The position numbers were made by a program, and so were the translations under genes. DNA of 64,000 nt from Candidatus Peregrinibacteria bacterium (GTDB taxonomy: Bacteria > Patescibacteriota > Gracilibacteria > Peribacterales > Peribacteraceae): assembly GCA_018648865.1 (NCBI GenBank), contig JABGQH010000009.1, forward strand, positions 1-64,000. Direction: 5' to 3'. The notes under the pieces were generated by a model, which did not search any database, was not told the DNA's origin, and saw nothing but the letters and a program-made list of their open reading frames with translations. Position 1 is the stretch's first letter. The number at the start of each line of letters is the position of its first letter. This document shows, one piece after another, positions 1 through 64,000 of the stretch.

Positions 1-992
1 TCCTCTGAAATAAAAGCACTATTAATAGTAACCCACATTGGTGTCCCACCACCTAATGATAAAAGTAGAAACATAGGTAGAGATGCTCCTATATATGCCA
101 ATGCAAGAGTATTTATCATGGATGCCACATGCTCATTCCCAATTGATATACCTGCTGTATATAGTTTTTTAAGGCCATAATTAGGATTTGCTTTTCTGAT
201 TTCGTCTATAGCTGCGACTTGAGACGTAGTTATGTCGTCCAAAATGCCCAGTGCACCAATAATTATTCCAGATAGAAATAACCCCTTTGGATTAACACTT
301 ATAGAAGGGTCTAGTTTTAGGAATATACTTTCTTCTGTTCCTAGTCCAAAAAGATTAACAATATCTACAGTAGCAATAGATAATAATATTGAGCAAATCA
401 GAGTAATAAATGTTGATATAAGCGATATAAATGATCTTTTATTAAATCCATGAGCTACTAAAATAGTGATAGAGGCTATTAGAAATGTCCCGATAATACT
501 AACTAAAAGTGCGTTCCAACCAGACTTAATAAGAGGGAAGATGATATAAATAATAATAGATATTGATATTAAGAGGCCAATGATAGACATAACACCTTTC
601 TTTCTACCAATAAACATAACAAGAGCTAAAAAGGCACAAATTACAAATAGTAATGGATATAGTCTAAATGTTTCTTGAAAAAAATAATCATTACTACCAT
701 CTGATCTATTTATGTTTTGCAGAACAATATTTTGACCTTCGTAAATTTTCAGATCTTCTCTATTGCCAGCTTGAACATTATCAACATTAACTATAGTTCC
801 TGTTTCTGGCCCAGAAACTATTTTAACCTTTGCTTTTTGAATTGGAGTATCGCTACCTATATCTTCTGTAATTACACTCTGTACGTAACCTCGAATAAAT
901 TCAATTTTTGATTCTTGCGCCAAGGCTATTTGTGAATAAAAAAGAGTTATTAATACTGAGGTGCAATAAAGAGATATAAAATGTAATTTCAT
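1..992 (-). CDS. YibE/F family membrane protein (3' end cut by window edge)
   Basis: Minus-strand frame from ATG at 992 stays open to the window edge. Translation begins MKLHFISLYCTSVLITLFYSQIALAQESKIEFIRGYVQSV and has multiple TM helices typical of YibE/F. Confidence 0.8.
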   Translation of the reverse strand, partial: MKLHFISLYCTSVLITLFYSQIALAQESKIEFIRGYVQSVITEDIGSDTPIQKAKVKIVSGPETGTIVNVDNVQAGNREDLKIYEGQNIVLQNINRSDGSNDYFFQETFRLYPLLFVICAFLALVMFIGRKKGVMSIIGLLISISIIIYIIFPLIKSGWNALLVSIIGTFLIASITILVAHGFNKRSFISLISTFITLICSILLSIATVDIVNLFGLGTEESIFLKLDPSISVNPKGLFLSGIIIGALGILDDITTSQVAAIDEIRKANPNYGLKKLYTAGISIGNEHVASMINTLALAYIGASLPMFLLLSLGGGTPMWVTINSAFISE

Positions 993-1138
993 AATATAAT
1001 TTTACACTAATTATTTTTCATTTATTAATTAATAAGACTTAATAGAAGTCATTTAGGAAAATAATCAACATACAACATTTGATAAAAATAGTTATGGGTA
1101 TATATTCAAAACATAGTATTTATTACCCAATCACTATT

Positions 1139-1369
1139 ATGCCAGGACATGATCAAACAGGACCAAATGGACAGGGGCCTATGACGGGGATGGGGAATGG
1201 GAAATGCAAAAGAAATAAGCAATCTAGGAACATGTGTTGCAGAGGACTAATGAGATGCAGAAGGTGGTTTGGTTTACCACAGTGCAATATGAGTTTAGAA
1301 GAGACCGAAAAAGTCTTAGAAGAGCAGTTAGAAGCAGTTCGCAAGGAGCGAGAGTCTAGTAGAGAATAA
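1139..1369 (+). CDS. DUF5320-like small Gly/Met/Cys protein
   Basis: MPGHDQTGPNGQGPMTGMGNGKC N-terminus. The ORF track starts at 1079 but the family-typical start is 1139. Confidence 0.65.
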   Translation: MPGHDQTGPNGQGPMTGMGNGKCKRNKQSRNMCCRGLMRCRRWFGLPQCNMSLEETEKVLEEQLEAVRKERESSRE

Positions 1370-1404
1370 GTAGTAATTTATGTAAATTACGATATTCTAT
1401 CGTT

Positions 1405-1686
1405 ATGCCAAGACCACGAGAAAAGCGAAGGATTAAGTTTCTGCCAAAAGCAAAGTATTTTAAGCCACAATCTATTCCTTTGAGCAGCTTAAAGGTAATT
1501 GAACTTAATCATGAGGAAATGGAGGCATTGCGCTTAAAGAATGTAGAGAATATAAATCAAGTTGAGTGTGCGAAAGAGATGAATACTTCCCAAAGTACAT
1601 TTCAAAGGATATTAACTAGTGCAGAGCAGAAAGTTAGTCTGGCACTGGTAGAAGGATGTGCTATTAGAATTTATGAGGATGACTAA
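1405..1686 (+). CDS. DUF134 family DNA-binding protein
   Basis: MPRPREKRRI...HEEMEALRLKNVENINQVECAKEMNTSQSTFQRIL, a DUF134 helix-turn-helix pattern; TATTCT 6 nt upstream of ATG. Confidence 0.8.
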   Translation: MPRPREKRRIKFLPKAKYFKPQSIPLSSLKVIELNHEEMEALRLKNVENINQVECAKEMNTSQSTFQRILTSAEQKVSLALVEGCAIRIYEDD

Positions 1687-2942
1687 ATATATCCTAAAAA
1701 TATTGAGCTAAGCATGATTGTACCAAGTGCTAGTATTATAATGCCTGCTATTAAATGCAGTATTTTTATATTTTTTGTTCTCCATTCTTCAGCCTTCTGG
1801 GTATCTGTAAAACCAAAATACACAGCTGTTGTAATAATTATCATTGGAGAAATAAAAATCAAATTATAAAAAGCTAGTAGCATGATTGCATATGATTTCG
1901 TTGTTGCATGTGCTAATAGCCCAAGAATTACAATGTATGGGCCAGATGTACATGGGAGTAAAAATAGACTGATTATAAATCCAGTGAAAAATGCGCCAGG
2001 GACAGATGTAACACTATTAATTATTAATTTTAATTTTGGCCTCCAGCTTATTGGAACCTCCATAACAAAGAACTTCCCGTACCATAAATAGTCCTTTAAA
2101 TTAAATAGACCAATAACTATTGCCAAAATCGCAATTATTAAATAAAAATTATGAGTCAATCCAGAGGCTTGAATTGCTGTATAGAAACCTATCCCCATTA
2201 AGAAATAAGATATAAATATTGATGTAGAAAAAGACAGCCCAGCAAACAATGCTCTAAGCCTATTACCAGAAGCTAGGATTGTAGTAATTAATATTATTAA
2301 AACTGCAAACGCGCATGGATTGATTGCATCTACAACTGCTGCGCTGATAACAGCGGGAATGGTAACCATATTAGAAATATTTGAATCTTCCTCTTCGTAT
2401 GATTTTAGGTCTTTTAAGTCCTCTGCATTGTTATCAAAAGTCTCTTCATTATTTTGTGCAGCATTAATTGGAGTAGGAATCTTTTCATTATCATTAATTT
2501 CTTTAGAATTTTGATCCGGTACATAGGATTCTTTTTTTATTTCTGGTTTGAGTCTAGCAAGTGGAGAAGGACAATACGTTTGTGTACATAACTTAATTTC
2601 ATTAATCATTTGTTCACCAATTTTATTACTAAATCCAACAAATACTTTATCTCCAATAAATACTGTTGGCACTGCATCAATTGATTCCTCATACGCATTT
2701 ATTAGATTTTGGAAAAGAGCCACATTCTTACTGTCAAAATATATTTCATGCTCATTTATATTTATGTTTGGATATATTTCTTTTATTTCATTCAAAAACC
2801 CTATCATTTTGGAACAATGAGGGCACCCTTGTCCGTAAAAGAGCTCTAGATCTACTTTATTATTTCCTTGGGCACTTGCAAAAGGTATAGCAAATACGAT
2901 TAATAGTGAGCTTATTATTGAAAGCGATTTAAAATTTAACAT
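1683..2942 (-). CDS. Thioredoxin/glutaredoxin-like domain fused to CcdA-like cytochrome c biogenesis membrane protein
   Basis: Signal peptide, then ELFYGQGCPHCSKMIGFL (CxxC), then a multi-TM domain with DAINPCAFAVLIILITTIL and LLPCTSGPYIVILG. Confidence 0.75.
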   Translation of the reverse strand: MLNFKSLSIISSLLIVFAIPFASAQGNNKVDLELFYGQGCPHCSKMIGFLNEIKEIYPNININEHEIYFDSKNVALFQNLINAYEESIDAVPTVFIGDKVFVGFSNKIGEQMINEIKLCTQTYCPSPLARLKPEIKKESYVPDQNSKEINDNEKIPTPINAAQNNEETFDNNAEDLKDLKSYEEEDSNISNMVTIPAVISAAVVDAINPCAFAVLIILITTILASGNRLRALFAGLSFSTSIFISYFLMGIGFYTAIQASGLTHNFYLIIAILAIVIGLFNLKDYLWYGKFFVMEVPISWRPKLKLIINSVTSVPGAFFTGFIISLFLLPCTSGPYIVILGLLAHATTKSYAIMLLAFYNLIFISPMIIITTAVYFGFTDTQKAEEWRTKNIKILHLIAGIIILALGTIMLSSIFLGYI

Positions 2943-3037
2943 AGATAAATAATGAATATATACCCATACTTTATTCTTTTTATATTCAAAGTCTATACCA
3001 AAGAAATATTAAATATGTTAAAGAAATATTGGTCCAT

Positions 3038-4426
3038 TTACCTCCTCCTTCTACGTTTTGGTGCGCTGCCAGATCTATCATTTCTTTTTGGTGCACCGCT
3101 AGATCTATTTGATGAAGAACTAGAGCTATTTCTTTTTGATGAGAATCCACCTTTTGAGCTGCTTCTCTCTGATGAGAATCCACCTTGAGAGTTATTTCTA
3201 TTAGATGAGAATCCTGATCTAGAGCCACTTCTTCTAGAAGGCCTTCTTCTATTTCTACTGTTTGTACTTTTAGTAAATTCGAATGATTCCTTTGGCAATG
3301 TAGGTATAGAAATCCTTCGTAGTGATGAATTGATCAATCCTTCAATATTCTTAACATCTTTCATTTGGCTTGGCATAGCAAAGGAGATTGCTTTACCAGA
3401 TTTACCGGCACGCCCAGTTCTACCAATCCTGTGAACGTAGTCAGATGGATCGTCTGGTAGATCGTGGTTAATAACTACAGAGATATTTGTAACATCAATT
3501 CCTCTAGCTGCTATATCTGTTGCAACTAGGACTCGATACTTTCCACTTTTAAATCCTGCGAGTGCTTCTCTACGTTGGCTCAATGTCTTATTTGAGTGAA
3601 TCTCTGCAGCAGTGAACCTGTTTGTATTTAACTGCCTTGTTAAGTTCTTTGCTCCATGTTTTGTTCTAGAAAATACAAGTACAGATCCTTCAATTTCCTT
3701 TAGTAAGGATATTAGTAGATCCTTTTTATTCTCTTTGCGAACAATTATAAGCTCTTGCTCTATATCTTTTGCAGCAGTTCCTGCTGGAGCTACTTCTATT
3801 CTAAGTGGTAGTTTCATCTCTTTTTTTGCAATAGTGAAAATCGACTGAGGCATAGTTGCAGAGAACAACAGTGTCTGACGATCTCTTGGTACATGTTGCA
3901 AAATCTTATTAATTTGAGGTTTAAATCCCATGTCTAGCATTCTGTCTGCTTCATCTAAAACTAATACACTAACTTCTTTCAAGCTTACAGTACGTTGTTG
4001 CAAGTGATCATTTAATCTACCAGGTGTTGCAATCAAGATTCGAGGATTGTTCTTTAGCATTCTCTTTTGCAAGTACATTGGGCTACCACCTACAAATACT
4101 GCTGTCTTTATTCCTACAATAGATGCATAAGGCTGTAACGATTCTTGTGCCTGATACGCAAGCTCTCTAGTTGGAACAACTATTAAGCCCCTGCCTTTTC
4201 CAGAGGCTAGGCGCTGGAGCATTGGTAGACCAAACGCCAAGGTTTTACCTGTTCCTGTTTGAGCAATTCCTACGATATCCTTTCCCTCCAATCCTTTTGG
4301 AATTGTTTGGTTTTGAATAGGTGTAGGTTCAGAAATATTGTTGTTATCTAAAACTCTTAGTAGTGCAGGAGTAATTCCGAGCACACTAAAATTGTTTGGG
4401 CCAACTTGCTTAGTCTCTTCATTCAT
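3038..4426 (-). CDS. DEAD/DEAH-box RNA helicase with Ser/Arg/Gly-rich C-terminal tail
   Basis: Motifs AQTGTGKT, PTRELA, DEAD, SAT, HRIGRTGRAG; low-complexity basic tail. Confidence 0.93.
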   Translation of the reverse strand: MNEETKQVGPNNFSVLGITPALLRVLDNNNISEPTPIQNQTIPKGLEGKDIVGIAQTGTGKTLAFGLPMLQRLASGKGRGLIVVPTRELAYQAQESLQPYASIVGIKTAVFVGGSPMYLQKRMLKNNPRILIATPGRLNDHLQQRTVSLKEVSVLVLDEADRMLDMGFKPQINKILQHVPRDRQTLLFSATMPQSIFTIAKKEMKLPLRIEVAPAGTAAKDIEQELIIVRKENKKDLLISLLKEIEGSVLVFSRTKHGAKNLTRQLNTNRFTAAEIHSNKTLSQRREALAGFKSGKYRVLVATDIAARGIDVTNISVVINHDLPDDPSDYVHRIGRTGRAGKSGKAISFAMPSQMKDVKNIEGLINSSLRRISIPTLPKESFEFTKSTNSRNRRRPSRRSGSRSGFSSNRNNSQGGFSSERSSSKGGFSSKRNSSSSSSNRSSGAPKRNDRSGSAPKRRRRR

Positions 4427-4475
4427 TATGTAATAATATTACACTAATTTTTAAGAATATTGCAACTATTTGAGT

Positions 4476-4801
4476 TTATTTCTTGTATTTGCTTTATTAC
4501 ACTCGTATATTCAAATTAAGCAAGTTTCGAGTGCTTAAGTGTACAAAGCTCTTGCTTAAGCCCCTTCGGCCCCCTGCAGTTTAACTGTAGTTGTGTGTGC
4601 CTAACATTCCTCCTCTAGTACGAGGAGTTATACGGGGAGCGAAGCAGTTGCTTGCAACTGTCTCGCAATCTTCACTCCTGAAAGGAATACTTCCGATGAC
4701 GTCGCCGAACTCGCCCATAAGGGCATCGCCGAAATGTGAGTGAAGTGATCTCCTACGAAGGAGACAACAAACGCCCCGCTACTCTTAACGAGAAGTGGGG
4801 C
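4476..4801. repeat. Tandem repeat copy 1 / candidate structured RNA
   Basis: Shares a ~100-nt block, an exact 63-nt block (4619-4681) and a 26-nt block (4738-4763) with copy 2; ends in a hairpin followed by ttatttctt. Confidence 0.65.
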
Positions 4802-5157
4802 TTATTTCTTGTATTTACTTCATTAGACTCGTATATTCAATTTAAGCAAGTTTCGAGTACTTAAGTGTACAAAGCTCTTGCTTAAGCCCCTTTGACCCCC
4901 TGTAACGTACATATACCAAATGTGTATTGCAGTTGAGTGGTCTAACATTTCTACCTCAGGTACGAGGAGTTATACGGGGAGCGAAGCAGTTGCTTGCAAC
5001 TGTCTCGCAATCTTCACTCCTGACAGCAGAAAGCATTACCATGACGCCCGAGATCAACATCCGAGCGCCGTAACTTCAGAGTGAAGTGATCTCCTACGAA
5101 GGAGGCTGCAAACCTACGCTCCGTAACTCTATATGAGTTACGGGGCTGTTTTCTTTA
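4802..5157. repeat. Tandem repeat copy 2 / candidate structured RNA
   Basis: Same block order as copy 1 (63-nt block at 4961-5023, 26-nt block at 5079-5104); ends in hairpin GCTCCGTAACTC-TATAT-GAGTTACGGGGC followed by tgttttcttt. Confidence 0.65.
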
Positions 5158-5205
5158 CATCAAGCGGGAATCTTGTATTATTACCGCCATTTTTGCATTA
5201 AAAAT

Positions 5206-7710
5206 ATGAGTGGTAATTTAGAACAAGCTTTGGCAGAACTAAATCTGAGTCCTGATGTCGATACTTCAGTTTTAGAAAAGTTAGATATGGAATTTAATTT
5301 GCCTGAGAGGGGAATGAGCTCAGCAAGAATTAGTGAATTGCAAAGTGAAACTGCTAATGGAATAAGCGATGTATTACGCTTTGGGGTTTATGACGAAGAA
5401 GAAAGTATTGTAGAAAGCAAGGAAGAAGCAGTAGATAGAGAGGTATCAATAAGATCCCAACTAACTATTGCACTAAGATACTTAGATCAATTATTAGAGA
5501 TAGATTCACAAGTTTGTGGAGTCTCGGATGCTCTTGGTGAAGCTGGTGTAGGAGGAATCGAAAGCACTACTGGTGGTATTAAAATGCCAATGAGAAATAT
5601 AAAAGAAAATGGAGAAAACATAACTGTAGAAGCAAAAAACTCTTGGGGGTCTGATCCAGATTCAAAAGATAGGAGTAAGGATATGCCGATATTAACACGT
5701 GGTGATAAGGTAAATTTCTTTGACTCAAAAGATAGATATATAGGTAGTGGAGAAGTTAAGTTTGCAGAAAGAGGAAATATTCATTTGTCTGCTCATTCTA
5801 GTGTCGTTTTTAGGAAAGGTTGTTACATAAAAAAAGCTTCAAACAAAGGAACATTAATTAGGTATAAGAAAAAAGTAGCAATGTTTTGTAGACAAATGGA
5901 GCATGTTCCAACAGATAAAATGGGCATAGATTACAATTTGGATCTTATAGAAGAACTAAAGGTGAAGAGAGTTACGAGACTGAGGCCTTATACTGGAGTA
6001 TTATATGAAGTAGATGAAGAACAAATACCTGAATTAAATGTTGCAGAAAGCGCATTCTTAGGAAGAGGTGATAATCAATATTTAGGGAGAAATAATCTAA
6101 AATCAGAAGATATACCTAGATCAATCCTTGGTGATCCAGAGCAATGTGCTGCATTTGCCTTAGGCGCTAGTGGGTATCCATGCTTTTTGATACAGGGCCC
6201 CTCTGGTACAGGTAAAACAACTGTTGCAAGTAATATAGCTAAATTAAATCAGTCAAAAGGTAGAAGAACTCTAATAGTATCCCATAGTAATAAGGGGCTA
6301 GACGTATTACTTGGTGCTACCAAAAAAATAGGAGCAGCAGTACATAGAGCTGGTACTCACATAGAATCCTGTAGAAAGGATTTACGAGAAGACTTTATGC
6401 GTAAAGGACTTAAATATCCTGTAAAAAGTGAATTTATAAGTTATGAATTTGATAAAGAGTCATATGACAAAGCATGTAGAGGAGCAGAGGTAGGAAAAAA
6501 GCCATACAGAGAAACATTTACAGATGTTATATTTGACGAGGAGGATTATGACCAAGCTATTTCGGATTTTAAATCAAGAAAAAAAGATATAGTAGATAAG
6601 TTAAAAGAAGAAAGAGGCTTAATAGTTGGTGTAACCCTTACGACATTGCTAACAGATGAGATCATTAAAGAATTGGATTTTGATACCGTAATCGTAGATG
6701 AGGCTTCTAGGGGCTATATATATGAATTACTCCCAGCTTTAGAAAAAGCTGGAAAACAAATTATATTTGTAGGTGACCATGTTCAATTAGGCAATATTCC
6801 TTTAGCTCCTAATGTGGGTAATTTCTTATCTGATGCTAGCCAAAGCGAAGACGTAGGAAATATCGGTAAAACTGAAGTAGAAGATTTTCAAGATGGTCCA
6901 TTTAAATTCTTGGCAGAGAAATCTAGCATGTACCAAGTAATGCTAAAAACCAATCGAAGATCCCTACCTGCAATAGTAGAGATGATTAGCAAAATGGGAT
7001 ACGAAGGAAGGCTAAAAGCAGGAAGAATAGACATGAAAAATCCAGAGAACATTGGTGAATTAATTTGGGTAGATACCTCTAGCAGACCAGATAGCGTAGA
7101 ATCTTCTGCTGGTCTATCTATGATTAGTCATCTAGAGGCTAGGTTGATAGCAAGAAGGCTCTGTAAGGATTTTGAAAAAGGAATAATCAGCAAAGAAAAT
7201 GACAGTTTTGGAATAATCGCTATGTACAGTGCTCAAGTTAGAACAGTCGAAGATAGAGTTAACGAAGCAAAATTTGATGATCTAAGAGACAGAGAGGAAT
7301 TTATAGAATTACTTGCAAACAAAATTGCTACTGTAGATTCATTCCAAGGTGATGAAGAGGATAGAATTTATATTTCTATGACTAGGAGTAATGAAAACGA
7401 GAACGTAGGACACTTAAATGAAAAGAGTCGAATAATTGTGGCTTTCTCTCGCTCACGTGACTCGGTTGTAATTTTTGGAGACAAAGAAACATTGATTGAT
7501 AATAATCCAGATGCAGAAAGTGCTACATGCTTTGAGCAGGCCTATAAATCCTGTGAAGAACATGGAACGGTTATCTCTGATTGGCCTACATTGCCTGTTG
7601 ATGTGATGCCAGAAGAAAAGAAAAGCAAAACCCACAATGCTATAAGGCAAAGAAGAAGAAGGAGAATGAAAGGAGATAAGAAAAAAATTGAAAGAAATGC
7701 ACAAGTATAG
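5206..7710 (+). CDS. Superfamily 1 (UPF1/Dna2-like, AAA_11/AAA_12) helicase
   Basis: IQGPSGTGKTTVASNI (Walker A), VIVDEAS, FVGDHVQLGNI, TVDSFQGDEEDRIYISMTRSN. ORF track starts at 5173; MSGNLEQALAEL at 5206 is the likelier start. Confidence 0.88.
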   Translation: MSGNLEQALAELNLSPDVDTSVLEKLDMEFNLPERGMSSARISELQSETANGISDVLRFGVYDEEESIVESKEEAVDREVSIRSQLTIALRYLDQLLEIDSQVCGVSDALGEAGVGGIESTTGGIKMPMRNIKENGENITVEAKNSWGSDPDSKDRSKDMPILTRGDKVNFFDSKDRYIGSGEVKFAERGNIHLSAHSSVVFRKGCYIKKASNKGTLIRYKKKVAMFCRQMEHVPTDKMGIDYNLDLIEELKVKRVTRLRPYTGVLYEVDEEQIPELNVAESAFLGRGDNQYLGRNNLKSEDIPRSILGDPEQCAAFALGASGYPCFLIQGPSGTGKTTVASNIAKLNQSKGRRTLIVSHSNKGLDVLLGATKKIGAAVHRAGTHIESCRKDLREDFMRKGLKYPVKSEFISYEFDKESYDKACRGAEVGKKPYRETFTDVIFDEEDYDQAISDFKSRKKDIVDKLKEERGLIVGVTLTTLLTDEIIKELDFDTVIVDEASRGYIYELLPALEKAGKQIIFVGDHVQLGNIPLAPNVGNFLSDASQSEDVGNIGKTEVEDFQDGPFKFLAEKSSMYQVMLKTNRRSLPAIVEMISKMGYEGRLKAGRIDMKNPENIGELIWVDTSSRPDSVESSAGLSMISHLEARLIARRLCKDFEKGIISKENDSFGIIAMYSAQVRTVEDRVNEAKFDDLRDREEFIELLANKIATVDSFQGDEEDRIYISMTRSNENENVGHLNEKSRIIVAFSRSRDSVVIFGDKETLIDNNPDAESATCFEQAYKSCEEHGTVISDWPTLPVDVMPEEKKSKTHNAIRQRRRRRMKGDKKKIERNAQV

Positions 7711-7780
7711 AAAACATCGCTTTACAACTATAAATATAGGGATACAATGCGATGTATAGTATTTGTCACATTACAAAATT

Positions 7781-8062
7781 ATGTCAACCGATGTTAGAAC
7801 TCTAGGTGATTTGCATAGTGCTTATAGATATGTAGATGATGAATTAGAAAAGGGTAATTTTGATGTTATACGAAATGCTCTTGAATCCTTTCGCATCAGG
7901 ATTGATGCTGTTGTAAGGATGGTGCTTGGACCTGAAACAGATTGTATATTTGAATCAGACATCGATTTTTCACAAGAAATTCCACAAGAAGGAGAAATAA
8001 TATTAGATGATCTTCAGATATGGCGTGAAGAGCAAGATAGAAAGATGCAGGAACAGGTATGA
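7781..8062 (+). CDS. Hypothetical protein
   Basis: ORF MSTDVRTLGDLHSAYRYVDDELEKG in an otherwise non-coding gap, same direction as the helicase gene. Confidence 0.5.
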   Translation: MSTDVRTLGDLHSAYRYVDDELEKGNFDVIRNALESFRIRIDAVVRMVLGPETDCIFESDIDFSQEIPQEGEIILDDLQIWREEQDRKMQEQV

Positions 8063-8130
8063 ATAAATAAAAACGAATATATATTTTGTTGAACTAAATC
8101 TCATATATACTTAAACTACATTGGATTAAT

Positions 8131-8215
8131 GGGTCGGTAGCGAAGTGGTCAAACGCACCTGGCTGTAAACCAGGCTCCTACGGATTCGGGGGTTCGACTC
8201 CCTCCCGGCCCACCA
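8131..8215 (+). tRNA. tRNA-Tyr (GTA), CCA encoded
   Basis: Acceptor gggtcgg/ccggccc, anticodon arm cctgg-ctgtaaa-ccagg, ggttcgactcc T arm, variable arm, terminal ACCA. Confidence 0.95.
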
Positions 8216-8252
8216 TTACAAAATATAACTTTAACTCTAACAAATTTCTCTT

Positions 8253-8258
8253 TATAAT
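8253..8258 (+). promoter_or_regulatory. Leaderless-type -10 (TATAAT, 6 nt before ATG 8265)
   Basis: TATAAT-tgtttt-ATG. Confidence 0.6.
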
Positions 8259-8264
8259 TGTTTT

Positions 8265-8921
8265 ATGAAAAAGATATTACCATTTGCAATTTTATTAATC
8301 ACAGCGTGCACGCCTGTGACACAAGAAAAAAATGTCGTGGTGGATCCAGATTTAGATGAAGTGGGTATTATAGAGATAAGTGAAGAGATACAGGATCGCT
8401 TTGAGCCAGTTGTAAACAATAATTTAGCAGAAGATTTGCAGCTCTACACAAATGATGAATTTGGTATCCAGTTCAAATATCCACAAAATTGGTTTATACG
8501 AGAAGAAATTACTAAGAACAACAATAGAATTTATATTGAAAATGGTGAAAATAAAAATTTTAAGATAGGAGAATTTCCTGATGACTTTGCAATGTTGTGG
8601 CTTGATTACAATAAACCATCTCCTGATCATATGTCATATGATGAGTTGCTCATAATGATGGCGAATTTGCCATGTAATAAAAAATCTATAAAAAGAGATT
8701 CTACTTCCATTTATCTTTGCGAATTTTCTTTTGATCCCGAGAGCGAAGGACATTCTGGGCCACGGCTTGAAGCTTTATGGAAATATAATGGCATAAGGTA
8801 TTCAGCTGATACTGAAGATATGGTTCATGGTACTGGTAACATGGATATTGGTATTAGGCAGAATGAATTAGAAGTAGAAGTTCTTGAAGCTATTCTCTCA
8901 ACGTTGATCTTCAATAAATAA
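8265..8921 (+). CDS. Lipoprotein, PsbP-like
   Basis: Lipobox MKKILPFAILLITAC; YTNDEFGIQFKYPQNWFIREE motif; TATAAT 6 nt upstream of ATG. Confidence 0.65.
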   Translation: MKKILPFAILLITACTPVTQEKNVVVDPDLDEVGIIEISEEIQDRFEPVVNNNLAEDLQLYTNDEFGIQFKYPQNWFIREEITKNNNRIYIENGENKNFKIGEFPDDFAMLWLDYNKPSPDHMSYDELLIMMANLPCNKKSIKRDSTSIYLCEFSFDPESEGHSGPRLEALWKYNGIRYSADTEDMVHGTGNMDIGIRQNELEVEVLEAILSTLIFNK

Positions 8922-9044
8922 TCTAGATCTTGCATATACTTCTTGCATCAGATGAAAAACGTAGATTATTTGTAAAAAACCATTCAACCATCGCCTTCCA
9001 CAAAGAGTTTTCATTCAGACCCTCCCGGCCCACCAGTAATTACT

Positions 9045-9080
9045 AATAGAAATAACTTAAAAATAGAATTATTTTAAATC
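9045..9080. repeat. Direct repeat, left copy, flanking the lipid cassette
   Basis: aatagaaataacttaaaaatagaattat (28 nt exact) extending to 36 nt with 2 mismatches; second copy at 11065. Confidence 0.85.
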
Positions 9081-9202
9081 TATTATAATAATTAATATTT
9101 TAGTCACATCCTTATCTCAAACTACAAAGAGTTCGCATTCAGACCGTACTGAGCAAATATTCAGATTCGCAAGTCTCTAAAAATTGTGTATCCTTGTTTT
9201 CG

Positions 9203-9937
9203 ATGAACAAGACTAAGATTTTAATATTCAATTGCGCACATTGCCGTGGTTACAATGGTTCCATTGCTGGATATATTTTTGGGTGGATACGTTACTGTAT
9301 ATCTCCAAAAAGAAGAGACAAAGCTGTATCGAAGGCAATGGCTGACTGTATTAATAGGGAGAATCCCGACATTTGCTTCATTTCTGAACTTCTTGCTAAG
9401 AGTAGTTTTGTTGATGAATTACGAGAGCTTTTTTCGTTTAATTGTATTTCGATGAAATACGGTGATAGCTGGTTTAAGCACTTGCCATTCTCTGGAAATC
9501 ACTGCAATGGTTTTTTTGCCAATGAGCAATTTCCTGTATTAAATAGAAATTTTAAATATGGTATAAAACGGCACCTATTTGATATTGAATTATCCAATAA
9601 TACAAGTATCTTCTTCTCTCACCTCGCTGTTAATAGAAGTACACGCACTAAGCAGATTGAGCAAATTGGAGATTTGAATTCTAAAGGAGTAAACATGATT
9701 ATGTGCGGTGACTTTAACATTTACGGAGGTCTAAAGGAGCTTGATTCATTGAAGAAGAAGTATGATTTTAAAATTGCAAATACCGATTCAGATAAGACAT
9801 TCCCATCGCATAAGCCTCGACATATTCTTGACGTATTTCTCTGTAGCAAGGATATTGATGTGCATGATGTTAGAGTAATCTCATCGATGCAGCTCTCGGA
9901 TCATTTACCTATTATTCTAGAATGTTCAATTCCATAA
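9203..9937 (+). CDS. Endonuclease/exonuclease/phosphatase family protein
   Basis: ILIFNCAHCRG, NPDICFISELLAK, IMCGDFNIYGG, SDHLPIILE. ORF track starts at 9194 (TTG). Confidence 0.75.
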   Translation: MNKTKILIFNCAHCRGYNGSIAGYIFGWIRYCISPKRRDKAVSKAMADCINRENPDICFISELLAKSSFVDELRELFSFNCISMKYGDSWFKHLPFSGNHCNGFFANEQFPVLNRNFKYGIKRHLFDIELSNNTSIFFSHLAVNRSTRTKQIEQIGDLNSKGVNMIMCGDFNIYGGLKELDSLKKKYDFKIANTDSDKTFPSHKPRHILDVFLCSKDIDVHDVRVISSMQLSDHLPIILECSIP

Positions 9938-10461
9938 TAAAAAGGATCAATATCCCTAACACTGTTTCAATAAGTCGTATTCCTCTTGCTATAGCTATTG
10001 TTTATAGTTTTTCTAATGTAACTTCATTGGTACTACTATGCATAGCAGCTCTAACAGATTACTTAGATGGTCTTCTTGCAAGGATTCTAAACAAACAATC
10101 TTCATTTGGAGAAAAACTTGATCCATTTTGTGACAAGCTATTTGTTGCAATCGTTTGTTTATCCTTAGGATGGAATGTGCCATTCACTGCCCTTTTCTTC
10201 GCTTCATTTTTTTTGAGGGATATCGTTGTAATAGTCACACTTACAGTTCTATTTGTTTCAAAGTGTAATTCAACATTTCATTTGCGATCACTTTGGTTTG
10301 GGAAAGTTGTTACTACCTTTCAATTTATAGCTTTAATAGTTCTTTTGCTTGAGCAATATGAATTATTGAAGGTTATCTGTCTAATTTTAGTGCTTTCATC
10401 TATTGCTAGTATTATTGAATATTTGATTGCTTTTATCCATTCCAGAAACATTCAAAAATGA
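9922..10461 (+). CDS. CDP-alcohol phosphatidyltransferase family protein
   Basis: NIPNTVSISRIPLAI and DYLDGLLARILNKQSSFGEKLDPFCDKL (CDP-OH-P transferase signature). Overlaps the upstream ORF by 16 nt. Confidence 0.9.
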   Translation: MFNSIIKRINIPNTVSISRIPLAIAIVYSFSNVTSLVLLCIAALTDYLDGLLARILNKQSSFGEKLDPFCDKLFVAIVCLSLGWNVPFTALFFASFFLRDIVVIVTLTVLFVSKCNSTFHLRSLWFGKVVTTFQFIALIVLLLEQYELLKVICLILVLSSIASIIEYLIAFIHSRNIQK

Positions 10462-10976
10462 TAGAATCCCTAATTACAATATTTATAGCTACCATTCTAT
10501 TTTATACCCCAGCATACTTTGCAAACATGGCTCCATGCATTTCTGGGCGGATGAAACTCCCAGGAGGTCATCCGATTGCAGCAGAAATATTTGGTGCACA
10601 TAAAACGTGGAGAGGAATCTATAGTGGAGTTATCGGAGGTGCATTAGGTGGATACTTGCTATTCTTTCTTTCTCTTGGATGGATAGATGAATTATCAATG
10701 CTAGATTCTATACTTATTGGAGGGGTAATGGGATTGGGAGCTTTGATTGGAGATTCTGTAAAATCGTTAATTAAGCGTCGATTACATATTACCCCTGGAA
10801 AGCCGTTCCCCCCATGGGATCAATTAGACTTTATTATAGGAGCATCTTTATTTACATTTCTACTTATAGATATACCTCTTTCTGTTTTTTTATGTGCAAT
10901 TCTATCAACACCTGTTTTGCATTTACTAGTAAACATATTGTCTTATTTCACGGGATTTAAGGATGTATGGTGGTAG
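10458..10976 (+). CDS. CDP-archaeol synthase (CarS/DUF46)-like membrane protein
   Basis: YTPAYFANMAPCI, GAHKTWRGIYSGVIGGALGG, GALIGDSVKSLIKRRLHITPGKPFPPWDQLDFIIGA. Overlaps the previous ORF (ATGA-type). Confidence 0.75.
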   Translation: MIESLITIFIATILFYTPAYFANMAPCISGRMKLPGGHPIAAEIFGAHKTWRGIYSGVIGGALGGYLLFFLSLGWIDELSMLDSILIGGVMGLGALIGDSVKSLIKRRLHITPGKPFPPWDQLDFIIGASLFTFLLIDIPLSVFLCAILSTPVLHLLVNILSYFTGFKDVWW

Positions 10977-11064
10977 AGAGAAATATCCAAAAGCAAAAAG
11001 GAACACAATCGTAGAACATCTATAAAAACAGTGCCCAGCCATTAACCTGGTCCGCCATCAATTC

Positions 11065-11100
11065 AATAGAAATAACTTAAAAATAGAATTATCTCAAATC
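11065..11100. repeat. Direct repeat, right copy, flanking the lipid cassette
   Basis: Same 36-nt unit, 2020 bp downstream. Confidence 0.85.
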
Positions 11101-11153
11101 TTAGATTATTAATATAATTTCTATTTTATTGGTATTTGCATTACACTTTTGAT

Positions 11154-11873
11154 ATGGAAGAAAATAACTCTAAACCACAGACTCCTCATGGTGTTCTGGA
11201 CATCTCTTATAAAGATGAACGTATTAACAGAAAAGCATTCTCTTATCGTTTAAGGCGCCGTGCAGATGAAGTAATATTAATGATTAATAAGCATTTTAAG
11301 TCTGACCCACGTGACCTACTAGATTTGGGTCCTGCAGAAGGAAAGTCGTTGAGTATAGTTCAAGATGCTTTTCCTAATATGAAATGTACAGGACTAGAAT
11401 ATTCACAAGAGCTACTAGAAGCATGTGAAGATAAGCGCCTCACAATGATTCAAGGTGATGCAATGCATCCGCCTTTCCCAGATAACTCGTTCGATATAGT
11501 TACAGCAACTGCTGTGATTGAACATGTGGAAAGTCCACTTGAAATGATTAAAGAGGTTAATAGGATTCTGCGCCCAGGTGGAATCTTTATTATTACAACT
11601 CCAGATCCATTGTTCGAAAAGGTCGCAGTGGCAATTGGCCATTTACAAGATGAAGACCATCAAGAAACTATGACTCTACGTACTTTAAAATCCTATTTAT
11701 CAGAAGCAGATATGGAACCAGTTTTCTTAAGTAAATTTATGTGTTGGCCATGGGGCTTTAAAGGTGAGCTAGTTATTGAGCGCATAATTAAAGCCATTGG
11801 TCTTAGATTTATTTTGCTAAATCAAATTGCTGTTGGATTAAAAAGTGTTAATAGCAAGGGGAAGGAACAATAA
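11154..11873 (+). CDS. Class I SAM-dependent methyltransferase
   Basis: LLDLGPAEGKSLSIV, NSFDIVTATAVIEHVESPLEMIKEVNRILRPGGIFIITTPDP. ORF track starts at 11136; TACACT + 6 nt points to ATG at 11154. Confidence 0.88.
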   Translation: MEENNSKPQTPHGVLDISYKDERINRKAFSYRLRRRADEVILMINKHFKSDPRDLLDLGPAEGKSLSIVQDAFPNMKCTGLEYSQELLEACEDKRLTMIQGDAMHPPFPDNSFDIVTATAVIEHVESPLEMIKEVNRILRPGGIFIITTPDPLFEKVAVAIGHLQDEDHQETMTLRTLKSYLSEADMEPVFLSKFMCWPWGFKGELVIERIIKAIGLRFILLNQIAVGLKSVNSKGKEQ

Positions 11874-11877
11874 TGAT

Positions 11878-12321
11878 ATGGAATATAATCACACTCAAGT
11901 TGGTAAATTAATATCTCAGATTACAGTAATTGTTTCTATAATTTTTGTAATAACACTTATACTAGATGACTCAGCTCTAATAATAATACCATTTGTATTA
12001 TTTGTATTTATTCCAATGTCATCATTTTTTTCTCTTAATGTAAGGGTTGACGATAAACAAATCAGAATAAAATTTGGTTATGGGATTTTTAGCAAAAGTT
12101 TTAACCTAAATGAAATTGAGTATTCCAAGACTGTTAGAAATAAATGGTATTACGGTTATGGAATTAAATTTTGGTTTTTTCCTAGAATGATTATATTTAA
12201 TGTTTCGGGGCTTGATGCTGTAGAGATACGAATGAGAAATGGTAAAATATTTAGAATAGGAACAGATGATCCAATAACATTGGATTATGTAATTAAATCT
12301 TCTATTAAACCAACAGCATAA
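11878..12321 (+). CDS. Hypothetical membrane protein
   Basis: ORF track start is 11845; MEYNHTQVGKLIS at 11878 avoids overlap with the methyltransferase. Two N-terminal TM segments. Confidence 0.5.
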   Translation: MEYNHTQVGKLISQITVIVSIIFVITLILDDSALIIIPFVLFVFIPMSSFFSLNVRVDDKQIRIKFGYGIFSKSFNLNEIEYSKTVRNKWYYGYGIKFWFFPRMIIFNVSGLDAVEIRMRNGKIFRIGTDDPITLDYVIKSSIKPTA

Positions 12322-13153
12322 GCCCAATACTAACAAATATGGTTGCTATACCTTTCTTATATAGATTGTTGTGTTCACGTAGTAACACAATACCAAATAG
12401 CACAGAAAGTAGGGTAGAGGATGAAACTATGAGTAGTACGGTTCCACCATCACCAAGCCTAAAAGCAGAATAAAGGAACAGTGTTGCAGCCACATTAGAG
12501 ATCGCAAGTAGCAGGATTTTTAATAATTTCCCTTTAGATTCAAATATAATAGTTTTAATCTGCATAGGGGGAACAGATATATTAAAGATAGTAGGAAGCG
12601 CGTATACGGCAGCTGCATATAGGGGGATAGGTATAATGGAAGAGCCAAGTTTGTCTATGGCTAGGGCTATACCTAAAACACTAAAAGAAAATAATCCAAG
12701 AATTACACCTCGTTTTAGTATATTAGATTTGGTAGGCCCAAGTGCGATTCCATTTCCTAATAAAATAAAGAGAGCAGCAAGTATTTTGATTAATGTTGGC
12801 TCCTCACCTAAAAATAGCCATAGTGTAAGTAAGGATGCTACTGGCGATATTTGATATAACAGAGCGGTTTCGGAGGCTTGCAAATACTTTCTAACTGCAA
12901 ACTGAGTCCTGTCGTAAAGTGCGTAAAAGAATACGGATATAAGTAGTGCTATTAATATATATCTAGGTGCATCAGAAATATTCCATCCTTTAATATAAAA
13001 GGGGATTAAGGGTAATAGTAATAATGTACAAATACTTCCCCATACAACACTGAATGCGCGCGCGTTATTTGAGTTAATGGAATAAACACGACCAAGTACG
13101 TTATAGGTTGTATAGCAAATTGCAGACAGAGATGCTAATACAATTGATTCCAT
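12305..13153 (-). CDS. EamA/DMT superfamily transporter
   Basis: About 10 TM helices in two EamA-like halves. Confidence 0.75.
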   Translation of the reverse strand: MESIVLASLSAICYTTYNVLGRVYSINSNNARAFSVVWGSICTLLLLPLIPFYIKGWNISDAPRYILIALLISVFFYALYDRTQFAVRKYLQASETALLYQISPVASLLTLWLFLGEEPTLIKILAALFILLGNGIALGPTKSNILKRGVILGLFSFSVLGIALAIDKLGSSIIPIPLYAAAVYALPTIFNISVPPMQIKTIIFESKGKLLKILLLAISNVAATLFLYSAFRLGDGGTVLLIVSSSTLLSVLFGIVLLREHNNLYKKGIATIFVSIGLMLLV

Positions 13154-15040
13154 TTATTCAATTGGGCGAAGTTGCCTAAGAGCTGATTTAGCTATCGCAT
13201 TACTAGGATTGTAATATAGAACTGCTTCAAATTGATTAATTGCTTCATCTAACATTCCACGTTCGTGATACAAAATTGCTAGATTAATCCTAGCTGCTAA
13301 GAATGAAGGCTTTAAAGCTACTGAGATTTCATATGACTCCATTGCAGCTTTTGATCCTCTTATCTTCCTCTGTACAACTGCTAGGTTGTAATAGGCTTCT
13401 GAGGAGAATGGAAGTATATGAATCGCTTTCTCTAAATGGATAATTGCCTCCTCTGGTTTATCTAGTTTATTTAGTAATGAGCCAAAATTAATGTGAACTT
13501 CTGCATATGTTGGATCTAGTTCTAATGCACGAGTGTAGGATGCAATTGCTTCTGTATATTTACTTTGTGTGGCTTGCAGAATCCCAAGTCCAAAGTGAGC
13601 TTCTTTACTATCTGGATTAATAGCAAGCACATGATCGTATTCCTTTTGAGCCAAGTCATATCTTTTTAGTATTCTATAAACAGCTCCTAGGTTACTACGG
13701 GTTCTGTGATGATCCTTGATAGCTAGAGCAGTATTAAATGATTCAATAGCTGGGATTAATTCTTTTTTCCTTCGGTAAATATTACCCATGTTGTTATGTG
13801 CTATATGAGAGTTTGGATAAAGCTTAATTGAATGGGTAAACAAGGATTCTGTACTGCTCCAAACATTTGCTTGGATATGAGACATTATTCCAAAGCATGA
13901 GATTATCACCAACAATAAAATTGTTACTATCCTTTTTCTTATTATATTAATTTCAAAGGATTGTAGCAGTAGAGCAACAAGTAAAAATATTCCTATAGAA
14001 GGAAGATATGCGTATCTGTCTGATGCAAAATAAATATCACCACCTTTCATGAAGGTTATATATGTTGGTAGCAAGGCTAAGAAGAAAATAGATAGAGCAA
14101 AACCAGAAATCTTCTTTTTGTATGAAAGATAATCAGTCAAAGCTCCAAGCATTGCTGCTAGTCCAAGAGTTATTAAAAGAGAAAGTGAAGCAAAAGTAAT
14201 TGGATCTGTATATGGATATAAAACACTAAGGTTTGTTGGTAAGAATAACTTTTGAATATAAAAGATTGTGCTCTTGCCTGCAATTAGTATAAACTGAGAG
14301 AATGTGGCTTGCGTTAGGGCTCCCTGCTTTCCCAGCAACGCAACTAAAATAAATATAATTGCAAAAACAAAGTAGGGGATTAATCTCTTTGCAGATTTTT
14401 TAGAGAGACCTAAGCGTTGCCATTCAAGCATAAATAAAATACCAGGCAAAACTGCTACAACCACCTTAGAGAGTAGTGCAAAAACAAAAGCTATCAAGCT
14501 CAGCCAAAACCAAATGTTTATATTCTTCTTTCTAAATACAAGATACCAATTTAGAGACATCAAACAGAAAAACACACTTAGAACATCTTTTCTAGCACTT
14601 GCCCAAACAACTGCCTCTGTATGCAATGGATGCAATGCAAATATCAATCCAAATAATATTGCCAGTCTATTCTTAATCCCCATTTGTACAAAGAACCAGC
14701 TAACAAGTAGAGCGTTACTAGTATGAAGTATTAGATTGGTTAAGTGATATATAGAAGGATTGGTTTCTCCGATTAGAAAATTGAGTTGGTAACTAAAGAA
14801 GGTAAATGGAATATATAGCTCTGGGTCAAATTTAGTAAATATTGCTTTTAGTGTATTTGGAGTAATTGCACGGATCGCTGGATTCTCAAAAATAAGTAAT
14901 CCATCATCCCATCTTACAAATGGATTCCAAAGTGATTTGAAATAGACCAAAAAAGTAATAAAAAAGAATAGTGAGACAATTCCCCAAAGTGCTGCAGAGC
15001 GTACAGATAAATTGCCAGTATCTGAAATTTCATTGTTCAT
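13154..15040 (-). CDS. TMTC-like membrane protein with C-terminal TPR repeats
   Basis: Multi-TM N-terminus with FALHPLHTEAVVWASARKDVLS; repeats such as AHNNMGNIYRRKKELIPAIESFNTALAI and AHFGLGILQATQSKYTEAIASYTRALELDP. Confidence 0.85.
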   Translation of the reverse strand: MNNEISDTGNLSVRSAALWGIVSLFFFITFLVYFKSLWNPFVRWDDGLLIFENPAIRAITPNTLKAIFTKFDPELYIPFTFFSYQLNFLIGETNPSIYHLTNLILHTSNALLVSWFFVQMGIKNRLAILFGLIFALHPLHTEAVVWASARKDVLSVFFCLMSLNWYLVFRKKNINIWFWLSLIAFVFALLSKVVVAVLPGILFMLEWQRLGLSKKSAKRLIPYFVFAIIFILVALLGKQGALTQATFSQFILIAGKSTIFYIQKLFLPTNLSVLYPYTDPITFASLSLLITLGLAAMLGALTDYLSYKKKISGFALSIFFLALLPTYITFMKGGDIYFASDRYAYLPSIGIFLLVALLLQSFEINIIRKRIVTILLLVIISCFGIMSHIQANVWSSTESLFTHSIKLYPNSHIAHNNMGNIYRRKKELIPAIESFNTALAIKDHHRTRSNLGAVYRILKRYDLAQKEYDHVLAINPDSKEAHFGLGILQATQSKYTEAIASYTRALELDPTYAEVHINFGSLLNKLDKPEEAIIHLEKAIHILPFSSEAYYNLAVVQRKIRGSKAAMESYEISVALKPSFLAARINLAILYHERGMLDEAINQFEAVLYYNPSNAIAKSALRQLRPIE

Positions 15041-15045
15041 AAGAT

Positions 15046-15792
15046 TTAGATTGCTACTTCTACAATTCCTTTTAGTAGAACTCCTACTGCGTATGCAATT
15101 ATTGCTCCTATTATTCCTACTCCTAGAATTTCTATTGGGCCTCTAACTAATCTCTCCTTTGTAATTATACTTCTAGTCAGTCCCAGAATAATCAAGGCGA
15201 TACATGTAGAGATTATTGCTACAACGAAGCGAGAATTATTAGGTATAGAGATTATATAAGGAAACAGAGGTATGCTTCCAAAAATAACAAATGAAATAAA
15301 TGTCATAAATGCATGCATTATGGGATTAGATGCATTTTCTTGAATCATTTCATGCTCTGAGTGCATCATGGTGTCTAGCCATAGCTCACGATTACTTGTA
15401 ACTATATTTAAAAGAAGATTTAAGTTTTCTCCGGATATTCCTTTGGATTCATAAAACTCTTTTACTTCTTCTCTTTCTATCTCTGGATGCTTATCTATTT
15501 CTTCATTTTCTTCTCTTCTTAGCCTTTTAAATCTATCTAGGGTAGACCGCAAGGATAGGTAGGCTCCTGTTGCCATAGAGGCTCCGTCTGCAAACAAATT
15601 AGCTAGTCCTAGTATAATTATTACGTATCTAGGCAAATTGGCACCTGTGGTGCCTGCAACAACTGCGAATGTTGTTACTATTCCATCGTTACCTCCATAA
15701 ACAATATCATGTATAAACTTTCCAACAGCTGGACCATGGTGTTCGCTTTGCCTGTGTTCAAGAAGCTTCTTTTTAATGTCTTTACTATTCAT
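15046..15792 (-). CDS. VIT1/CCC1 transporter family protein
   Basis: [39 protein letters not shown]. Confidence 0.9.
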
Positions 15793-15864
15793 ACAAAAAA
15801 TAGGTAAGTAAAATTTACAATCAGAATTATACTCGATCTTTATTTATTATTACACAATCCTTTT

Positions 15865-16857
15865 CTATTTCTTAATAACTACACTACCTCGTGTATGCTT
15901 CATAAGTAAATATAAAGACAGAATGCTAACCAAAATTGCTGTCCAAGTGCCAATGCCAGTATTTGGTTGCTGGAATGGTTTTTGAACATTTGCTCCCAAG
16001 TATGCACCAGGGTTATCTTGATACTGAGTTGGAACTGGATTCTGTCCACCTCCCATTGCATAAGGATTCTGTGGAACCCCAGGGATTGGAGCTGTATTTT
16101 GTGGGATTACTGCTGTATTTGGATTATTTGTGTTTGCAGATGTTTGTCTATCTAACTCAAGTTGTCTTTCAATGGATTCTAGTAACGGATTCTTTGATGC
16201 ACTAGATGAAGAATTTGAACTAGATGAAGAATCTGAACTATCTTGTTCAGCATCAAATAGATCGAATACTGGATCATTGCTAGGCTCAGCAGAAAATGTT
16301 GGTTCCGCAGACGAAGAAGATGAACTAGAGCTAACTGTTGGCTCAGTTCCAGTGAGAGGAGGATTACCTCCTGTTATAGATATTGTTCCAATAAGGGTTG
16401 AATCGGTAGGAGAGAAATATGTATGAGATCCAGATGTAGCAGTTACAGGAATAGTGTAAGAAGTTTCTGCTCCAGCGAATACTGTAGAAGTAGTCATACA
16501 TTCCTCTGAAGAGGAGCAAAGTGTGTTAGAAACAAGGTAATGTGGAATATCTTGCTGGTTAATCCATGTAATTGTGTCTCCTGGTTGAGCTGTAATAACA
16601 GATGGTTCTAGGCTTGTTTCAGTAATAACTACAATAATTGAGGAATCTGTTAATTGACCAATAGTTTGTTCTGGTGACTTCAGAAGAAATGAACTAATTG
16701 CTACTACAATTAATATTCCTGCAATTGCAGCTGGCTTACGAGATAGTGATTTAAATTTATTTAGATCAACATCTGAATCTGGGCTAGAGGAAACAATTTT
16801 TATAGGAACTGATTCTTCATTGTCAGTTATCTGCCAATCGTGATCATTATTAGACAT
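15865..16857 (-). CDS. Cupredoxin-like surface protein with Ser-rich linker and C-terminal sorting-like signal
   Basis: EPSVITAQPGDTITWINQQDIPHYL...HTYFSPTDSTLIGTI; QQPNTGIGTW + TM + basic tail. Confidence 0.7.
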   Translation of the reverse strand: MSNNDHDWQITDNEESVPIKIVSSSPDSDVDLNKFKSLSRKPAAIAGILIVVAISSFLLKSPEQTIGQLTDSSIIVVITETSLEPSVITAQPGDTITWINQQDIPHYLVSNTLCSSSEECMTTSTVFAGAETSYTIPVTATSGSHTYFSPTDSTLIGTISITGGNPPLTGTEPTVSSSSSSSSAEPTFSAEPSNDPVFDLFDAEQDSSDSSSSSNSSSSASKNPLLESIERQLELDRQTSANTNNPNTAVIPQNTAPIPGVPQNPYAMGGGQNPVPTQYQDNPGAYLGANVQKPFQQPNTGIGTWTAILVSILSLYLLMKHTRGSVVIKK

Positions 16858-16859
16858 GT

Positions 16860-18233
16860 TTATTTTTTGCAGGTGGCGTAAGCAGATTGTCTACGGAGTG
16901 CTACAACTGTTCCTATAATTGCAGAAAGAAATACAAATAAAGCAATTTTTGATGGTAGGCCTGTTTCTCCAGGCACATTATATTCATTCTGAAGTGGATT
17001 AACTCCGTTAGGACCAGGATTAGTAATAAGTTGCGCTGTAGATGTATTTGAATCTCCTATAGTTACAGAAGCCTCTTGGCTGAATGCACTTTCTTCATCA
17101 TCGTCACTAACAGCACGTACTGCTACGAAATATGTAGTGTTTATAGGTAGTGATCTAATAATTAAGCTATCCATTGATCCATTAACTGTTTTTCTCTGTA
17201 TATATCTACCAGAGGTCGTTCCGTAATAAATATTATAAGCTTTTACACTTGAATGATTAATTGAGTCCCATCCTATATAAAGTGAAGAGCCTTCTGTAGT
17301 TATGCGAATGTTTCTAACTTGAAGTAGGGAGAATGGTGTTCTTTGATTTGAGTTATCTTCCTCTGATCCCTCATTTTCTTCTTCCTGCTGGTTATTATCA
17401 TTCTCTTCATTTGATTCTTCTTCCTGCTGCTCTTCATTATTATCTCCATCTAGCTCTTCTCCATCTTCTTCAAATAGTGCGTCTACATCATTGTCCCCTT
17501 CTACATCATCATTGTTTTCACTTTCTTCGTTATCTTCCTCTGTTGTTCCACCTTCATCTTCTTCATCTAAATCATTGTTAGAAAACACAACATGCAGGCT
17601 GCCCAAGGGGTCAGAAAGAATATACGTTTCTACTTCATTAATATTAGAACTAATTGAAGTGTGCCCCCCATCCTGAGGATCATAAAAGCTAATTGGGGTA
17701 CCAGCAGACGATGTCTCTTTTACAAGAAACCTAACACGAGCAACTTTTATTGTGTCATCCTCATTAGAGTTCTCTGTATCGTTTCTAGCTTCTATCATTA
17801 CATATCCATTTTCTGTATCAAAGTCAGATTCTCCTGGCGTAACTGCAGGGAATGAATCAGAAACATTTATGTTAATCCCCTCAAGTATTACAGGGTCATA
17901 TGAAAGCCAGACACGTACAGAATCAACTGATTGTAAATTTGGATTAGAGATAGAAATATCAAAATCTAATTCATCACCAACTTCTAACATGTCAGTCTTT
18001 ATTGTTTCTGGATCTTCTACAACAAAATTTGGACATCCATCTTCTCCCATTTCATATTCATCATTAAATGGAACGGATCCTCCTATATGTTCTATCCCAA
18101 ATATATCTGAATTACAGTGTGGCCTAAGTGTTAATGAAACATCTTGTCCTGCTGCAATTCCTACTATAGGTACAAGCATAAATATTGTAAGTAGTACCAA
18201 GGTGCGCCATTGATTGTATTTGTTTACAGTCAT
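16860..18233 (-). CDS. Cohesin-like domain + acidic linker + fibronectin type III surface protein
   Basis: VGDELDFDISISNPNLQSVDSVRVWLSYDPVILEG (cohesin-like), E/N/D-rich linker, FN3 (LYIGWDSINHSSVKAYNIYYG), PGETGLP + TM + basic tail. Confidence 0.75.
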   Translation of the reverse strand: MTVNKYNQWRTLVLLTIFMLVPIVGIAAGQDVSLTLRPHCNSDIFGIEHIGGSVPFNDEYEMGEDGCPNFVVEDPETIKTDMLEVGDELDFDISISNPNLQSVDSVRVWLSYDPVILEGININVSDSFPAVTPGESDFDTENGYVMIEARNDTENSNEDDTIKVARVRFLVKETSSAGTPISFYDPQDGGHTSISSNINEVETYILSDPLGSLHVVFSNNDLDEEDEGGTTEEDNEESENNDDVEGDNDVDALFEEDGEELDGDNNEEQQEEESNEENDNNQQEEENEGSEEDNSNQRTPFSLLQVRNIRITTEGSSLYIGWDSINHSSVKAYNIYYGTTSGRYIQRKTVNGSMDSLIIRSLPINTTYFVAVRAVSDDDEESAFSQEASVTIGDSNTSTAQLITNPGPNGVNPLQNEYNVPGETGLPSKIALFVFLSAIIGTVVALRRQSAYATCKK

Positions 18234-18248
18234 TTGTATTAATAATAT

Positions 18249-18578
18249 TTATTCTTGTGACAATCCAGATAAGACGCGTATAGCATCATCTATGGTTAGG
18301 TTGCCGTCTCCATTTGGGTCTGCCATTATCTGAGAAGGCGTTGGGCGTGTATAGCCTTGAGCTATCTCTAGAATAATGAGAGCATCCTGAACGGATATGC
18401 TTCCATCTTCATTCATATCTCCAGAGAGCTGAATACTTCCTGCTCTGATAAGAGATACTGGTTGAACATCACCAGTGGTTTGTACACCAATAGCGAACGA
18501 GCTGATTACAGCTACAAGGCCGAGAGCGAATATCTGGATATTTCGCTTATGCAGTGGGGATTGTTTTTGTGTATTCAT
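18249..18578 (-). CDS. Dockerin type I domain protein
   Basis: Two Ca-binding loops GDMNEDGSISVQDALIIL and ADPNGDGNLTIDDAIRVL after an N-terminal TM/signal. Confidence 0.85.
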   Translation of the reverse strand: MNTQKQSPLHKRNIQIFALGLVAVISSFAIGVQTTGDVQPVSLIRAGSIQLSGDMNEDGSISVQDALIILEIAQGYTRPTPSQIMADPNGDGNLTIDDAIRVLSGLSQE

Positions 18579-18584
18579 CTACTT

Positions 18585-18590
18585 ATTATA
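18585..18590 (-). promoter_or_regulatory. Leaderless-type -10 of the dockerin operon (TATAAT, 6 nt before ATG)
   Basis: TATAAT-aagtag-ATG; TTGAGT 17 nt upstream as a possible -35. Confidence 0.65.
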
Positions 18591-18692
18591 AAAGAAAAGT
18601 CGAATTTACTCAATCTAGGGGCATTGACTAATGCCTAATAATATTTTCTATTTGTTCTGCATCAAAGCTCTCTAAAGAGGTATACTTTTGGA

Positions 18693-19664
18693 GTGAGTGA
18701 TCTAATAGTATTAATCGGTCCTAATAAATACGCTTTGCGTAAAGAAAAACAACGTTGGACCAATGGCTTTAAGAAACGCCAAGGTGAAGAGAATCTAGCT
18801 GAATACTTTGCCAAAAAGGTATCTTTCTTGAATCTACAAAACGAAGGACAAGTTGCACCATTTATAGCTGATAAAAGATTAATTGTTGTTTATGGCGTAC
18901 CTAATGGAAAAAAAGAGGATATCCAAAAAATAATTGATGTAAAACATCCAGATACCATATTTCTATTTGTAATAGAAGAAGAGGCGGGAAAGAAGAGAAA
19001 GCTTACTATTCCTGGCAAAGAATTGGTTGCGAAGGGTCAGGTTCAGGAATTCCCAATGCTTAATACTAATCTAATCAAACAATGGATTATTGATGAGGCT
19101 AAAAATTCTGGTGCCCTAGGAATAGACCAAGATGCTATTAATTATTTGATTGATACCATTGGTGAAGATCAGAATATTTTAGAATCAGAAATATCAAAGA
19201 TCGCTACATATGCATTTGGAAAAACAATTACAAAGGATGATGTTTCTTTGTTGGTTGCAAGTATTACAGAAAGGGATGTATGGAAGCTAATGGACTTTCT
19301 TGGATCTGAAGATGTTAATAGCGCACTTAACTATGTTCATGAATTACTGGATAGGGGATACAGCCCTCAAGCTCTGTGGAGCATGTATCTATGGATGATT
19401 TCCCTTATTCCTCAAATAGTAGCTGTAATAGAGGAAGGAGAGAGCAATCCATGGAAGATAGCGGGGTCGGTACGGGCTAATCCATATAGCGTTAAGGCGA
19501 TTCTTCCATTTGCTAAATCTGTAAGCAGAGAGAAGCTTTCTCGCATTGTAAAAACGGCAATAGATTTTGATATTAAGATGAAAACAGGTGAATATAAATC
19601 GCCAACTAACGATCAAGAAGAGTTACTATCTTTAATAGATAGGTCTATTATGACTTTTTCATAA
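18693..19664 (+). CDS. holA: DNA polymerase III subunit delta
   Basis: GTG start; DLIVLIGPNKYALRKEKQRWTNGF, PDTIFLFVIEEEAGKKRKL, YLIDTIGEDQNILESEISKIATY. Confidence 0.8.
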   Translation: MSDLIVLIGPNKYALRKEKQRWTNGFKKRQGEENLAEYFAKKVSFLNLQNEGQVAPFIADKRLIVVYGVPNGKKEDIQKIIDVKHPDTIFLFVIEEEAGKKRKLTIPGKELVAKGQVQEFPMLNTNLIKQWIIDEAKNSGALGIDQDAINYLIDTIGEDQNILESEISKIATYAFGKTITKDDVSLLVASITERDVWKLMDFLGSEDVNSALNYVHELLDRGYSPQALWSMYLWMISLIPQIVAVIEEGESNPWKIAGSVRANPYSVKAILPFAKSVSREKLSRIVKTAIDFDIKMKTGEYKSPTNDQEELLSLIDRSIMTFS

Positions 19665-19667
19665 GTA

Positions 19668-20045
19668 TTATAGGTTCTCTATTTTATCTAAAACATTTTC
19701 AAGAGATTGGCTGTTTTGCACGTCTTCCTTTGCCTCTGCATCTCGTCGTTTCTTTTTCATAACCTTTCTATCACTTTGAGTTTTTTGAACTAGCTCTTCA
19801 TTATTTATTTTCTTTATCTTCCCTGCATATTTCTTATCTATTGCATTTAGTTGGTCTCTTTCATTTTCAAGTATTTCTATTAAATTCTTCAATTGATCAG
19901 GTGTCATTACTGGAAGGATATTAATCCAATACTGACGCTCTTCGTCATTCATGCTTTGGCTATCCTTAATTAAGGATAAAATCTTTTCAAACTTATCATT
20001 TGTTCCTGCAGGGATAACTAGCCGGCTTGAGTCAGAATCTGACAT
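19668..20045 (-). CDS. Hypothetical coiled-coil protein
   Basis: Charged helical ORF; TATTCT 6 nt upstream of ATG. Confidence 0.55.
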   Translation of the reverse strand: MSDSDSSRLVIPAGTNDKFEKILSLIKDSQSMNDEERQYWINILPVMTPDQLKNLIEILENERDQLNAIDKKYAGKIKKINNEELVQKTQSDRKVMKKKRRDAEAKEDVQNSQSLENVLDKIENL

Positions 20046-20098
20046 ATTGATAGAATAACAGGAAAACAGTTCCGATTCATATATTTAAAGTTTCAAAC

Positions 20099-20668
20099 TT
20101 ATGAAACTTTATTAATTTCATACTTAACAATCCCTCCTGGAGTTTCGATAGTAACAATTTCTCCTTTTCTTCTACTTATTAGAGATCTTCCTATAGGTGA
20201 TTCATTACTAATTTTTCTATTGGTAGGATTTGCTTCTGTCGATCCTACGATTGTAAAGCTTTCTGGATCTGTACCAGCAGTTTTATTAGTAATATTAACA
20301 GTTGACCCAATTTCTACGGATTTACCTTTTTCTTTCTTATCAGTAATTATTTTGGCGTTCTTTATCTTATTCTCTAATTCTAGAATTCTTCCTTCTACGA
20401 ATGCTTGTTCGTTTTTTGCTTCTTCGTATTCAGAATTCTCAGATAGATCACCATAAGAGATTGCTTCTTTTAGTCTTGCTGCAACTTCTTGCCTGCGAAC
20501 CTTCTTTAGATTATCTAATTCTATTTTAAGGTTCTTTAGCCCTTCTTTGGTTACGAAGGTTTGATCGTCGTTATAATTGTCAGATTCGTCTTCAGATGTG
20601 AAATCGTCATCCATGTAAGTTGTGCGGGAAATCGCGAAAACGTTAAGGGATTTTGCTTTACTAAGCAA
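20099..20668 (-). CDS. greA: Transcription elongation factor GreA/GreB
   Basis: FVTKEGLKNLKIELDNLKKVRRQEVAARLKEAISYGDLSENSEYEEAKNEQAFVEGRI; C-terminal FKBP-like SPIGRSLISRRKGEIVTI. True start may be MDDDFTSED. Confidence 0.92.
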   Translation of the reverse strand: MLSKAKSLNVFAISRTTYMDDDFTSEDESDNYNDDQTFVTKEGLKNLKIELDNLKKVRRQEVAARLKEAISYGDLSENSEYEEAKNEQAFVEGRILELENKIKNAKIITDKKEKGKSVEIGSTVNITNKTAGTDPESFTIVGSTEANPTNRKISNESPIGRSLISRRKGEIVTIETPGGIVKYEINKVS

Positions 20669-20691
20669 GAAAACTGGCTGGAAAGTAGTAG

Positions 20692-23600
20692 CTAATCTTG
20701 TAATAGGTCAGGCCACCTAAGTAAAGGAAGCGACTCTATATCCTCTTGATACAAGGCTTCTATGATTCTTTTAGCTAGTTGTACGTTGGTTATTAATGGA
20801 ATACCTTGATCTGTGGCTATCCTTCTAATGAAATATCCATCAGTTTGCTCATTGCCAGAGCTATGTGTAGGGATATTAATAACTAAATCAATTCTTCGTT
20901 TCTCTAGGTATTCTTTTATGTTAGGGCTTCTTGGCTCAGATATTTTATTAAGCATTGCAGAAGTAACTCCACGAGATTCCAAGAAATTATGGGTATTCTT
21001 AGTCGCAAAGAAGGAAAATCCTTTCTCTTTTAGCATTTGGATAGAAGGTAGCATGTCAACTTTGTCTTCTAGGCTACCTATAGTTAATAGAATGTTTTTC
21101 TTTGGTGTTTTAAATCCTACTGCGATAAGTGCTTTTAGTAATGCTTGTTCTGCATTGTGTCCAAAACAGGCTACTTCTCCTGTGCTTGCCATTTCTATTC
21201 CTAGTCTTGGATCTGCTCCTTTTAATCTACTAAAGCTAAATTGAGCTGCTTTCACACCAACATGGTCTATATCTATCGTTTGGTACTTTTTACTATAGTC
21301 TGCAATTCCTAGTAATGCTTGTGTTGCAATTGTAATAAAATTCTCTCCTGTAACCTTACTTGCAAATGGGAAACTACGGCTGGCTCTTAGATTACACTCA
21401 ATGACTTTAAGTTTGTTTCTGGCAGCCAAAAATTGAATATTAAATGGACCAGAAATATCTAGTGCTCCTGCAATGTTTCTGGATATCCTTTTTACCATTC
21501 GCATTGTTTCTAGATTTACTCTTTGAGGCGGTAGAACCATTGTTGCATCTCCAGAATGTACTCCAGCATTCTCTACATGTTCAGATATGGCATATATAAG
21601 TAATTTTCCATTCTGTGCTACTCCATCAAACTCAATTTCTTTTGCTCCCTGCTCAAATTTAGAAATTACTATTGGTGATTCTTTATTTATAAAAGATGAT
21701 TGTCCTATATAGGCTTCTAAATCTGCCTTGGAATGTACTACAGCCATAGAGGCGCCAGACAATACATAGCTTGGTCTAACAATAACGGGATAACCAACTT
21801 GTTCAGAAAATGATATAGCAGAGTCAAGTTCACAGAATTCCTCCCACTCAGGTTGATCAACTTCTAGATTATCTAGCATAGAGCTAAATTTATTTCTATC
21901 TTCTGCACAATCTATATTTTTAGGGTCAGTTCCTAAAATATTGATTCCATGATGCGCAAGTTTTCTAGCTAATGAATTTGGTATTTGACCACCCATAGAA
22001 ACTACAACACCATCTGGGTTAACGTAATCAATAATATCTCTAACCCTTTCCTCGCTTAGTTCTTCAAAGAATAAGGTGTCACATTCATCATAGTCTGTAC
22101 TTACAGTCTCTGGATTACTGTTGATCATAGTTACTGAATAGTTTTGTTTTTGTAGCTCATGCACGGTTTGTACACAGCACCAATCAAATTCGACAGAAGA
22201 TCCTATTGAATAGGGTCCTCCTCCTAAAACTATTGCAGATTTATTACTATTCGAATTTCCTTCTAGATTAATATCTTGCTTGTATCCGTGATACGTCATA
22301 TACAAATAATTTGTTTCTGTAGGGAATTCACCTGCCAATGTGTCAATTTGTTGTATTACAGGAACAATATTATTTTTAATTCTATTTTGTCTAACTTCTT
22401 CTGTAGGGGTTTCGGTTAATTTACCTATGGCTGTATCAGAGAATCCATCTTTCTTTGCACGATTAAGTAATTCAGGAGTGATTTCTTTTGTTTTACTTAA
22501 ATCATTTGCACATGCTGCACATTCTGCGATTCTTTCTAGGAACCACATATCCATACCTGTTGCGATAGAAATTTCTTCTGGGGTCCATTCTCCTCTTAGT
22601 GCCTCTGCAACTGCAAAAATTCTTCTTGGGGTTGGTCTCTTTAATTCATTAGTGATATCAGGGAAATTGAACGTAGCAGGAAAGAGGCCCTGAGTTCCTA
22701 TATTTAACATTCGCAATGCTTTGTTCAAAGCTTCTTCAAATGTTTTGCCTAGTGCCATTACTTCTCCAACTGATTTCATTTCACTGGTTACAAGATTAGA
22801 TACAAATCTAAATTTTTGTAGATCCCATCTGGGCACTTTGACTGCTACGTAATCTAACGATGGTTCAAAATCTGCACATGTAATTTTTGTAATAGCATTT
22901 TGCAATGCAGGCATTGTGTAACCCAATCCAAGTTTTGCTGCTACAAATGCTAGTGGATACCCTGTCGCCTTAGATGCAAGTGCAGAACTTCTACTTAGTC
23001 GAGCATTCACTTCAATTACTCGATAGTTCCTGGATTTTGGATCAAGAGCGTATTGAATATTGCATTCTCCTATAATGCCCATATGTCTAATAACTTTTAA
23101 TGCTGCACTTCGTAGCATTTGGTAATCCTCATTATCCAAAGTTTGACTTGGAGCAATTACAATTGATTCTCCTGTATGTATTCCAAGAGGATCAACATTC
23201 TCCATATTACAGACAGTGATACAGTTATCTACCTTGTCTCTAACTACTTCATATTCAATTTCCTTCCATCCAGTTAGATCTTCTTCTACTAGGATTTGTG
23301 GAGACTCAACAAATGCATTTTTTGCCAATTCTTTTAATTCTTTCTCATTCATTGCTCGTCCACTTCCTTTTCCTCCAAGAGCAAATGCACCTCTGATAAT
23401 TACGGGATATGTTATTAGTTCTGCAGCTTTTAAGGATTCTTCTAATGTATTACATGCCCGTGACATAGGCACAGGAATACCAATGGATTGTAGCTCTTTA
23501 TTAAAGAGTGCTCTGTCCTCTGTTTTTCTTATGCTTTCTACCGGTGTTCCAAGTACTTTTATATTATATTTTTCAAGTACTCCACTGTCATTCAAGGCAA

Positions 23601-23955
23601 GACCACAATTTAGAGCTGTTTGACCACCAAAACTAAGTGCAATTGTGTCTGGGTTTTCTTTTTCTATAACTCTTTCTACAAATGATGGAATTACAGGCAC
23701 AAAATAAACAGCATCAGCTAGGCCCCAACTGGTTTGATTGGTAGCGATGTTAGGATTAATTAATACTACTCTATATCCTTCTTCTTTAAATGCCTTGATT
23801 GCTTGGCTTCCTGAGTAATCGAATTCTCCTGCTTCTCCAATCTTTAATGCTCCTGAACCAAGCAGAAGTATCGTTTGATCCTTATTTTCTTTAGAAAAAA
23901 CAACTCTGTCATCCTTATTAGGATCATCAGAGCCGATTTCATTTATCTCATTCAT
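20692..23955 (-). CDS. carB: Carbamoyl-phosphate synthase large subunit
   Basis: Full-length two-half ATP-grasp protein: ILLLGSGALKIGEAGEFDYSGSQAIKAF, VIEVNARLSRSSALASKATGYPLAF, NSNPETVSTDYDECDTLFFEEL. Confidence 0.95.
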   Translation of the reverse strand: MNEINEIGSDDPNKDDRVVFSKENKDQTILLLGSGALKIGEAGEFDYSGSQAIKAFKEEGYRVVLINPNIATNQTSWGLADAVYFVPVIPSFVERVIEKENPDTIALSFGGQTALNCGLALNDSGVLEKYNIKVLGTPVESIRKTEDRALFNKELQSIGIPVPMSRACNTLEESLKAAELITYPVIIRGAFALGGKGSGRAMNEKELKELAKNAFVESPQILVEEDLTGWKEIEYEVVRDKVDNCITVCNMENVDPLGIHTGESIVIAPSQTLDNEDYQMLRSAALKVIRHMGIIGECNIQYALDPKSRNYRVIEVNARLSRSSALASKATGYPLAFVAAKLGLGYTMPALQNAITKITCADFEPSLDYVAVKVPRWDLQKFRFVSNLVTSEMKSVGEVMALGKTFEEALNKALRMLNIGTQGLFPATFNFPDITNELKRPTPRRIFAVAEALRGEWTPEEISIATGMDMWFLERIAECAACANDLSKTKEITPELLNRAKKDGFSDTAIGKLTETPTEEVRQNRIKNNIVPVIQQIDTLAGEFPTETNYLYMTYHGYKQDINLEGNSNSNKSAIVLGGGPYSIGSSVEFDWCCVQTVHELQKQNYSVTMINSNPETVSTDYDECDTLFFEELSEERVRDIIDYVNPDGVVVSMGGQIPNSLARKLAHHGINILGTDPKNIDCAEDRNKFSSMLDNLEVDQPEWEEFCELDSAISFSEQVGYPVIVRPSYVLSGASMAVVHSKADLEAYIGQSSFINKESPIVISKFEQGAKEIEFDGVAQNGKLLIYAISEHVENAGVHSGDATMVLPPQRVNLETMRMVKRISRNIAGALDISGPFNIQFLAARNKLKVIECNLRASRSFPFASKVTGENFITIATQALLGIADYSKKYQTIDIDHVGVKAAQFSFSRLKGADPRLGIEMASTGEVACFGHNAEQALLKALIAVGFKTPKKNILLTIGSLEDKVDMLPSIQMLKEKGFSFFATKNTHNFLESRGVTSAMLNKISEPRSPNIKEYLEKRRIDLVINIPTHSSGNEQTDGYFIRRIATDQGIPLITNVQLAKRIIEALYQEDIESLPLLRWPDLLQD

Positions 23956-24075
23956 ATTCTGGGAAAGTGTATGAAAAGATTATCCGATATACAAGTAAAA
24001 AGACGTTTGTATATTCTTTATATATAAATATATACAATTCTAGTAGCATAATGAACTTCATATTAATTATTGAAT

Positions 24076-24975
24076 ATGGAAATTATAAATAAAATCGCTA
24101 CACTGTTTGCACCCTCCCCTCGATTATTAATGAACGTTAGGTGTCTGCTACTTGTTGCGGCATTACTTCCTGTGCATGCATTAGCATCTGGATTTGACTA
24201 TCTGTTAGGAGATGCAGAAAAGTTTGCAGATGATTTGAAATGGCAGATTAATGCAGAAGTATTGATGATAGAAGATGCTGAATATCAAAATTCTATGGAA
24301 TTATTTATTCCAGTTGATGATGACAAATTAATTAATGAAGGTGTAAAGGACGTAGTAATTGATTCATCAAAATTTGTTACCGTTCGTATAAATGGAATTC
24401 CTGTAACATTCACAGATGTTCCGAGTGGTACTTGGTTCTCGTCTTTTGTAAGGCAAGCTGCCGAAACAGGAATAGTATCTGGATACAAGGATTTAAGTGG
24501 GCGAATACTTGGTGTATTTGGTCCTACCGACAATGTAACGATAGAACAACTCGCAAAGATAGCGTTAGAAGCATCTGGTCATTACATTCCAGATTGCGCG
24601 GGTACACCTATAAACGAATCTGGAGCAGGTTCTTGGTCAGAGGATTATATTTCTTGTACAGAGAATCTTGAATGGTCAGTATTTAGTGATGGATCAGTAG
24701 ATGTTAAAAGGCCAGCAACAAGATCAGAGGTAATAATTACTTTAATCCAATCATTTGATGTTTCGTTTAGCAGGGGAACAGGTGAAGTGTTTGATGATGT
24801 TACGTCTACTACTCAATTTAGTGGTGCAATAGAGAGAGCAGAAGAAGATGGCATTGTTTCTGGGTACGCAGATGAAAACGGTGATCCAACAGGATTGTTT
24901 GGACCATATGAAACTGTAAATAGGGCAGAAATTGCAAAAATGATCACCTTAGCTCAAAGCGTATATAGCAATTAG
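24076..24975 (+). CDS. SLH-domain secreted protein
   Basis: Signal peptide; repeated SLH-like GIVSGYKDLSGRILGVFGPTDNVTIEQLAKIALEA and DGIVSGYADENGDPTGLFGPYETVNRAEIAKMI. ORF track starts at 24070. Confidence 0.75.
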   Translation: MEIINKIATLFAPSPRLLMNVRCLLLVAALLPVHALASGFDYLLGDAEKFADDLKWQINAEVLMIEDAEYQNSMELFIPVDDDKLINEGVKDVVIDSSKFVTVRINGIPVTFTDVPSGTWFSSFVRQAAETGIVSGYKDLSGRILGVFGPTDNVTIEQLAKIALEASGHYIPDCAGTPINESGAGSWSEDYISCTENLEWSVFSDGSVDVKRPATRSEVIITLIQSFDVSFSRGTGEVFDDVTSTTQFSGAIERAEEDGIVSGYADENGDPTGLFGPYETVNRAEIAKMITLAQSVYSN

Positions 24976-24977
24976 TA

Positions 24978-25781
24978 CTATATTTGATTCCTGTGATGCT
25001 GAATCATGTGGTGCTCTTGTACTTTTTCTGATGAGTGGACACCAACTTTATGTGTTAGCAGTACTCCTAGTACAATTGTTGATCCTCCAATAATTTGATA
25101 CATGTGTATTTGCTCACCTAGATATATGGCAGCAAAAATTATTCCACCAACTATAGAAAGTGTCCCCATCATAGATACTGTTCTTACTTTTAGATGATCT
25201 ATTGCTTGATGGAAGCCATATGTGCCTAAGAATTTAGCGATAAATCCGTAGCCTATTAAAGCTATTAGAATTTCTTTGTTAATGTTTGAAAACTCATTTC
25301 CCATATTAAATGTAATAAATGGTGAAACTAAGAAAAAAGTAAGCGCAGCCATAGATGCCCTACCTGCAATAATTAATTCTGGTGGGACTTCGTGTAGAGA
25401 TTTTTTTATGATAATACTTCCTAGTGCATATACTAATGCAGACGAAACAATTAACATATCTCCTGTTGCAATGTTCACAGTTTCTGTGAATCCTCTAAGT
25501 GCCACATAAGTTATTCCAAATAAAATTACGGATAATGAAAATACATGTTGCTTTGTAAACTTTTCATGAATAACTATTACACCAAGTAAAATCATAAATA
25601 GCATTTCTGTTCTACTAAATAATTCTGCATTAACAGCAGAAGTACTGCTTAGCCCAATAAACCATAGTAGTGGTGCAATTACACCATTCAACAAGGAGCT
25701 AAATATAAACAGCTTCTTCTTATTCTTTTTTACCTTTCTCCATTTTCTTATTATTGGAATCGCACCAAACCAAATTGCCAC
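24978..25781 (-). CDS. EamA/DMT superfamily transporter (ORF-track boundaries; coding probably extends to about 25991)
   Basis: EamA-like TM helices. Frame upstream of the GTG stays open and encodes a convincing first TM region; see findings. Confidence 0.75.
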   Translation of the reverse strand: MAIWFGAIPIIRKWRKVKKNKKKLFIFSSLLNGVIAPLLWFIGLSSTSAVNAELFSRTEMLFMILLGVIVIHEKFTKQHVFSLSVILFGITYVALRGFTETVNIATGDMLIVSSALVYALGSIIIKKSLHEVPPELIIAGRASMAALTFFLVSPFITFNMGNEFSNINKEILIALIGYGFIAKFLGTYGFHQAIDHLKVRTVSMMGTLSIVGGIIFAAIYLGEQIHMYQIIGGSTIVLGVLLTHKVGVHSSEKVQEHHMIQHHRNQI

Positions 25782-25997
25782 AAATATTCCTCCTAAAAAT
25801 TCGCTTAGGAATAATAATGAAACAGGAGAAAATGCAGTTGTAAGCTTTTTACCGAAGGAAGGATATGTAGAACCAGCTACAATTAGTAATACAACACCTA
25901 TCCAACCTAATAATTTAGATTTAGAGTTAGCATCGCTCTTGAATAAAGCAATAGGTTGAAAGTCGATGTCAAAAACTTGTGTTAATTTGATAGTGTT

Positions 25998-26003
25998 ATT
26001 ATA
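25998..26003 (-). promoter_or_regulatory. Leaderless-type -10 (TATAAT, 6 nt before in-frame ATC)
   Basis: TATAAT-aacact-ATC. Confidence 0.55.
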
Positions 26004-26214
26004 ACATAAATAGAGAGTATTGGGAATACTCTAATACCTACAAATAAAGGTTATATTAACAACTACGATGCATAAGAAAAGGTCCTTCGATTCAGCGCTC
26101 TGCGCTTCACTCAGTTTTCAACAAGTTCAAACTAAAGGATCATTCGAATCTTTATGAAAAGAATGGTTTACCATGAGAGAGGAGTTGTTGCACTAGCAAC
26201 AATGACTAATCGAA

Positions 26215-26302
<88 letters not shown>

Positions 26303-26397
26303 ATATACGAATATTTCAGAGATCGATTAATAGTTAATCTAACTCAATTGTAGAAAGAACATTTTGATTTGTACAGAAACAATAGATGTTCTTCTAT

Positions 26398-27660
26398 TTA
26401 GATAGGTAGTGATTCAACATCTAAAGATGGCAATTCTCTTTCTGCTTTAACGCCTATATCCATAGGTAGGCTAGTTATTGGGTCAACTTCCTGAGAAGTA
26501 ATTATTAGTCTTCGTAATGTTGTTCCAATTGGAGTACATGTCATTAAAGTCCCAATTCGTTTATTAATTGGTTGGTCTAGCACATTTACATTTGTTGGCT
26601 TAACCTCTTTTTTCTCTTGAACAATGTACCTGTGTTTATCTCCACCATAATAAATCCAATATTCATCACCTGGTTCTAGTTGATGCAAGCCAGCAAAAAC
26701 TGATTTATATGCCCCTGGTGCCCATGGGTAATACGAACTGTGCCCTGTTATGAAAAAGTTACCAGCTTGCCCAGGTCTAGCTGTTCCGGGGTAATGAACA
26801 ACTCCGAGCTGCAATGCATCTTGAATGTCTTCCTCTAGCTCATCCCATTCTTCATTTAGCAGCGATTGATAAGAAGGCGTAATTAGAGGGACATTTAAAT
26901 GCAACTTTGGAATAATAATTCTATTTGTTGGTGGCCCAACTTGTGGCAAGAAGCTGAGCATATTCCCATTGCTGTCACCAGATACAGCAAGAGAAGGACT
27001 CCTGAGTAGTTTCTGCTTCATTGTGTCGTCAACACCAGTCAGCAAAGATGATTCCTGAATCTTTTGAATTGGATTTAGATTAGATTTGGTTATCTTCCAG
27101 AAACTTTGGAAATTTAAAGTTATAAACAAAAGCAGGAATAATCCTGCAAAAGTTCCACCGAATCTAACAGTATCAATTAGGAATAATGTGAGTCTGTTAT
27201 ATTGTTTCATTTCATTTTTTTTCTTTTGCACTACCCAAACTGGTTGAGTTAAAAAGTTCCAAATTGGTTTTTTTATAGACTTTGAATTCTTGGCAACATT
27301 TATACATTCGCTCTTGCATGTTTTTAAACAAGAGCTGTATTGATTTGTGCCTTCTGAAAATACTGAATTTATAGTGTTAAATATTTTCTTACGTGCTGAT
27401 ATAAAAATATGGTGATCCTTGGATACAGAAAATGATTTCTCCAAAGAAGGTGAAATCTCATCTTCAAATGGAACATTATGTCCATGTTGTTTTCTGGAGA
27501 CTCTAATACTCTGATCTTCTAAATTTGAAATTGGAGTTGAGTCTTCTTCTGTAACTGTCCATGAATTATTCTGATTAATATCATTATCAGCATCTGGAAG
27601 ACGTATATTTCCATCTTCATCATATTCAGCCTCGTGATCGTGGTTATGCGCAGAAATCAA
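26398..27660 (-). CDS. Sortase family protein with long N-terminal extension
   Basis: Sortase core IIIPKLHLNVPLI, GNFFITGHSSYYPWAPGAYKSVFAGLHQLEPGDEYWIYY, TLMTCTPIGTTLRRLIIT; one internal TM helix. ORF track uses TTG at 27660. Confidence 0.85.
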   Translation of the reverse strand: MISAHNHDHEAEYDEDGNIRLPDADNDINQNNSWTVTEEDSTPISNLEDQSIRVSRKQHGHNVPFEDEISPSLEKSFSVSKDHHIFISARKKIFNTINSVFSEGTNQYSSCLKTCKSECINVAKNSKSIKKPIWNFLTQPVWVVQKKKNEMKQYNRLTLFLIDTVRFGGTFAGLFLLLFITLNFQSFWKITKSNLNPIQKIQESSLLTGVDDTMKQKLLRSPSLAVSGDSNGNMLSFLPQVGPPTNRIIIPKLHLNVPLITPSYQSLLNEEWDELEEDIQDALQLGVVHYPGTARPGQAGNFFITGHSSYYPWAPGAYKSVFAGLHQLEPGDEYWIYYGGDKHRYIVQEKKEVKPTNVNVLDQPINKRIGTLMTCTPIGTTLRRLIITSQEVDPITSLPMDIGVKAERELPSLDVESLPI

Positions 27661-27766
27661 TTTATTATACCTGAAAATGTCTTAAATTGCACGGTGTGAC
27701 ATGCATGTCATTCTAGCAAATAAACAATGAGTCAAGCAGTGTTTTTATCAGATTTAAGGGCTATTC

Positions 27767-28852
27767 TCAAATTGAGTCAGTGCGCAAAATTATTCCCCCG
27801 CCCAAAACTTCGTCTTCTAGATAAAACACAATAGATTGGCCGTCTGCAATCCCACGAATTGGCTGATCAAAAGTGAATTTTGGATATTTGTTATCAAATT
27901 CAAGAGTTCCTGACTTACATTCTCCTAGTGAGTGGATTCTTGCAGATACCTTCTTGGTATCAAGAATATAGTCTGGATTGATCCATTTAAGATTTTGTAT
28001 AAACAAAGATGAAGAAAAATCATCTTTGCTATCCGCAACTATAATTTTGTTATCTATAATATCCTTTCTTTTAACATATAAAGGGATTTTTAATCCTCCA
28101 ATACCAAGTCCTTTACGTTGCCCAATCGTATAGAATGGCAACCCTTTGTGCTCTCCAATTATTTCTCCATCTTCTGTACAGATATCACCAGATTTAATCC
28201 CTGTTAAATTTCTTTTTAGGAATTCATCTGGCCCATCTTCTGAATAAAAACAAATATCTTGGCTTTCCTTATATGTTTCAGGAATTGCTAGTTTAAGCGT
28301 TTTAGCAATTGAGAACACTTCTTTTTTAGTCTTACCTCCTAGCGGAAACAAGAGTGAGGAGAGAATTTCTTGTGTAAGTGTATACAGGTAATAGCTCTGG
28401 TCTTTCTTTGGGTCTTTTCCTTTTAATAAGTGGAATATTCCATCTTTATTTTCACTAACCTGAACATAGTGTCCAGTCGCCATCTTGTCACAGCCAAGCT
28501 CTTTTGCTTTTTTGAATAATGCTCCAAATTTTATATATCTATTACACTCAATGCATGGGTTTGGCGTCGAACCAGTTTCATAGCTTTTTAAAAATGGCTT
28601 AACAACATGCTTAATAAACTCTTCTTCAATGGTAATTAAATGAAATGGAATGTTTAGGTTGTCGCATATCAATTTTGCACTTTCAGCTTGTTCTGGCGAA
28701 TAACAAGTATTAGCTGAGCTATTAGATGGAGAATCTTTCCAAAGTTTCATCATTACACCTATTAGTTCATGCCCCTGTTTATGTAGAAGATGAGCTACTG
28801 TACTTGAATCTACGCCGCCAGACATTGCTACAAGGATTTTCATGCGTACCAT
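27767..28852 (-). CDS. mnmA: tRNA-specific 2-thiouridylase MnmA
   Basis: MKILVAMSGGVDSSTVAHLL, TPNPCIECNRYIKFG, ATGHYVQ, FYTIGQRKGLGIGG. Start may be MKIL, three codons downstream. Confidence 0.95.
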   Translation of the reverse strand: MVRMKILVAMSGGVDSSTVAHLLHKQGHELIGVMMKLWKDSPSNSSANTCYSPEQAESAKLICDNLNIPFHLITIEEEFIKHVVKPFLKSYETGSTPNPCIECNRYIKFGALFKKAKELGCDKMATGHYVQVSENKDGIFHLLKGKDPKKDQSYYLYTLTQEILSSLLFPLGGKTKKEVFSIAKTLKLAIPETYKESQDICFYSEDGPDEFLKRNLTGIKSGDICTEDGEIIGEHKGLPFYTIGQRKGLGIGGLKIPLYVKRKDIIDNKIIVADSKDDFSSSLFIQNLKWINPDYILDTKKVSARIHSLGECKSGTLEFDNKYPKFTFDQPIRGIADGQSIVFYLEDEVLGGGIILRTDSI

Positions 28853-28898
28853 GCTATATTCTTTCTTACGCTTCTGCTAAAGTTTTACAGAATTTAGC

Positions 28899-29978
28899 AT
28901 GATAAAAAAATTAAAAGCATTGGCGGAAGAATACGCAGATCTTCAAATGAAAATCCAAGAACCAGAGGTTTTAACTGATCCTAAAAAAATTGCGACTATT
29001 GGTAGAAGGTTATCTCAATTAGAGCCAGGTCTAGAGCTTTTGCGCGAGTATGAAGGCTGCAAGAAAGCAATTGATTTTGTAGAGGAGGCTAAAGGAGATC
29101 CAGAACTATTGGAAATGGCTCAGGAGGAAGCAGAAACGGCAAAGGCTAGGATAGATGTATTAAATGAAGAGATTCAATTATTCCTTTTGCCGAAGGATCC
29201 AAATGACATGAGACCAGTAATTTTAGAAGTTCGCGCTGGCACAGGAGGAGAAGAAGCAGCTCTATTCGCAGCAGAATTACTCAGAATGTATTTACGATAT
29301 GCAGAAGAGAATGGATGGTCTACTGAATTACTTAGTAAGGCAGACGCAGACGCAGGTGGGATTAAAGAGGCAGTTTGTAGAATAGCTAGCTCCAAATCGT
29401 CAGATATTGGTGTATATGGTGAATTAAAGTTTGAATCTGGTGTCCATAGAGTTCAGAGGATTCCAGAGACTGAAAGTAAAGGGCGTGTACACACTTCAGC
29501 TGCATCTGTTGCAATACTGCCAGAAGCAGAGGAAGTTGATGTTAAACTAAACAATGAAGAAATGCGTGTTGATGTCTTTAGGTCTAGTGGTCCTGGTGGT
29601 CAGTCTGTAAACACAACTGACTCTGCAATTAGAATAACTCACATACCAACAGGGCTTGTAGTAACGTGCCAAGATGAAAAGAGTCAACTAAAGAACAAGA
29701 ACAAAGCAATGAACATTTTGCGTTCTAGACTCTATGCCTTAGAGCAGGAAAGACTTTCTAAAGAAAGAGGGGATATGAGATCAGGACAAATTGGAAAAGG
29801 TGACAGGAGCGAGAAGATTAGGACTTATAATTTCCCTCAAGATAGAATTACAGATCATAGGTTGAATCAGAACTTTAGTAATATGTCTAAAACTTTAGAG
29901 GGGGGGATTGGTGAAATCATTACAGCACTAAGAGAAAAAGACGTAGAAGATAAACTTATAGAGATGAGTAAAAAATAA
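28899..29978 (+). CDS. prfA: Peptide chain release factor 1
   Basis: LEVRAGTGGEEAALFA, GVHRVQRIPETESKGRVHTSAASVAILPE, FRSSGPGGQSVNTTDSAIRITHIPTG. Confidence 0.95.
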   Translation: MIKKLKALAEEYADLQMKIQEPEVLTDPKKIATIGRRLSQLEPGLELLREYEGCKKAIDFVEEAKGDPELLEMAQEEAETAKARIDVLNEEIQLFLLPKDPNDMRPVILEVRAGTGGEEAALFAAELLRMYLRYAEENGWSTELLSKADADAGGIKEAVCRIASSKSSDIGVYGELKFESGVHRVQRIPETESKGRVHTSAASVAILPEAEEVDVKLNNEEMRVDVFRSSGPGGQSVNTTDSAIRITHIPTGLVVTCQDEKSQLKNKNKAMNILRSRLYALEQERLSKERGDMRSGQIGKGDRSEKIRTYNFPQDRITDHRLNQNFSNMSKTLEGGIGEIITALREKDVEDKLIEMSKK

Positions 29979-30180
29979 GTTCATACTATCCCCCTTTTAA
30001 TAGGGCTGAATCAGAATCAGCGATAGATTATATTTGTGATAGTTATTATTTTGATAATATTGATTGACAGACTTAAGTCTACTTTTTCTCATTTAAACAT
30101 ATGAATATTCTTATTTGAATGCAAAGAAGAAGGATATTATTAAACAGACATCTAGAAGCATAAATATGAATAGCAAAGGT

Positions 30181-31506
30181 TTATGAAAACAGATGTTTTA
30201 CTGTGTTAACACGCTGTTGCATTAACTCTTTTGTTCCTATGTCATCTCTAAAGCGCACAGGGCCTTTTACTTGCTCACAGAGCCCCTGAGCAATTGCTTG
30301 AGCTTCTTCTATAGTATCCCCAATTCCAACTATTCCAGCTGTCCTAGAGCCTCCCAGTATCAAATTTCCATTACTGTCTTCTGTTAAATCGCCATAGAAA
30401 AGTTCTGCGTTTTCAGGCATTTCGGGGAACTCTATTTGCTGTCCTTTCTGATCCTTATTATTTGGGTATCCTTCTGGGGTAATGTATTTACAAACAGTTG
30501 CTTTTTCATGGAAGGAAACTAAATCATCTGTAAGGGAATTAGTTAATATTGCCTGACAAATATCTACAAAGTCTGTTTTAAGTAGCGGCAGGATGTTAAG
30601 TGCTTCGGGATCACCGAATCTTGCATTGTATTCAATTAGCTTTACTCCTTCCCTTGTAATTATAAAACCACCATACAAAATTCCTTTATAAGGTACTCCA
30701 CATTGTTCTTGCAGAGCAGCAGCCACTTGCCTGTTGATTTCTTTTGCTCTATCTAGATGTCTTTGCTCTATAAATGGAAGGCTATGATTAGCATCACTTA
30801 CTGTACCCATTCCTCCTGTGTTAGGACCTGTGTCTCCGTTGTATGCACGTTTGTGATCCTGAACAGCTGGGGTGTCTACAACCAGCGTTCCACTGGTAAA
30901 ACTTATTAGACTAAATTCAACACCGTTAAGCTTTTCCTCTATTACTGTTTGTCCACACTCTTCTATACATTCGATTGCGTACTTAACCCCTTCTTCTGTT
31001 GAGTTTAGATGTTCTCCACTTATTTTAACTCCTTTACCTCCTCTTAATCCGTCGTACTTTACTACGAATTCACCAGATAAATCTTGTTCAATATATTTAC
31101 TCAGGAGTTCGGGATCAGCCCTATCGAAAGACATAAACTTGGGTGATGCATTTATGCCATATTGCTCTAATAAATTCCTTGTAAATGCTTTGCTGGTTTC
31201 TACTCGTGCAAGTGACTTAGTAGGTGCCACAGATGGAATGCCAATAGAATCAAGAGCATCGGCCATTCCAGCACCTATTGGATCATCGGGTCCAATAAAC
31301 GCAAAGTCAATATCGTGTTTTTTGGCTATATCTAGGGCTGAATCGAAATCCATTAAATCAGAAACATATTCTTGTTTAGCGATCTTCTTAATCCCAGGAT
31401 TAGATCTTGGGCTAATAGATATTATATCCGGATTGTGTGAACTTTTACTTAGCGACTCTGCAATTGCATGGCCTCTAGCCGAGGAAGTTAGTAACAATAT
31501 TTGCAT
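30181..31506 (-). CDS. purD: Phosphoribosylamine--glycine ligase
   Basis: ATP-grasp protein: FVVKYDGLRGGKGVKI, AVQDHKRAYNGDTGPNTGGMGTVSD, LIEYNARFGDPEALNILPLL. Confidence 0.93.
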   Translation of the reverse strand: MQILLLTSSARGHAIAESLSKSSHNPDIISISPRSNPGIKKIAKQEYVSDLMDFDSALDIAKKHDIDFAFIGPDDPIGAGMADALDSIGIPSVAPTKSLARVETSKAFTRNLLEQYGINASPKFMSFDRADPELLSKYIEQDLSGEFVVKYDGLRGGKGVKISGEHLNSTEEGVKYAIECIEECGQTVIEEKLNGVEFSLISFTSGTLVVDTPAVQDHKRAYNGDTGPNTGGMGTVSDANHSLPFIEQRHLDRAKEINRQVAAALQEQCGVPYKGILYGGFIITREGVKLIEYNARFGDPEALNILPLLKTDFVDICQAILTNSLTDDLVSFHEKATVCKYITPEGYPNNKDQKGQQIEFPEMPENAELFYGDLTEDSNGNLILGGSRTAGIVGIGDTIEEAQAIAQGLCEQVKGPVRFRDDIGTKELMQQRVNTVKHLFS

Positions 31507-31550
31507 ATATAATATGTAAAATAATTAATAAATATTCTTAAAAACTTAAT

Positions 31551-33065
31551 TTAAACCAAGCTCATATTTCTGTAATTTTCTCCTTCCTCGTCTGTGCCTT
31601 CACTTAGGTAGGATGTTCTTGTTCTATTTCGATCATTTCCTAATTCCTCTAGCATTTCAGAAGTAATTTCTGGTGTTGGATATTTTTTAGTAAAACATCC
31701 ATCACTAAATTTATTGATATCATTATTTCCTATTTGAATTGCCTCTCTAATATTTTCGATTGTGTTATAAAATAGTCCATCTGCGCCGATAAATTTACGT
31801 ATTTCTTCTATAGAAGAATTGGCAGCAATTAACTCGCTTGTAGTAGGCAAATCAATTCCATATGGATCTGGTGAAACAATTTGGGGGGATGCAGATGCGA
31901 AATAGACGTTCTTAGCACCTGCATTTCTAGCTATTTCAACGATCTTTTTGCTCGTATTACCTCTTACAATAGAATCATCAACTATTAAAACTGAGTTATT
32001 CTTAAATTCCAAATCGATTGGATGCAGCTTAAATTGAAGGCTTCGCTTTCTGACCTGTTGGCCAGGCATAATAAATGTTCTTCCTATATATCTATTTTTT
32101 ACAAAGCCTTCCCTGTATCTAACTTTCAATTTATCCGCGAGTCCAGTAGCCATTGGTCTACCTGTATCTGGTACTGGAATTACTGAATCTATCTGTATTC
32201 CAGATTCAATAATCTGATCTGCTAGGGCTTCTCCCATTCTTATTCTAGATTTGTATACACTTACACCATCTAGCATAGAATCTGGAGCAGCTAGATATAC
32301 CCATTCAAATATACATGGGCTGAATCTATCTGCACTTACTATCTGCTTTGTATGTAAATTATTTTTTCTATCTATAAATACTGCTTCTCCTGGTTGTATA
32401 TCTTTAACAAACTCAAAGTCTAAAGCTTTAAATGCAGTGTTTTCAGATGCTATTATATATTCTTTCTTCATTCCAAACTTTCTTACACCTAGCTGAAGTG
32501 GTCTGATTCCATGGGGGTCTCTAAATCCAACTATTCCTTGCTCACCAACTAGAGCAACTGCAGAGTATGCTCCTTTGCATTTACTAAACACCTCATTTAC
32601 AGCCCCAAAAACATTATCCGCCGTTAAGGTTTTAGTTGGTTTCTGATTTCTTAATGCAACAGAGAATACATTTAGTAAGACTTCTGAGTCAGATGTAGTA
32701 TTTAGATGTCTGTAGTCTTTATCTCTGAGCTCAATTGCAAGCTCTTTTGAATTTGTTAAATTTCCATTATGAGCAAGTGCGATTCCGTAAGGTGTATTTA
32801 CAAAAAATGGTTGTGCTTCAAATTCACTACAACAACCAGCTGTTGGATACCTAACGTGGCCTATTCCCATTCTTCCTTTTAATCTAGCAAGCGACCTAGA
32901 GTGAAAAACATCTCTAACCATTCCATTACTTTTCTTTAAATGGAATTGCTCATCATAAGTTACTATTCCCGCGGCATCTTGTCCTCTGTGTTGTAGCAGT
33001 ATCAGACCGTCGTATAAGTCTTGAATTACATCTCTAAAACCTGACACAGCTATTACACCACACAT
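31551..33065 (-). CDS. purF: Amidophosphoribosyltransferase
   Basis: MCGVIAVSGF, LLQHRGQDAAGIVT, GIGHVRYPTAG, VLIVDDSIVRGNTSKKIVE. Confidence 0.95.
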   Translation of the reverse strand: MCGVIAVSGFRDVIQDLYDGLILLQHRGQDAAGIVTYDEQFHLKKSNGMVRDVFHSRSLARLKGRMGIGHVRYPTAGCCSEFEAQPFFVNTPYGIALAHNGNLTNSKELAIELRDKDYRHLNTTSDSEVLLNVFSVALRNQKPTKTLTADNVFGAVNEVFSKCKGAYSAVALVGEQGIVGFRDPHGIRPLQLGVRKFGMKKEYIIASENTAFKALDFEFVKDIQPGEAVFIDRKNNLHTKQIVSADRFSPCIFEWVYLAAPDSMLDGVSVYKSRIRMGEALADQIIESGIQIDSVIPVPDTGRPMATGLADKLKVRYREGFVKNRYIGRTFIMPGQQVRKRSLQFKLHPIDLEFKNNSVLIVDDSIVRGNTSKKIVEIARNAGAKNVYFASASPQIVSPDPYGIDLPTTSELIAANSSIEEIRKFIGADGLFYNTIENIREAIQIGNNDINKFSDGCFTKKYPTPEITSEMLEELGNDRNRTRTSYLSEGTDEEGENYRNMSLV

Positions 33066-33166
33066 AGATATGAGGAGAAAAATGAAAAGAACCGGCAGGT
33101 AGCACTGTACTCCATGTATGCATTCTACTGAGAAGATTTAGCAGAGCAAGAAAAAAGTATGTGCTA

Positions 33167-34018
33167 TTAACTTAACTCCAATTGTCTTTTCTTAGCTCGA
33201 ACACAATTTCTAATTAGGCTAGCTACTGTCATTGGGCCAACACCACCTGGGACAGGTGAAATTGCATAGGCTTTCTCTTTAACTGCTTCGAAATCCACAT
33301 CTCCGCATAGTCCGTTTTCTGTTTTCGTGATTCCAATATCAACGACAACAACTCCATCTTTTACCATATCTGCAGTGATTAGATTTGGTTTACCTACAGC
33401 TACGCAAAGTATGTCTGCATCTTTTGTATGATGCGCTAAATCCTTTGTATAAACATTACAGGTTGTAACAGTTGCATTCCTATTTAAGAACATAGTAGTT
33501 AGAGGCTTGCCAACAGTGTTACTGTGCCCAACTACAGTTACATTCTTTCCTTCGAAGGGTATGTCGTAGTGCTCAAGCAATGTAATTACACCAGATGGTG
33601 TTGCAGGCGGTAGATGTTCAAATTCTGTTGAGAGGAACATTTTTCCTATGTTATATGCAGAAAAACCATCTACATCTTTTTTAGGATCAATTTGCCTAAT
33701 TATCTGTGGTACAAATTCATTTAGATGTTTTGGGAGAGGTAACTGAACAATAAATCCAGTTACGTCATCATCATTATTTAAATCATTAATAATTGTCATT
33801 AGATCATCAAGATTAGTTTCTTCAGGAAGATGAAGATGCTGATGTCTCATTTTAACTGCGTCACAACTTTTGATTTTTTGTCTTATGTAACTAGAACTAG
33901 CTGGATCTTCGCCAACTTGAACAACTACAAGTTTTGGGTCTAGATCGGCAACATCTTTTTGCAAGGATGTTAGGAGTTCTGCTGCCACTAATCTTCCGTC
34001 TAATAATAAAGCGCTCAT
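33167..34018 (-). CDS. folD: Bifunctional methylenetetrahydrofolate dehydrogenase/cyclohydrolase
   Basis: QVGEDPASSSYIRQKIKSC, FIVQLPLPKHLNE, DVDGFSAYNIGKM, VVGHSNTVGKPL, SPVPGGVGPMTVASLIRN. Confidence 0.95.
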   Translation of the reverse strand: MSALLLDGRLVAAELLTSLQKDVADLDPKLVVVQVGEDPASSSYIRQKIKSCDAVKMRHQHLHLPEETNLDDLMTIINDLNNDDDVTGFIVQLPLPKHLNEFVPQIIRQIDPKKDVDGFSAYNIGKMFLSTEFEHLPPATPSGVITLLEHYDIPFEGKNVTVVGHSNTVGKPLTTMFLNRNATVTTCNVYTKDLAHHTKDADILCVAVGKPNLITADMVKDGVVVVDIGITKTENGLCGDVDFEAVKEKAYAISPVPGGVGPMTVASLIRNCVRAKKRQLELS

Positions 34019-34038
34019 TTGATTATATTGTATAGTGC

Positions 34039-34641
34039 TTAATCCAATTCTGGAAATCTCTTCTTTACATGACTAATAATCATTTGTGATACTTCTTCTT
34101 TGCCTCCAGTAGTATCTACTGTAAATGTATTTTGATTATTAATATTAGAATACCCACTGTGTACACTTTCTTGAATAGTATTTGTTTCTAGAGGATCCTG
34201 ATTTTCACGACGGTTAATTCGCTCTAGGCACACAGAGAGTGGCGGTAATGCTATTAGGGTTAAATCTGGTACAGGAAAAATTGAATTAACCGATTTGAGC
34301 CAATCTCGGTTTAGCCCAAGAGTTGTCCCATAAATTATTGTAGATAACGTATATCGGTCAGAAATGACTATTTTACTCTGCTCTAAGGCAGGCAATACTA
34401 TATTTTCAACATGATCTGATCTGTCAGCACAAAATAGTAATTGAAGTGTAGATGGCTCAATTTCCTTTCTATCTTTAAGCATAGTTCTAATCATACTTCC
34501 AATTGGCCTATCAGTTGGCTCTCTGGTCAAAACGACCTCTTTCCCAATACTTTCAAGATATTCAGATAATAAACGACTATGAAGAGTCGTTCCGCTGCCA
34601 TCTGGACCTTCTAATACTATAAATTTGCCTTTTTGTTGCAT
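34039..34641 (-). CDS. tmk: Thymidylate kinase
   Basis: KFIVLEGPDGSGTTLHSRLLSEYL, VLTREPTDRPIGSMIRTML, LLFCADRSDHVENIVLPALEQSKIVISDRYTLSTIIYG. Confidence 0.9.
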   Translation of the reverse strand: MQQKGKFIVLEGPDGSGTTLHSRLLSEYLESIGKEVVLTREPTDRPIGSMIRTMLKDRKEIEPSTLQLLFCADRSDHVENIVLPALEQSKIVISDRYTLSTIIYGTTLGLNRDWLKSVNSIFPVPDLTLIALPPLSVCLERINRRENQDPLETNTIQESVHSGYSNINNQNTFTVDTTGGKEEVSQMIISHVKKRFPELD

Positions 34642-34704
34642 GTTCCAATAATAGGGAAATTCTGCTATAATTACAGGATAATATTCAAATTAAAGAAAAA
34701 CTAA

Positions 34705-35103
34705 ATGATTCATGCGATACTCTCATTCCCCGGCATATTATTGCTTTCGTTTCTGCCATGGTATTACGGAGAATATCCTGTAAGAATCTTTAGGCAGTAT
34801 ATAGCATATGCAAAAGCATTTCTGGAAATTATCTCAATCGTGTTTTTGATTAAGACTTTCTTGTCTCCTTGGAAAAGTATTGTGGATGAATATCCAAAAA
34901 ATCTTACAAATATAGGAGAAATTGCACAGGTATTTACACTCAATTGTACAACTAGAATAATAGGAATGATTTTTAGAACAGTAGCTTTGTCTGTAGCAAT
35001 TATTTTGCATGCAGCATTGATTGTGCTGTTTACAGTTTATTTAGTTTTATGGCTTTCTTACCCAGGTATTTTAATTGTTTTAGCTTACCTTTCATTTTCA
35101 TAA
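34705..35103 (+). CDS. Hypothetical membrane protein
   Basis: Multi-TM ORF ending one nucleotide before the AAA+ ATPase ATG. Confidence 0.6.
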   Translation: MIHAILSFPGILLLSFLPWYYGEYPVRIFRQYIAYAKAFLEIISIVFLIKTFLSPWKSIVDEYPKNLTNIGEIAQVFTLNCTTRIIGMIFRTVALSVAIILHAALIVLFTVYLVLWLSYPGILIVLAYLSFS

Positions 35104-37548
35104 ATGACTGTGCCTAAATGTGATATTCGGCAAACTAAGGCAAATACTGGTCTCGTATTGCATAATATACTGGCTGGTAAGCTATCTATAGTTGTATATC
35201 TATCATTATTGATTGCATTACTTAAAACTGCTGTAGAGTCGGGGGACTATACAATATTCTCGTTTGTTGCTGGACTTATATTATTTGGACTGCACATCGA
35301 GACAATATTTATGAAAGAAAAATTTAGTGGGATAGATGAACAGATAGAAGAGAGCAACCTCGCAAGTTATTTATCAACTGAAATAGTCCGCCATATACAT
35401 GGCAAAGGAAATCTAACTACAAACAAGTTGTTCAATGCATCATTAAAATCAATTAGATCATCTTTTGTTATAAACATGCTGGGTATAGAAAAAAGTTCGA
35501 TGGCAAAGAAGGTTAAAAGCAGTTTGCAGAATATAGATGCGCAGTCTTTTCTAAAAGATGCTTTAGCGCATGCAAAAGATCTTGGAATAGAAACCATAAC
35601 AGCACCAGTCATACTTTCTACATTTTTAAGAAGTGGAGGAGTATTTAAAGAGTTATTAAATGAATGCGATATATCTATTAATGATTTAGATGAAATTGTT
35701 CAGTGGGAGGTATTTAGCAGGAGGGTTAACGCAAGTGAGTCAACTCTTTCACCTGAAAGCTTTGTTAGGGCATTTGGTTCATTTGGAAGAGGGTGGGTTC
35801 AGGGTTATACAAGCGAACTTGATCGTGTTACAGATGAGATAAGTGGAAGTGTTCAATGGAGATCAAAGAAGCGTGGATTAATGATTCATAAAAAGAAAAT
35901 TGAGTCAGCAGTTCATATTCTTTCTAGAAGCGGACAGAAGAATATGTTATTTGTAGGCGATAAAGATGTAGGTAAAGAGACATTAATAGAAAACATTGGG
36001 ACTCTATTAAGAAAAGATGAGATGGAGAATGGGAAAGAACTAACTCGTCTATTAGTTTTAAGAACAGAAGAGATCCTTTCGGGTTACAAGCACCCCGATC
36101 GTGTATTACTTAGAGCTTTAAGTAAGGCAGAAAAGGCAGGAAAATTTGTAATAATCATTAAGGATATTTCATTATTCATGCAGTCCTCTGATAGTAATGT
36201 CCGTACAGTTCTTTCTAAATTTCTACAAAGTAAGTCTATTGGGGTGTTTGCTGTTGCTTCTGCTGATTCTTATCACAAATATGTAAAAGGCAACTCAGCA
36301 TTTGATAGTCAATTTGAAAAAATATATGTAGAAGCAGCATCTGGAAAAGAGGCACTTTCTACACTTATGGTTAGATCTATTCAATTACAGAAAGAGAAAG
36401 GTAAAAATACATATATCACATTCAGGGCTTTAAAAATGCTATTAAGGCTGACAGAAAGATATATGACTAATGCGGGGTTACCTGGTAGTGCGATTTCTGT
36501 ATTAGAAGACGCAATACTTACAGCGAATAACGAAAAACAAAAATATGTTTTAGAGTCTCATATAAGAAAAGCAATATCACTAAAAGCTCGAGTGGATGTA
36601 GAAGATGTTTCAACAGACGAGAAACAAAAGCTACTTCAGTTAAAGGAAACTCTTAGTACAAGCATAATTGGTCAAGACGAGTCCATTGATGCTCTTGTAG
36701 GCGCTTTAAAAAGAGCCAAAATGGATATTAATGCAGGCAACAGGCCTCTTGGGACATTCTTGTTCTTAGGGCCAACAGGAGTAGGTAAAACACACACTGC
36801 AAAAATACTTTCTAATGAGTATTTTGGTGGTGAAGAATCACTAATAAGAGTAGATATGAATGAATATGGCACAGAGGAATCTGTATATGGGATTATTGGT
36901 GATACGAACCCTAGTGGTAGTGGCCAGAGTTATTTGACCAAAAGAGTTCAGGATCATCCATTCTCTTTACTGCTTTTAGATGAAATAGAAAAAGCACACC
37001 CTGCTGTGTTAAATGTATTTCTTCAAATATTAGATGAAGGACACTTAACAGATAATAAGGGTAAGAAAACTGATTTTAGAAATACTATAATTATTGCTAC
37101 TTCTAATGCAGGAGCTTTATTTATTAGAGACTTTATTGCAAAGAATAGTAATAAGAAAAAAGATGAATTTAAAAAATCACTAGTAGATACAATAATAAAG
37201 GACAGAACATTTTCACCTGAATTTATAAATAGATTTGATGAGGTTTTGCTTTATTATCCATTAAATATACACGATACAATTTCTATCGCTTTATTAATGT
37301 TAGACGGAATAGTGACCGAGATTGCAGAAAAGAAAGGATTTAACATACGAGTAGAAGAAGATATAGTCGCAGAGATAGTAAAGAGAGGTTACTCAGTTGA
37401 ATTTGGTGCAAGAGAAATGAGAAGAGTAATTGTAGATATAATAGAAAATTATCTTGCAGACTATTTGTTGCAGAACAAAGCAAAACGAGGAGACACAATA
37501 AAAATATCTCTAAAAGAAGTTAAGGATTATCTTAAGTCAAAAGAATAA
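35104..37548 (+). CDS. Membrane-anchored Clp-type AAA+ ATPase
   Basis: N-terminal TM segments; second AAA with LFLGPTGVGKTHTAKIL, LLLLDEIEKAHPAVLNVFLQILDEGHLTDNKG, and a ClpB-D2-like C-terminus. Confidence 0.88.
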   Translation: MTVPKCDIRQTKANTGLVLHNILAGKLSIVVYLSLLIALLKTAVESGDYTIFSFVAGLILFGLHIETIFMKEKFSGIDEQIEESNLASYLSTEIVRHIHGKGNLTTNKLFNASLKSIRSSFVINMLGIEKSSMAKKVKSSLQNIDAQSFLKDALAHAKDLGIETITAPVILSTFLRSGGVFKELLNECDISINDLDEIVQWEVFSRRVNASESTLSPESFVRAFGSFGRGWVQGYTSELDRVTDEISGSVQWRSKKRGLMIHKKKIESAVHILSRSGQKNMLFVGDKDVGKETLIENIGTLLRKDEMENGKELTRLLVLRTEEILSGYKHPDRVLLRALSKAEKAGKFVIIIKDISLFMQSSDSNVRTVLSKFLQSKSIGVFAVASADSYHKYVKGNSAFDSQFEKIYVEAASGKEALSTLMVRSIQLQKEKGKNTYITFRALKMLLRLTERYMTNAGLPGSAISVLEDAILTANNEKQKYVLESHIRKAISLKARVDVEDVSTDEKQKLLQLKETLSTSIIGQDESIDALVGALKRAKMDINAGNRPLGTFLFLGPTGVGKTHTAKILSNEYFGGEESLIRVDMNEYGTEESVYGIIGDTNPSGSGQSYLTKRVQDHPFSLLLLDEIEKAHPAVLNVFLQILDEGHLTDNKGKKTDFRNTIIIATSNAGALFIRDFIAKNSNKKKDEFKKSLVDTIIKDRTFSPEFINRFDEVLLYYPLNIHDTISIALLMLDGIVTEIAEKKGFNIRVEEDIVAEIVKRGYSVEFGAREMRRVIVDIIENYLADYLLQNKAKRGDTIKISLKEVKDYLKSKE

Positions 37549-37553
37549 GTAAA

Positions 37554-37868
37554 TTACATCCTAGGCCATATCCTAGCTGCGATAAGAAATGGTGCTATGA
37601 ATACAGCAATTATTTGTAATATAAATATCGAGTATACAAAGGTGGCCATTGTGTCTGTTCTTCGGTTAAAGAAATATCCTATAGATACAATAAGACCTAC
37701 AAATTCAAATAATAATAATCCATATTGGATTCCTGTTATTTCTATTGGTATAGAGCCAGTTGTTGGCACATATTGCATTGCTTGAAAAAATACCCAGAGT
37801 ACATATCCGCTAATAAAAATGTTTATTGCGGCAAGCCAGCATACGAACGTGGAAAAGCAAGATCTCAT
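37554..37868 (-). CDS. Hypothetical membrane protein
   Basis: About 3 TM helices. Confidence 0.5.
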   Translation of the reverse strand: MRSCFSTFVCWLAAINIFISGYVLWVFFQAMQYVPTTGSIPIEITGIQYGLLLFEFVGLIVSIGYFFNRRTDTMATFVYSIFILQIIAVFIAPFLIAARIWPRM

Positions 37869-37903
37869 TGGGGGAAGAGTCTATCAGAAACTTTTTAGTA
37901 ACA

Positions 37904-37952
37904 CGAAAAAACCACGCAGTGATCTAGTAAAAGATTTTGACACTGCGTGGTT
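37904..37952 (-). terminator. Rho-independent terminator downstream of groEL
   Basis: 12-bp perfect inverted repeat aaccacgcagtg/cactgcgtggtt followed on the minus strand by a T run (ggttttttcg). Confidence 0.85.
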
Positions 37953-37964
37953 ATTATTGCGGGA

Positions 37965-39614
37965 TTACATCATTCCCATTCCACCCATTCCACCCATTCC
38001 TCCTCCAGGTGCTCCGGCCGGTGCAGCTTCTTCCTTTTTAGGGATTTCACATATTGCTGCTTCTAATGTTAGGAACATGCTAGCTACAGATGCTGCATTC
38101 TCTAATGCTGATCTGGTAACTTTTTTAGGATCAATGATCATTGCTTTTGCTAGATCTTCATACTTGCCTGTTAGAGCGTTGTATCCCTCGTTGCCTTTAG
38201 CTTGCCTTACTTTATCTACTACAACGTCTGCAGGTGCACCAGCGTTGGAAGCAATGTTTTCTAGTGGGGCACTTAGAGCCTCTTTAATAATCTCTACTCC
38301 AATTTGTTGATCATCGTTATCTGTCTTAACTTTTTCAAGTGCATCTAGTGCACGAAGGTATGCAGTCCCACCACCTGGTAGGATTCCTTCTTCTGCAGCT
38401 GCACGAGTGGCAGAAAGAGCATCTTCTACTCTATGTTGTCTTTCTTTTTGTTCGACCTCTGTAGCAGCTCCAACTCTTATTACAGCTACGCCACCAGATA
38501 GTTTTGCTAGACGTTCTTGTAGCTTATCTCTATCAAAATCAGATTTGCTAGATTCAATACCTGCTTTAATTTGACTAATGCGAGCATCAATATCTTGTTT
38601 TTCTCCTCCTCCATCAACTATCAATGTGTTGTCTTTAGTGGAAACTACTTTTCTAGCAGTCCCTAGATCTTCGATTGTTGCGTTTTCTAGCTTGAGTCCA
38701 ACCTCTTCACTTATTACTCTTCCTCCTGTTAGTGCTGCAATATCGCTTAGGATTTCTTTTCTGCGGTCACCAAATGCAGGTGCTTTTACAGCTAGCGCAT
38801 TAAATGTACCACGTAGTCTATTTACAACTAATGTAGCTAGAGCTTCTCCTTCTATACTTTCTGCGATAATCACAATTTCCTTTCTTCCTTTTTGAGCGAT
38901 TTGCTCAAGTAGAGGAAGGATCTCTTGAATAGATCCAATCTTTTTATCTGTGATCAAAATGTATGGCTTCTCAAACTCTGCTTCCATTCTGTTTGTATCC
39001 GTAACAAAGTAAGGGGAAATATATCCTTGATCAAACTGCATCCCTTCTACGTATTCTTTTTCTAGTCCTAGTGTCTGCCCTGCTTCTACTGTTATAACGC
39101 CGCTTTTACCTGCTTCATCTATTACTTCTGCGATTATGTCTCCAACTTCTTCATCTTGAGCAGAGATAGTTGCAACTGCCTTGTATTCTTCTTTTGAACT
39201 AATATCTTTTTTCATTTTGGTTAGCTCATCAGTAACTGTGTTAACTGCTAAATCTATTCCACGCTTGATAGAGATTGCATTTGCACCTTTACCTATGTGT
39301 TTTAGGCCTCGTTGCATAATTGCAAATGCTAGTACGGTTGCTGTTGTTGTTCCATCTCCTGCAGCATCGTTTGTTTTTGTTGCCGCCTCTTTAACTAGTT
39401 GAGCTCCCATATTCTCAAAACTATCTTCTAGCTCTACTTCTCTTGCTACAGATACTCCATCTTTTGTTACGGTTGGTGCTCCGTATGCTCTTTCTACTAT
39501 TACATTTCGACCGCTTGGTCCCATTGTTACTCTAACTGCGTTATATAGCTTTTCTACTCCTTGCAAGATTTGTTCTCTTGCATCGGAGCTAAATTTTATA
39601 TCTTTTGCTGACAT
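37965..39614 (-). CDS. groEL: Chaperonin GroEL
   Basis: [41 protein letters not shown]-terminal [12 protein letters not shown]. Confidence 0.97.
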
Positions 39615-39656
39615 ATGGTTTGGGGGAAATTAACGGATTGAATTAAAAATTATAAA

Positions 39657-39986
39657 TTAAACGACTTTTCCTAAAACAGAATCTAAACGAAGTACTTTAA
39701 CTTCTACTTCTTTGCCTTCTTCTGTTTTTAATTTAACTTCATCTCCTGAATATTTTCCAAATAGAACTTTGTCTCCTTTTTTCAAGAATTTAGTTGGATC
39801 AGGCATATCTTCGCCTGTTCCTCCTTTTCCAAGTGCAAGCACTATGCCTTCGCTTGGTTTTTCTCCTGTTGCAGTATCTGGCAACACAATTCCAGACTGT
39901 GTAACTTGCTCTCGTTCAAGTGGCATAACAAGTATGCGATCTCCTAGTGGTTCTACTTCTACAGCGAGTTTTGGAATATTAGACAT
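39657..39986 (-). CDS. groES: Co-chaperonin GroES
   Basis: VEPLGDRILVMPLE, SGIVLPDTATGEKPSEGIVLALG, GDKVLFGKYSGDEVK. Confidence 0.96.
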   Translation of the reverse strand: MSNIPKLAVEVEPLGDRILVMPLEREQVTQSGIVLPDTATGEKPSEGIVLALGKGGTGEDMPDPTKFLKKGDKVLFGKYSGDEVKLKTEEGKEVEVKVLRLDSVLGKVV

Positions 39987-40016
39987 ATAATAAGGGGTTA
40001 AATGTAATTGAAGTAT

Positions 40017-40043
40017 CTAGCACTTAATGAATGAGAGTGCTAA
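40017..40043 (-). promoter_or_regulatory. CIRCE-like operator (HrcA-type) upstream of groES
   Basis: Minus strand TTAGCACTC-TCATTCATT-AAGTGCTAG: left arm matches the consensus exactly, 9-nt spacer, right arm 7/9. Confidence 0.85.
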
Positions 40044-40198
40044 TGACCGAAGTATGGTACCAGTCGTTTATTAGATTTGGTATAGAAAAAGCTTCCTTTA
40101 TTAAGAATGTTCAAGCCGAGAATATCTTTATATGGTAGTCAAGTAGAGGAATTAAAATTCTTTGGTATAGTCTTTCACAATCTTTCCCGTTTTTTATT

Positions 40199-41623
40199 AT
40201 GAAGAAATTATCAACTTTATTATTTATATCTGGTTTAACAACTGGAGTATTAGTTACGTCTGCCATTGGACAGGGTGGTTTGGGATCCCTAATTTTTCCA
40301 GACGTACCTGTTGGCTCTTATTATGATGCATCTATTGGCGAAATGGCATCACTTGGTATTATTACAGGATTCGCAGATGGTACATTTAAGCCAAATGATC
40401 CACTAAGCAGAGGCCAAGCAGCTGTTTTAATGAAAAGGCTTAGGGATGAAATAAAAGGCATAACTTCGTCATCTAGTAGCAGATCATCAGTTTCTTCTAG
40501 TTCATCTTCAAGCTCTTCTTCTAGTAGTTCTACTTCTAGTTCTTCTTCTAGTAGTTCAATTCCATCATCTGGGCTGGTTAGATTTACAGCTTCTCAGTAC
40601 AGAGTAAATGAGGATGCAGGCACTGTTACAGTCACTCTTGTGAGGGCAGCTGGCAATAGAGGAGTTGTTACAGTTGATTACACACTTGTTGCAGACTCTG
40701 CTACCGAAGACGAGGATTACGAAAAGCAAGAAGGCACAGTAAGATTTGATTCTGGTGTTACAAGTGCACGATTTGATTTAGCAATTTTAGACGATCAAGA
40801 CCAAGAAGGAGATGAGACATTTAAAATTACTCTAGATAATATTACTGGCGGAGCAGGTAGAACTACTCCAGACGAAGCAACAATATTAATTAATGATGAT
40901 GAAACAGCTAGCAGTAGCTCAAGTTCTTCTGTTGCAGATGGTCCAGAAGAGGGAACATTTAAGTTCTCTGCTTTAGACTTTGCAGCTTCAGAGGAAATTG
41001 ACACAGCAACAATCCGAGTGGTAAGGACAGGTGGAGATACAGGATCTGTTTCTGTTAATTATGGGATGACAAATGGAACTGCAAGATCATCCAATTATAA
41101 TAGTACAAGTGGAGTACTTAATTTCTCAGGAGGAGAAACAGAAAAAACGTTTACTATTACAATTCTGGATAATTCAGATATGGGTGGTAACAAAACAGTA
41201 AACTTATCACTATCTAATCCAACAGGAGGTGCAGAGATTGGCGATTCAACCGCTCTACTAACAATCTATGATGATGAAAATTCATCATTTGGCTCAGGAT
41301 CACTTAAATTGAGTCATACAGAATTCGAGGTTTTAGAAAGTGATGGGGAGGCAATTATTACTATAAAGAGACTAGGGGGAGCAATGGGGGAAGTTTCTGT
41401 TAAGTTTAAAACCATCTCCAATACAGCAACAGCTGGGTCAGATTATGAGAATGTAGATGAAATTATCGTATTTAAAGATGGCGAAGCGTCTAAAACAGTA
41501 ATCATACCTGTATTAAAGGATTTGGTATCAGACGGAGGAGAATCAGTAAATCTAAGACTTCAGGATCCAACAGGTGGTGCGACTATTATTACACCTAGTA
41601 CGGCAATCCTTTATATATATTAG
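40199..41623 (+). CDS. SLH + polyserine linker + Calx-beta repeat surface protein
   Basis: FPDVPVGSYYDASIGEMASLGIITGFADGTFKPNDPLSRGQAAVLM; Ser run; three Calx-beta-like units. Confidence 0.88.
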   Translation: MKKLSTLLFISGLTTGVLVTSAIGQGGLGSLIFPDVPVGSYYDASIGEMASLGIITGFADGTFKPNDPLSRGQAAVLMKRLRDEIKGITSSSSSRSSVSSSSSSSSSSSSSTSSSSSSSSIPSSGLVRFTASQYRVNEDAGTVTVTLVRAAGNRGVVTVDYTLVADSATEDEDYEKQEGTVRFDSGVTSARFDLAILDDQDQEGDETFKITLDNITGGAGRTTPDEATILINDDETASSSSSSSVADGPEEGTFKFSALDFAASEEIDTATIRVVRTGGDTGSVSVNYGMTNGTARSSNYNSTSGVLNFSGGETEKTFTITILDNSDMGGNKTVNLSLSNPTGGAEIGDSTALLTIYDDENSSFGSGSLKLSHTEFEVLESDGEAIITIKRLGGAMGEVSVKFKTISNTATAGSDYENVDEIIVFKDGEASKTVIIPVLKDLVSDGGESVNLRLQDPTGGATIITPSTAILYIY

Positions 41624-41632
41624 TTTGAATAT

Positions 41633-41692
41633 AAAAAGGGGAGAGGCATACAGGGTTAGCCCGCATGCATCTCCCTTTTTTTAGACTCGAGG
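41633..41692. terminator. Bidirectional terminator-like hairpin
   Basis: aaaaaggggagaggcat...atgcatctccctttttt between convergent genes ending at 41623 and 41694. Confidence 0.7.
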
Positions 41693-41693
41693 A

Positions 41694-41903
41694 TTATTCC
41701 TCTGTCTCTTCTTCTGTTTCTTCCTCTGTCTCTTCTTCTGTTACAGTTGGTTCTTCTGTTTCTTCCTCTGTAACTTCTACTACTGCATCTTCTTCCATTA
41801 CAGGTTCTGCATCTGTACCCATAAAGAAGTATGCAAGAGCAACTAGCACAGCAATAACGATAACTGTGATGAATAGTTTGGATTTGCAACACTTAGACGA
41901 CAT
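41694..41903 (-). CDS. Small single-TM protein with Glu/Thr-rich tail
   Basis: MSSKCCKSKLFITVIVIAVLVALAYFFMGTDAEPVMEEDAVVEVTEEETEE... ORF track starts at 41954. Confidence 0.55.
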   Translation of the reverse strand: MSSKCCKSKLFITVIVIAVLVALAYFFMGTDAEPVMEEDAVVEVTEEETEEPTVTEEETEEETEEETEE

Positions 41904-42125
41904 AAATAAAAGGGAAAATGAATAATGTAAGCCGAAGTATAACAAGGAATGCAATCAAAATGCCATACCCTTTTTATTTTAGTGATAATTGCTTCAAATT
42001 TGTATCATCGTATACTCAACATATGCCGATCAGCCTTCGCTCTCACGAGCTTCGGCCGACAAGAGTGGCGGCACGCCGCGAATGCGGGGATGAATACCTC
42101 AATAACTGTTCCTTTTATCTATATT

Positions 42126-42175
42126 GCCGAAGTGGCGGAATTGGTAGACCTGCCTGCCGGCAGGCAGGCGCGCAC
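42126..42175 (+). pseudogene. Partial tRNA-Leu 5' copy interrupted by a 20-bp palindrome
   Basis: gccgaagtggcggaattggtaga + CCTGCCTGCCGGCAGGCAGG + cgcgcac. Deleting the 20 bp restores 30 nt identical to the 5' end of the intact tRNA-Leu at 42229; no 3' half follows. Confidence 0.8.
42149..42168. repeat. 20-bp perfect palindrome CCTGCCTGCCGGCAGGCAGG
   Basis: Self-complementary over 20 nt. Confidence 0.9.
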
Positions 42176-42228
42176 ATCAAATAAATGTGCAATAATTAAC
42201 TCCGATATGTTCTTTCTAAAAAAGTTAT

Positions 42229-42315
42229 GCCGAAGTGGCGGAATTGGTAGACGCGCACGATTCAGGTTCGTGTGAGCGCAAGCTTGTGAGAGTTCGAGTC
42301 TCTCCTTCGGCACCA
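42229..42315 (+). tRNA. tRNA-Leu (CAG), CCA encoded
   Basis: Acceptor gccgaag/cttcggc, anticodon loop ttCAGgt with cacga/tcgtg stem, long variable arm, terminal ACCA. Confidence 0.95.
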
Positions 42316-42364
42316 AAGTTAAATTCGAGTAGATTACAAATGTAAACAATCCATGTCGTGATTT

Positions 42365-44389
42365 TTGTTATGTCTTATGTCATCATGTCCTAGTATGCGA
42401 TTAATAAATAAATTGACCCGCGAACAGTGGGTCCAATGGTTACTATTATGTTTTGTAGTTGTCGCAGTAATGTGGAGAGGCGGAAAAAGCATAGATGTTA
42501 CTTGGGTTTTAACTGGTATTGCAGGAGCTGTTGTATTCTCTTCATTTTTAAGCTTAAAAGAAAAAGCATCAGATCGTATGCCTGCATTTTTGTGGGTAGC
42601 TGTTATGTCATTCCTCGTTTTAACAGTTGTTAGTTATTTTTATTCTTCTGCAAAAAATTATGGTTTTGATGAAGTAATTAGAACAGGGTCTTTATTACTC
42701 TTATTTTTGTGGGCAGTTCGTAAAGCACAGGACTCAGTAGATTTAAGAGAGAATGAAACATGTACGCATTTTATTAGGGTGCTAAGTATCGCAACTCTAA
42801 CTGCATGTGGTATCGGATTAGTCGTTTATACATTTCAGCCTGTTAATAGATTTGTAGGTACATTTTTCGATTTTAGATTCCATACTGATTATTGGCCTAA
42901 TGCTTGGGCAAACTATCTATTGCTTACATGGCCTATTGTTGCTGAGTGGGTATTTAGAAACCCAATAGAATCAAATACAAAATCTCAATACTCAGTAAAC
43001 ATAATTATTAGATCATTAATATTAGGATTTGTTATTGGCTGTTTGTTCCTTAGTTTCTCTAGAGGCGCGATAATTGCATTTGTAGGACAAATAATTCTTT
43101 TGTCTGGGATCTTATATATAAAGAAGCTAGATAAAACTGAGTGGAAGAGAAAAGCAATTAAGGTAGGAATGATTTTTGTTGTTTCTTTATTAGTATTCCA
43201 GTTTGCAAACATTCTTAGGTCAGATGTACATCAAGTATTATCTGTAGGAAAGAAAATTACATTTAGTGCAGATGAAGGTGTTTCATCTGTTTCTGAAAGG
43301 TCCGAGTTTTGGAAACAGTCAATATCCTTAATAAAAGAAGAGCCACTGCTCGGATGGGGCCCATATAGTTTTAGGTTTATTCAGCCTCATTCACAGACAC
43401 AAGTTCTTGCTACATCGGATCATCCTCATAATGTATTTTTGAAAATTGCAGTAGAAAGAGGAGTAATAGCATCGCTTATACTATTAATATTGCTTGGATT
43501 AATTTTATATAAGGGTATCTATTCAGAGGTTAGAAAGGAGAGCCAATCAAATAATTCACTAAATATTTTGATCATTGTTTCTCTTGCTGGAGTTATTTCT
43601 CATAGTTTGATTGATTATAATCTCCAGTTTGTTGGAATTGCGTTACCGTTTTGGTTACTAGTAGGATTTTTGTCTGGGTCATTATTTAATGATTCTAAAT
43701 TTGTAGTACATAGAAAAATTTCTGTGTCTTTGGAGGTCATATTAGTTTCTATACTACTATTTGCTGCCCTATTTGAGGGCGTGTATCTAGTTACCTCATC
43801 TCTAGGTAGGCATGCAGAAGCAAGAGGAGAAGAGAGAATCGCTATGCGTTGGTATCAAAGGTCTAGTAATGAATGGTTCAGTAGGGACCTACATTTAAGT
43901 AGATCCAAAATACTATTTAGTCAGGGCAATCTAACAGAGGCAGAAAGAGCAGCTAGGCAATACATTAAACTGAATAAGAGTGACTATAGATCTTGGAAAC
44001 TATTAGGAGAGATCTATGAGGAGATGGGTGTAGATGATAAGGCTGTATCTTCTTATGAGACTGCGTATCAGTATGGTGTATATAATGATTTAGGAATATT
44101 ACATGGCTTGGTTCGATCTTATCTAGCCTGGAACAGGGCAGAGGAAATTGATGCTAGAAGAGAAGAGTTTGATTCTATAATTTCAGATTTTGCTAATGCT
44201 TTTACTTATAACACTCATTTTGTAAGTCTTTCACCAAATGTTGAGGAATTTGTTTCCCTATGTGAGTTATTTGCTCGTTTGTATCCAGAGGATGCTCCAT
44301 CCTATTTTGTATTAGCTGCTAGAGCAGATCATTATGCAGGCGTAGAAAGAGACAGAATTGATGCGAGGCCTCCAGGATTCTTGTGGTAG
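42365..44389 (+). CDS. O-antigen ligase (Wzy/WaaL-like) family protein with TPR C-terminus
   Basis: Multi-TM; RSEFWKQSISLIKEEPLLGWGPYSFRFIQP...DHPHNVFLKIAVERGVIA; TPR-like C-terminus. Start uncertain (TTG at 42365). Confidence 0.82.
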   Translation: MLCLMSSCPSMRLINKLTREQWVQWLLLCFVVVAVMWRGGKSIDVTWVLTGIAGAVVFSSFLSLKEKASDRMPAFLWVAVMSFLVLTVVSYFYSSAKNYGFDEVIRTGSLLLLFLWAVRKAQDSVDLRENETCTHFIRVLSIATLTACGIGLVVYTFQPVNRFVGTFFDFRFHTDYWPNAWANYLLLTWPIVAEWVFRNPIESNTKSQYSVNIIIRSLILGFVIGCLFLSFSRGAIIAFVGQIILLSGILYIKKLDKTEWKRKAIKVGMIFVVSLLVFQFANILRSDVHQVLSVGKKITFSADEGVSSVSERSEFWKQSISLIKEEPLLGWGPYSFRFIQPHSQTQVLATSDHPHNVFLKIAVERGVIASLILLILLGLILYKGIYSEVRKESQSNNSLNILIIVSLAGVISHSLIDYNLQFVGIALPFWLLVGFLSGSLFNDSKFVVHRKISVSLEVILVSILLFAALFEGVYLVTSSLGRHAEARGEERIAMRWYQRSSNEWFSRDLHLSRSKILFSQGNLTEAERAARQYIKLNKSDYRSWKLLGEIYEEMGVDDKAVSSYETAYQYGVYNDLGILHGLVRSYLAWNRAEEIDARREEFDSIISDFANAFTYNTHFVSLSPNVEEFVSLCELFARLYPEDAPSYFVLAARADHYAGVERDRIDARPPGFLW

Positions 44390-44391
44390 TT

Positions 44392-44443
44392 TTGTATTAC
44401 AATGTATTACAAAGGTGATGAAATGTAATACAATGTAATACAA
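44392..44443. repeat. Inverted repeat, 20-nt arms with one mismatch, 12-nt loop
   Basis: TTGTATTACAATGTATTACA...TGTAATACAATGTAATACAA followed by ttttaatt; possible terminator. Confidence 0.8.
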
Positions 44444-44455
44444 TTTTAATTAATT

Positions 44456-44461
44456 TATAAT
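44456..44461 (+). promoter_or_regulatory. Leaderless-type -10 (TATAAT, 6 nt before ATG 44468)
   Basis: TATAAT-tcatat-ATG. Confidence 0.6.
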
Positions 44462-44467
44462 TCATAT

Positions 44468-44992
44468 ATGAATAATATCTCATCACTAATGGTAATAAGT
44501 CTATTTGCACCACTTTGCCTGCTAACATCCTGTAAAGAAGAAAAGGTATCTATACAGAAGCCAGATAATCTAGAAACTCATAGCCAGCCAATGCCAACAG
44601 GGGGAGTAGTAGTAGATGATAGATTTGGAAAAGAAGTTTGGTTTGCATATGGTTCAATAAATGGAGAAGGGGACACAAGCGCAAATGGAGTATTGCAGGC
44701 ACATTATTTTGAAGATGGCTCTTATGCTCAAGAAATGCAATTAAATATACAAAGACCAGAGGATGGCAGTTTCTTTGAGGCTTGGTTAATTAATCCAGAT
44801 ACAGGTGATTTAATTAGTGCTGGGCATCTGCATACAATGTTTGGAGACGTGCGTCACGCCAACCAATTTACAAGTGATATAGATTATAGGTCCTATACTA
44901 TTGTTCATGTTACAAAAGAATTGGATGACGGTGATCCAAAGCCATCTGATATTTTAGTAGCAAAAGGAACACTTAAGCCCGTAGAACGCTAA
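44468..44992 (+). CDS. Putative lipoprotein, anti-sigma-K-like C-terminus
   Basis: Lipobox-like FAPLCLLTSC; DGSFFEAWLINPDTGDLISAGHL. TATAAT 6 nt upstream of ATG. Confidence 0.55.
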   Translation: MNNISSLMVISLFAPLCLLTSCKEEKVSIQKPDNLETHSQPMPTGGVVVDDRFGKEVWFAYGSINGEGDTSANGVLQAHYFEDGSYAQEMQLNIQRPEDGSFFEAWLINPDTGDLISAGHLHTMFGDVRHANQFTSDIDYRSYTIVHVTKELDDGDPKPSDILVAKGTLKPVER

Positions 44993-45496
44993 GCGTCTTG
45001 GCTATTAGTGATAAATTTTATTTGCTCGTTGTTTCTTCCTCTTCAGATTTTACTCTCTAGGGACTAAAGAGTTGGAAGGCTCATCACCATACTTAATGTA
45101 AGGAAGGCAATGAGGAACGCGTGCATTAGCACTACATTGGAAGAAACACGTTGTGTGAAGTGTTTCACGTTACTTATCATACGGGACGGGGGGCAAGCAG
45201 AGCAGTGTACGGAATAGGCACTTGTTGTCTAGTAAGAAGTGATTAATTCCATTATATGAACAAACTCTTTGTTCAATGTCATACTTTATGGCTATAGCTA
45301 GCCAAATAGGAATAGTTTCATAGTTTAATTTAAGAAGGAAAATAGTTGTATAAAAAATGTATACACAAATGTCTAAAAAACAGCATAATCCGCTTTAAAT
45401 GGTCACTTACTCAATTAGATCTCAAATAAAAATCATATATTTCATTTAGTAATTTGCAATCTTGTATGGCATCTAGTTACATGCTTATATATAAAT

Positions 45497-46195
45497 ATGA
45501 AACCTCTAAAATATTTTGATGTTGTAGTCTCTTTCTTTGTAGCAGCCTTGCTAATTAGCAACATTTCATCTTCTGCAAAGATTGTTGATTGGGGTTTCTC
45601 TATTTTCGGCTTAAGGCTAGCGTTTGATGCAGGAACATTGCTGTTTCCTATTAGTTATATATTTGGAGACATCCTTACAGAAGTATATGGGTATCAAAAA
45701 GCACGCAGAGCTATTTGGATCGGATTTTTCATGAGCGCAATTATGAGTGGCTACTTCTTGTTAGTTCAAAAAATGCCAGGAGAAGAGCAATGGCTGCTGT
45801 ATGCAGGTAATGATGCATATTCCTCAATACTAGGTGGTGTGAGTACTGGGGGGATCGTTATTGCAAGTTTATGTGCATACTTGTTTGGTGAGCTAAGCAA
45901 CTCTGTAATTTTGGCTAAGATGAAAGTACTAATGAATGGCAGATATTTGTGGATGAGGACTATTGGATCTACTTTGATTGGTCAGATTATTGATTCTGTA
46001 ATTTTTGTAACTATTGCCTGTTTATTAGGTGTTTTCCCATGGGAAATAGCTGTGAGTCTGATTATCGCAAATTACATTTTCAAAGTTTCGATAGAAGTCT
46101 TATTCACGCCATTAACGTATAAGATTGTTGATTTCCTTAAAAAGGAAGAGGGATTAGACTATTTTGACACAAATACTAAATTCTCGATCGTTTGA
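45497..46195 (+). CDS. Queuosine precursor transporter (YhhQ/VUT family)
   Basis: LLISNISSSAKIVDWGFSIFGLRLAFDAGTLLFPISYIFGDILTEVYGYQKARRAIWIGF. Confidence 0.9.
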   Translation: MKPLKYFDVVVSFFVAALLISNISSSAKIVDWGFSIFGLRLAFDAGTLLFPISYIFGDILTEVYGYQKARRAIWIGFFMSAIMSGYFLLVQKMPGEEQWLLYAGNDAYSSILGGVSTGGIVIASLCAYLFGELSNSVILAKMKVLMNGRYLWMRTIGSTLIGQIIDSVIFVTIACLLGVFPWEIAVSLIIANYIFKVSIEVLFTPLTYKIVDFLKKEEGLDYFDTNTKFSIV

Positions 46196-46202
46196 TAATA
46201 AA

Positions 46203-47045
46203 CTATTTGGATTCCTCTGGCATCACACCAAAGATGTGCAAGTAAACTGAGGATCGCAATTCATCATCAATTGGTCCAATTACACTAAGCCTTTCAATAA
46301 CTCTTTTTAATTCCATCGCATGCATTTCTGCAATTTTATCCTCTTTTTCTAGCTGTAATTGTTTTTCTACCTCTGGATTAACTTTATTAAGATATTGATT
46401 AGATCTTGCTTTGCTTAATGATCGTTTAACAGAATTTGATCTTTTACTCTTATCATTTTGGTATCTACTGATTTTATTTTCCAAATATCCATTTCTAAGA
46501 CTATTTTTATCATTTAAATTTGAATGAATCTCAGACATAACATTTTTAGATCTTTGCTCTTTAATTTGTCTAACACTTATTCTTTTTCTGTGTAAGAAAC
46601 TTGTTCTGCTTTGTGTTCGAGATTTTTTTAATGCTTCCCACTGGTTTCTCCATGCCATTTCTTTTTCCTTCAATGCTGCTTCTTTTTCTTCTCTTTGAAT
46701 AGCGAAGAGAGATTTAGCATTACTCATCATTCTTTGACGAGCTCTTAACTGAATCTTATTTTTTAAAGAATGCAATAGTGGTAATTGGCTTAGCAGATCG
46801 TTTTCTTCTTGTATTCTACTTTCTACCCAAGCTTTTAAATCTTCTCTTTCTTTCATTATATCTTTTTGAATTTCTTTTAGTGCAGCAAAGGACCTTGCAT
46901 ATTCATTTTCTTGTACGTCTCTTTGTTGATTAATTGTTTGAATATTTTCACTTAATACATTTATATCAACTTCTGATGCACTTGCTAGGCAAGGCAAGAT
47001 TATTACTGCTGTAACCAATGTATAGATAGATAATGAATGTTTCAT
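46203..47045 (-). CDS. Secreted coiled-coil protein
   Basis: MKHSLSIYTLVTAVIILPCLASASE signal peptide then charged coiled coil. ORF track starts at 47159. Confidence 0.5.
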   Translation of the reverse strand: MKHSLSIYTLVTAVIILPCLASASEVDINVLSENIQTINQQRDVQENEYARSFAALKEIQKDIMKEREDLKAWVESRIQEENDLLSQLPLLHSLKNKIQLRARQRMMSNAKSLFAIQREEKEAALKEKEMAWRNQWEALKKSRTQSRTSFLHRKRISVRQIKEQRSKNVMSEIHSNLNDKNSLRNGYLENKISRYQNDKSKRSNSVKRSLSKARSNQYLNKVNPEVEKQLQLEKEDKIAEMHAMELKRVIERLSVIGPIDDELRSSVYLHIFGVMPEESK

Positions 47046-47198
47046 AGTATTTGGAGAAAGTTGTGACAGGAGTGGCAGAATACAGAATGGTATAATGATG
47101 TCAAATATTCTGCTCAAATGGACAAAACAAAATAATGATTTTGTAATAAATATCAGCATTTCACTTATGTGATATTTAGTGTGTATAATATTTTGTAT

Positions 47199-47978
47199 AT
47201 GAAGTTAAAGTGGTTTTCAGTATGTATTTGTTTGGCATTTGCAACTCCAATTGTTGCATCTGCTGCATTTTCACTTCCTCCAAACGATGGGTATCTTACA
47301 GATGATGCCTCTCTTATAGATGCTACGCAGGAGCAGGTTATAGAAAGTGCCCTATCCGGATTAGCAGATCAAACTGGCCAGTTTATTGTTGTGTTCTTTA
47401 TAGAGAGCTTACTTGGTTATGATGTTGACGATATAACAGATCAAGTTAGAGAAGAGTGGGATTTACCATCAAATAGTGTTTTGTTACTTTTCTCATACAG
47501 CGATAGAATCGCTAATGTTTCAACTGACTTTCAACTAAGTACTATTTTTAGTGATCAGGTAAGAAATGGAATTGTGGAGAAAGATATTATGCCTAGTGTA
47601 AGGGAAGGAAAATACAACAAAGCTATTTTGAGTGGTGTAGAGAGCATCATGAATCACATAACTGGGAAGTACACTGAAGAGAGGTATTACACTGGCCTTG
47701 AGTCGAGTAAGTCATTGGCTGTTACATTGCTTTATGCAATTGTCTTCTTATTTGCTTTGTCTTGGTTGCTTGGAACAATTGCTATATTCACATTCAATAG
47801 AAGGTATTCAATCGCAGGTACTTTAATAGGTCCAATTGTTGGTGTCATACTATTACAGAAACATGGAATGTGGCTTAGTATCCCACCATTCTTGCTACTG
47901 GGGGTGCTGTCTGATTATTTTGTTTTCAAATTATATAAATCCTGTGTTCCAAAAAGAAGAAGGAAGAGATCAAAGTAA
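47199..47978 (+). CDS. TPM-domain (YgcG-like) membrane protein
   Basis: Signal peptide; LPPNDGYLTDDASLIDATQEQVIESALSGLADQTGQFIVVFF; two C-terminal TMs. ORF track starts at 47169. Confidence 0.75.
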   Translation: MKLKWFSVCICLAFATPIVASAAFSLPPNDGYLTDDASLIDATQEQVIESALSGLADQTGQFIVVFFIESLLGYDVDDITDQVREEWDLPSNSVLLLFSYSDRIANVSTDFQLSTIFSDQVRNGIVEKDIMPSVREGKYNKAILSGVESIMNHITGKYTEERYYTGLESSKSLAVTLLYAIVFLFALSWLLGTIAIFTFNRRYSIAGTLIGPIVGVILLQKHGMWLSIPPFLLLGVLSDYFVFKLYKSCVPKRRRKRSK

Positions 47979-47998
47979 TTCTTTGCTAGAATATATGT

Positions 47999-48934
47999 AT
48001 GAACTCAATTCTGTTTGCATACTTTCTTCATCATTTTAATCTAGGTCAGCAGAACAATTCTTTGGCAGCTGCTCAGACTCAAAACGTTGTTAGTACAACG
48101 AATGCAGTTCTTTCTGTAGAACATGAGCAGGCTACTGTTAGGTCATTTCCTCGTGGCTCTACTAGGATTCCGTTTTTAAATTTAAGTTTAAAAACATCTT
48201 GTGATGAAGACGTGATTTTAGATGGGATTACTGTACGTCATAGGGGGTTAGGGAGTGCACAGGATATTAGTTCTGTATATTTACTAGCTGATAATAGGAG
48301 AATAACAAGGGGACGAACTGTTCCAAAAGATGGAGAAGTGCACTTTAATATTCGCAATATTGTTATTAAAGCATGTTCAACTAAGCTAATTACTGTTGCA
48401 GCAGATATTTCTGCAGATGCAGCTATAGATTCGCAGCATGGGTTTTATATTGATGATGCTAAGGATGTCTCGACAAATTCAAATGTCTACCTTTCCGCCA
48501 GACCTGATTTGAAACAAAACAATGTCTATAGGACAGCTACAAAGAAAGCAGGGACTATCAATGTTACCTATGCGAACATTTCAAGCAGGATCAAGTACGG
48601 ATTGCGCAGAAAGGTAATGAGATTTCTACTTAAAGCAGACTCCGTTTCTAATCATAAAATTTCTGCAATTACGATTAGTAATCGCGGAAGTGCTAAAGAT
48701 GATAATTTGAAAAATATATTTATAGAAACAGGAACGCAGGTAATTACTCCTGTTGTTAGCCAAATGAATGGTGATTCAATTGATTTGATTTTTGATCCTC
48801 CTTTTATCTTAAACAAAAACCAAGAAAGATTGTTTTCTGTTAGAGCAGACGTAATGGCAAAGAGATCAAGAACCGTGCAGCTAATTATAGAAGAACCGAG
48901 TGATATAATTTCTATACCTGTTAGTGGAAGATAA
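47999..48934 (+). CDS. Hypothetical beta-rich protein
   Basis: Intact ORF; TAGAAT 6 nt upstream of ATG with upstream TG. Confidence 0.55.
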   Translation: MNSILFAYFLHHFNLGQQNNSLAAAQTQNVVSTTNAVLSVEHEQATVRSFPRGSTRIPFLNLSLKTSCDEDVILDGITVRHRGLGSAQDISSVYLLADNRRITRGRTVPKDGEVHFNIRNIVIKACSTKLITVAADISADAAIDSQHGFYIDDAKDVSTNSNVYLSARPDLKQNNVYRTATKKAGTINVTYANISSRIKYGLRRKVMRFLLKADSVSNHKISAITISNRGSAKDDNLKNIFIETGTQVITPVVSQMNGDSIDLIFDPPFILNKNQERLFSVRADVMAKRSRTVQLIIEEPSDIISIPVSGR

Positions 48935-49007
48935 ATATTGTCTTTACTGTGAACAATTCGTAATTATGCTCTGGTGCCATATCTAAACTGTACGTTCTAT
49001 TAAAGTC

Positions 49008-50012
49008 ATGGCAAACTACATAGGATCAATTTCTTGTCTGCTTATTATGATTTCAAATAGTATAAAAAAAATGTCAGTTGTAGCACTAGGTGTTTTATTA
49101 ATTACAGCTTGTGTTAAACAAAATGCAGACGGAGGTGAGCTACCTCCAGAGGAGGTTCTAATGAAATCAGTTATTGCTGCTATGCAAACTGAATCAGCAA
49201 AATTTGATGTAGAAGGGAATATTCAAGTAAATAAACCTGATAGCTTAATAAATGCTAGCGCAGTTATTAAAGGACGACAGGATGCGATGGGAAAACAGTC
49301 ACACTTTTCTGCAGATATTCATCTTGTTTCTAACAATGCTTCTGAATCGCTGTCATTGGATACAAAAATTAAAATTACTACTCTAGGTCCAGACGAAATA
49401 TATTTGATGGTAGATGAATTGATTGCAGATGGAGAGAACCCATTATTTTCTGAATCATTAGTAAAAATGTTCACTGGAAAATGGATCACTGTTAAAAGTA
49501 ACGAGTCCGATATGGGTAATTCTACTGTAAGTCCTGATCCCAGATTATTACGTGCACAGGCAAAAGTTGTTAGAGTAAAGGAAGAATTGCCTTTCACGTC
49601 TATTGATGACAATGACACGTATCATTATTCGGTATCTGTAGATCCAGAAAAGTTAGCTCTATACTTAGAAGAAGTATCAAAGGAACAGGGTGAAGAGTTT
49701 GATAGTGAAATGCTTATGGAAATGTACAACACATTAATAGCATCAGGAGAAATTTGGATAGATGCAGATACATTTAATGTTAGAAAGATAGTGTGGAATA
49801 TTGATTCACTTATTACGCAAGATGGCACAGTAATTTCAGGAGAAATGGATGTTATGTTCTCTGATTTTAATAATGTAGAGCCAATACTTCCCCCAGATGA
49901 GAGTATTAGCATCACAGAAGCAATGGGCTCTATATTTGGGTCTCAATTACAAGACGAAGACGATCAATCTATACAATTAATGCTTCAGCAATCAATTCCA
50001 CTTAATGAGTAA
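49008..50012 (+). CDS. LppX/LolA-like lipoprotein
   Basis: MSVVALGVLLITACVKQ lipobox; AKFDVEGNIQVNKPDSLINASAVIKG; TGKWITVKSNESD. Start uncertain. Confidence 0.6.
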   Translation: MANYIGSISCLLIMISNSIKKMSVVALGVLLITACVKQNADGGELPPEEVLMKSVIAAMQTESAKFDVEGNIQVNKPDSLINASAVIKGRQDAMGKQSHFSADIHLVSNNASESLSLDTKIKITTLGPDEIYLMVDELIADGENPLFSESLVKMFTGKWITVKSNESDMGNSTVSPDPRLLRAQAKVVRVKEELPFTSIDDNDTYHYSVSVDPEKLALYLEEVSKEQGEEFDSEMLMEMYNTLIASGEIWIDADTFNVRKIVWNIDSLITQDGTVISGEMDVMFSDFNNVEPILPPDESISITEAMGSIFGSQLQDEDDQSIQLMLQQSIPLNE

Positions 50013-51988
50013 TGGATACTAACCAACAATCTGTAGACGGCATTTCGGTTGATCAGCCGGCAATTTCGAAAGCTAATCCTAATATTAAGATGGCTTTATT
50101 GATTATTTTTTTAACGCCATATGTAATATTTGTTTTTTGGTGCTTATTCTTGTTGGCATTTTTGCCAAATGCAAAAGGGGACTTTGAACAGCTAATACCG
50201 CTTGGTGTAATGAGTGGATTTTCTGGCGCTGCAGTTTTATCAATAATCGCTGCATTCTTATTAAAGAGGATTGTATTTGCAGATAAACAGAGAATAATTA
50301 CAATCTTAGGAGTAACAAAAATATCTGCTGTGATATTGCCAGGAATAATTATTGCTTTATTTACAGTATATAAAATACAACAAGAGCCATCCCTATCATT
50401 GCAGATACTGGCTCCAGAGATTCAAGGAAAATTAATTGCCCCTTTAACAATTACATTTGGTCTAAATGAAGCTGCAGATGTATTAAGTAGAAGGGGACTG
50501 AGTATAGAATCAATTTCTTGGGATTTCGAAGGAGACGGGGAAGCTAATGAGGAAACAATCGAAACAGAGTCAACTGCATACTACGAAGACAAAGGAACAT
50601 ATGACGTTGCTGTGAAACTTACTTTGACTGATGGTTCATTTAGATATATATATAGAAAACTACTTATCGCAGATGCTGTATTTTCTGTCTTTCCAATTCA
50701 GCCAATAGTAGACGAGCCAGTTACACTTAGTATTGAACACATGATTAATGATCCTGTTAAGCTAGTAGAAGCAAAATGGGATTTTCAAAGTGACGGAGAA
50801 ATAGATGAAATAACAGACAAAACAGATGTTTCATTTACTTATCCTAGAACTGGATTAAACACAGTTACTGTAACAATGCTTCTTAGTAATCAAACTCTGT
50901 TAACAATGCAAAGGGAGATTACAATTACAGACCCTCCTCCACTTCCTTTCCCAGTAAGTATAGAAACTGATCCAATTAACCTAATTGGACCTGCTCCTTT
51001 TGGTATTTTATTTAGCATAGAAACCAGTGAGCCATTTCAAAGTGTAGATTGGGACTTAGGAGACGGTAATAAGGCAAGTGGAGATCGCATAGGCCATACT
51101 TTTGAAGATAACGGTAATTATTACGTCACAGCAGAGGTCAGGTCTAATAGCGGTGTAGTTGCACGCGTGAGTAAAACAGTTCGTGTTGTAGATGTATTAA
51201 GGTTACCGGATCTAAAATTCGTAGGAACACCAGATATAAGAGGTAGAAAGATTTCTGGTGAAGTTCCTTTGCAAATTGAGGTAAGTCCAGAAACAAATCA
51301 ACCATTAATTGATTTTGTTTGGGAGGCTCCAAATGCTACGGCTGTTGAATCTACTGACACTGTGTTAAAGGCAATTTATAGAAGGCCAGGAACATATACA
51401 GCAACAATGATTGCAACTGGGCCATCTAAAAATGTTTTAAGAATGTCGCTAACAATAGAGGTATTACCTCCAAGTTCTATAATCGCAATTCGTATGAGTC
51501 CAGAGGGCGGTGTTTCTCCTCTCCTAGTTCGTTTTGATGCATCTGAAACTGTAATACCAGATGAAGAAATCACTGGGTTTGAATGGAAGTTTGGAGACGG
51601 TATACAATCTTCTCCTATACAAAGTGGTGCACAGATTGAGTATCTATTTGAACAACCTGGTACTTACAGAATATTAGTTACTGCATTTACAACTAGTGGA
51701 AAAACATTCAGCGCAGAAAGAACTATAGTAGTACGTGCTCCTGTATTAGATGCTTGTTTCACAACTAGTAGAACATCAGGCAAAGCGCCACTAGGTGTTA
51801 GCTTTGATATGTCTTGTACTACAGGTAGATCAGACGATATAGAATGGGACTTTGGAGATGGTTCAACAACAGACGAGAATAATCCTATCCATGTATTCGA
51901 GAGACCAGGTACATATAATGTTATCCTTTCTCTAAAAGATGAACAGGGCTCATTGAGCCAAGAAATGCTTACTATTACTTCCCAATAA
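50012..51988 (+). CDS. Membrane-anchored PKD-domain protein
   Basis: N-terminal TMs; repeated PKD signatures SWDFEGDGEANEE, EWKFGDGIQSSP, EWDFGDGSTTDENNPIHVFERPGTYNVIL. Confidence 0.85.
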   Translation: MDTNQQSVDGISVDQPAISKANPNIKMALLIIFLTPYVIFVFWCLFLLAFLPNAKGDFEQLIPLGVMSGFSGAAVLSIIAAFLLKRIVFADKQRIITILGVTKISAVILPGIIIALFTVYKIQQEPSLSLQILAPEIQGKLIAPLTITFGLNEAADVLSRRGLSIESISWDFEGDGEANEETIETESTAYYEDKGTYDVAVKLTLTDGSFRYIYRKLLIADAVFSVFPIQPIVDEPVTLSIEHMINDPVKLVEAKWDFQSDGEIDEITDKTDVSFTYPRTGLNTVTVTMLLSNQTLLTMQREITITDPPPLPFPVSIETDPINLIGPAPFGILFSIETSEPFQSVDWDLGDGNKASGDRIGHTFEDNGNYYVTAEVRSNSGVVARVSKTVRVVDVLRLPDLKFVGTPDIRGRKISGEVPLQIEVSPETNQPLIDFVWEAPNATAVESTDTVLKAIYRRPGTYTATMIATGPSKNVLRMSLTIEVLPPSSIIAIRMSPEGGVSPLLVRFDASETVIPDEEITGFEWKFGDGIQSSPIQSGAQIEYLFEQPGTYRILVTAFTTSGKTFSAERTIVVRAPVLDACFTTSRTSGKAPLGVSFDMSCTTGRSDDIEWDFGDGSTTDENNPIHVFERPGTYNVILSLKDEQGSLSQEMLTITSQ

Positions 51989-51993
51989 TTAAA

Positions 51994-52086
51994 ATGAAGC
52001 AAAAAAAAGTTGTCCGAATCGTAGCTACTGTAGGTGCTTTAGCAATTGTTGCAGCAGCCTTATTGCCTGTGTTAAGCGCTTTCTAG
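51994..52086 (+). CDS. Putative 30-aa small hydrophobic protein
   Basis: MKQKKVVRIVATVGALAIVAAALLPVLSAF; basic N-terminus + TM in the gap after the PKD gene; below the ORF-track size cutoff. Confidence 0.5.
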   Translation: MKQKKVVRIVATVGALAIVAAALLPVLSAF

Positions 52087-53103
52087 TTAGTCAGATGCTT
52101 TTCCAGATTTAAATGACTCATATGCGAGATCACCTTTTTCCCGAAAGAGAAAATATCCAGCTGCAGCAATCATAGACCCGTTATCTGTACAGTATTTTAT
52201 TTTTGTAGGGCATCGAACAGTTTTATCTTTGAAAGTAGAATTCACGATCTCTCTTAAATGATTATTAGCAGATACTCCACCAACAATATGAATTTCATTA
52301 CATTCATCATGTTCAGATACTGCTCGTTTTAATCTATCTACAAGATGAGCGCATATAGCATTCTCGTAAGACGCAGAAATATCAACAAGTTGCTTATCTG
52401 TAAGTGATTCAGGCGTATCGATATTTAGATCTCTTAAAAGATATTTAAGTGATGTCTTTAGTCCAGAGAAACTAAAATCTAGTGATTTATCATTTGCTAG
52501 AGGTAGAGGAAACTTATGTGAAGTAGCATCTCCATCTATTGCAGTTTTGCTAATCGATGGGCCACCAGGGTAGGGGAGCCCTAGCTGAATTGCTCCTTTA
52601 TCGAATGCTTCTCCTGCTGCATCATCTTTTGTTGATCCAAGTAATATTCCCTCTGTATGAGACTTTCTAAGCCAAAGATCTGTATGACCGCCAGAAACAG
52701 ATAAAGTTAAAATTGGATAACTTGGTTCATCCTCACATTCCAACCATACGGATGATAAATGACCTAAGGTGTGATTAACTCCAATTAATGGCTTATTCCA
52801 TATTGAGCAGAATGCTCTAGCAGTAGATGTGCCTACCAAAAGAGAGCCAAGTAATCCGGGCCCCTTTGTTACTGCTACTGCATCAATGTCCATTGCAGAA
52901 AGATTAGCCTCACTAAGTGCAGTATTTAGTACAGGAATCATATATTCAACTTGAGCTCTGGCAGCTTCCTCTGGGATAACTCCTCCTGCATTCTCAAAAA
53001 GCTCAATTGAGCTGCTAGTTACATTAGATAAAACCTTTCTTCCATCTTCTACTATTGCAACAGAGGTTTCATCGCACGATGTTTCTATTCCTAGTATTAG
53101 CAC
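52087..53103 (-). CDS. tsaD: tRNA threonylcarbamoyladenosine biosynthesis protein TsaD
   Basis: GTG start; LILGIETSCDETSVAIV, VTKGPGLLGSLLVG, GVNHTLGHL, LTLSVSGGHTDL. Confidence 0.96.
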   Translation of the reverse strand: MLILGIETSCDETSVAIVEDGRKVLSNVTSSSIELFENAGGVIPEEAARAQVEYMIPVLNTALSEANLSAMDIDAVAVTKGPGLLGSLLVGTSTARAFCSIWNKPLIGVNHTLGHLSSVWLECEDEPSYPILTLSVSGGHTDLWLRKSHTEGILLGSTKDDAAGEAFDKGAIQLGLPYPGGPSISKTAIDGDATSHKFPLPLANDKSLDFSFSGLKTSLKYLLRDLNIDTPESLTDKQLVDISASYENAICAHLVDRLKRAVSEHDECNEIHIVGGVSANNHLREIVNSTFKDKTVRCPTKIKYCTDNGSMIAAAGYFLFREKGDLAYESFKSGKASD

Positions 53104-53109
53104 AAGCTT

Positions 53110-53115
53110 AGTATA
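53110..53115 (-). promoter_or_regulatory. Leaderless-type -10 of tsaD (TATACT, 6 nt before GTG)
   Basis: TATACT-aagctt-GTG. Confidence 0.6.
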
Positions 53116-53197
53116 CGTAAAATTGAGGATAATGAAGAGATAGATTAATAAAAATTGTAATACAATTTATTATATAATGAAGATTAGATTTCGTATT

Positions 53198-53232
53198 CCC
53201 TCTCCCGGCGGGAGAGGGTTAGGGAGAGGGGG
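53198..53232. repeat. Dispersed-type palindromic repeat ccctctcccg-g-cgggagaggg + ttagggagaggg
   Basis: 10-bp perfect arms, 1-nt centre, followed by partial repetition. Confidence 0.6.
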
Positions 53233-53545
53233 TGATCACCATAAAGGACAAAGTACATAATTTATTTACTAAAATAATTCATTACATGTTCATTTTTTGT
53301 CTTGATACAAAAAACGAACCAAAAAAGATCAAGACAAACGCAGACTCGCTCGTCGCATACTTGCTAGACATAAGTTTAACTCACAGAGACAAGTCATCTG
53401 TTCGTGTATCACTAGAAACTATGCAATGCTCCTCTCTCAAACAAGTGCGCTTGCATTTTATGCTTAAGGCTCAAAGCTTATAGCTTAAAGCTATTTAAAC
53501 CGTTCCATTGCTTCACTGTTATACTGCTTCACTGTTTTACTGATA

Positions 53546-54352
53546 TTAAAGCCTATGCAGACCAATTCTTTTAGCTGTAACAATTAATCTGTCTTTTGTT
53601 GTTCCTATAGGGAAGCACGTCATCAACTTAAGTATCTTCTCATCCTTTTGTTGCTTTAAAATTTCAGTTTCAGAAACTGGAATTACGTAGGATTCTTGAA
53701 CAATGTATGTGATTCTAACCCCATCATCTATTAGATATATTGCATCTCCTTCTTTTAATGATGGAAGCGATCTAAAAATATTTCCATATATACTTTCTGC
53801 TGCACGTTCGTCTGGAGGGCTGCTATGACCTGCAATAATTATTGAACCCATTTCACCAGGTAAAACAGAATGAGGATATGCAACAGCTCCTTTTAGGAGT
53901 CCTATTTGCATTTGCTCTTCTAACATACCCCATTTTCTAGACTCCCAATAAGTGATAGACGGTAGCAAAACTGGAACACGTATGTTCAAAGAGGGGATTT
54001 GCAATGTAAAGGATCTTTGTAGCCCCCATTTTTCAAGTTCATTTTCAGTTTTAGCATTGTCTTCTTCTGAATTTATCTCTCTTGTTTCTACAGTTATATT
54101 AACTGGTGCAGACTCATGTAATTCATTTTTATCGATTTCATCTTCTATATTAATAAGTGATGCTTCTAAACTCTTTGTCTTAACATTGGAATATTCCAAG
54201 TAGCTTAAATTTCTGTTCCAAACATTTTCTTTTGATTCATATGTATTGGAATATGCAATATTGGCGATTGCTAATGTCCAAAGCAAAGAGGAAACAACAA
54301 CAGAGATCCCCGCAGCCGTATAAGCAAATTTCCAGTTTTGTTTTTGTGTCAT
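53546..54352 (-). CDS. Sortase family protein
   Basis: TLQIPSLNIRVPVLLPS, GSIIIAGHSSPPDERAAESIYGNIFRSLPSLKEGDAIYLI, LMTCFPIGTTKDRLIVTAKRI. Confidence 0.85.
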   Translation of the reverse strand: MTQKQNWKFAYTAAGISVVVSSLLWTLAIANIAYSNTYESKENVWNRNLSYLEYSNVKTKSLEASLINIEDEIDKNELHESAPVNITVETREINSEEDNAKTENELEKWGLQRSFTLQIPSLNIRVPVLLPSITYWESRKWGMLEEQMQIGLLKGAVAYPHSVLPGEMGSIIIAGHSSPPDERAAESIYGNIFRSLPSLKEGDAIYLIDDGVRITYIVQESYVIPVSETEILKQQKDEKILKLMTCFPIGTTKDRLIVTAKRIGLHRL

Positions 54353-54429
54353 TATGTATAATTATAACATATTATACTAAATATGTCTAACTCTTACATT
54401 AAATGGTAAATCTTTCTATACTTAGATAT

Positions 54430-55203
54430 ATGATTCAATTCTTCCCATCTAGAGAGATAGCTGTCCAGATCCTTAGTTTAAGTATTCATTGGTACGGATT
54501 GCTCTATTTAATCTCCTTTTGGATAGCATATTTAATACTCCCCAGACTAGGTAGAAAGCGTAAATTGAACCTTACGCATGATGATTGGGCATCATTGCTC
54601 ACATGGGCCGTAGTAGGTGTAATTGTAGGTGGTAGGCTAGGTTATGCTGTTTTATATGAACCTGTATATTTTTTAGCTAATCCATTAAAACTATTTGCAG
54701 TTTGGGAGGGCGGAATGTCGTCTCATGGAGGATTCGCTGGAGTTATTATCCTTTTATCCTATATTTTATGGGAGAGGCAGATTTCCTTAAAAAGGGTGGC
54801 TGATGTAGTAGTGATACCTGCTGCGATTGGCTTAGCTCTTGGCAGGCTAGGTAATTTTATTAATCAAGAGTTGTATGGGACTGTTACGACTTTGCCATGG
54901 GGTATGGAGTTTCCTTTAGCAGATGGAATTCGTCATCCACTTCAGATATATGGAATAATTAAAGATCTATTAATTGCTGGCGCTTGTTTCTGGTATTTAA
55001 ATAGAAAGCCTATTTGTATTGGTAGAACGGCTGCTTTGTTTATGATTCTTTATGGATCACTTAGGTTTTTACTAGAATTCATTCGTGATCAACAATATTC
55101 ACTATTTGATTTAGGCATTATTACTTTAACTAGGGGGCAAATGTATACACTTCCAATTTTGGTTCTTGGTTTGTTTTTGTGGGTTAAATGTAAGGATGAA
55201 TAG
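54430..55203 (+). CDS. lgt: Prolipoprotein diacylglyceryl transferase
   Basis: IHWYGLLYLISFWIAY, GGRLGYAVLYEP, VWEGGMSSHGGFAG, GRLGNFINQELYG. ORF track starts at 54403; TATACT precedes ATG 54430 by 7 nt. Confidence 0.93.
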   Translation: MIQFFPSREIAVQILSLSIHWYGLLYLISFWIAYLILPRLGRKRKLNLTHDDWASLLTWAVVGVIVGGRLGYAVLYEPVYFLANPLKLFAVWEGGMSSHGGFAGVIILLSYILWERQISLKRVADVVVIPAAIGLALGRLGNFINQELYGTVTTLPWGMEFPLADGIRHPLQIYGIIKDLLIAGACFWYLNRKPICIGRTAALFMILYGSLRFLLEFIRDQQYSLFDLGIITLTRGQMYTLPILVLGLFLWVKCKDE

Positions 55204-55244
55204 CTTTAAGACTTAAGCTTTAAGCTATAAAAAAATACTTAAAG

Positions 55245-56525
55245 CTAAAAGCTCATAGCTGATAGCTTTGCTTTTGCTACCTCTCTTTCATCCCAATCAA
55301 CTGCTCCTCCAATTTTGTTCATTGTGCTAAATGGGCCCATGCCGCATAGAACAACTGCGTCGCCTTCTTTCGCATTTTCAAAAAGGAAGGAGATTGCCTC
55401 ACTTCTGTCAAAAATCTTATACGCTTCGCATTTAGATTGATCTATTCCATTCCACACTTCATCAAGTACTGAATGAGGATCTTCTCCGTAGGTTTCATCC
55501 TCTGTAGCAACTACGAAGTCCGCAAGATCACTACATATCTGACCAACTATTGGTCTCTTCTCTTTCATTCTATCTCCACAGCTAGAGCAAAGAACCATTA
55601 CTCTTCCGTTCCCTCCAACTATTTGTCTAAGTGTGTTTAGAGTTTTTTCGTATGCATTAGGTGAAACTGCAAAATCTACAAATACAGAGAAAGGTTGTCC
55701 TTCATCTATCATCTCCATTCTTCCTGGGATACTACTAAAATCGCTTAATGCTTCTACAGCTTCTAAAACAGATATGCCACAAGCTTTGGCACATCCAATT
55801 GCACACAAAGCGTTTTGAATGTTGAACAGACCAGGAATTGGGATAGATAGATTGATATTTTCATCGTTATTATTAATCAATGCAGTACATTTTGTATTTG
55901 AGGCTTTAATTTCTTTTGCTTGAACATCTGCAGCCTCCTCTGTATCTGAAATTGAGATTGTTTTGCCTTTTAAAATAGAAGAGAAATATCCAAAAGATTC
56001 ATCCGAAGCATTAAGTACTTTAGTTCCGTTTTTACTAAGCATTCTAAGCAAAATTGCTTTATCTTTTATATATTGCTTCATTGAACCGTGATAATCCAAA
56101 TGCTCTAGCGAAATATTGGTGATAGTTGCAATACTAGGAAAAGTCCAACTTGAACGTCCTTGTACAAGTCCATGAGAAGACATCTCTACGACTGCATGCG
56201 TGCATCCCCTTTTAACAAGTTTTCTTAGAAACTTTTGGAGAACGAAAGGGCTTATAGATGTTAAATGCGTAGAATTTTCCTCAACTTCATCTTCTATTTG
56301 AACAAATGCTGTAGATGCTGCACCTGCTCTAATCCCATTTTTCTTTAGAATATGAGCAATCATTCCAGCAGTAGTGGTTTTACCATCTGTACCAGTTACG
56401 CCTATCACAGTTAGTTTCCTAGCAGGAAAACGGTACTTAAGTGCTGCAATCAATGCTTTAGATTGATGCCAGCCGAGTCTAAGTGGGCTCCTGTTGCCTA
56501 TATATTTTTTTAAGAACTTAATCAC
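55245..56525 (-). CDS. MurE-like Mur ligase
   Basis: VIGVTGTDGKTTTAGMIAHIL, SSHGLVQGRSSWTFPSIATITNISLEHLDYHGSMKQYI, NIQNALCAIGCA. Confidence 0.85.
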   Translation of the reverse strand: MIKFLKKYIGNRSPLRLGWHQSKALIAALKYRFPARKLTVIGVTGTDGKTTTAGMIAHILKKNGIRAGAASTAFVQIEDEVEENSTHLTSISPFVLQKFLRKLVKRGCTHAVVEMSSHGLVQGRSSWTFPSIATITNISLEHLDYHGSMKQYIKDKAILLRMLSKNGTKVLNASDESFGYFSSILKGKTISISDTEEAADVQAKEIKASNTKCTALINNNDENINLSIPIPGLFNIQNALCAIGCAKACGISVLEAVEALSDFSSIPGRMEMIDEGQPFSVFVDFAVSPNAYEKTLNTLRQIVGGNGRVMVLCSSCGDRMKEKRPIVGQICSDLADFVVATEDETYGEDPHSVLDEVWNGIDQSKCEAYKIFDRSEAISFLFENAKEGDAVVLCGMGPFSTMNKIGGAVDWDEREVAKAKLSAMSF

Positions 56526-56907
56526 TGAGTATCATTCTACAGGCTTCTATGTCTTGCTCAATCTGGTTCTTTAGTTCTTCTGGCCCTTTAAAATTTTGTA
56601 CTTCTCTTAAATATTGCATAACAGTAATAGTTATCTCTTTTGGAAGTGATTCTAGATATGAATCAAGTAGATGAATTTCACATGCTCTGGTGTCATTAAA
56701 AACAGGTCTGTCTCCGTAATGCATTACTCCAATATAAATATTATCATCATCACAGACTTTCACTAAACAGGCATAAATCCCATCATCCATCTCTTCTGGG
56801 ACAGCAGCCATATTTACGTTGATAGTTGGAATTCCGAGTTCTTTCCCGCCTCTGTCTGATCCAGTAATTGCAGAAGCTGTGAATGTTAGTGGTAGGGGAG
56901 TTGTCAT
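56518..56907 (-). CDS. Stand-alone riboflavin kinase domain protein
   Basis: GSDRGGKELGIPTINVNMAAVPEEMDDGIYACLV...GVMHYGDRPVFNDTRACEIHLLDS matches the RibF C-terminal kinase pattern; no FAD-synthetase domain. Confidence 0.75.
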   Translation of the reverse strand: MTTPLPLTFTASAITGSDRGGKELGIPTINVNMAAVPEEMDDGIYACLVKVCDDDNIYIGVMHYGDRPVFNDTRACEIHLLDSYLESLPKEITITVMQYLREVQNFKGPEELKNQIEQDIEACRMILSD

Positions 56908-56986
56908 AGGTTCAGTTTACATTATTTACATAAAGACTATATGTTTTATATGAAGATTGAAATATAGGTATGTATACTATTATTAA

Positions 56987-58666
56987 ATGAAAAAGATATG
57001 CACAAAGTGTTCGGCAGGATTTGAGATCACAGAAGAAGATATTGATATGCTGAGTGATTTAAGTCCTGTGATTGGAGGGAAGAAATACGAAATTCCACCA
57101 CCAACGCTTTGTCCTAGGTGTAGATCCAAAAGAAGGCTATCTCATGTTAACCAATTAAATTTATATGAGAGGAAATGTAATCTAACTGGAGCAAGCATTA
57201 TTTCAAATATTAGACCTGAGTTGCCTTATAAGGTATATCGCCAAGAAGATTGGTACAGCGATAAGTGGGATCCATTAGATTATGGAATGAATTTTGATTT
57301 TAATAGACCATTTTTTGAACAATGGAATGAGCTTGTATTAAATGTTCCACTCCCCAATCTATTTACAGGATATGAATTTGATGAAAATTGTGAATATACA
57401 AACCACGCAGGTAAAAATCAGAATTGTTATTTGGTTTTTGATTCAGATGAAGACAGAGACTGCTATTACAGCTACAGCATAAATCAGTGTGTAAATTGTA
57501 TGGACTGCTATCGAACTAGGAAGTCTGAATTATGTTATGAGTGTGTTGATTGTGTTAAATGTTATGAGTCTTCATTCTTACAAGATTGTAATAATTGTAG
57601 CTCTAGCATGTTTTTAAAAAACTGTACTGGATGTAAAAACTGCTTGATGTGCTCTAACATGAACAATAAAGAATATTTTGTAGAAAATAAAAAAGTTTCA
57701 AAAGAAGAGTTTGAAAACTTTAGATCATTATTGGGTTCATATGCTTCTTTAAAGAATGCAAAAGAAAGGTTTATGAAATTAAAATTAGAGTATCCACAAA
57801 AATATATACATGGGATTCAAAACGAAGATGTAGTAGGGGATTACCTAGTTAATTGTAAAAATGCATATATGTGCTTCGATAGCGAGGACTTATGGGATTG
57901 CAGGTATGTTTGCCAAGGTTTTATGCCTCTAAAAAATTGTATGGATATAGATGAATGTGGAGAGGCAGAAAAGTTGTATGAGTGCACGGTTTGTGGTTAC
58001 CAAATTAATTCCTGTTGCTTCTGTGACCATACATTAGGAATGATGACTGACCTTTTATATTGTTCCCATTGCCCACATACTACAGATTCATTTGGTTGCA
58101 GAGGTGTTCAAAGAAAGGAGTACTGCATTCTAAATAAGCAATATACAAAAGAAGAATATGAAGAATTGGTACCTAGGATTATTAATCACATGATTGAAAC
58201 AGGTGAATGGGGCGAGAACTTTCCATCCACAACATCTAAATACGCATATAACGAGACGATGGCTCAAGATCATTATCCACTAAATAAAGAGCAGGCAGTT
58301 AAAGAAGGTTTAAATTGGCTAGATGATGAAAAGAAGATTGATCAATACATGGGTCCAGTAAATGTATTACCAGATAATGTGAAAGATGCCCCCGATGATG
58401 TTTGTAAAAAAATCTACATTTGTGAGGAATCAGGTGAGCCATATAAAATTATTCCTCAGGAACTTTCGTTTTATAAAGAATTAAATTTACCATTACCTAG
58501 AAAAGGTTTCTTTAAACGTAATAAGGATAGAATGAAGTTAAGAAGCCCAAGAAAATTATATGGCAGGAAATGCGAAGAGTGCGGAATTGAATTCATGACT
58601 TCTTATGCATTAGATAGAGAGGAAAAAATCTTTTGCGAATCCTGTTACCAGAAAGCTCTAATATGA
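56987..58666 (+). CDS. Cys-rich zinc-ribbon paralog 1
   Basis: N-terminal CTKC...CPRC, central Cys ladder, YCILNKQYTKEEYEELVPRI, YNETMAQDHYPL, C-terminal CEEC...CESC. Confidence 0.85.
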   Translation: MKKICTKCSAGFEITEEDIDMLSDLSPVIGGKKYEIPPPTLCPRCRSKRRLSHVNQLNLYERKCNLTGASIISNIRPELPYKVYRQEDWYSDKWDPLDYGMNFDFNRPFFEQWNELVLNVPLPNLFTGYEFDENCEYTNHAGKNQNCYLVFDSDEDRDCYYSYSINQCVNCMDCYRTRKSELCYECVDCVKCYESSFLQDCNNCSSSMFLKNCTGCKNCLMCSNMNNKEYFVENKKVSKEEFENFRSLLGSYASLKNAKERFMKLKLEYPQKYIHGIQNEDVVGDYLVNCKNAYMCFDSEDLWDCRYVCQGFMPLKNCMDIDECGEAEKLYECTVCGYQINSCCFCDHTLGMMTDLLYCSHCPHTTDSFGCRGVQRKEYCILNKQYTKEEYEELVPRIINHMIETGEWGENFPSTTSKYAYNETMAQDHYPLNKEQAVKEGLNWLDDEKKIDQYMGPVNVLPDNVKDAPDDVCKKIYICEESGEPYKIIPQELSFYKELNLPLPRKGFFKRNKDRMKLRSPRKLYGRKCEECGIEFMTSYALDREEKIFCESCYQKALI

Positions 58667-60315
58667 AAAACTCTTGCAGCGAATGCTCGGCAAAATTTGA
58701 AGTAACAGATAGTGATTTAGAATTCTTTGGTAAATTTAAATACCCCATATCTACACCTACTCTGTGTCCGGCCTGTCGAGTACAAAGGAGGATGTCTTGG
58801 AGGAACGATAGAACTTTCTACCATCGAAAATCCTCCTTATCAAAAAAACAGATGGTATCTATTTATCCAGAAAATACCCCTTGGCCTGTATATCTACAGA
58901 GTGAGTGGTATAGCGATAAATGGAATCCTTTGGATTATGGAATTGAATTTGATTTTAGCGTTCCATTCTTTACTCAGTTTAAAGAGCTAATGATGACAGT
59001 ACCTAGACTGGGTATGGATTTAATTAATTGTGAGAACAGCGAATATTGTAATTACTGTGGTGATGATAAAAACTGTTATTTAGATATTGCAGGTGAGGCC
59101 AATGAAGATTGTTACTTCTGTTTATTTACTAAATATTCAAAAAATTGCTTAGACTGCACATTCGCTTATCATTCAACTCTGTGTCATGAATGCATACAGG
59201 TTTACAACTCATATGCATGTAGGAATTCTATGTACTTAGATAACTGCAGTGATTGCGCATTTAGTTTCGATCTAAAAGGATGCAAGAACTGCCTACTTTC
59301 TATTAACCTTCGTAATAAAGAATATTATATTTTGAACGAACCTCATACAAAGGAGGAATATGAAAAGAAACTTTTAGAATTAAATTTGAGTTCTAATGAA
59401 GCACTAAAAAGTGTTCATGATATTTGGAAAAAAATGAGAATTGAAAATGGAATCTATAGAGACATGTACACCTTGAATTGTGAAGACTGCACAGGAAATA
59501 ACGTTAAGACATCAAAAAATTGTCATGGATGTTACAACACAACAGACTCAGAAGATTGTAAATATTTATATGATGTCCTAGATGCAAAGGACTGTCAGGA
59601 TTTAAATTACTCACTTTATAAACCAGAGGTAGCATATGAACTCTGTTCAACGTTAAATATGACTTATAGCGCCTTCTGCTACGCTTCTCATTACAGTAAT
59701 AATTGTTTCTATTGTGATAAGACAAATCATAGTAGCAACTGTTTTGGTTGTATTGGATTAGACCATATGGAGTATTGCATTCTGAACAAGCAATATACAA
59801 AGGAAGAATACGAAGAATTGCTGCCAAGAATTATCGCATACATGGAAAAAACTAAAGAATGGGGACAGTTCTTTCCAGTTACACTTTCACCATATGGATA
59901 TAACGAAACTGTTGCCCATGAATACATGCCACTAACTCAGAAAGAGGTAGAGAAGAATGGTTGGGTTTGGACGTTGCAAGAAGAAAAGGAAAGTTACATG
60001 GGTCCAGAAGTACAAATACCAGATACAATTTCGGATGTAAGCGATGATATTTGTAATGAGCTTATAACCTGCGATAAAAGTGGTAAGCCTTTTAAGATAA
60101 TTCCACAAGAGCTTAAATTTTATCGCGAGCAGGGGATTCCAATACCTAGGAGGTCCCCAATGCAAAGGCATACAGATAGAAATGACCTAAGAAATCCACG
60201 CAAGCTCTGGGACAGAAAATGTGATAAGTGCTCAAATGATATTCAAACAAGTTACAGTCCAGATAGGCCAGAGAAGGTTTTTTGTGAGGAATGTTATCTA
60301 AAAGAGGTATACTAG
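58663..60315 (+). CDS. Cys-rich zinc-ribbon paralog 2
   Basis: Same architecture; ATGA overlap with paralog 1 (MKNSCSECSAKFEV at 58663; ORF track 58633). Confidence 0.85.
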   Translation: MKNSCSECSAKFEVTDSDLEFFGKFKYPISTPTLCPACRVQRRMSWRNDRTFYHRKSSLSKKQMVSIYPENTPWPVYLQSEWYSDKWNPLDYGIEFDFSVPFFTQFKELMMTVPRLGMDLINCENSEYCNYCGDDKNCYLDIAGEANEDCYFCLFTKYSKNCLDCTFAYHSTLCHECIQVYNSYACRNSMYLDNCSDCAFSFDLKGCKNCLLSINLRNKEYYILNEPHTKEEYEKKLLELNLSSNEALKSVHDIWKKMRIENGIYRDMYTLNCEDCTGNNVKTSKNCHGCYNTTDSEDCKYLYDVLDAKDCQDLNYSLYKPEVAYELCSTLNMTYSAFCYASHYSNNCFYCDKTNHSSNCFGCIGLDHMEYCILNKQYTKEEYEELLPRIIAYMEKTKEWGQFFPVTLSPYGYNETVAHEYMPLTQKEVEKNGWVWTLQEEKESYMGPEVQIPDTISDVSDDICNELITCDKSGKPFKIIPQELKFYREQGIPIPRRSPMQRHTDRNDLRNPRKLWDRKCDKCSNDIQTSYSPDRPEKVFCEECYLKEVY

Positions 60316-60321
60316 GCACCA

Positions 60322-62004
60322 ATGCAGAAAAAATGCTGTAAATGTCCGGGATCGTTTGAAATAACTGACGAGGATTTAGTATTTTACGACAAAGTTTCAC
60401 CAATAATTAATAAAAAGAAACACAGAATACCAACTCCTACTCTATGCACACCCTGTAGAGAGCAGAGGCGTTTAGCAATCCCGAATGTTAGAAACTTCTA
60501 TTCTAGAGAATGTAATCTTTGTCAGAAGATGATGGTATCAGCATATGCATCCGATCAACTATTTACAGTCTATTGCCAAGAATGTTGGTGGGGTGATAAG
60601 TGGGATGAATTAACTTACGGTGTTGATGTTGATTTCTCACGTCCATTTATCGAGCAGATGCAAGAATTACAACTAAAAGTGCCACGGCTTACCTTGATGA
60701 ATAAGGCTGCAGAGAACAGTGAGTTCTGTAACTACGCAGGATTCAACAAGAATTGTTATCTAGCAATTGCTGGTTCGTGGTACAACGAAGATTGTTTATA
60801 TGGAACGTGTTTCGATCACTCAAAAAACTCTGTGGATTGCTCATTTCTTTCTTACGGAGAATTGTGTTACGAATGCATCTATGGCACTAAATTATACAAT
60901 TGTGTTTACTGTGTTGATTCCTCTGATTCCTCAGATTGTCTATTTTCATTCAATTTAAGAGGTTGTAGAAATTGCATTCTAAGCAGTAATATACGTAACA
61001 AACAGTATTACATACGTAATAAGCAATGCACTAAGCAAGAATTTGATGAAATCAGGAGTATGATTTCTAGGTACGAAATCTTCCAGAAATATCTAACAGA
61101 GTTTCACAAGTGGAGAAAAACACTCTTGCGTCCAGCTAACTACAATATTAACTGTGAAGATTGTATCGGCGACTATCTGCGGAATTGCAAAAATGTAGTA
61201 AACGGCTTTATTGGAAATGGGGTAGAGGATGCAAAAAATGTTTTCATGGTTGAGTATTCAAAGGATTTTATGGACTGTTGTTTTGCAGGTTACGATAATG
61301 CTCAACTTTTCTATGAATGCATAGCCGCTGGTATAGGAGGGCAGCGTAATCAATTCTGTTTTCAGAATTGGTCATGCAATGACATACTTTATTGCGATAC
61401 ACCACAGTCATCATCAGACTGTTTCGGTTGCATTTGTATTCGCAATAAACAATTTTGTATTCTAAATAAGCAATATTCAAAGAACGAATACCAAGAGTTA
61501 GTACCAAGAATCATAGATCTTATGAAAAAACATGGAGAGTGGGGAGAGTTCTTTCCATCTAGCTATAGTCCATTCGCTTATAACGAGACATTTGCTCAAG
61601 ACTACTATCCTCTAGCCAAAAAAGAAGCACTAATGAATAATCTAAAATGGAGAGAGGACACTAATGAAATATTAAAAGTAGATCGAACTATACCTTCTAG
61701 TAATCTACCTGATTCTATCCATGACATTCCAGATGATATTCTTAATTGGGCTGTAATATGTGCAGAAACTGGTAAGCCGTACCGTATTGTAAAACAAGAA
61801 CTTTACTATTATCGTTCACAGAACCTACCAGTTCCTCGATTACACTACGATGCTCGCAATAAGCATCGCATCCAATTACACAATTTGAATAAGATACACA
61901 AAAAGCAATGCGACAAGTGCAACAAAGAAATGCATACAGTTTATTCAACTGATTGTTCTGAAACAGTTTTTTGTGAGGAATGTTATCTAAAAGAGGTATA
62001 CTAG
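60322..62004 (+). CDS. Cys-rich zinc-ribbon paralog 3
   Basis: Same architecture; ends CEECYLKEVY. Confidence 0.85.
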   Translation: MQKKCCKCPGSFEITDEDLVFYDKVSPIINKKKHRIPTPTLCTPCREQRRLAIPNVRNFYSRECNLCQKMMVSAYASDQLFTVYCQECWWGDKWDELTYGVDVDFSRPFIEQMQELQLKVPRLTLMNKAAENSEFCNYAGFNKNCYLAIAGSWYNEDCLYGTCFDHSKNSVDCSFLSYGELCYECIYGTKLYNCVYCVDSSDSSDCLFSFNLRGCRNCILSSNIRNKQYYIRNKQCTKQEFDEIRSMISRYEIFQKYLTEFHKWRKTLLRPANYNINCEDCIGDYLRNCKNVVNGFIGNGVEDAKNVFMVEYSKDFMDCCFAGYDNAQLFYECIAAGIGGQRNQFCFQNWSCNDILYCDTPQSSSDCFGCICIRNKQFCILNKQYSKNEYQELVPRIIDLMKKHGEWGEFFPSSYSPFAYNETFAQDYYPLAKKEALMNNLKWREDTNEILKVDRTIPSSNLPDSIHDIPDDILNWAVICAETGKPYRIVKQELYYYRSQNLPVPRLHYDARNKHRIQLHNLNKIHKKQCDKCNKEMHTVYSTDCSETVFCEECYLKEVY

Positions 62005-62010
62005 GCACCA

Positions 62011-63702
62011 ATGCAGAAAAAATGTCCTAAGTGCTCGGCGTCATTTAATGTAACTGACGAGGATATTTTGCTTTTAGATAAATTATCACCAGTGATTAAT
62101 TCCAAAAAGCATAGTCTGCCAGCTCCTACATTATGTTTTAGCTGCAGATTACAAAGGAGGCTAGCGTTCTATAATTCTAGATCGATTTATCCTAGGAAAT
62201 GCGATCTAACAGGAAAAAACATTGTATCTATTTATTCACCGGATAAGCCATACAAAGTTTACGAGAGAAGAGAATGGTATGGGGATAACTGGGATCCATT
62301 TGAATATGGCAGAGATTTTGATTTTAATAGACCTTTCTTTGATCAATTCAAAGAATTACTAGATTCGGTTCCACATCTTTCTTTAACAGTACTAGGAGAG
62401 ACTGTTAATAGTGAATTCACTAATGACAATTTGATAGTAAAAAATTGTTATCTAATATTCGACGGAGAGAGAGCAGAGGATTGTATGTATGGTCATACAT
62501 TTGTTGGTATCACTTCATGTTTAGATTTTGCAGCAGCGGTAGATTGTGAACTCTGCTATGAAACGATCCATTGCAATAATTGTTATAACTGCAAATACAG
62601 TAGATATTCTACAAATTGTAGTGATAGTTGGTTTATTAGGGACTGCATAGGATGTAAGAACTGTTTTGGATGTGCTAATTTGAGGCAAAAACAATATTGC
62701 ATATTTAATGAACAAAAAACAAAAGAGGAATACGAGAAATACTTAGAACAATTCGATTCAACCTCGTATAAAACTGTTCAGGATATGATTAATAAAACAA
62801 ATGAGTTCTTTCTGAAATATCCTGTAAAAGAATGTAGAGGAGAACAGAATGTTGATGTCACAGGGAATAATCTAAATCAATCAAAGGATTCAAAAGACTG
62901 CTTTGACTGCAACAAAGTACAGGACTGCCATTACTGCACAAATTGCTTGGTAGGAGCAAAGGACTGCAGTGATATACATATATGGGGAGACAGCATGGAG
63001 CTCTGTTATGAAAGCTGCGTAATTGGTGTAAAGACTCAAAACTTATTGGGCTGTTATTATGTGTCACAAGGTGCAGACAACATACTCTATTCTATGTATT
63101 GCAGCAGAAGTGTAAAAAACCTATTTGGTTGCATAGGGTTACGGCATAAGAGCAATTGTATTTTCAACAAACAATATTCAGCAGAAGAGTATGAAGATCT
63201 AGCTGAAAGAATCGTTGAGCATATGAAGAAGACTGGAGAATGGGGGGAGTTCTTTCCATCTTCTATATCTGGCTTTGGTTATAACGAAACAATGGCTCAG
63301 ACATTCTTTCCCTTAGAAAAAGACGATGCAAAGAAGCTTGGCTATTCATGGAGTGAATACCAATCTCCTGTAGAGGCAGATCGTACGATTGATGCTTCAA
63401 AGTTGCCAGATAGTACAAATGACATCCCAGACGATGTTTTGAACTGGGCCATCGTATGCACAGATACAGGAAAGCCTTTTAAAATAATTAGGAAGGAACT
63501 TGAGTTTTATAGAGATCATAAATTGCCGATTCCTCGTAAGCACCCAGACCAAAGGCATTACGATAGATTTGCTATTAAAAATCCATATCACCTTTGGGAT
63601 AGATCATGCGATAAATGTTCTAAAGAAATTAAAACAACATACGCACCAGAAAGGCCAGAAACAATTTTCTGTGAAGAATGCTATCTAAAAGAGGTATACT
63701 AA
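62011..63702 (+). CDS. Cys-rich zinc-ribbon paralog 4
   Basis: Same architecture; ends CEECYLKEVY. Confidence 0.85.
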   Translation: MQKKCPKCSASFNVTDEDILLLDKLSPVINSKKHSLPAPTLCFSCRLQRRLAFYNSRSIYPRKCDLTGKNIVSIYSPDKPYKVYERREWYGDNWDPFEYGRDFDFNRPFFDQFKELLDSVPHLSLTVLGETVNSEFTNDNLIVKNCYLIFDGERAEDCMYGHTFVGITSCLDFAAAVDCELCYETIHCNNCYNCKYSRYSTNCSDSWFIRDCIGCKNCFGCANLRQKQYCIFNEQKTKEEYEKYLEQFDSTSYKTVQDMINKTNEFFLKYPVKECRGEQNVDVTGNNLNQSKDSKDCFDCNKVQDCHYCTNCLVGAKDCSDIHIWGDSMELCYESCVIGVKTQNLLGCYYVSQGADNILYSMYCSRSVKNLFGCIGLRHKSNCIFNKQYSAEEYEDLAERIVEHMKKTGEWGEFFPSSISGFGYNETMAQTFFPLEKDDAKKLGYSWSEYQSPVEADRTIDASKLPDSTNDIPDDVLNWAIVCTDTGKPFKIIRKELEFYRDHKLPIPRKHPDQRHYDRFAIKNPYHLWDRSCDKCSKEIKTTYAPERPETIFCEECYLKEVY

Positions 63703-63708
63703 CTGCCA

Positions 63709-64000
63709 ATGCAGCAAACCTGCGAAAAGTGTTCGGCAATGTTTGAAGTCACAGAAGGGGATTTAGAGTATTACGATGAAATATCGCCTATATTTAACGG
63801 AAAGAAATACTTAATACCTCCTCCTGTTCAGTGCCCTGAATGTCGCTTTCAGAGGAGGTTAATATTTAGAAATGAAAGAAAATTATATAAAAGAAAATCA
63901 GATGTTTCAGGAAAACAAATAGTAAGTATGTTTGCTCCAGATAATCCACATAAAACATGTACACAGGACGAGTGGCTTAGTAATGATTTTGACGCAATGC
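63709..64000 (+). CDS. Cys-rich zinc-ribbon paralog 5 (truncated by window edge)
   Basis: MQQTCEKCSAMFEVTEGDLEYYDEISPIFNGKKYLIPPPVQCPECRFQRRL... matches the N-terminal ribbon of paralogs 1-4. Confidence 0.85.
   Translation, partial: MQQTCEKCSAMFEVTEGDLEYYDEISPIFNGKKYLIPPPVQCPECRFQRRLIFRNERKLYKRKSDVSGKQIVSMFAPDNPHKTCTQDEWLSNDFDAM

What the first reader, a model, noticed from the sequence alone, without database searches (positions are those of the whole stretch)
4476..5157. Tandemly duplicated ~330-nt element with covarying terminal hairpin: candidate structured non-coding RNA
Two adjacent copies share block order but not uniform identity: a conserved 5' block with stem TTAAGCAAG/CTTGCTTAA; an exact 63-nt block with nested AGGAGT/ACTCCT, GCGA/TCGC and CAGTTG-cttg-CAACTG; a variable middle; then gagtgaagtgatCTCCTacgaAGGAG, whose GAGTGAAG can alternatively pair with CTTCACTC of the 63-nt block. 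The end hairpins differ in sequence but keep a 12-position stem and 5-nt loop: GCCCCGCTACTC-TTAAC-GAGAAGTGGGGC versus GCTCCGTAACTC-TATAT-GAGTTACGGGGC, with compensatory changes (G-U to G-C, C-G to U-G, U-A to A-U, A/A to A-U). Both are followed by T-rich tracts. The region is GC-rich relative to its surroundings. The alternative pairing suggests a switch or terminator.
Basis: partly seen in the sequence, partly recalled or inferred. Interest (0 to 1): 0.72.

Follow-up and report, generated by a model that had tools for sequence, protein, structure and literature searches.

The report
Structured RNA paired with UPF1-like helicase
A tiny-genome bacterium carries two back-to-back copies of a previously undescribed ~300-letter folded RNA, which in relatives sits once, always just in front of the same UPF1-like RNA/DNA-unwinding enzyme gene, suggesting the RNA and the enzyme work together.

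Summary
Window 4476-5157 holds two tandem copies (86% identical where aligned) of a ~290-305-nt element, each ending in an intrinsic-terminator hairpin. It is not a dispersed repeat: there are only these two copies in the 1.13-Mb genome. It matches no Rfam family, and RNase P RNA and tmRNA lie elsewhere. The decisive step was synteny. A covariance model built from the two window copies found full-length homologues (E 3e-16, 1.7e-5, 3.1e-5, unfiltered searches of 28-79 kb) directly upstream of the orthologue of the window's next gene, a UPF1-like SF1 helicase, in three other genomes. A fifth genome has a contig-truncated copy. All five genomes with the full-length helicase among 353 in the class therefore have the RNA. 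Structure predicted from the window alone survives with compensatory changes at 38 of 70 pairs (3-9 when slid). A sequence-only model mostly fails. So this is a new structured RNA family forming a patchy two-component cassette with a UPF1-like helicase in Peregrinibacteria, duplicated here. The proposed switch is not supported: GAGTGAAG/CTTCACTC is a regular helix and no antiterminator is conserved. I favour a trans-acting RNA partner of the helicase (about 0.5). An autoregulatory leader is the main rival. No function or expression is shown.

The parts
4483..4511 (+). promoter-like boxes of RNA copy 1: TTGTAT-17-TATATT (weak)
   Evidence: sequence; 8/12 matches, reached by 265 of 500 shuffles of this AT-rich stretch, so position rather than score is the argument
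4516..4801 (+). RNA copy 1 from P1 stem to end of terminator hairpin
   Evidence: fold z -5.3
4516..4559 (+). P1 hairpin, copy 1 (TTAAGCAAG / CTTGCTTAA)
   Evidence: base pairs covary in relatives
4560..4637 (+). P2 (GCCCC 4560-4564 / GGGG 4634-4637) enclosing P2b (GGC 4568-4570 / GCC 4599-4601), P3 (CTGCAG 4574-4579 / CTGTAG 4585-4590) and P4 (CCTC 4612-4615 / GAGG 4622-4625)
   Evidence: for P2-P4; P2b recognised from the comparison with relatives and covarying
4639..4666 (+). P5 hairpin, copy 1 (GCGA-GCAGTTG-cttg-CAACTGT-TCGC)
4670..4745 (+). P6 (CTTCACTC 4670-4677 / GAGTGAAG 4738-4745) around the variable middle
4750..4763 (+). P8 hairpin CTCCTacgaAGGAG
4773..4812 (+). terminator hairpin and T-rich tract, copy 1
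4809..4837 (+). promoter-like boxes of RNA copy 2: TTGTAT-17-TATATT (weak)
   Evidence: sequence; (203 of 500 shuffles reach the score)
4842..5146 (+). RNA copy 2 from P1 stem to end of terminator hairpin
   Evidence: fold z -5.2
5118..5157 (+). terminator hairpin (12 pairs, 5-nt loop) and T-rich tract, copy 2
5154..5181 (+). promoter-like TTTACA-16-TATTAT between the RNA terminator and the helicase gene
   Evidence: 10/12; 15 of 500 shuffles reach it; a similar TTTACT-16-TATGAT at the same place in G012, not recognisable in G082/G084
5206..7710 (+). UPF1-like SF1 helicase gene (834 aa) that accompanies the RNA in relatives
   Evidence: Pfam AAA_11/AAA_12; Upf1/NAM7 closest solved chains; linkage

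Best explanation
The element is a stand-alone structured non-coding RNA gene, present here as a tandem duplicate. It belongs to a previously undescribed RNA family that travels with a UPF1-like SF1 helicase as a two-component cassette. SHOWN: the fold is conserved by compensatory change across three genera of one family, and the RNA lies directly upstream of and on the same strand as the helicase gene in every genome with the full-length helicase that could be checked. INFERRED: each copy is transcribed from its own promoter, folds into a P1-P2(P2b/P3/P4)-P5-P6-P8 architecture and stops at its own terminator. The helicase, which keeps its SF1 motifs and has a basic C-terminal tail, binds this RNA as a dedicated partner (scaffold, specificity factor or inhibitor). 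The patchy distribution and changing gene neighbourhoods suggest an accessory module, possibly defence. Confidence that the family exists as described and is helicase-linked is about 0.95; the number given is for the trans-acting partner mechanism.
For: Homologue directly upstream of the helicase orthologue in G012 (E 3e-16, full model length), G082 (E 1.7e-5) and G084 (E 3.1e-5); the RNA in contig-edge-truncated form in G083 (blastn 77.7-81.2% to G082/G084 over about 207 nt). The helicase profile finds full-length orthologues in only 5 of 353 class genomes: own, G012, G082, G083, G084. A sequence-only model from the same two copies scores 12.2 bits (G012), 4.7 bits (G084) and has no same-strand hit at the RNA in G082, against 49.9, 17.5 and 18.2 with structure. 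Window-derived structure: 38/70 pairs with compensatory change and 95.8% of cells paired, against 3-9 and 37-50% when slid. Adding G012 raises G082/G084 to 30-32 bits. The DEAD-box gene on the other side has orthologues in 25 other genomes, and no full RNA was found beside the 18 of these that were searched, so the linkage is to the UPF1-like gene. A terminator ends each RNA; promoter-like boxes lie between terminator and helicase in two lineages. The window duplicates the whole unit including upstream boxes and terminator.
Against: No expression or binding data. Lying immediately upstream of one gene, with a terminator before it, is also what a regulatory leader looks like. Promoter scores in the AT-rich window are no better than shuffles for the RNA itself. 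Whether the RNA also occurs without the helicase is unknown, because whole-genome model searches were insensitive: they missed G012, G082 and G084 (against 38, 56).
Confidence: 0.5

Rival explanations
1. Cis-regulatory leader: the RNA is the 5' part of the helicase transcript and controls read-through of the terminator in front of the gene (attenuator, or autoregulation by the helicase, or an orphan riboswitch-like sensor); in the window it occurs as two leader-terminator units in series.
For: Position 40-60 nt before the start codon with a strong intrinsic terminator, same strand, in all lineages seen. Tandem complete riboswitch-like units are known (review PMC9481103, listed, read only as abstract).
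Against: No segment that could compete with the terminator 5' arm is conserved: duplex z-scores are near zero in W1, G012, G082 and G083, and the hits in W2 and G084 lie at different places. Promoter-like boxes between terminator and helicase in window and G012. Repeated upstream boxes in copy 2 would bypass copy 1.
Confidence: 0.3
2. Type III toxin-antitoxin-like arrangement: the RNA is an inhibitor of a toxic helicase, with the terminator setting the ratio of RNA to protein; duplication raises RNA dose.
For: Gene order RNA - terminator - protein is that of type III toxin-antitoxin loci (own knowledge); an example with an RNA antitoxin and a non-nuclease toxin is avcID (PMC10511110, abstract). 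Patchy distribution.
Against: The RNA is not an array of short repeats and the protein is a helicase, not an endoribonuclease or deaminase. No toxicity data.
Confidence: 0.12
3. An independent small RNA (not acting through the helicase) that merely hitchhikes in the same mobile segment.
For: Only four complete loci in three genera are known; linkage could be by descent.
Against: Linkage persists while the RNA sequence has diverged to about 63-69% in optimised local alignments between genera and neighbouring genes differ.
Confidence: 0.07
4. REP-type dispersed repeat or chance folding.
For: ggagcgaagc-like strings are common in small-genome bacteria (impression, not tested).
Against: Two copies only in the genome, none in phages by blastn, covarying homologues at the same gene.
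Confidence: 0.01

Closest known systems
Orphan structured RNA families / riboswitch candidates located upstream of one gene (Rfam cis-reg type)
   Same: Conserved multi-helix RNA ending in an intrinsic terminator just before a gene of one family.
   Different: No Rfam 15 match even at relaxed thresholds; no conserved antiterminator; whole unit duplicated with its upstream boxes; gene is a UPF1-like helicase.
Type III toxin-antitoxin systems (ToxIN, CptIN, avcID)
   Same: RNA gene, terminator, then protein gene on the same strand.
   Different: No short tandem antitoxin repeats; protein is an SF1 helicase.
Mokosh anti-phage systems (MkoA/MkoC)
   Same: Helicase part is the best PADLOC match (MkoA, 211.5 bits, residues 315-781).
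   Different: The match covers only the helicase part of MkoA; no other Pfam domain in the protein, no MkoB-like neighbour recognised; a structured RNA instead.
UPF1 / IGHMBP2 / SEN1-type SF1 helicases
   Same: AAA_11/AAA_12 core, closest solved chains are yeast NAM7/Upf1 and human UPF1, IGHMBP2-family model matched.
   Different: Below NCBIfam's IGHMBP2 cut-off (107.9 vs 348.9 bits); own ~310-residue N-terminal part without Pfam match; dedicated RNA gene.
tmRNA, bacterial RNase P RNA
   Same: Size class.
   Different: Both are found elsewhere in the genome; no resemblance.

Membership tests
Any Rfam 15 family | covariance-model match | tested here: not met
   no relevant match at E<=5 in window 3000-7000 nor at E<=1 in three homologous loci
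Riboswitch / attenuator | mutually exclusive terminator and antiterminator conserved | tested here: not met
Riboswitch / attenuator | located directly upstream of the controlled gene, same strand | tested here: met
Riboswitch / attenuator | same transcript as downstream gene; ligand binding | not testable with these tools
   needs RNA-seq and binding assays; promoter-like boxes between the two in window and G012 only
Type III toxin-antitoxin | array of short tandem RNA repeats | tested here: not met
   one ~300-nt RNA, single copy in G012, G082 and G084 loci
Type III toxin-antitoxin | endoribonuclease (or deaminase) toxin | tested here: not met
   Pfam finds helicase domains only
Type III toxin-antitoxin | protein toxic alone, RNA neutralises | not testable with these tools
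   experiment needed
Mokosh | kinase or phospholipase-D domain fused to, or beside, the helicase | tested here: not met
   no such domain in the protein; only the helicase region of MkoA matches; definition of Mokosh from own knowledge
UPF1-like SF1 helicase (the protein) | AAA_11/AAA_12 with Walker A, DEA, GDHxQLGN, TNRRS, VDSFQG, SR motifs | tested here: met
REP-type dispersed repeat | many copies scattered in the genome | tested here: not met

The most novel reading that the evidence does not exclude
A dedicated ~300-nt RNA forms a ribonucleoprotein with a bacterial UPF1-like helicase, as cofactor, specificity factor or inhibitor, and the pair moves as a mobile (possibly anti-phage) module: an RNA-partnered UPF1-like helicase of a kind not described before.
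Probability: 0.35. Interest if true: 0.85.

Novelty: new variant of a known kind. Interest (0 to 1): 0.62.

Why it matters
Bacterial UPF1-like helicases appear in several anti-phage systems, but I know of none with its own conserved RNA gene. A one-RNA, one-protein cassette is small enough to test directly in vitro. It would add a new RNA family from a lineage where few lineage-specific RNAs have been described, and the naturally duplicated form gives two variants to compare.

Tried and rejected
Archaeal RNase P and SRP RNA: tried when I misread the genome as archaeal; it is Peregrinibacteria-like. Bacterial RNase P RNA and tmRNA: found elsewhere. blastn of the element against 59 relatives, phages, plasmids: nothing convincing. 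Exact structural pattern in viral and genome contigs: none. Whole-genome R1 searches of family and class: only the own copies, later shown to be false negatives. C-rich motif TAAGCCCCTTYGNCCCCC: hits in G014, G245 and three viral contigs are not confirmed by R1 or, for four of the five, by R3 (L071 was not rescanned). Short ORFs in the variable middle (ATGACG..., 15 and 10 codons): rejected because the shared GACGCCG lies without ATG in G012. Linkage to the DEAD-box gene: rejected. Helicase relatives in viral contigs: none. AlphaFold model of the helicase: pLDDT 37 with a two-row alignment, not used. Literature: no report of this RNA or of a bacterial UPF1-like helicase with an RNA gene found.

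Full report
OBSERVATION. Window 4476-5157 lies between a DEAD-box helicase gene (3038-4426, minus strand) and a UPF1-like SF1 helicase gene (ATG at 5206, plus strand). It holds two tandem copies of one element, 86% identical where aligned, with an exact 64-nt central block, a length-variable hairpin, a diverged middle and diverged terminal hairpins. Both fold much better than dinucleotide shuffles (z -5.3, -5.2). There is no other copy in the 1.13-Mb genome and no relevant Rfam match at E<=5. The genome has its own RNase P RNA and tmRNA elsewhere.

THE KEY RESULT: SYNTENY. blastn against relatives and filtered model searches of whole genomes found nothing. The downstream helicase has a 47%-identical relative in G012, identified as Candidatus Peregrinibacteria CG10_big_fil_rev_8_21_14_0_10_55_24 by its contig. 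Searching that locus with the two-copy covariance model R1, filters off, gave a full-length match at L025:645-922, E 3e-16, ending about 50 nt before the helicase ATG. A helicase profile over 353 genomes of the class found full-length orthologues only in the own genome, G012 and three genomes of one further genus: G082, G083, G084. In G082 and G084 the same model found the RNA directly upstream, same strand (E 1.7e-5 and 3.1e-5). G083's contig begins inside the RNA and its remaining 205 nt match the G082/G084 RNA at 77.7-81.2% (blastn). Three shorter, C-terminal-only helicase matches (G283, G224, G040) have no RNA.

STRUCTURE IS WHAT IS CONSERVED. A sequence-only model from the same two copies gives 12.2 bits for G012, 4.7 for G084 and no same-strand match at the RNA of G082; with structure the scores are 49.9, 17.5 and 18.2. 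Projecting the window-derived structure on the five sequences, 95.8% of cells pair and 38 of 70 pairs show a change on both sides; sliding the 3' partners by 1-4 columns gives 37-50% and 3-9. The alignment was fitted to the structure, so these counts lean towards it; the bit-score comparison is the fairer control. Adding G012 to the model raised G084 and G082 to 31.8 and 30.0 bits (E about 1e-9 and 5e-9). A helix-by-helix hand comparison supports P1, P2 (GCCCC/GGGG, nearly invariant), P2b (second pair GC, AU, UA, GU), P3 (variable length), P4, P5 (loop CUUG in most), P6 and P8; it was assembled by eye. Terminator columns in that hand table are not reliably aligned across genera, and the G012 terminator 3' arm was mistyped there (it is not found in the sequence), so the terminator block of that table should be ignored.

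GAGTGAAG/CTTCACTC is helix P6, present in the centroid fold of both copies and replaced by CACUUCUG/CAGAAGUG in G082/G084. No upstream segment conserved across sequences competes with the terminator. So a switch is not supported, though not excluded.

TRANSCRIPTION SIGNALS. Boxes TTGTAT-17-TATATT precede both window copies, and TTGACA-16-TA(A/C)TTT precede the G082/G084 RNAs. In the AT-rich window such a score is ordinary (265 and 203 of 500 shuffles); in G082 and G084 it is rarer (37 and 10 of 500). Between terminator and helicase, TTTACA-16-TATTAT (window, 15/500) and TTTACT-16-TATGAT (G012, 34/500) stand at the same place; nothing comparable in G082/G084. This favours separate transcription but does not prove it.

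THE PROTEIN. AAA_11/AAA_12; nearest solved chains yeast NAM7/Upf1 and human UPF1; IGHMBP2 model below cut-off; best PADLOC match MkoA, helicase part only. SF1 motifs are kept in all five apart from small departures in G082 (GDHxQLGN reads FDHxQLGN, TNRRS reads TDRRS), and the C-terminal tail is rich in Arg/Lys. About 310 N-terminal residues have no Pfam match. The structure prediction failed (pLDDT 37).

LINKAGE. The DEAD-box neighbour has strong matches in 26 of 30 genomes examined (own included), and G012's lies on another contig from the RNA; R1 found no full RNA beside the 18 that were searched. Neighbours of the RNA-helicase pair differ: a dCMP-deaminase-like gene in G012, a membrane glycosyltransferase-like gene in G084 and a serine-tRNA-ligase-like gene upstream in G082 (names from reading the translations). 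The pair is therefore the shared unit, and it is patchy.

MECHANISM. I favour a free RNA that partners the helicase. The rivals are an autoregulatory leader and an RNA antitoxin-like inhibitor. Nothing here separates them decisively.

Noticed in passing
window 56987-63702: Four tandem paralogous genes of about 560 aa each (ORFs 56987, 58633, 60322, 62011) encoding cysteine-rich, zinc-ribbon-like proteins; probably a local gene-family expansion.
   Followed up: no
L073 (IMGVR_UViG_3300001533_001073) about 380-560, minus strand: A motif hit lies beside AAC-rich sequence (on the other strand) that resembles a diversity-generating retroelement variable or template repeat, with a GGGGGCGAAGCGGAGCGAAACCCCC hairpin between them; not matched by the RNA models.
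   Followed up: partly
window 26398-27660 and 53546-54352: Two sortase-like genes, with several serine-rich-linker surface proteins elsewhere in the window (e.g. 40199-41623).
   Followed up: no
L083 about 4233-4257 (minus strand) and L084 about 5720-5742: The G082/G084/G083 RNAs carry an extra hairpin (TTCCCCGACACGGATCGGGGAA type) between P6 and P8 that the window and G012 RNAs lack.
   Followed up: partly
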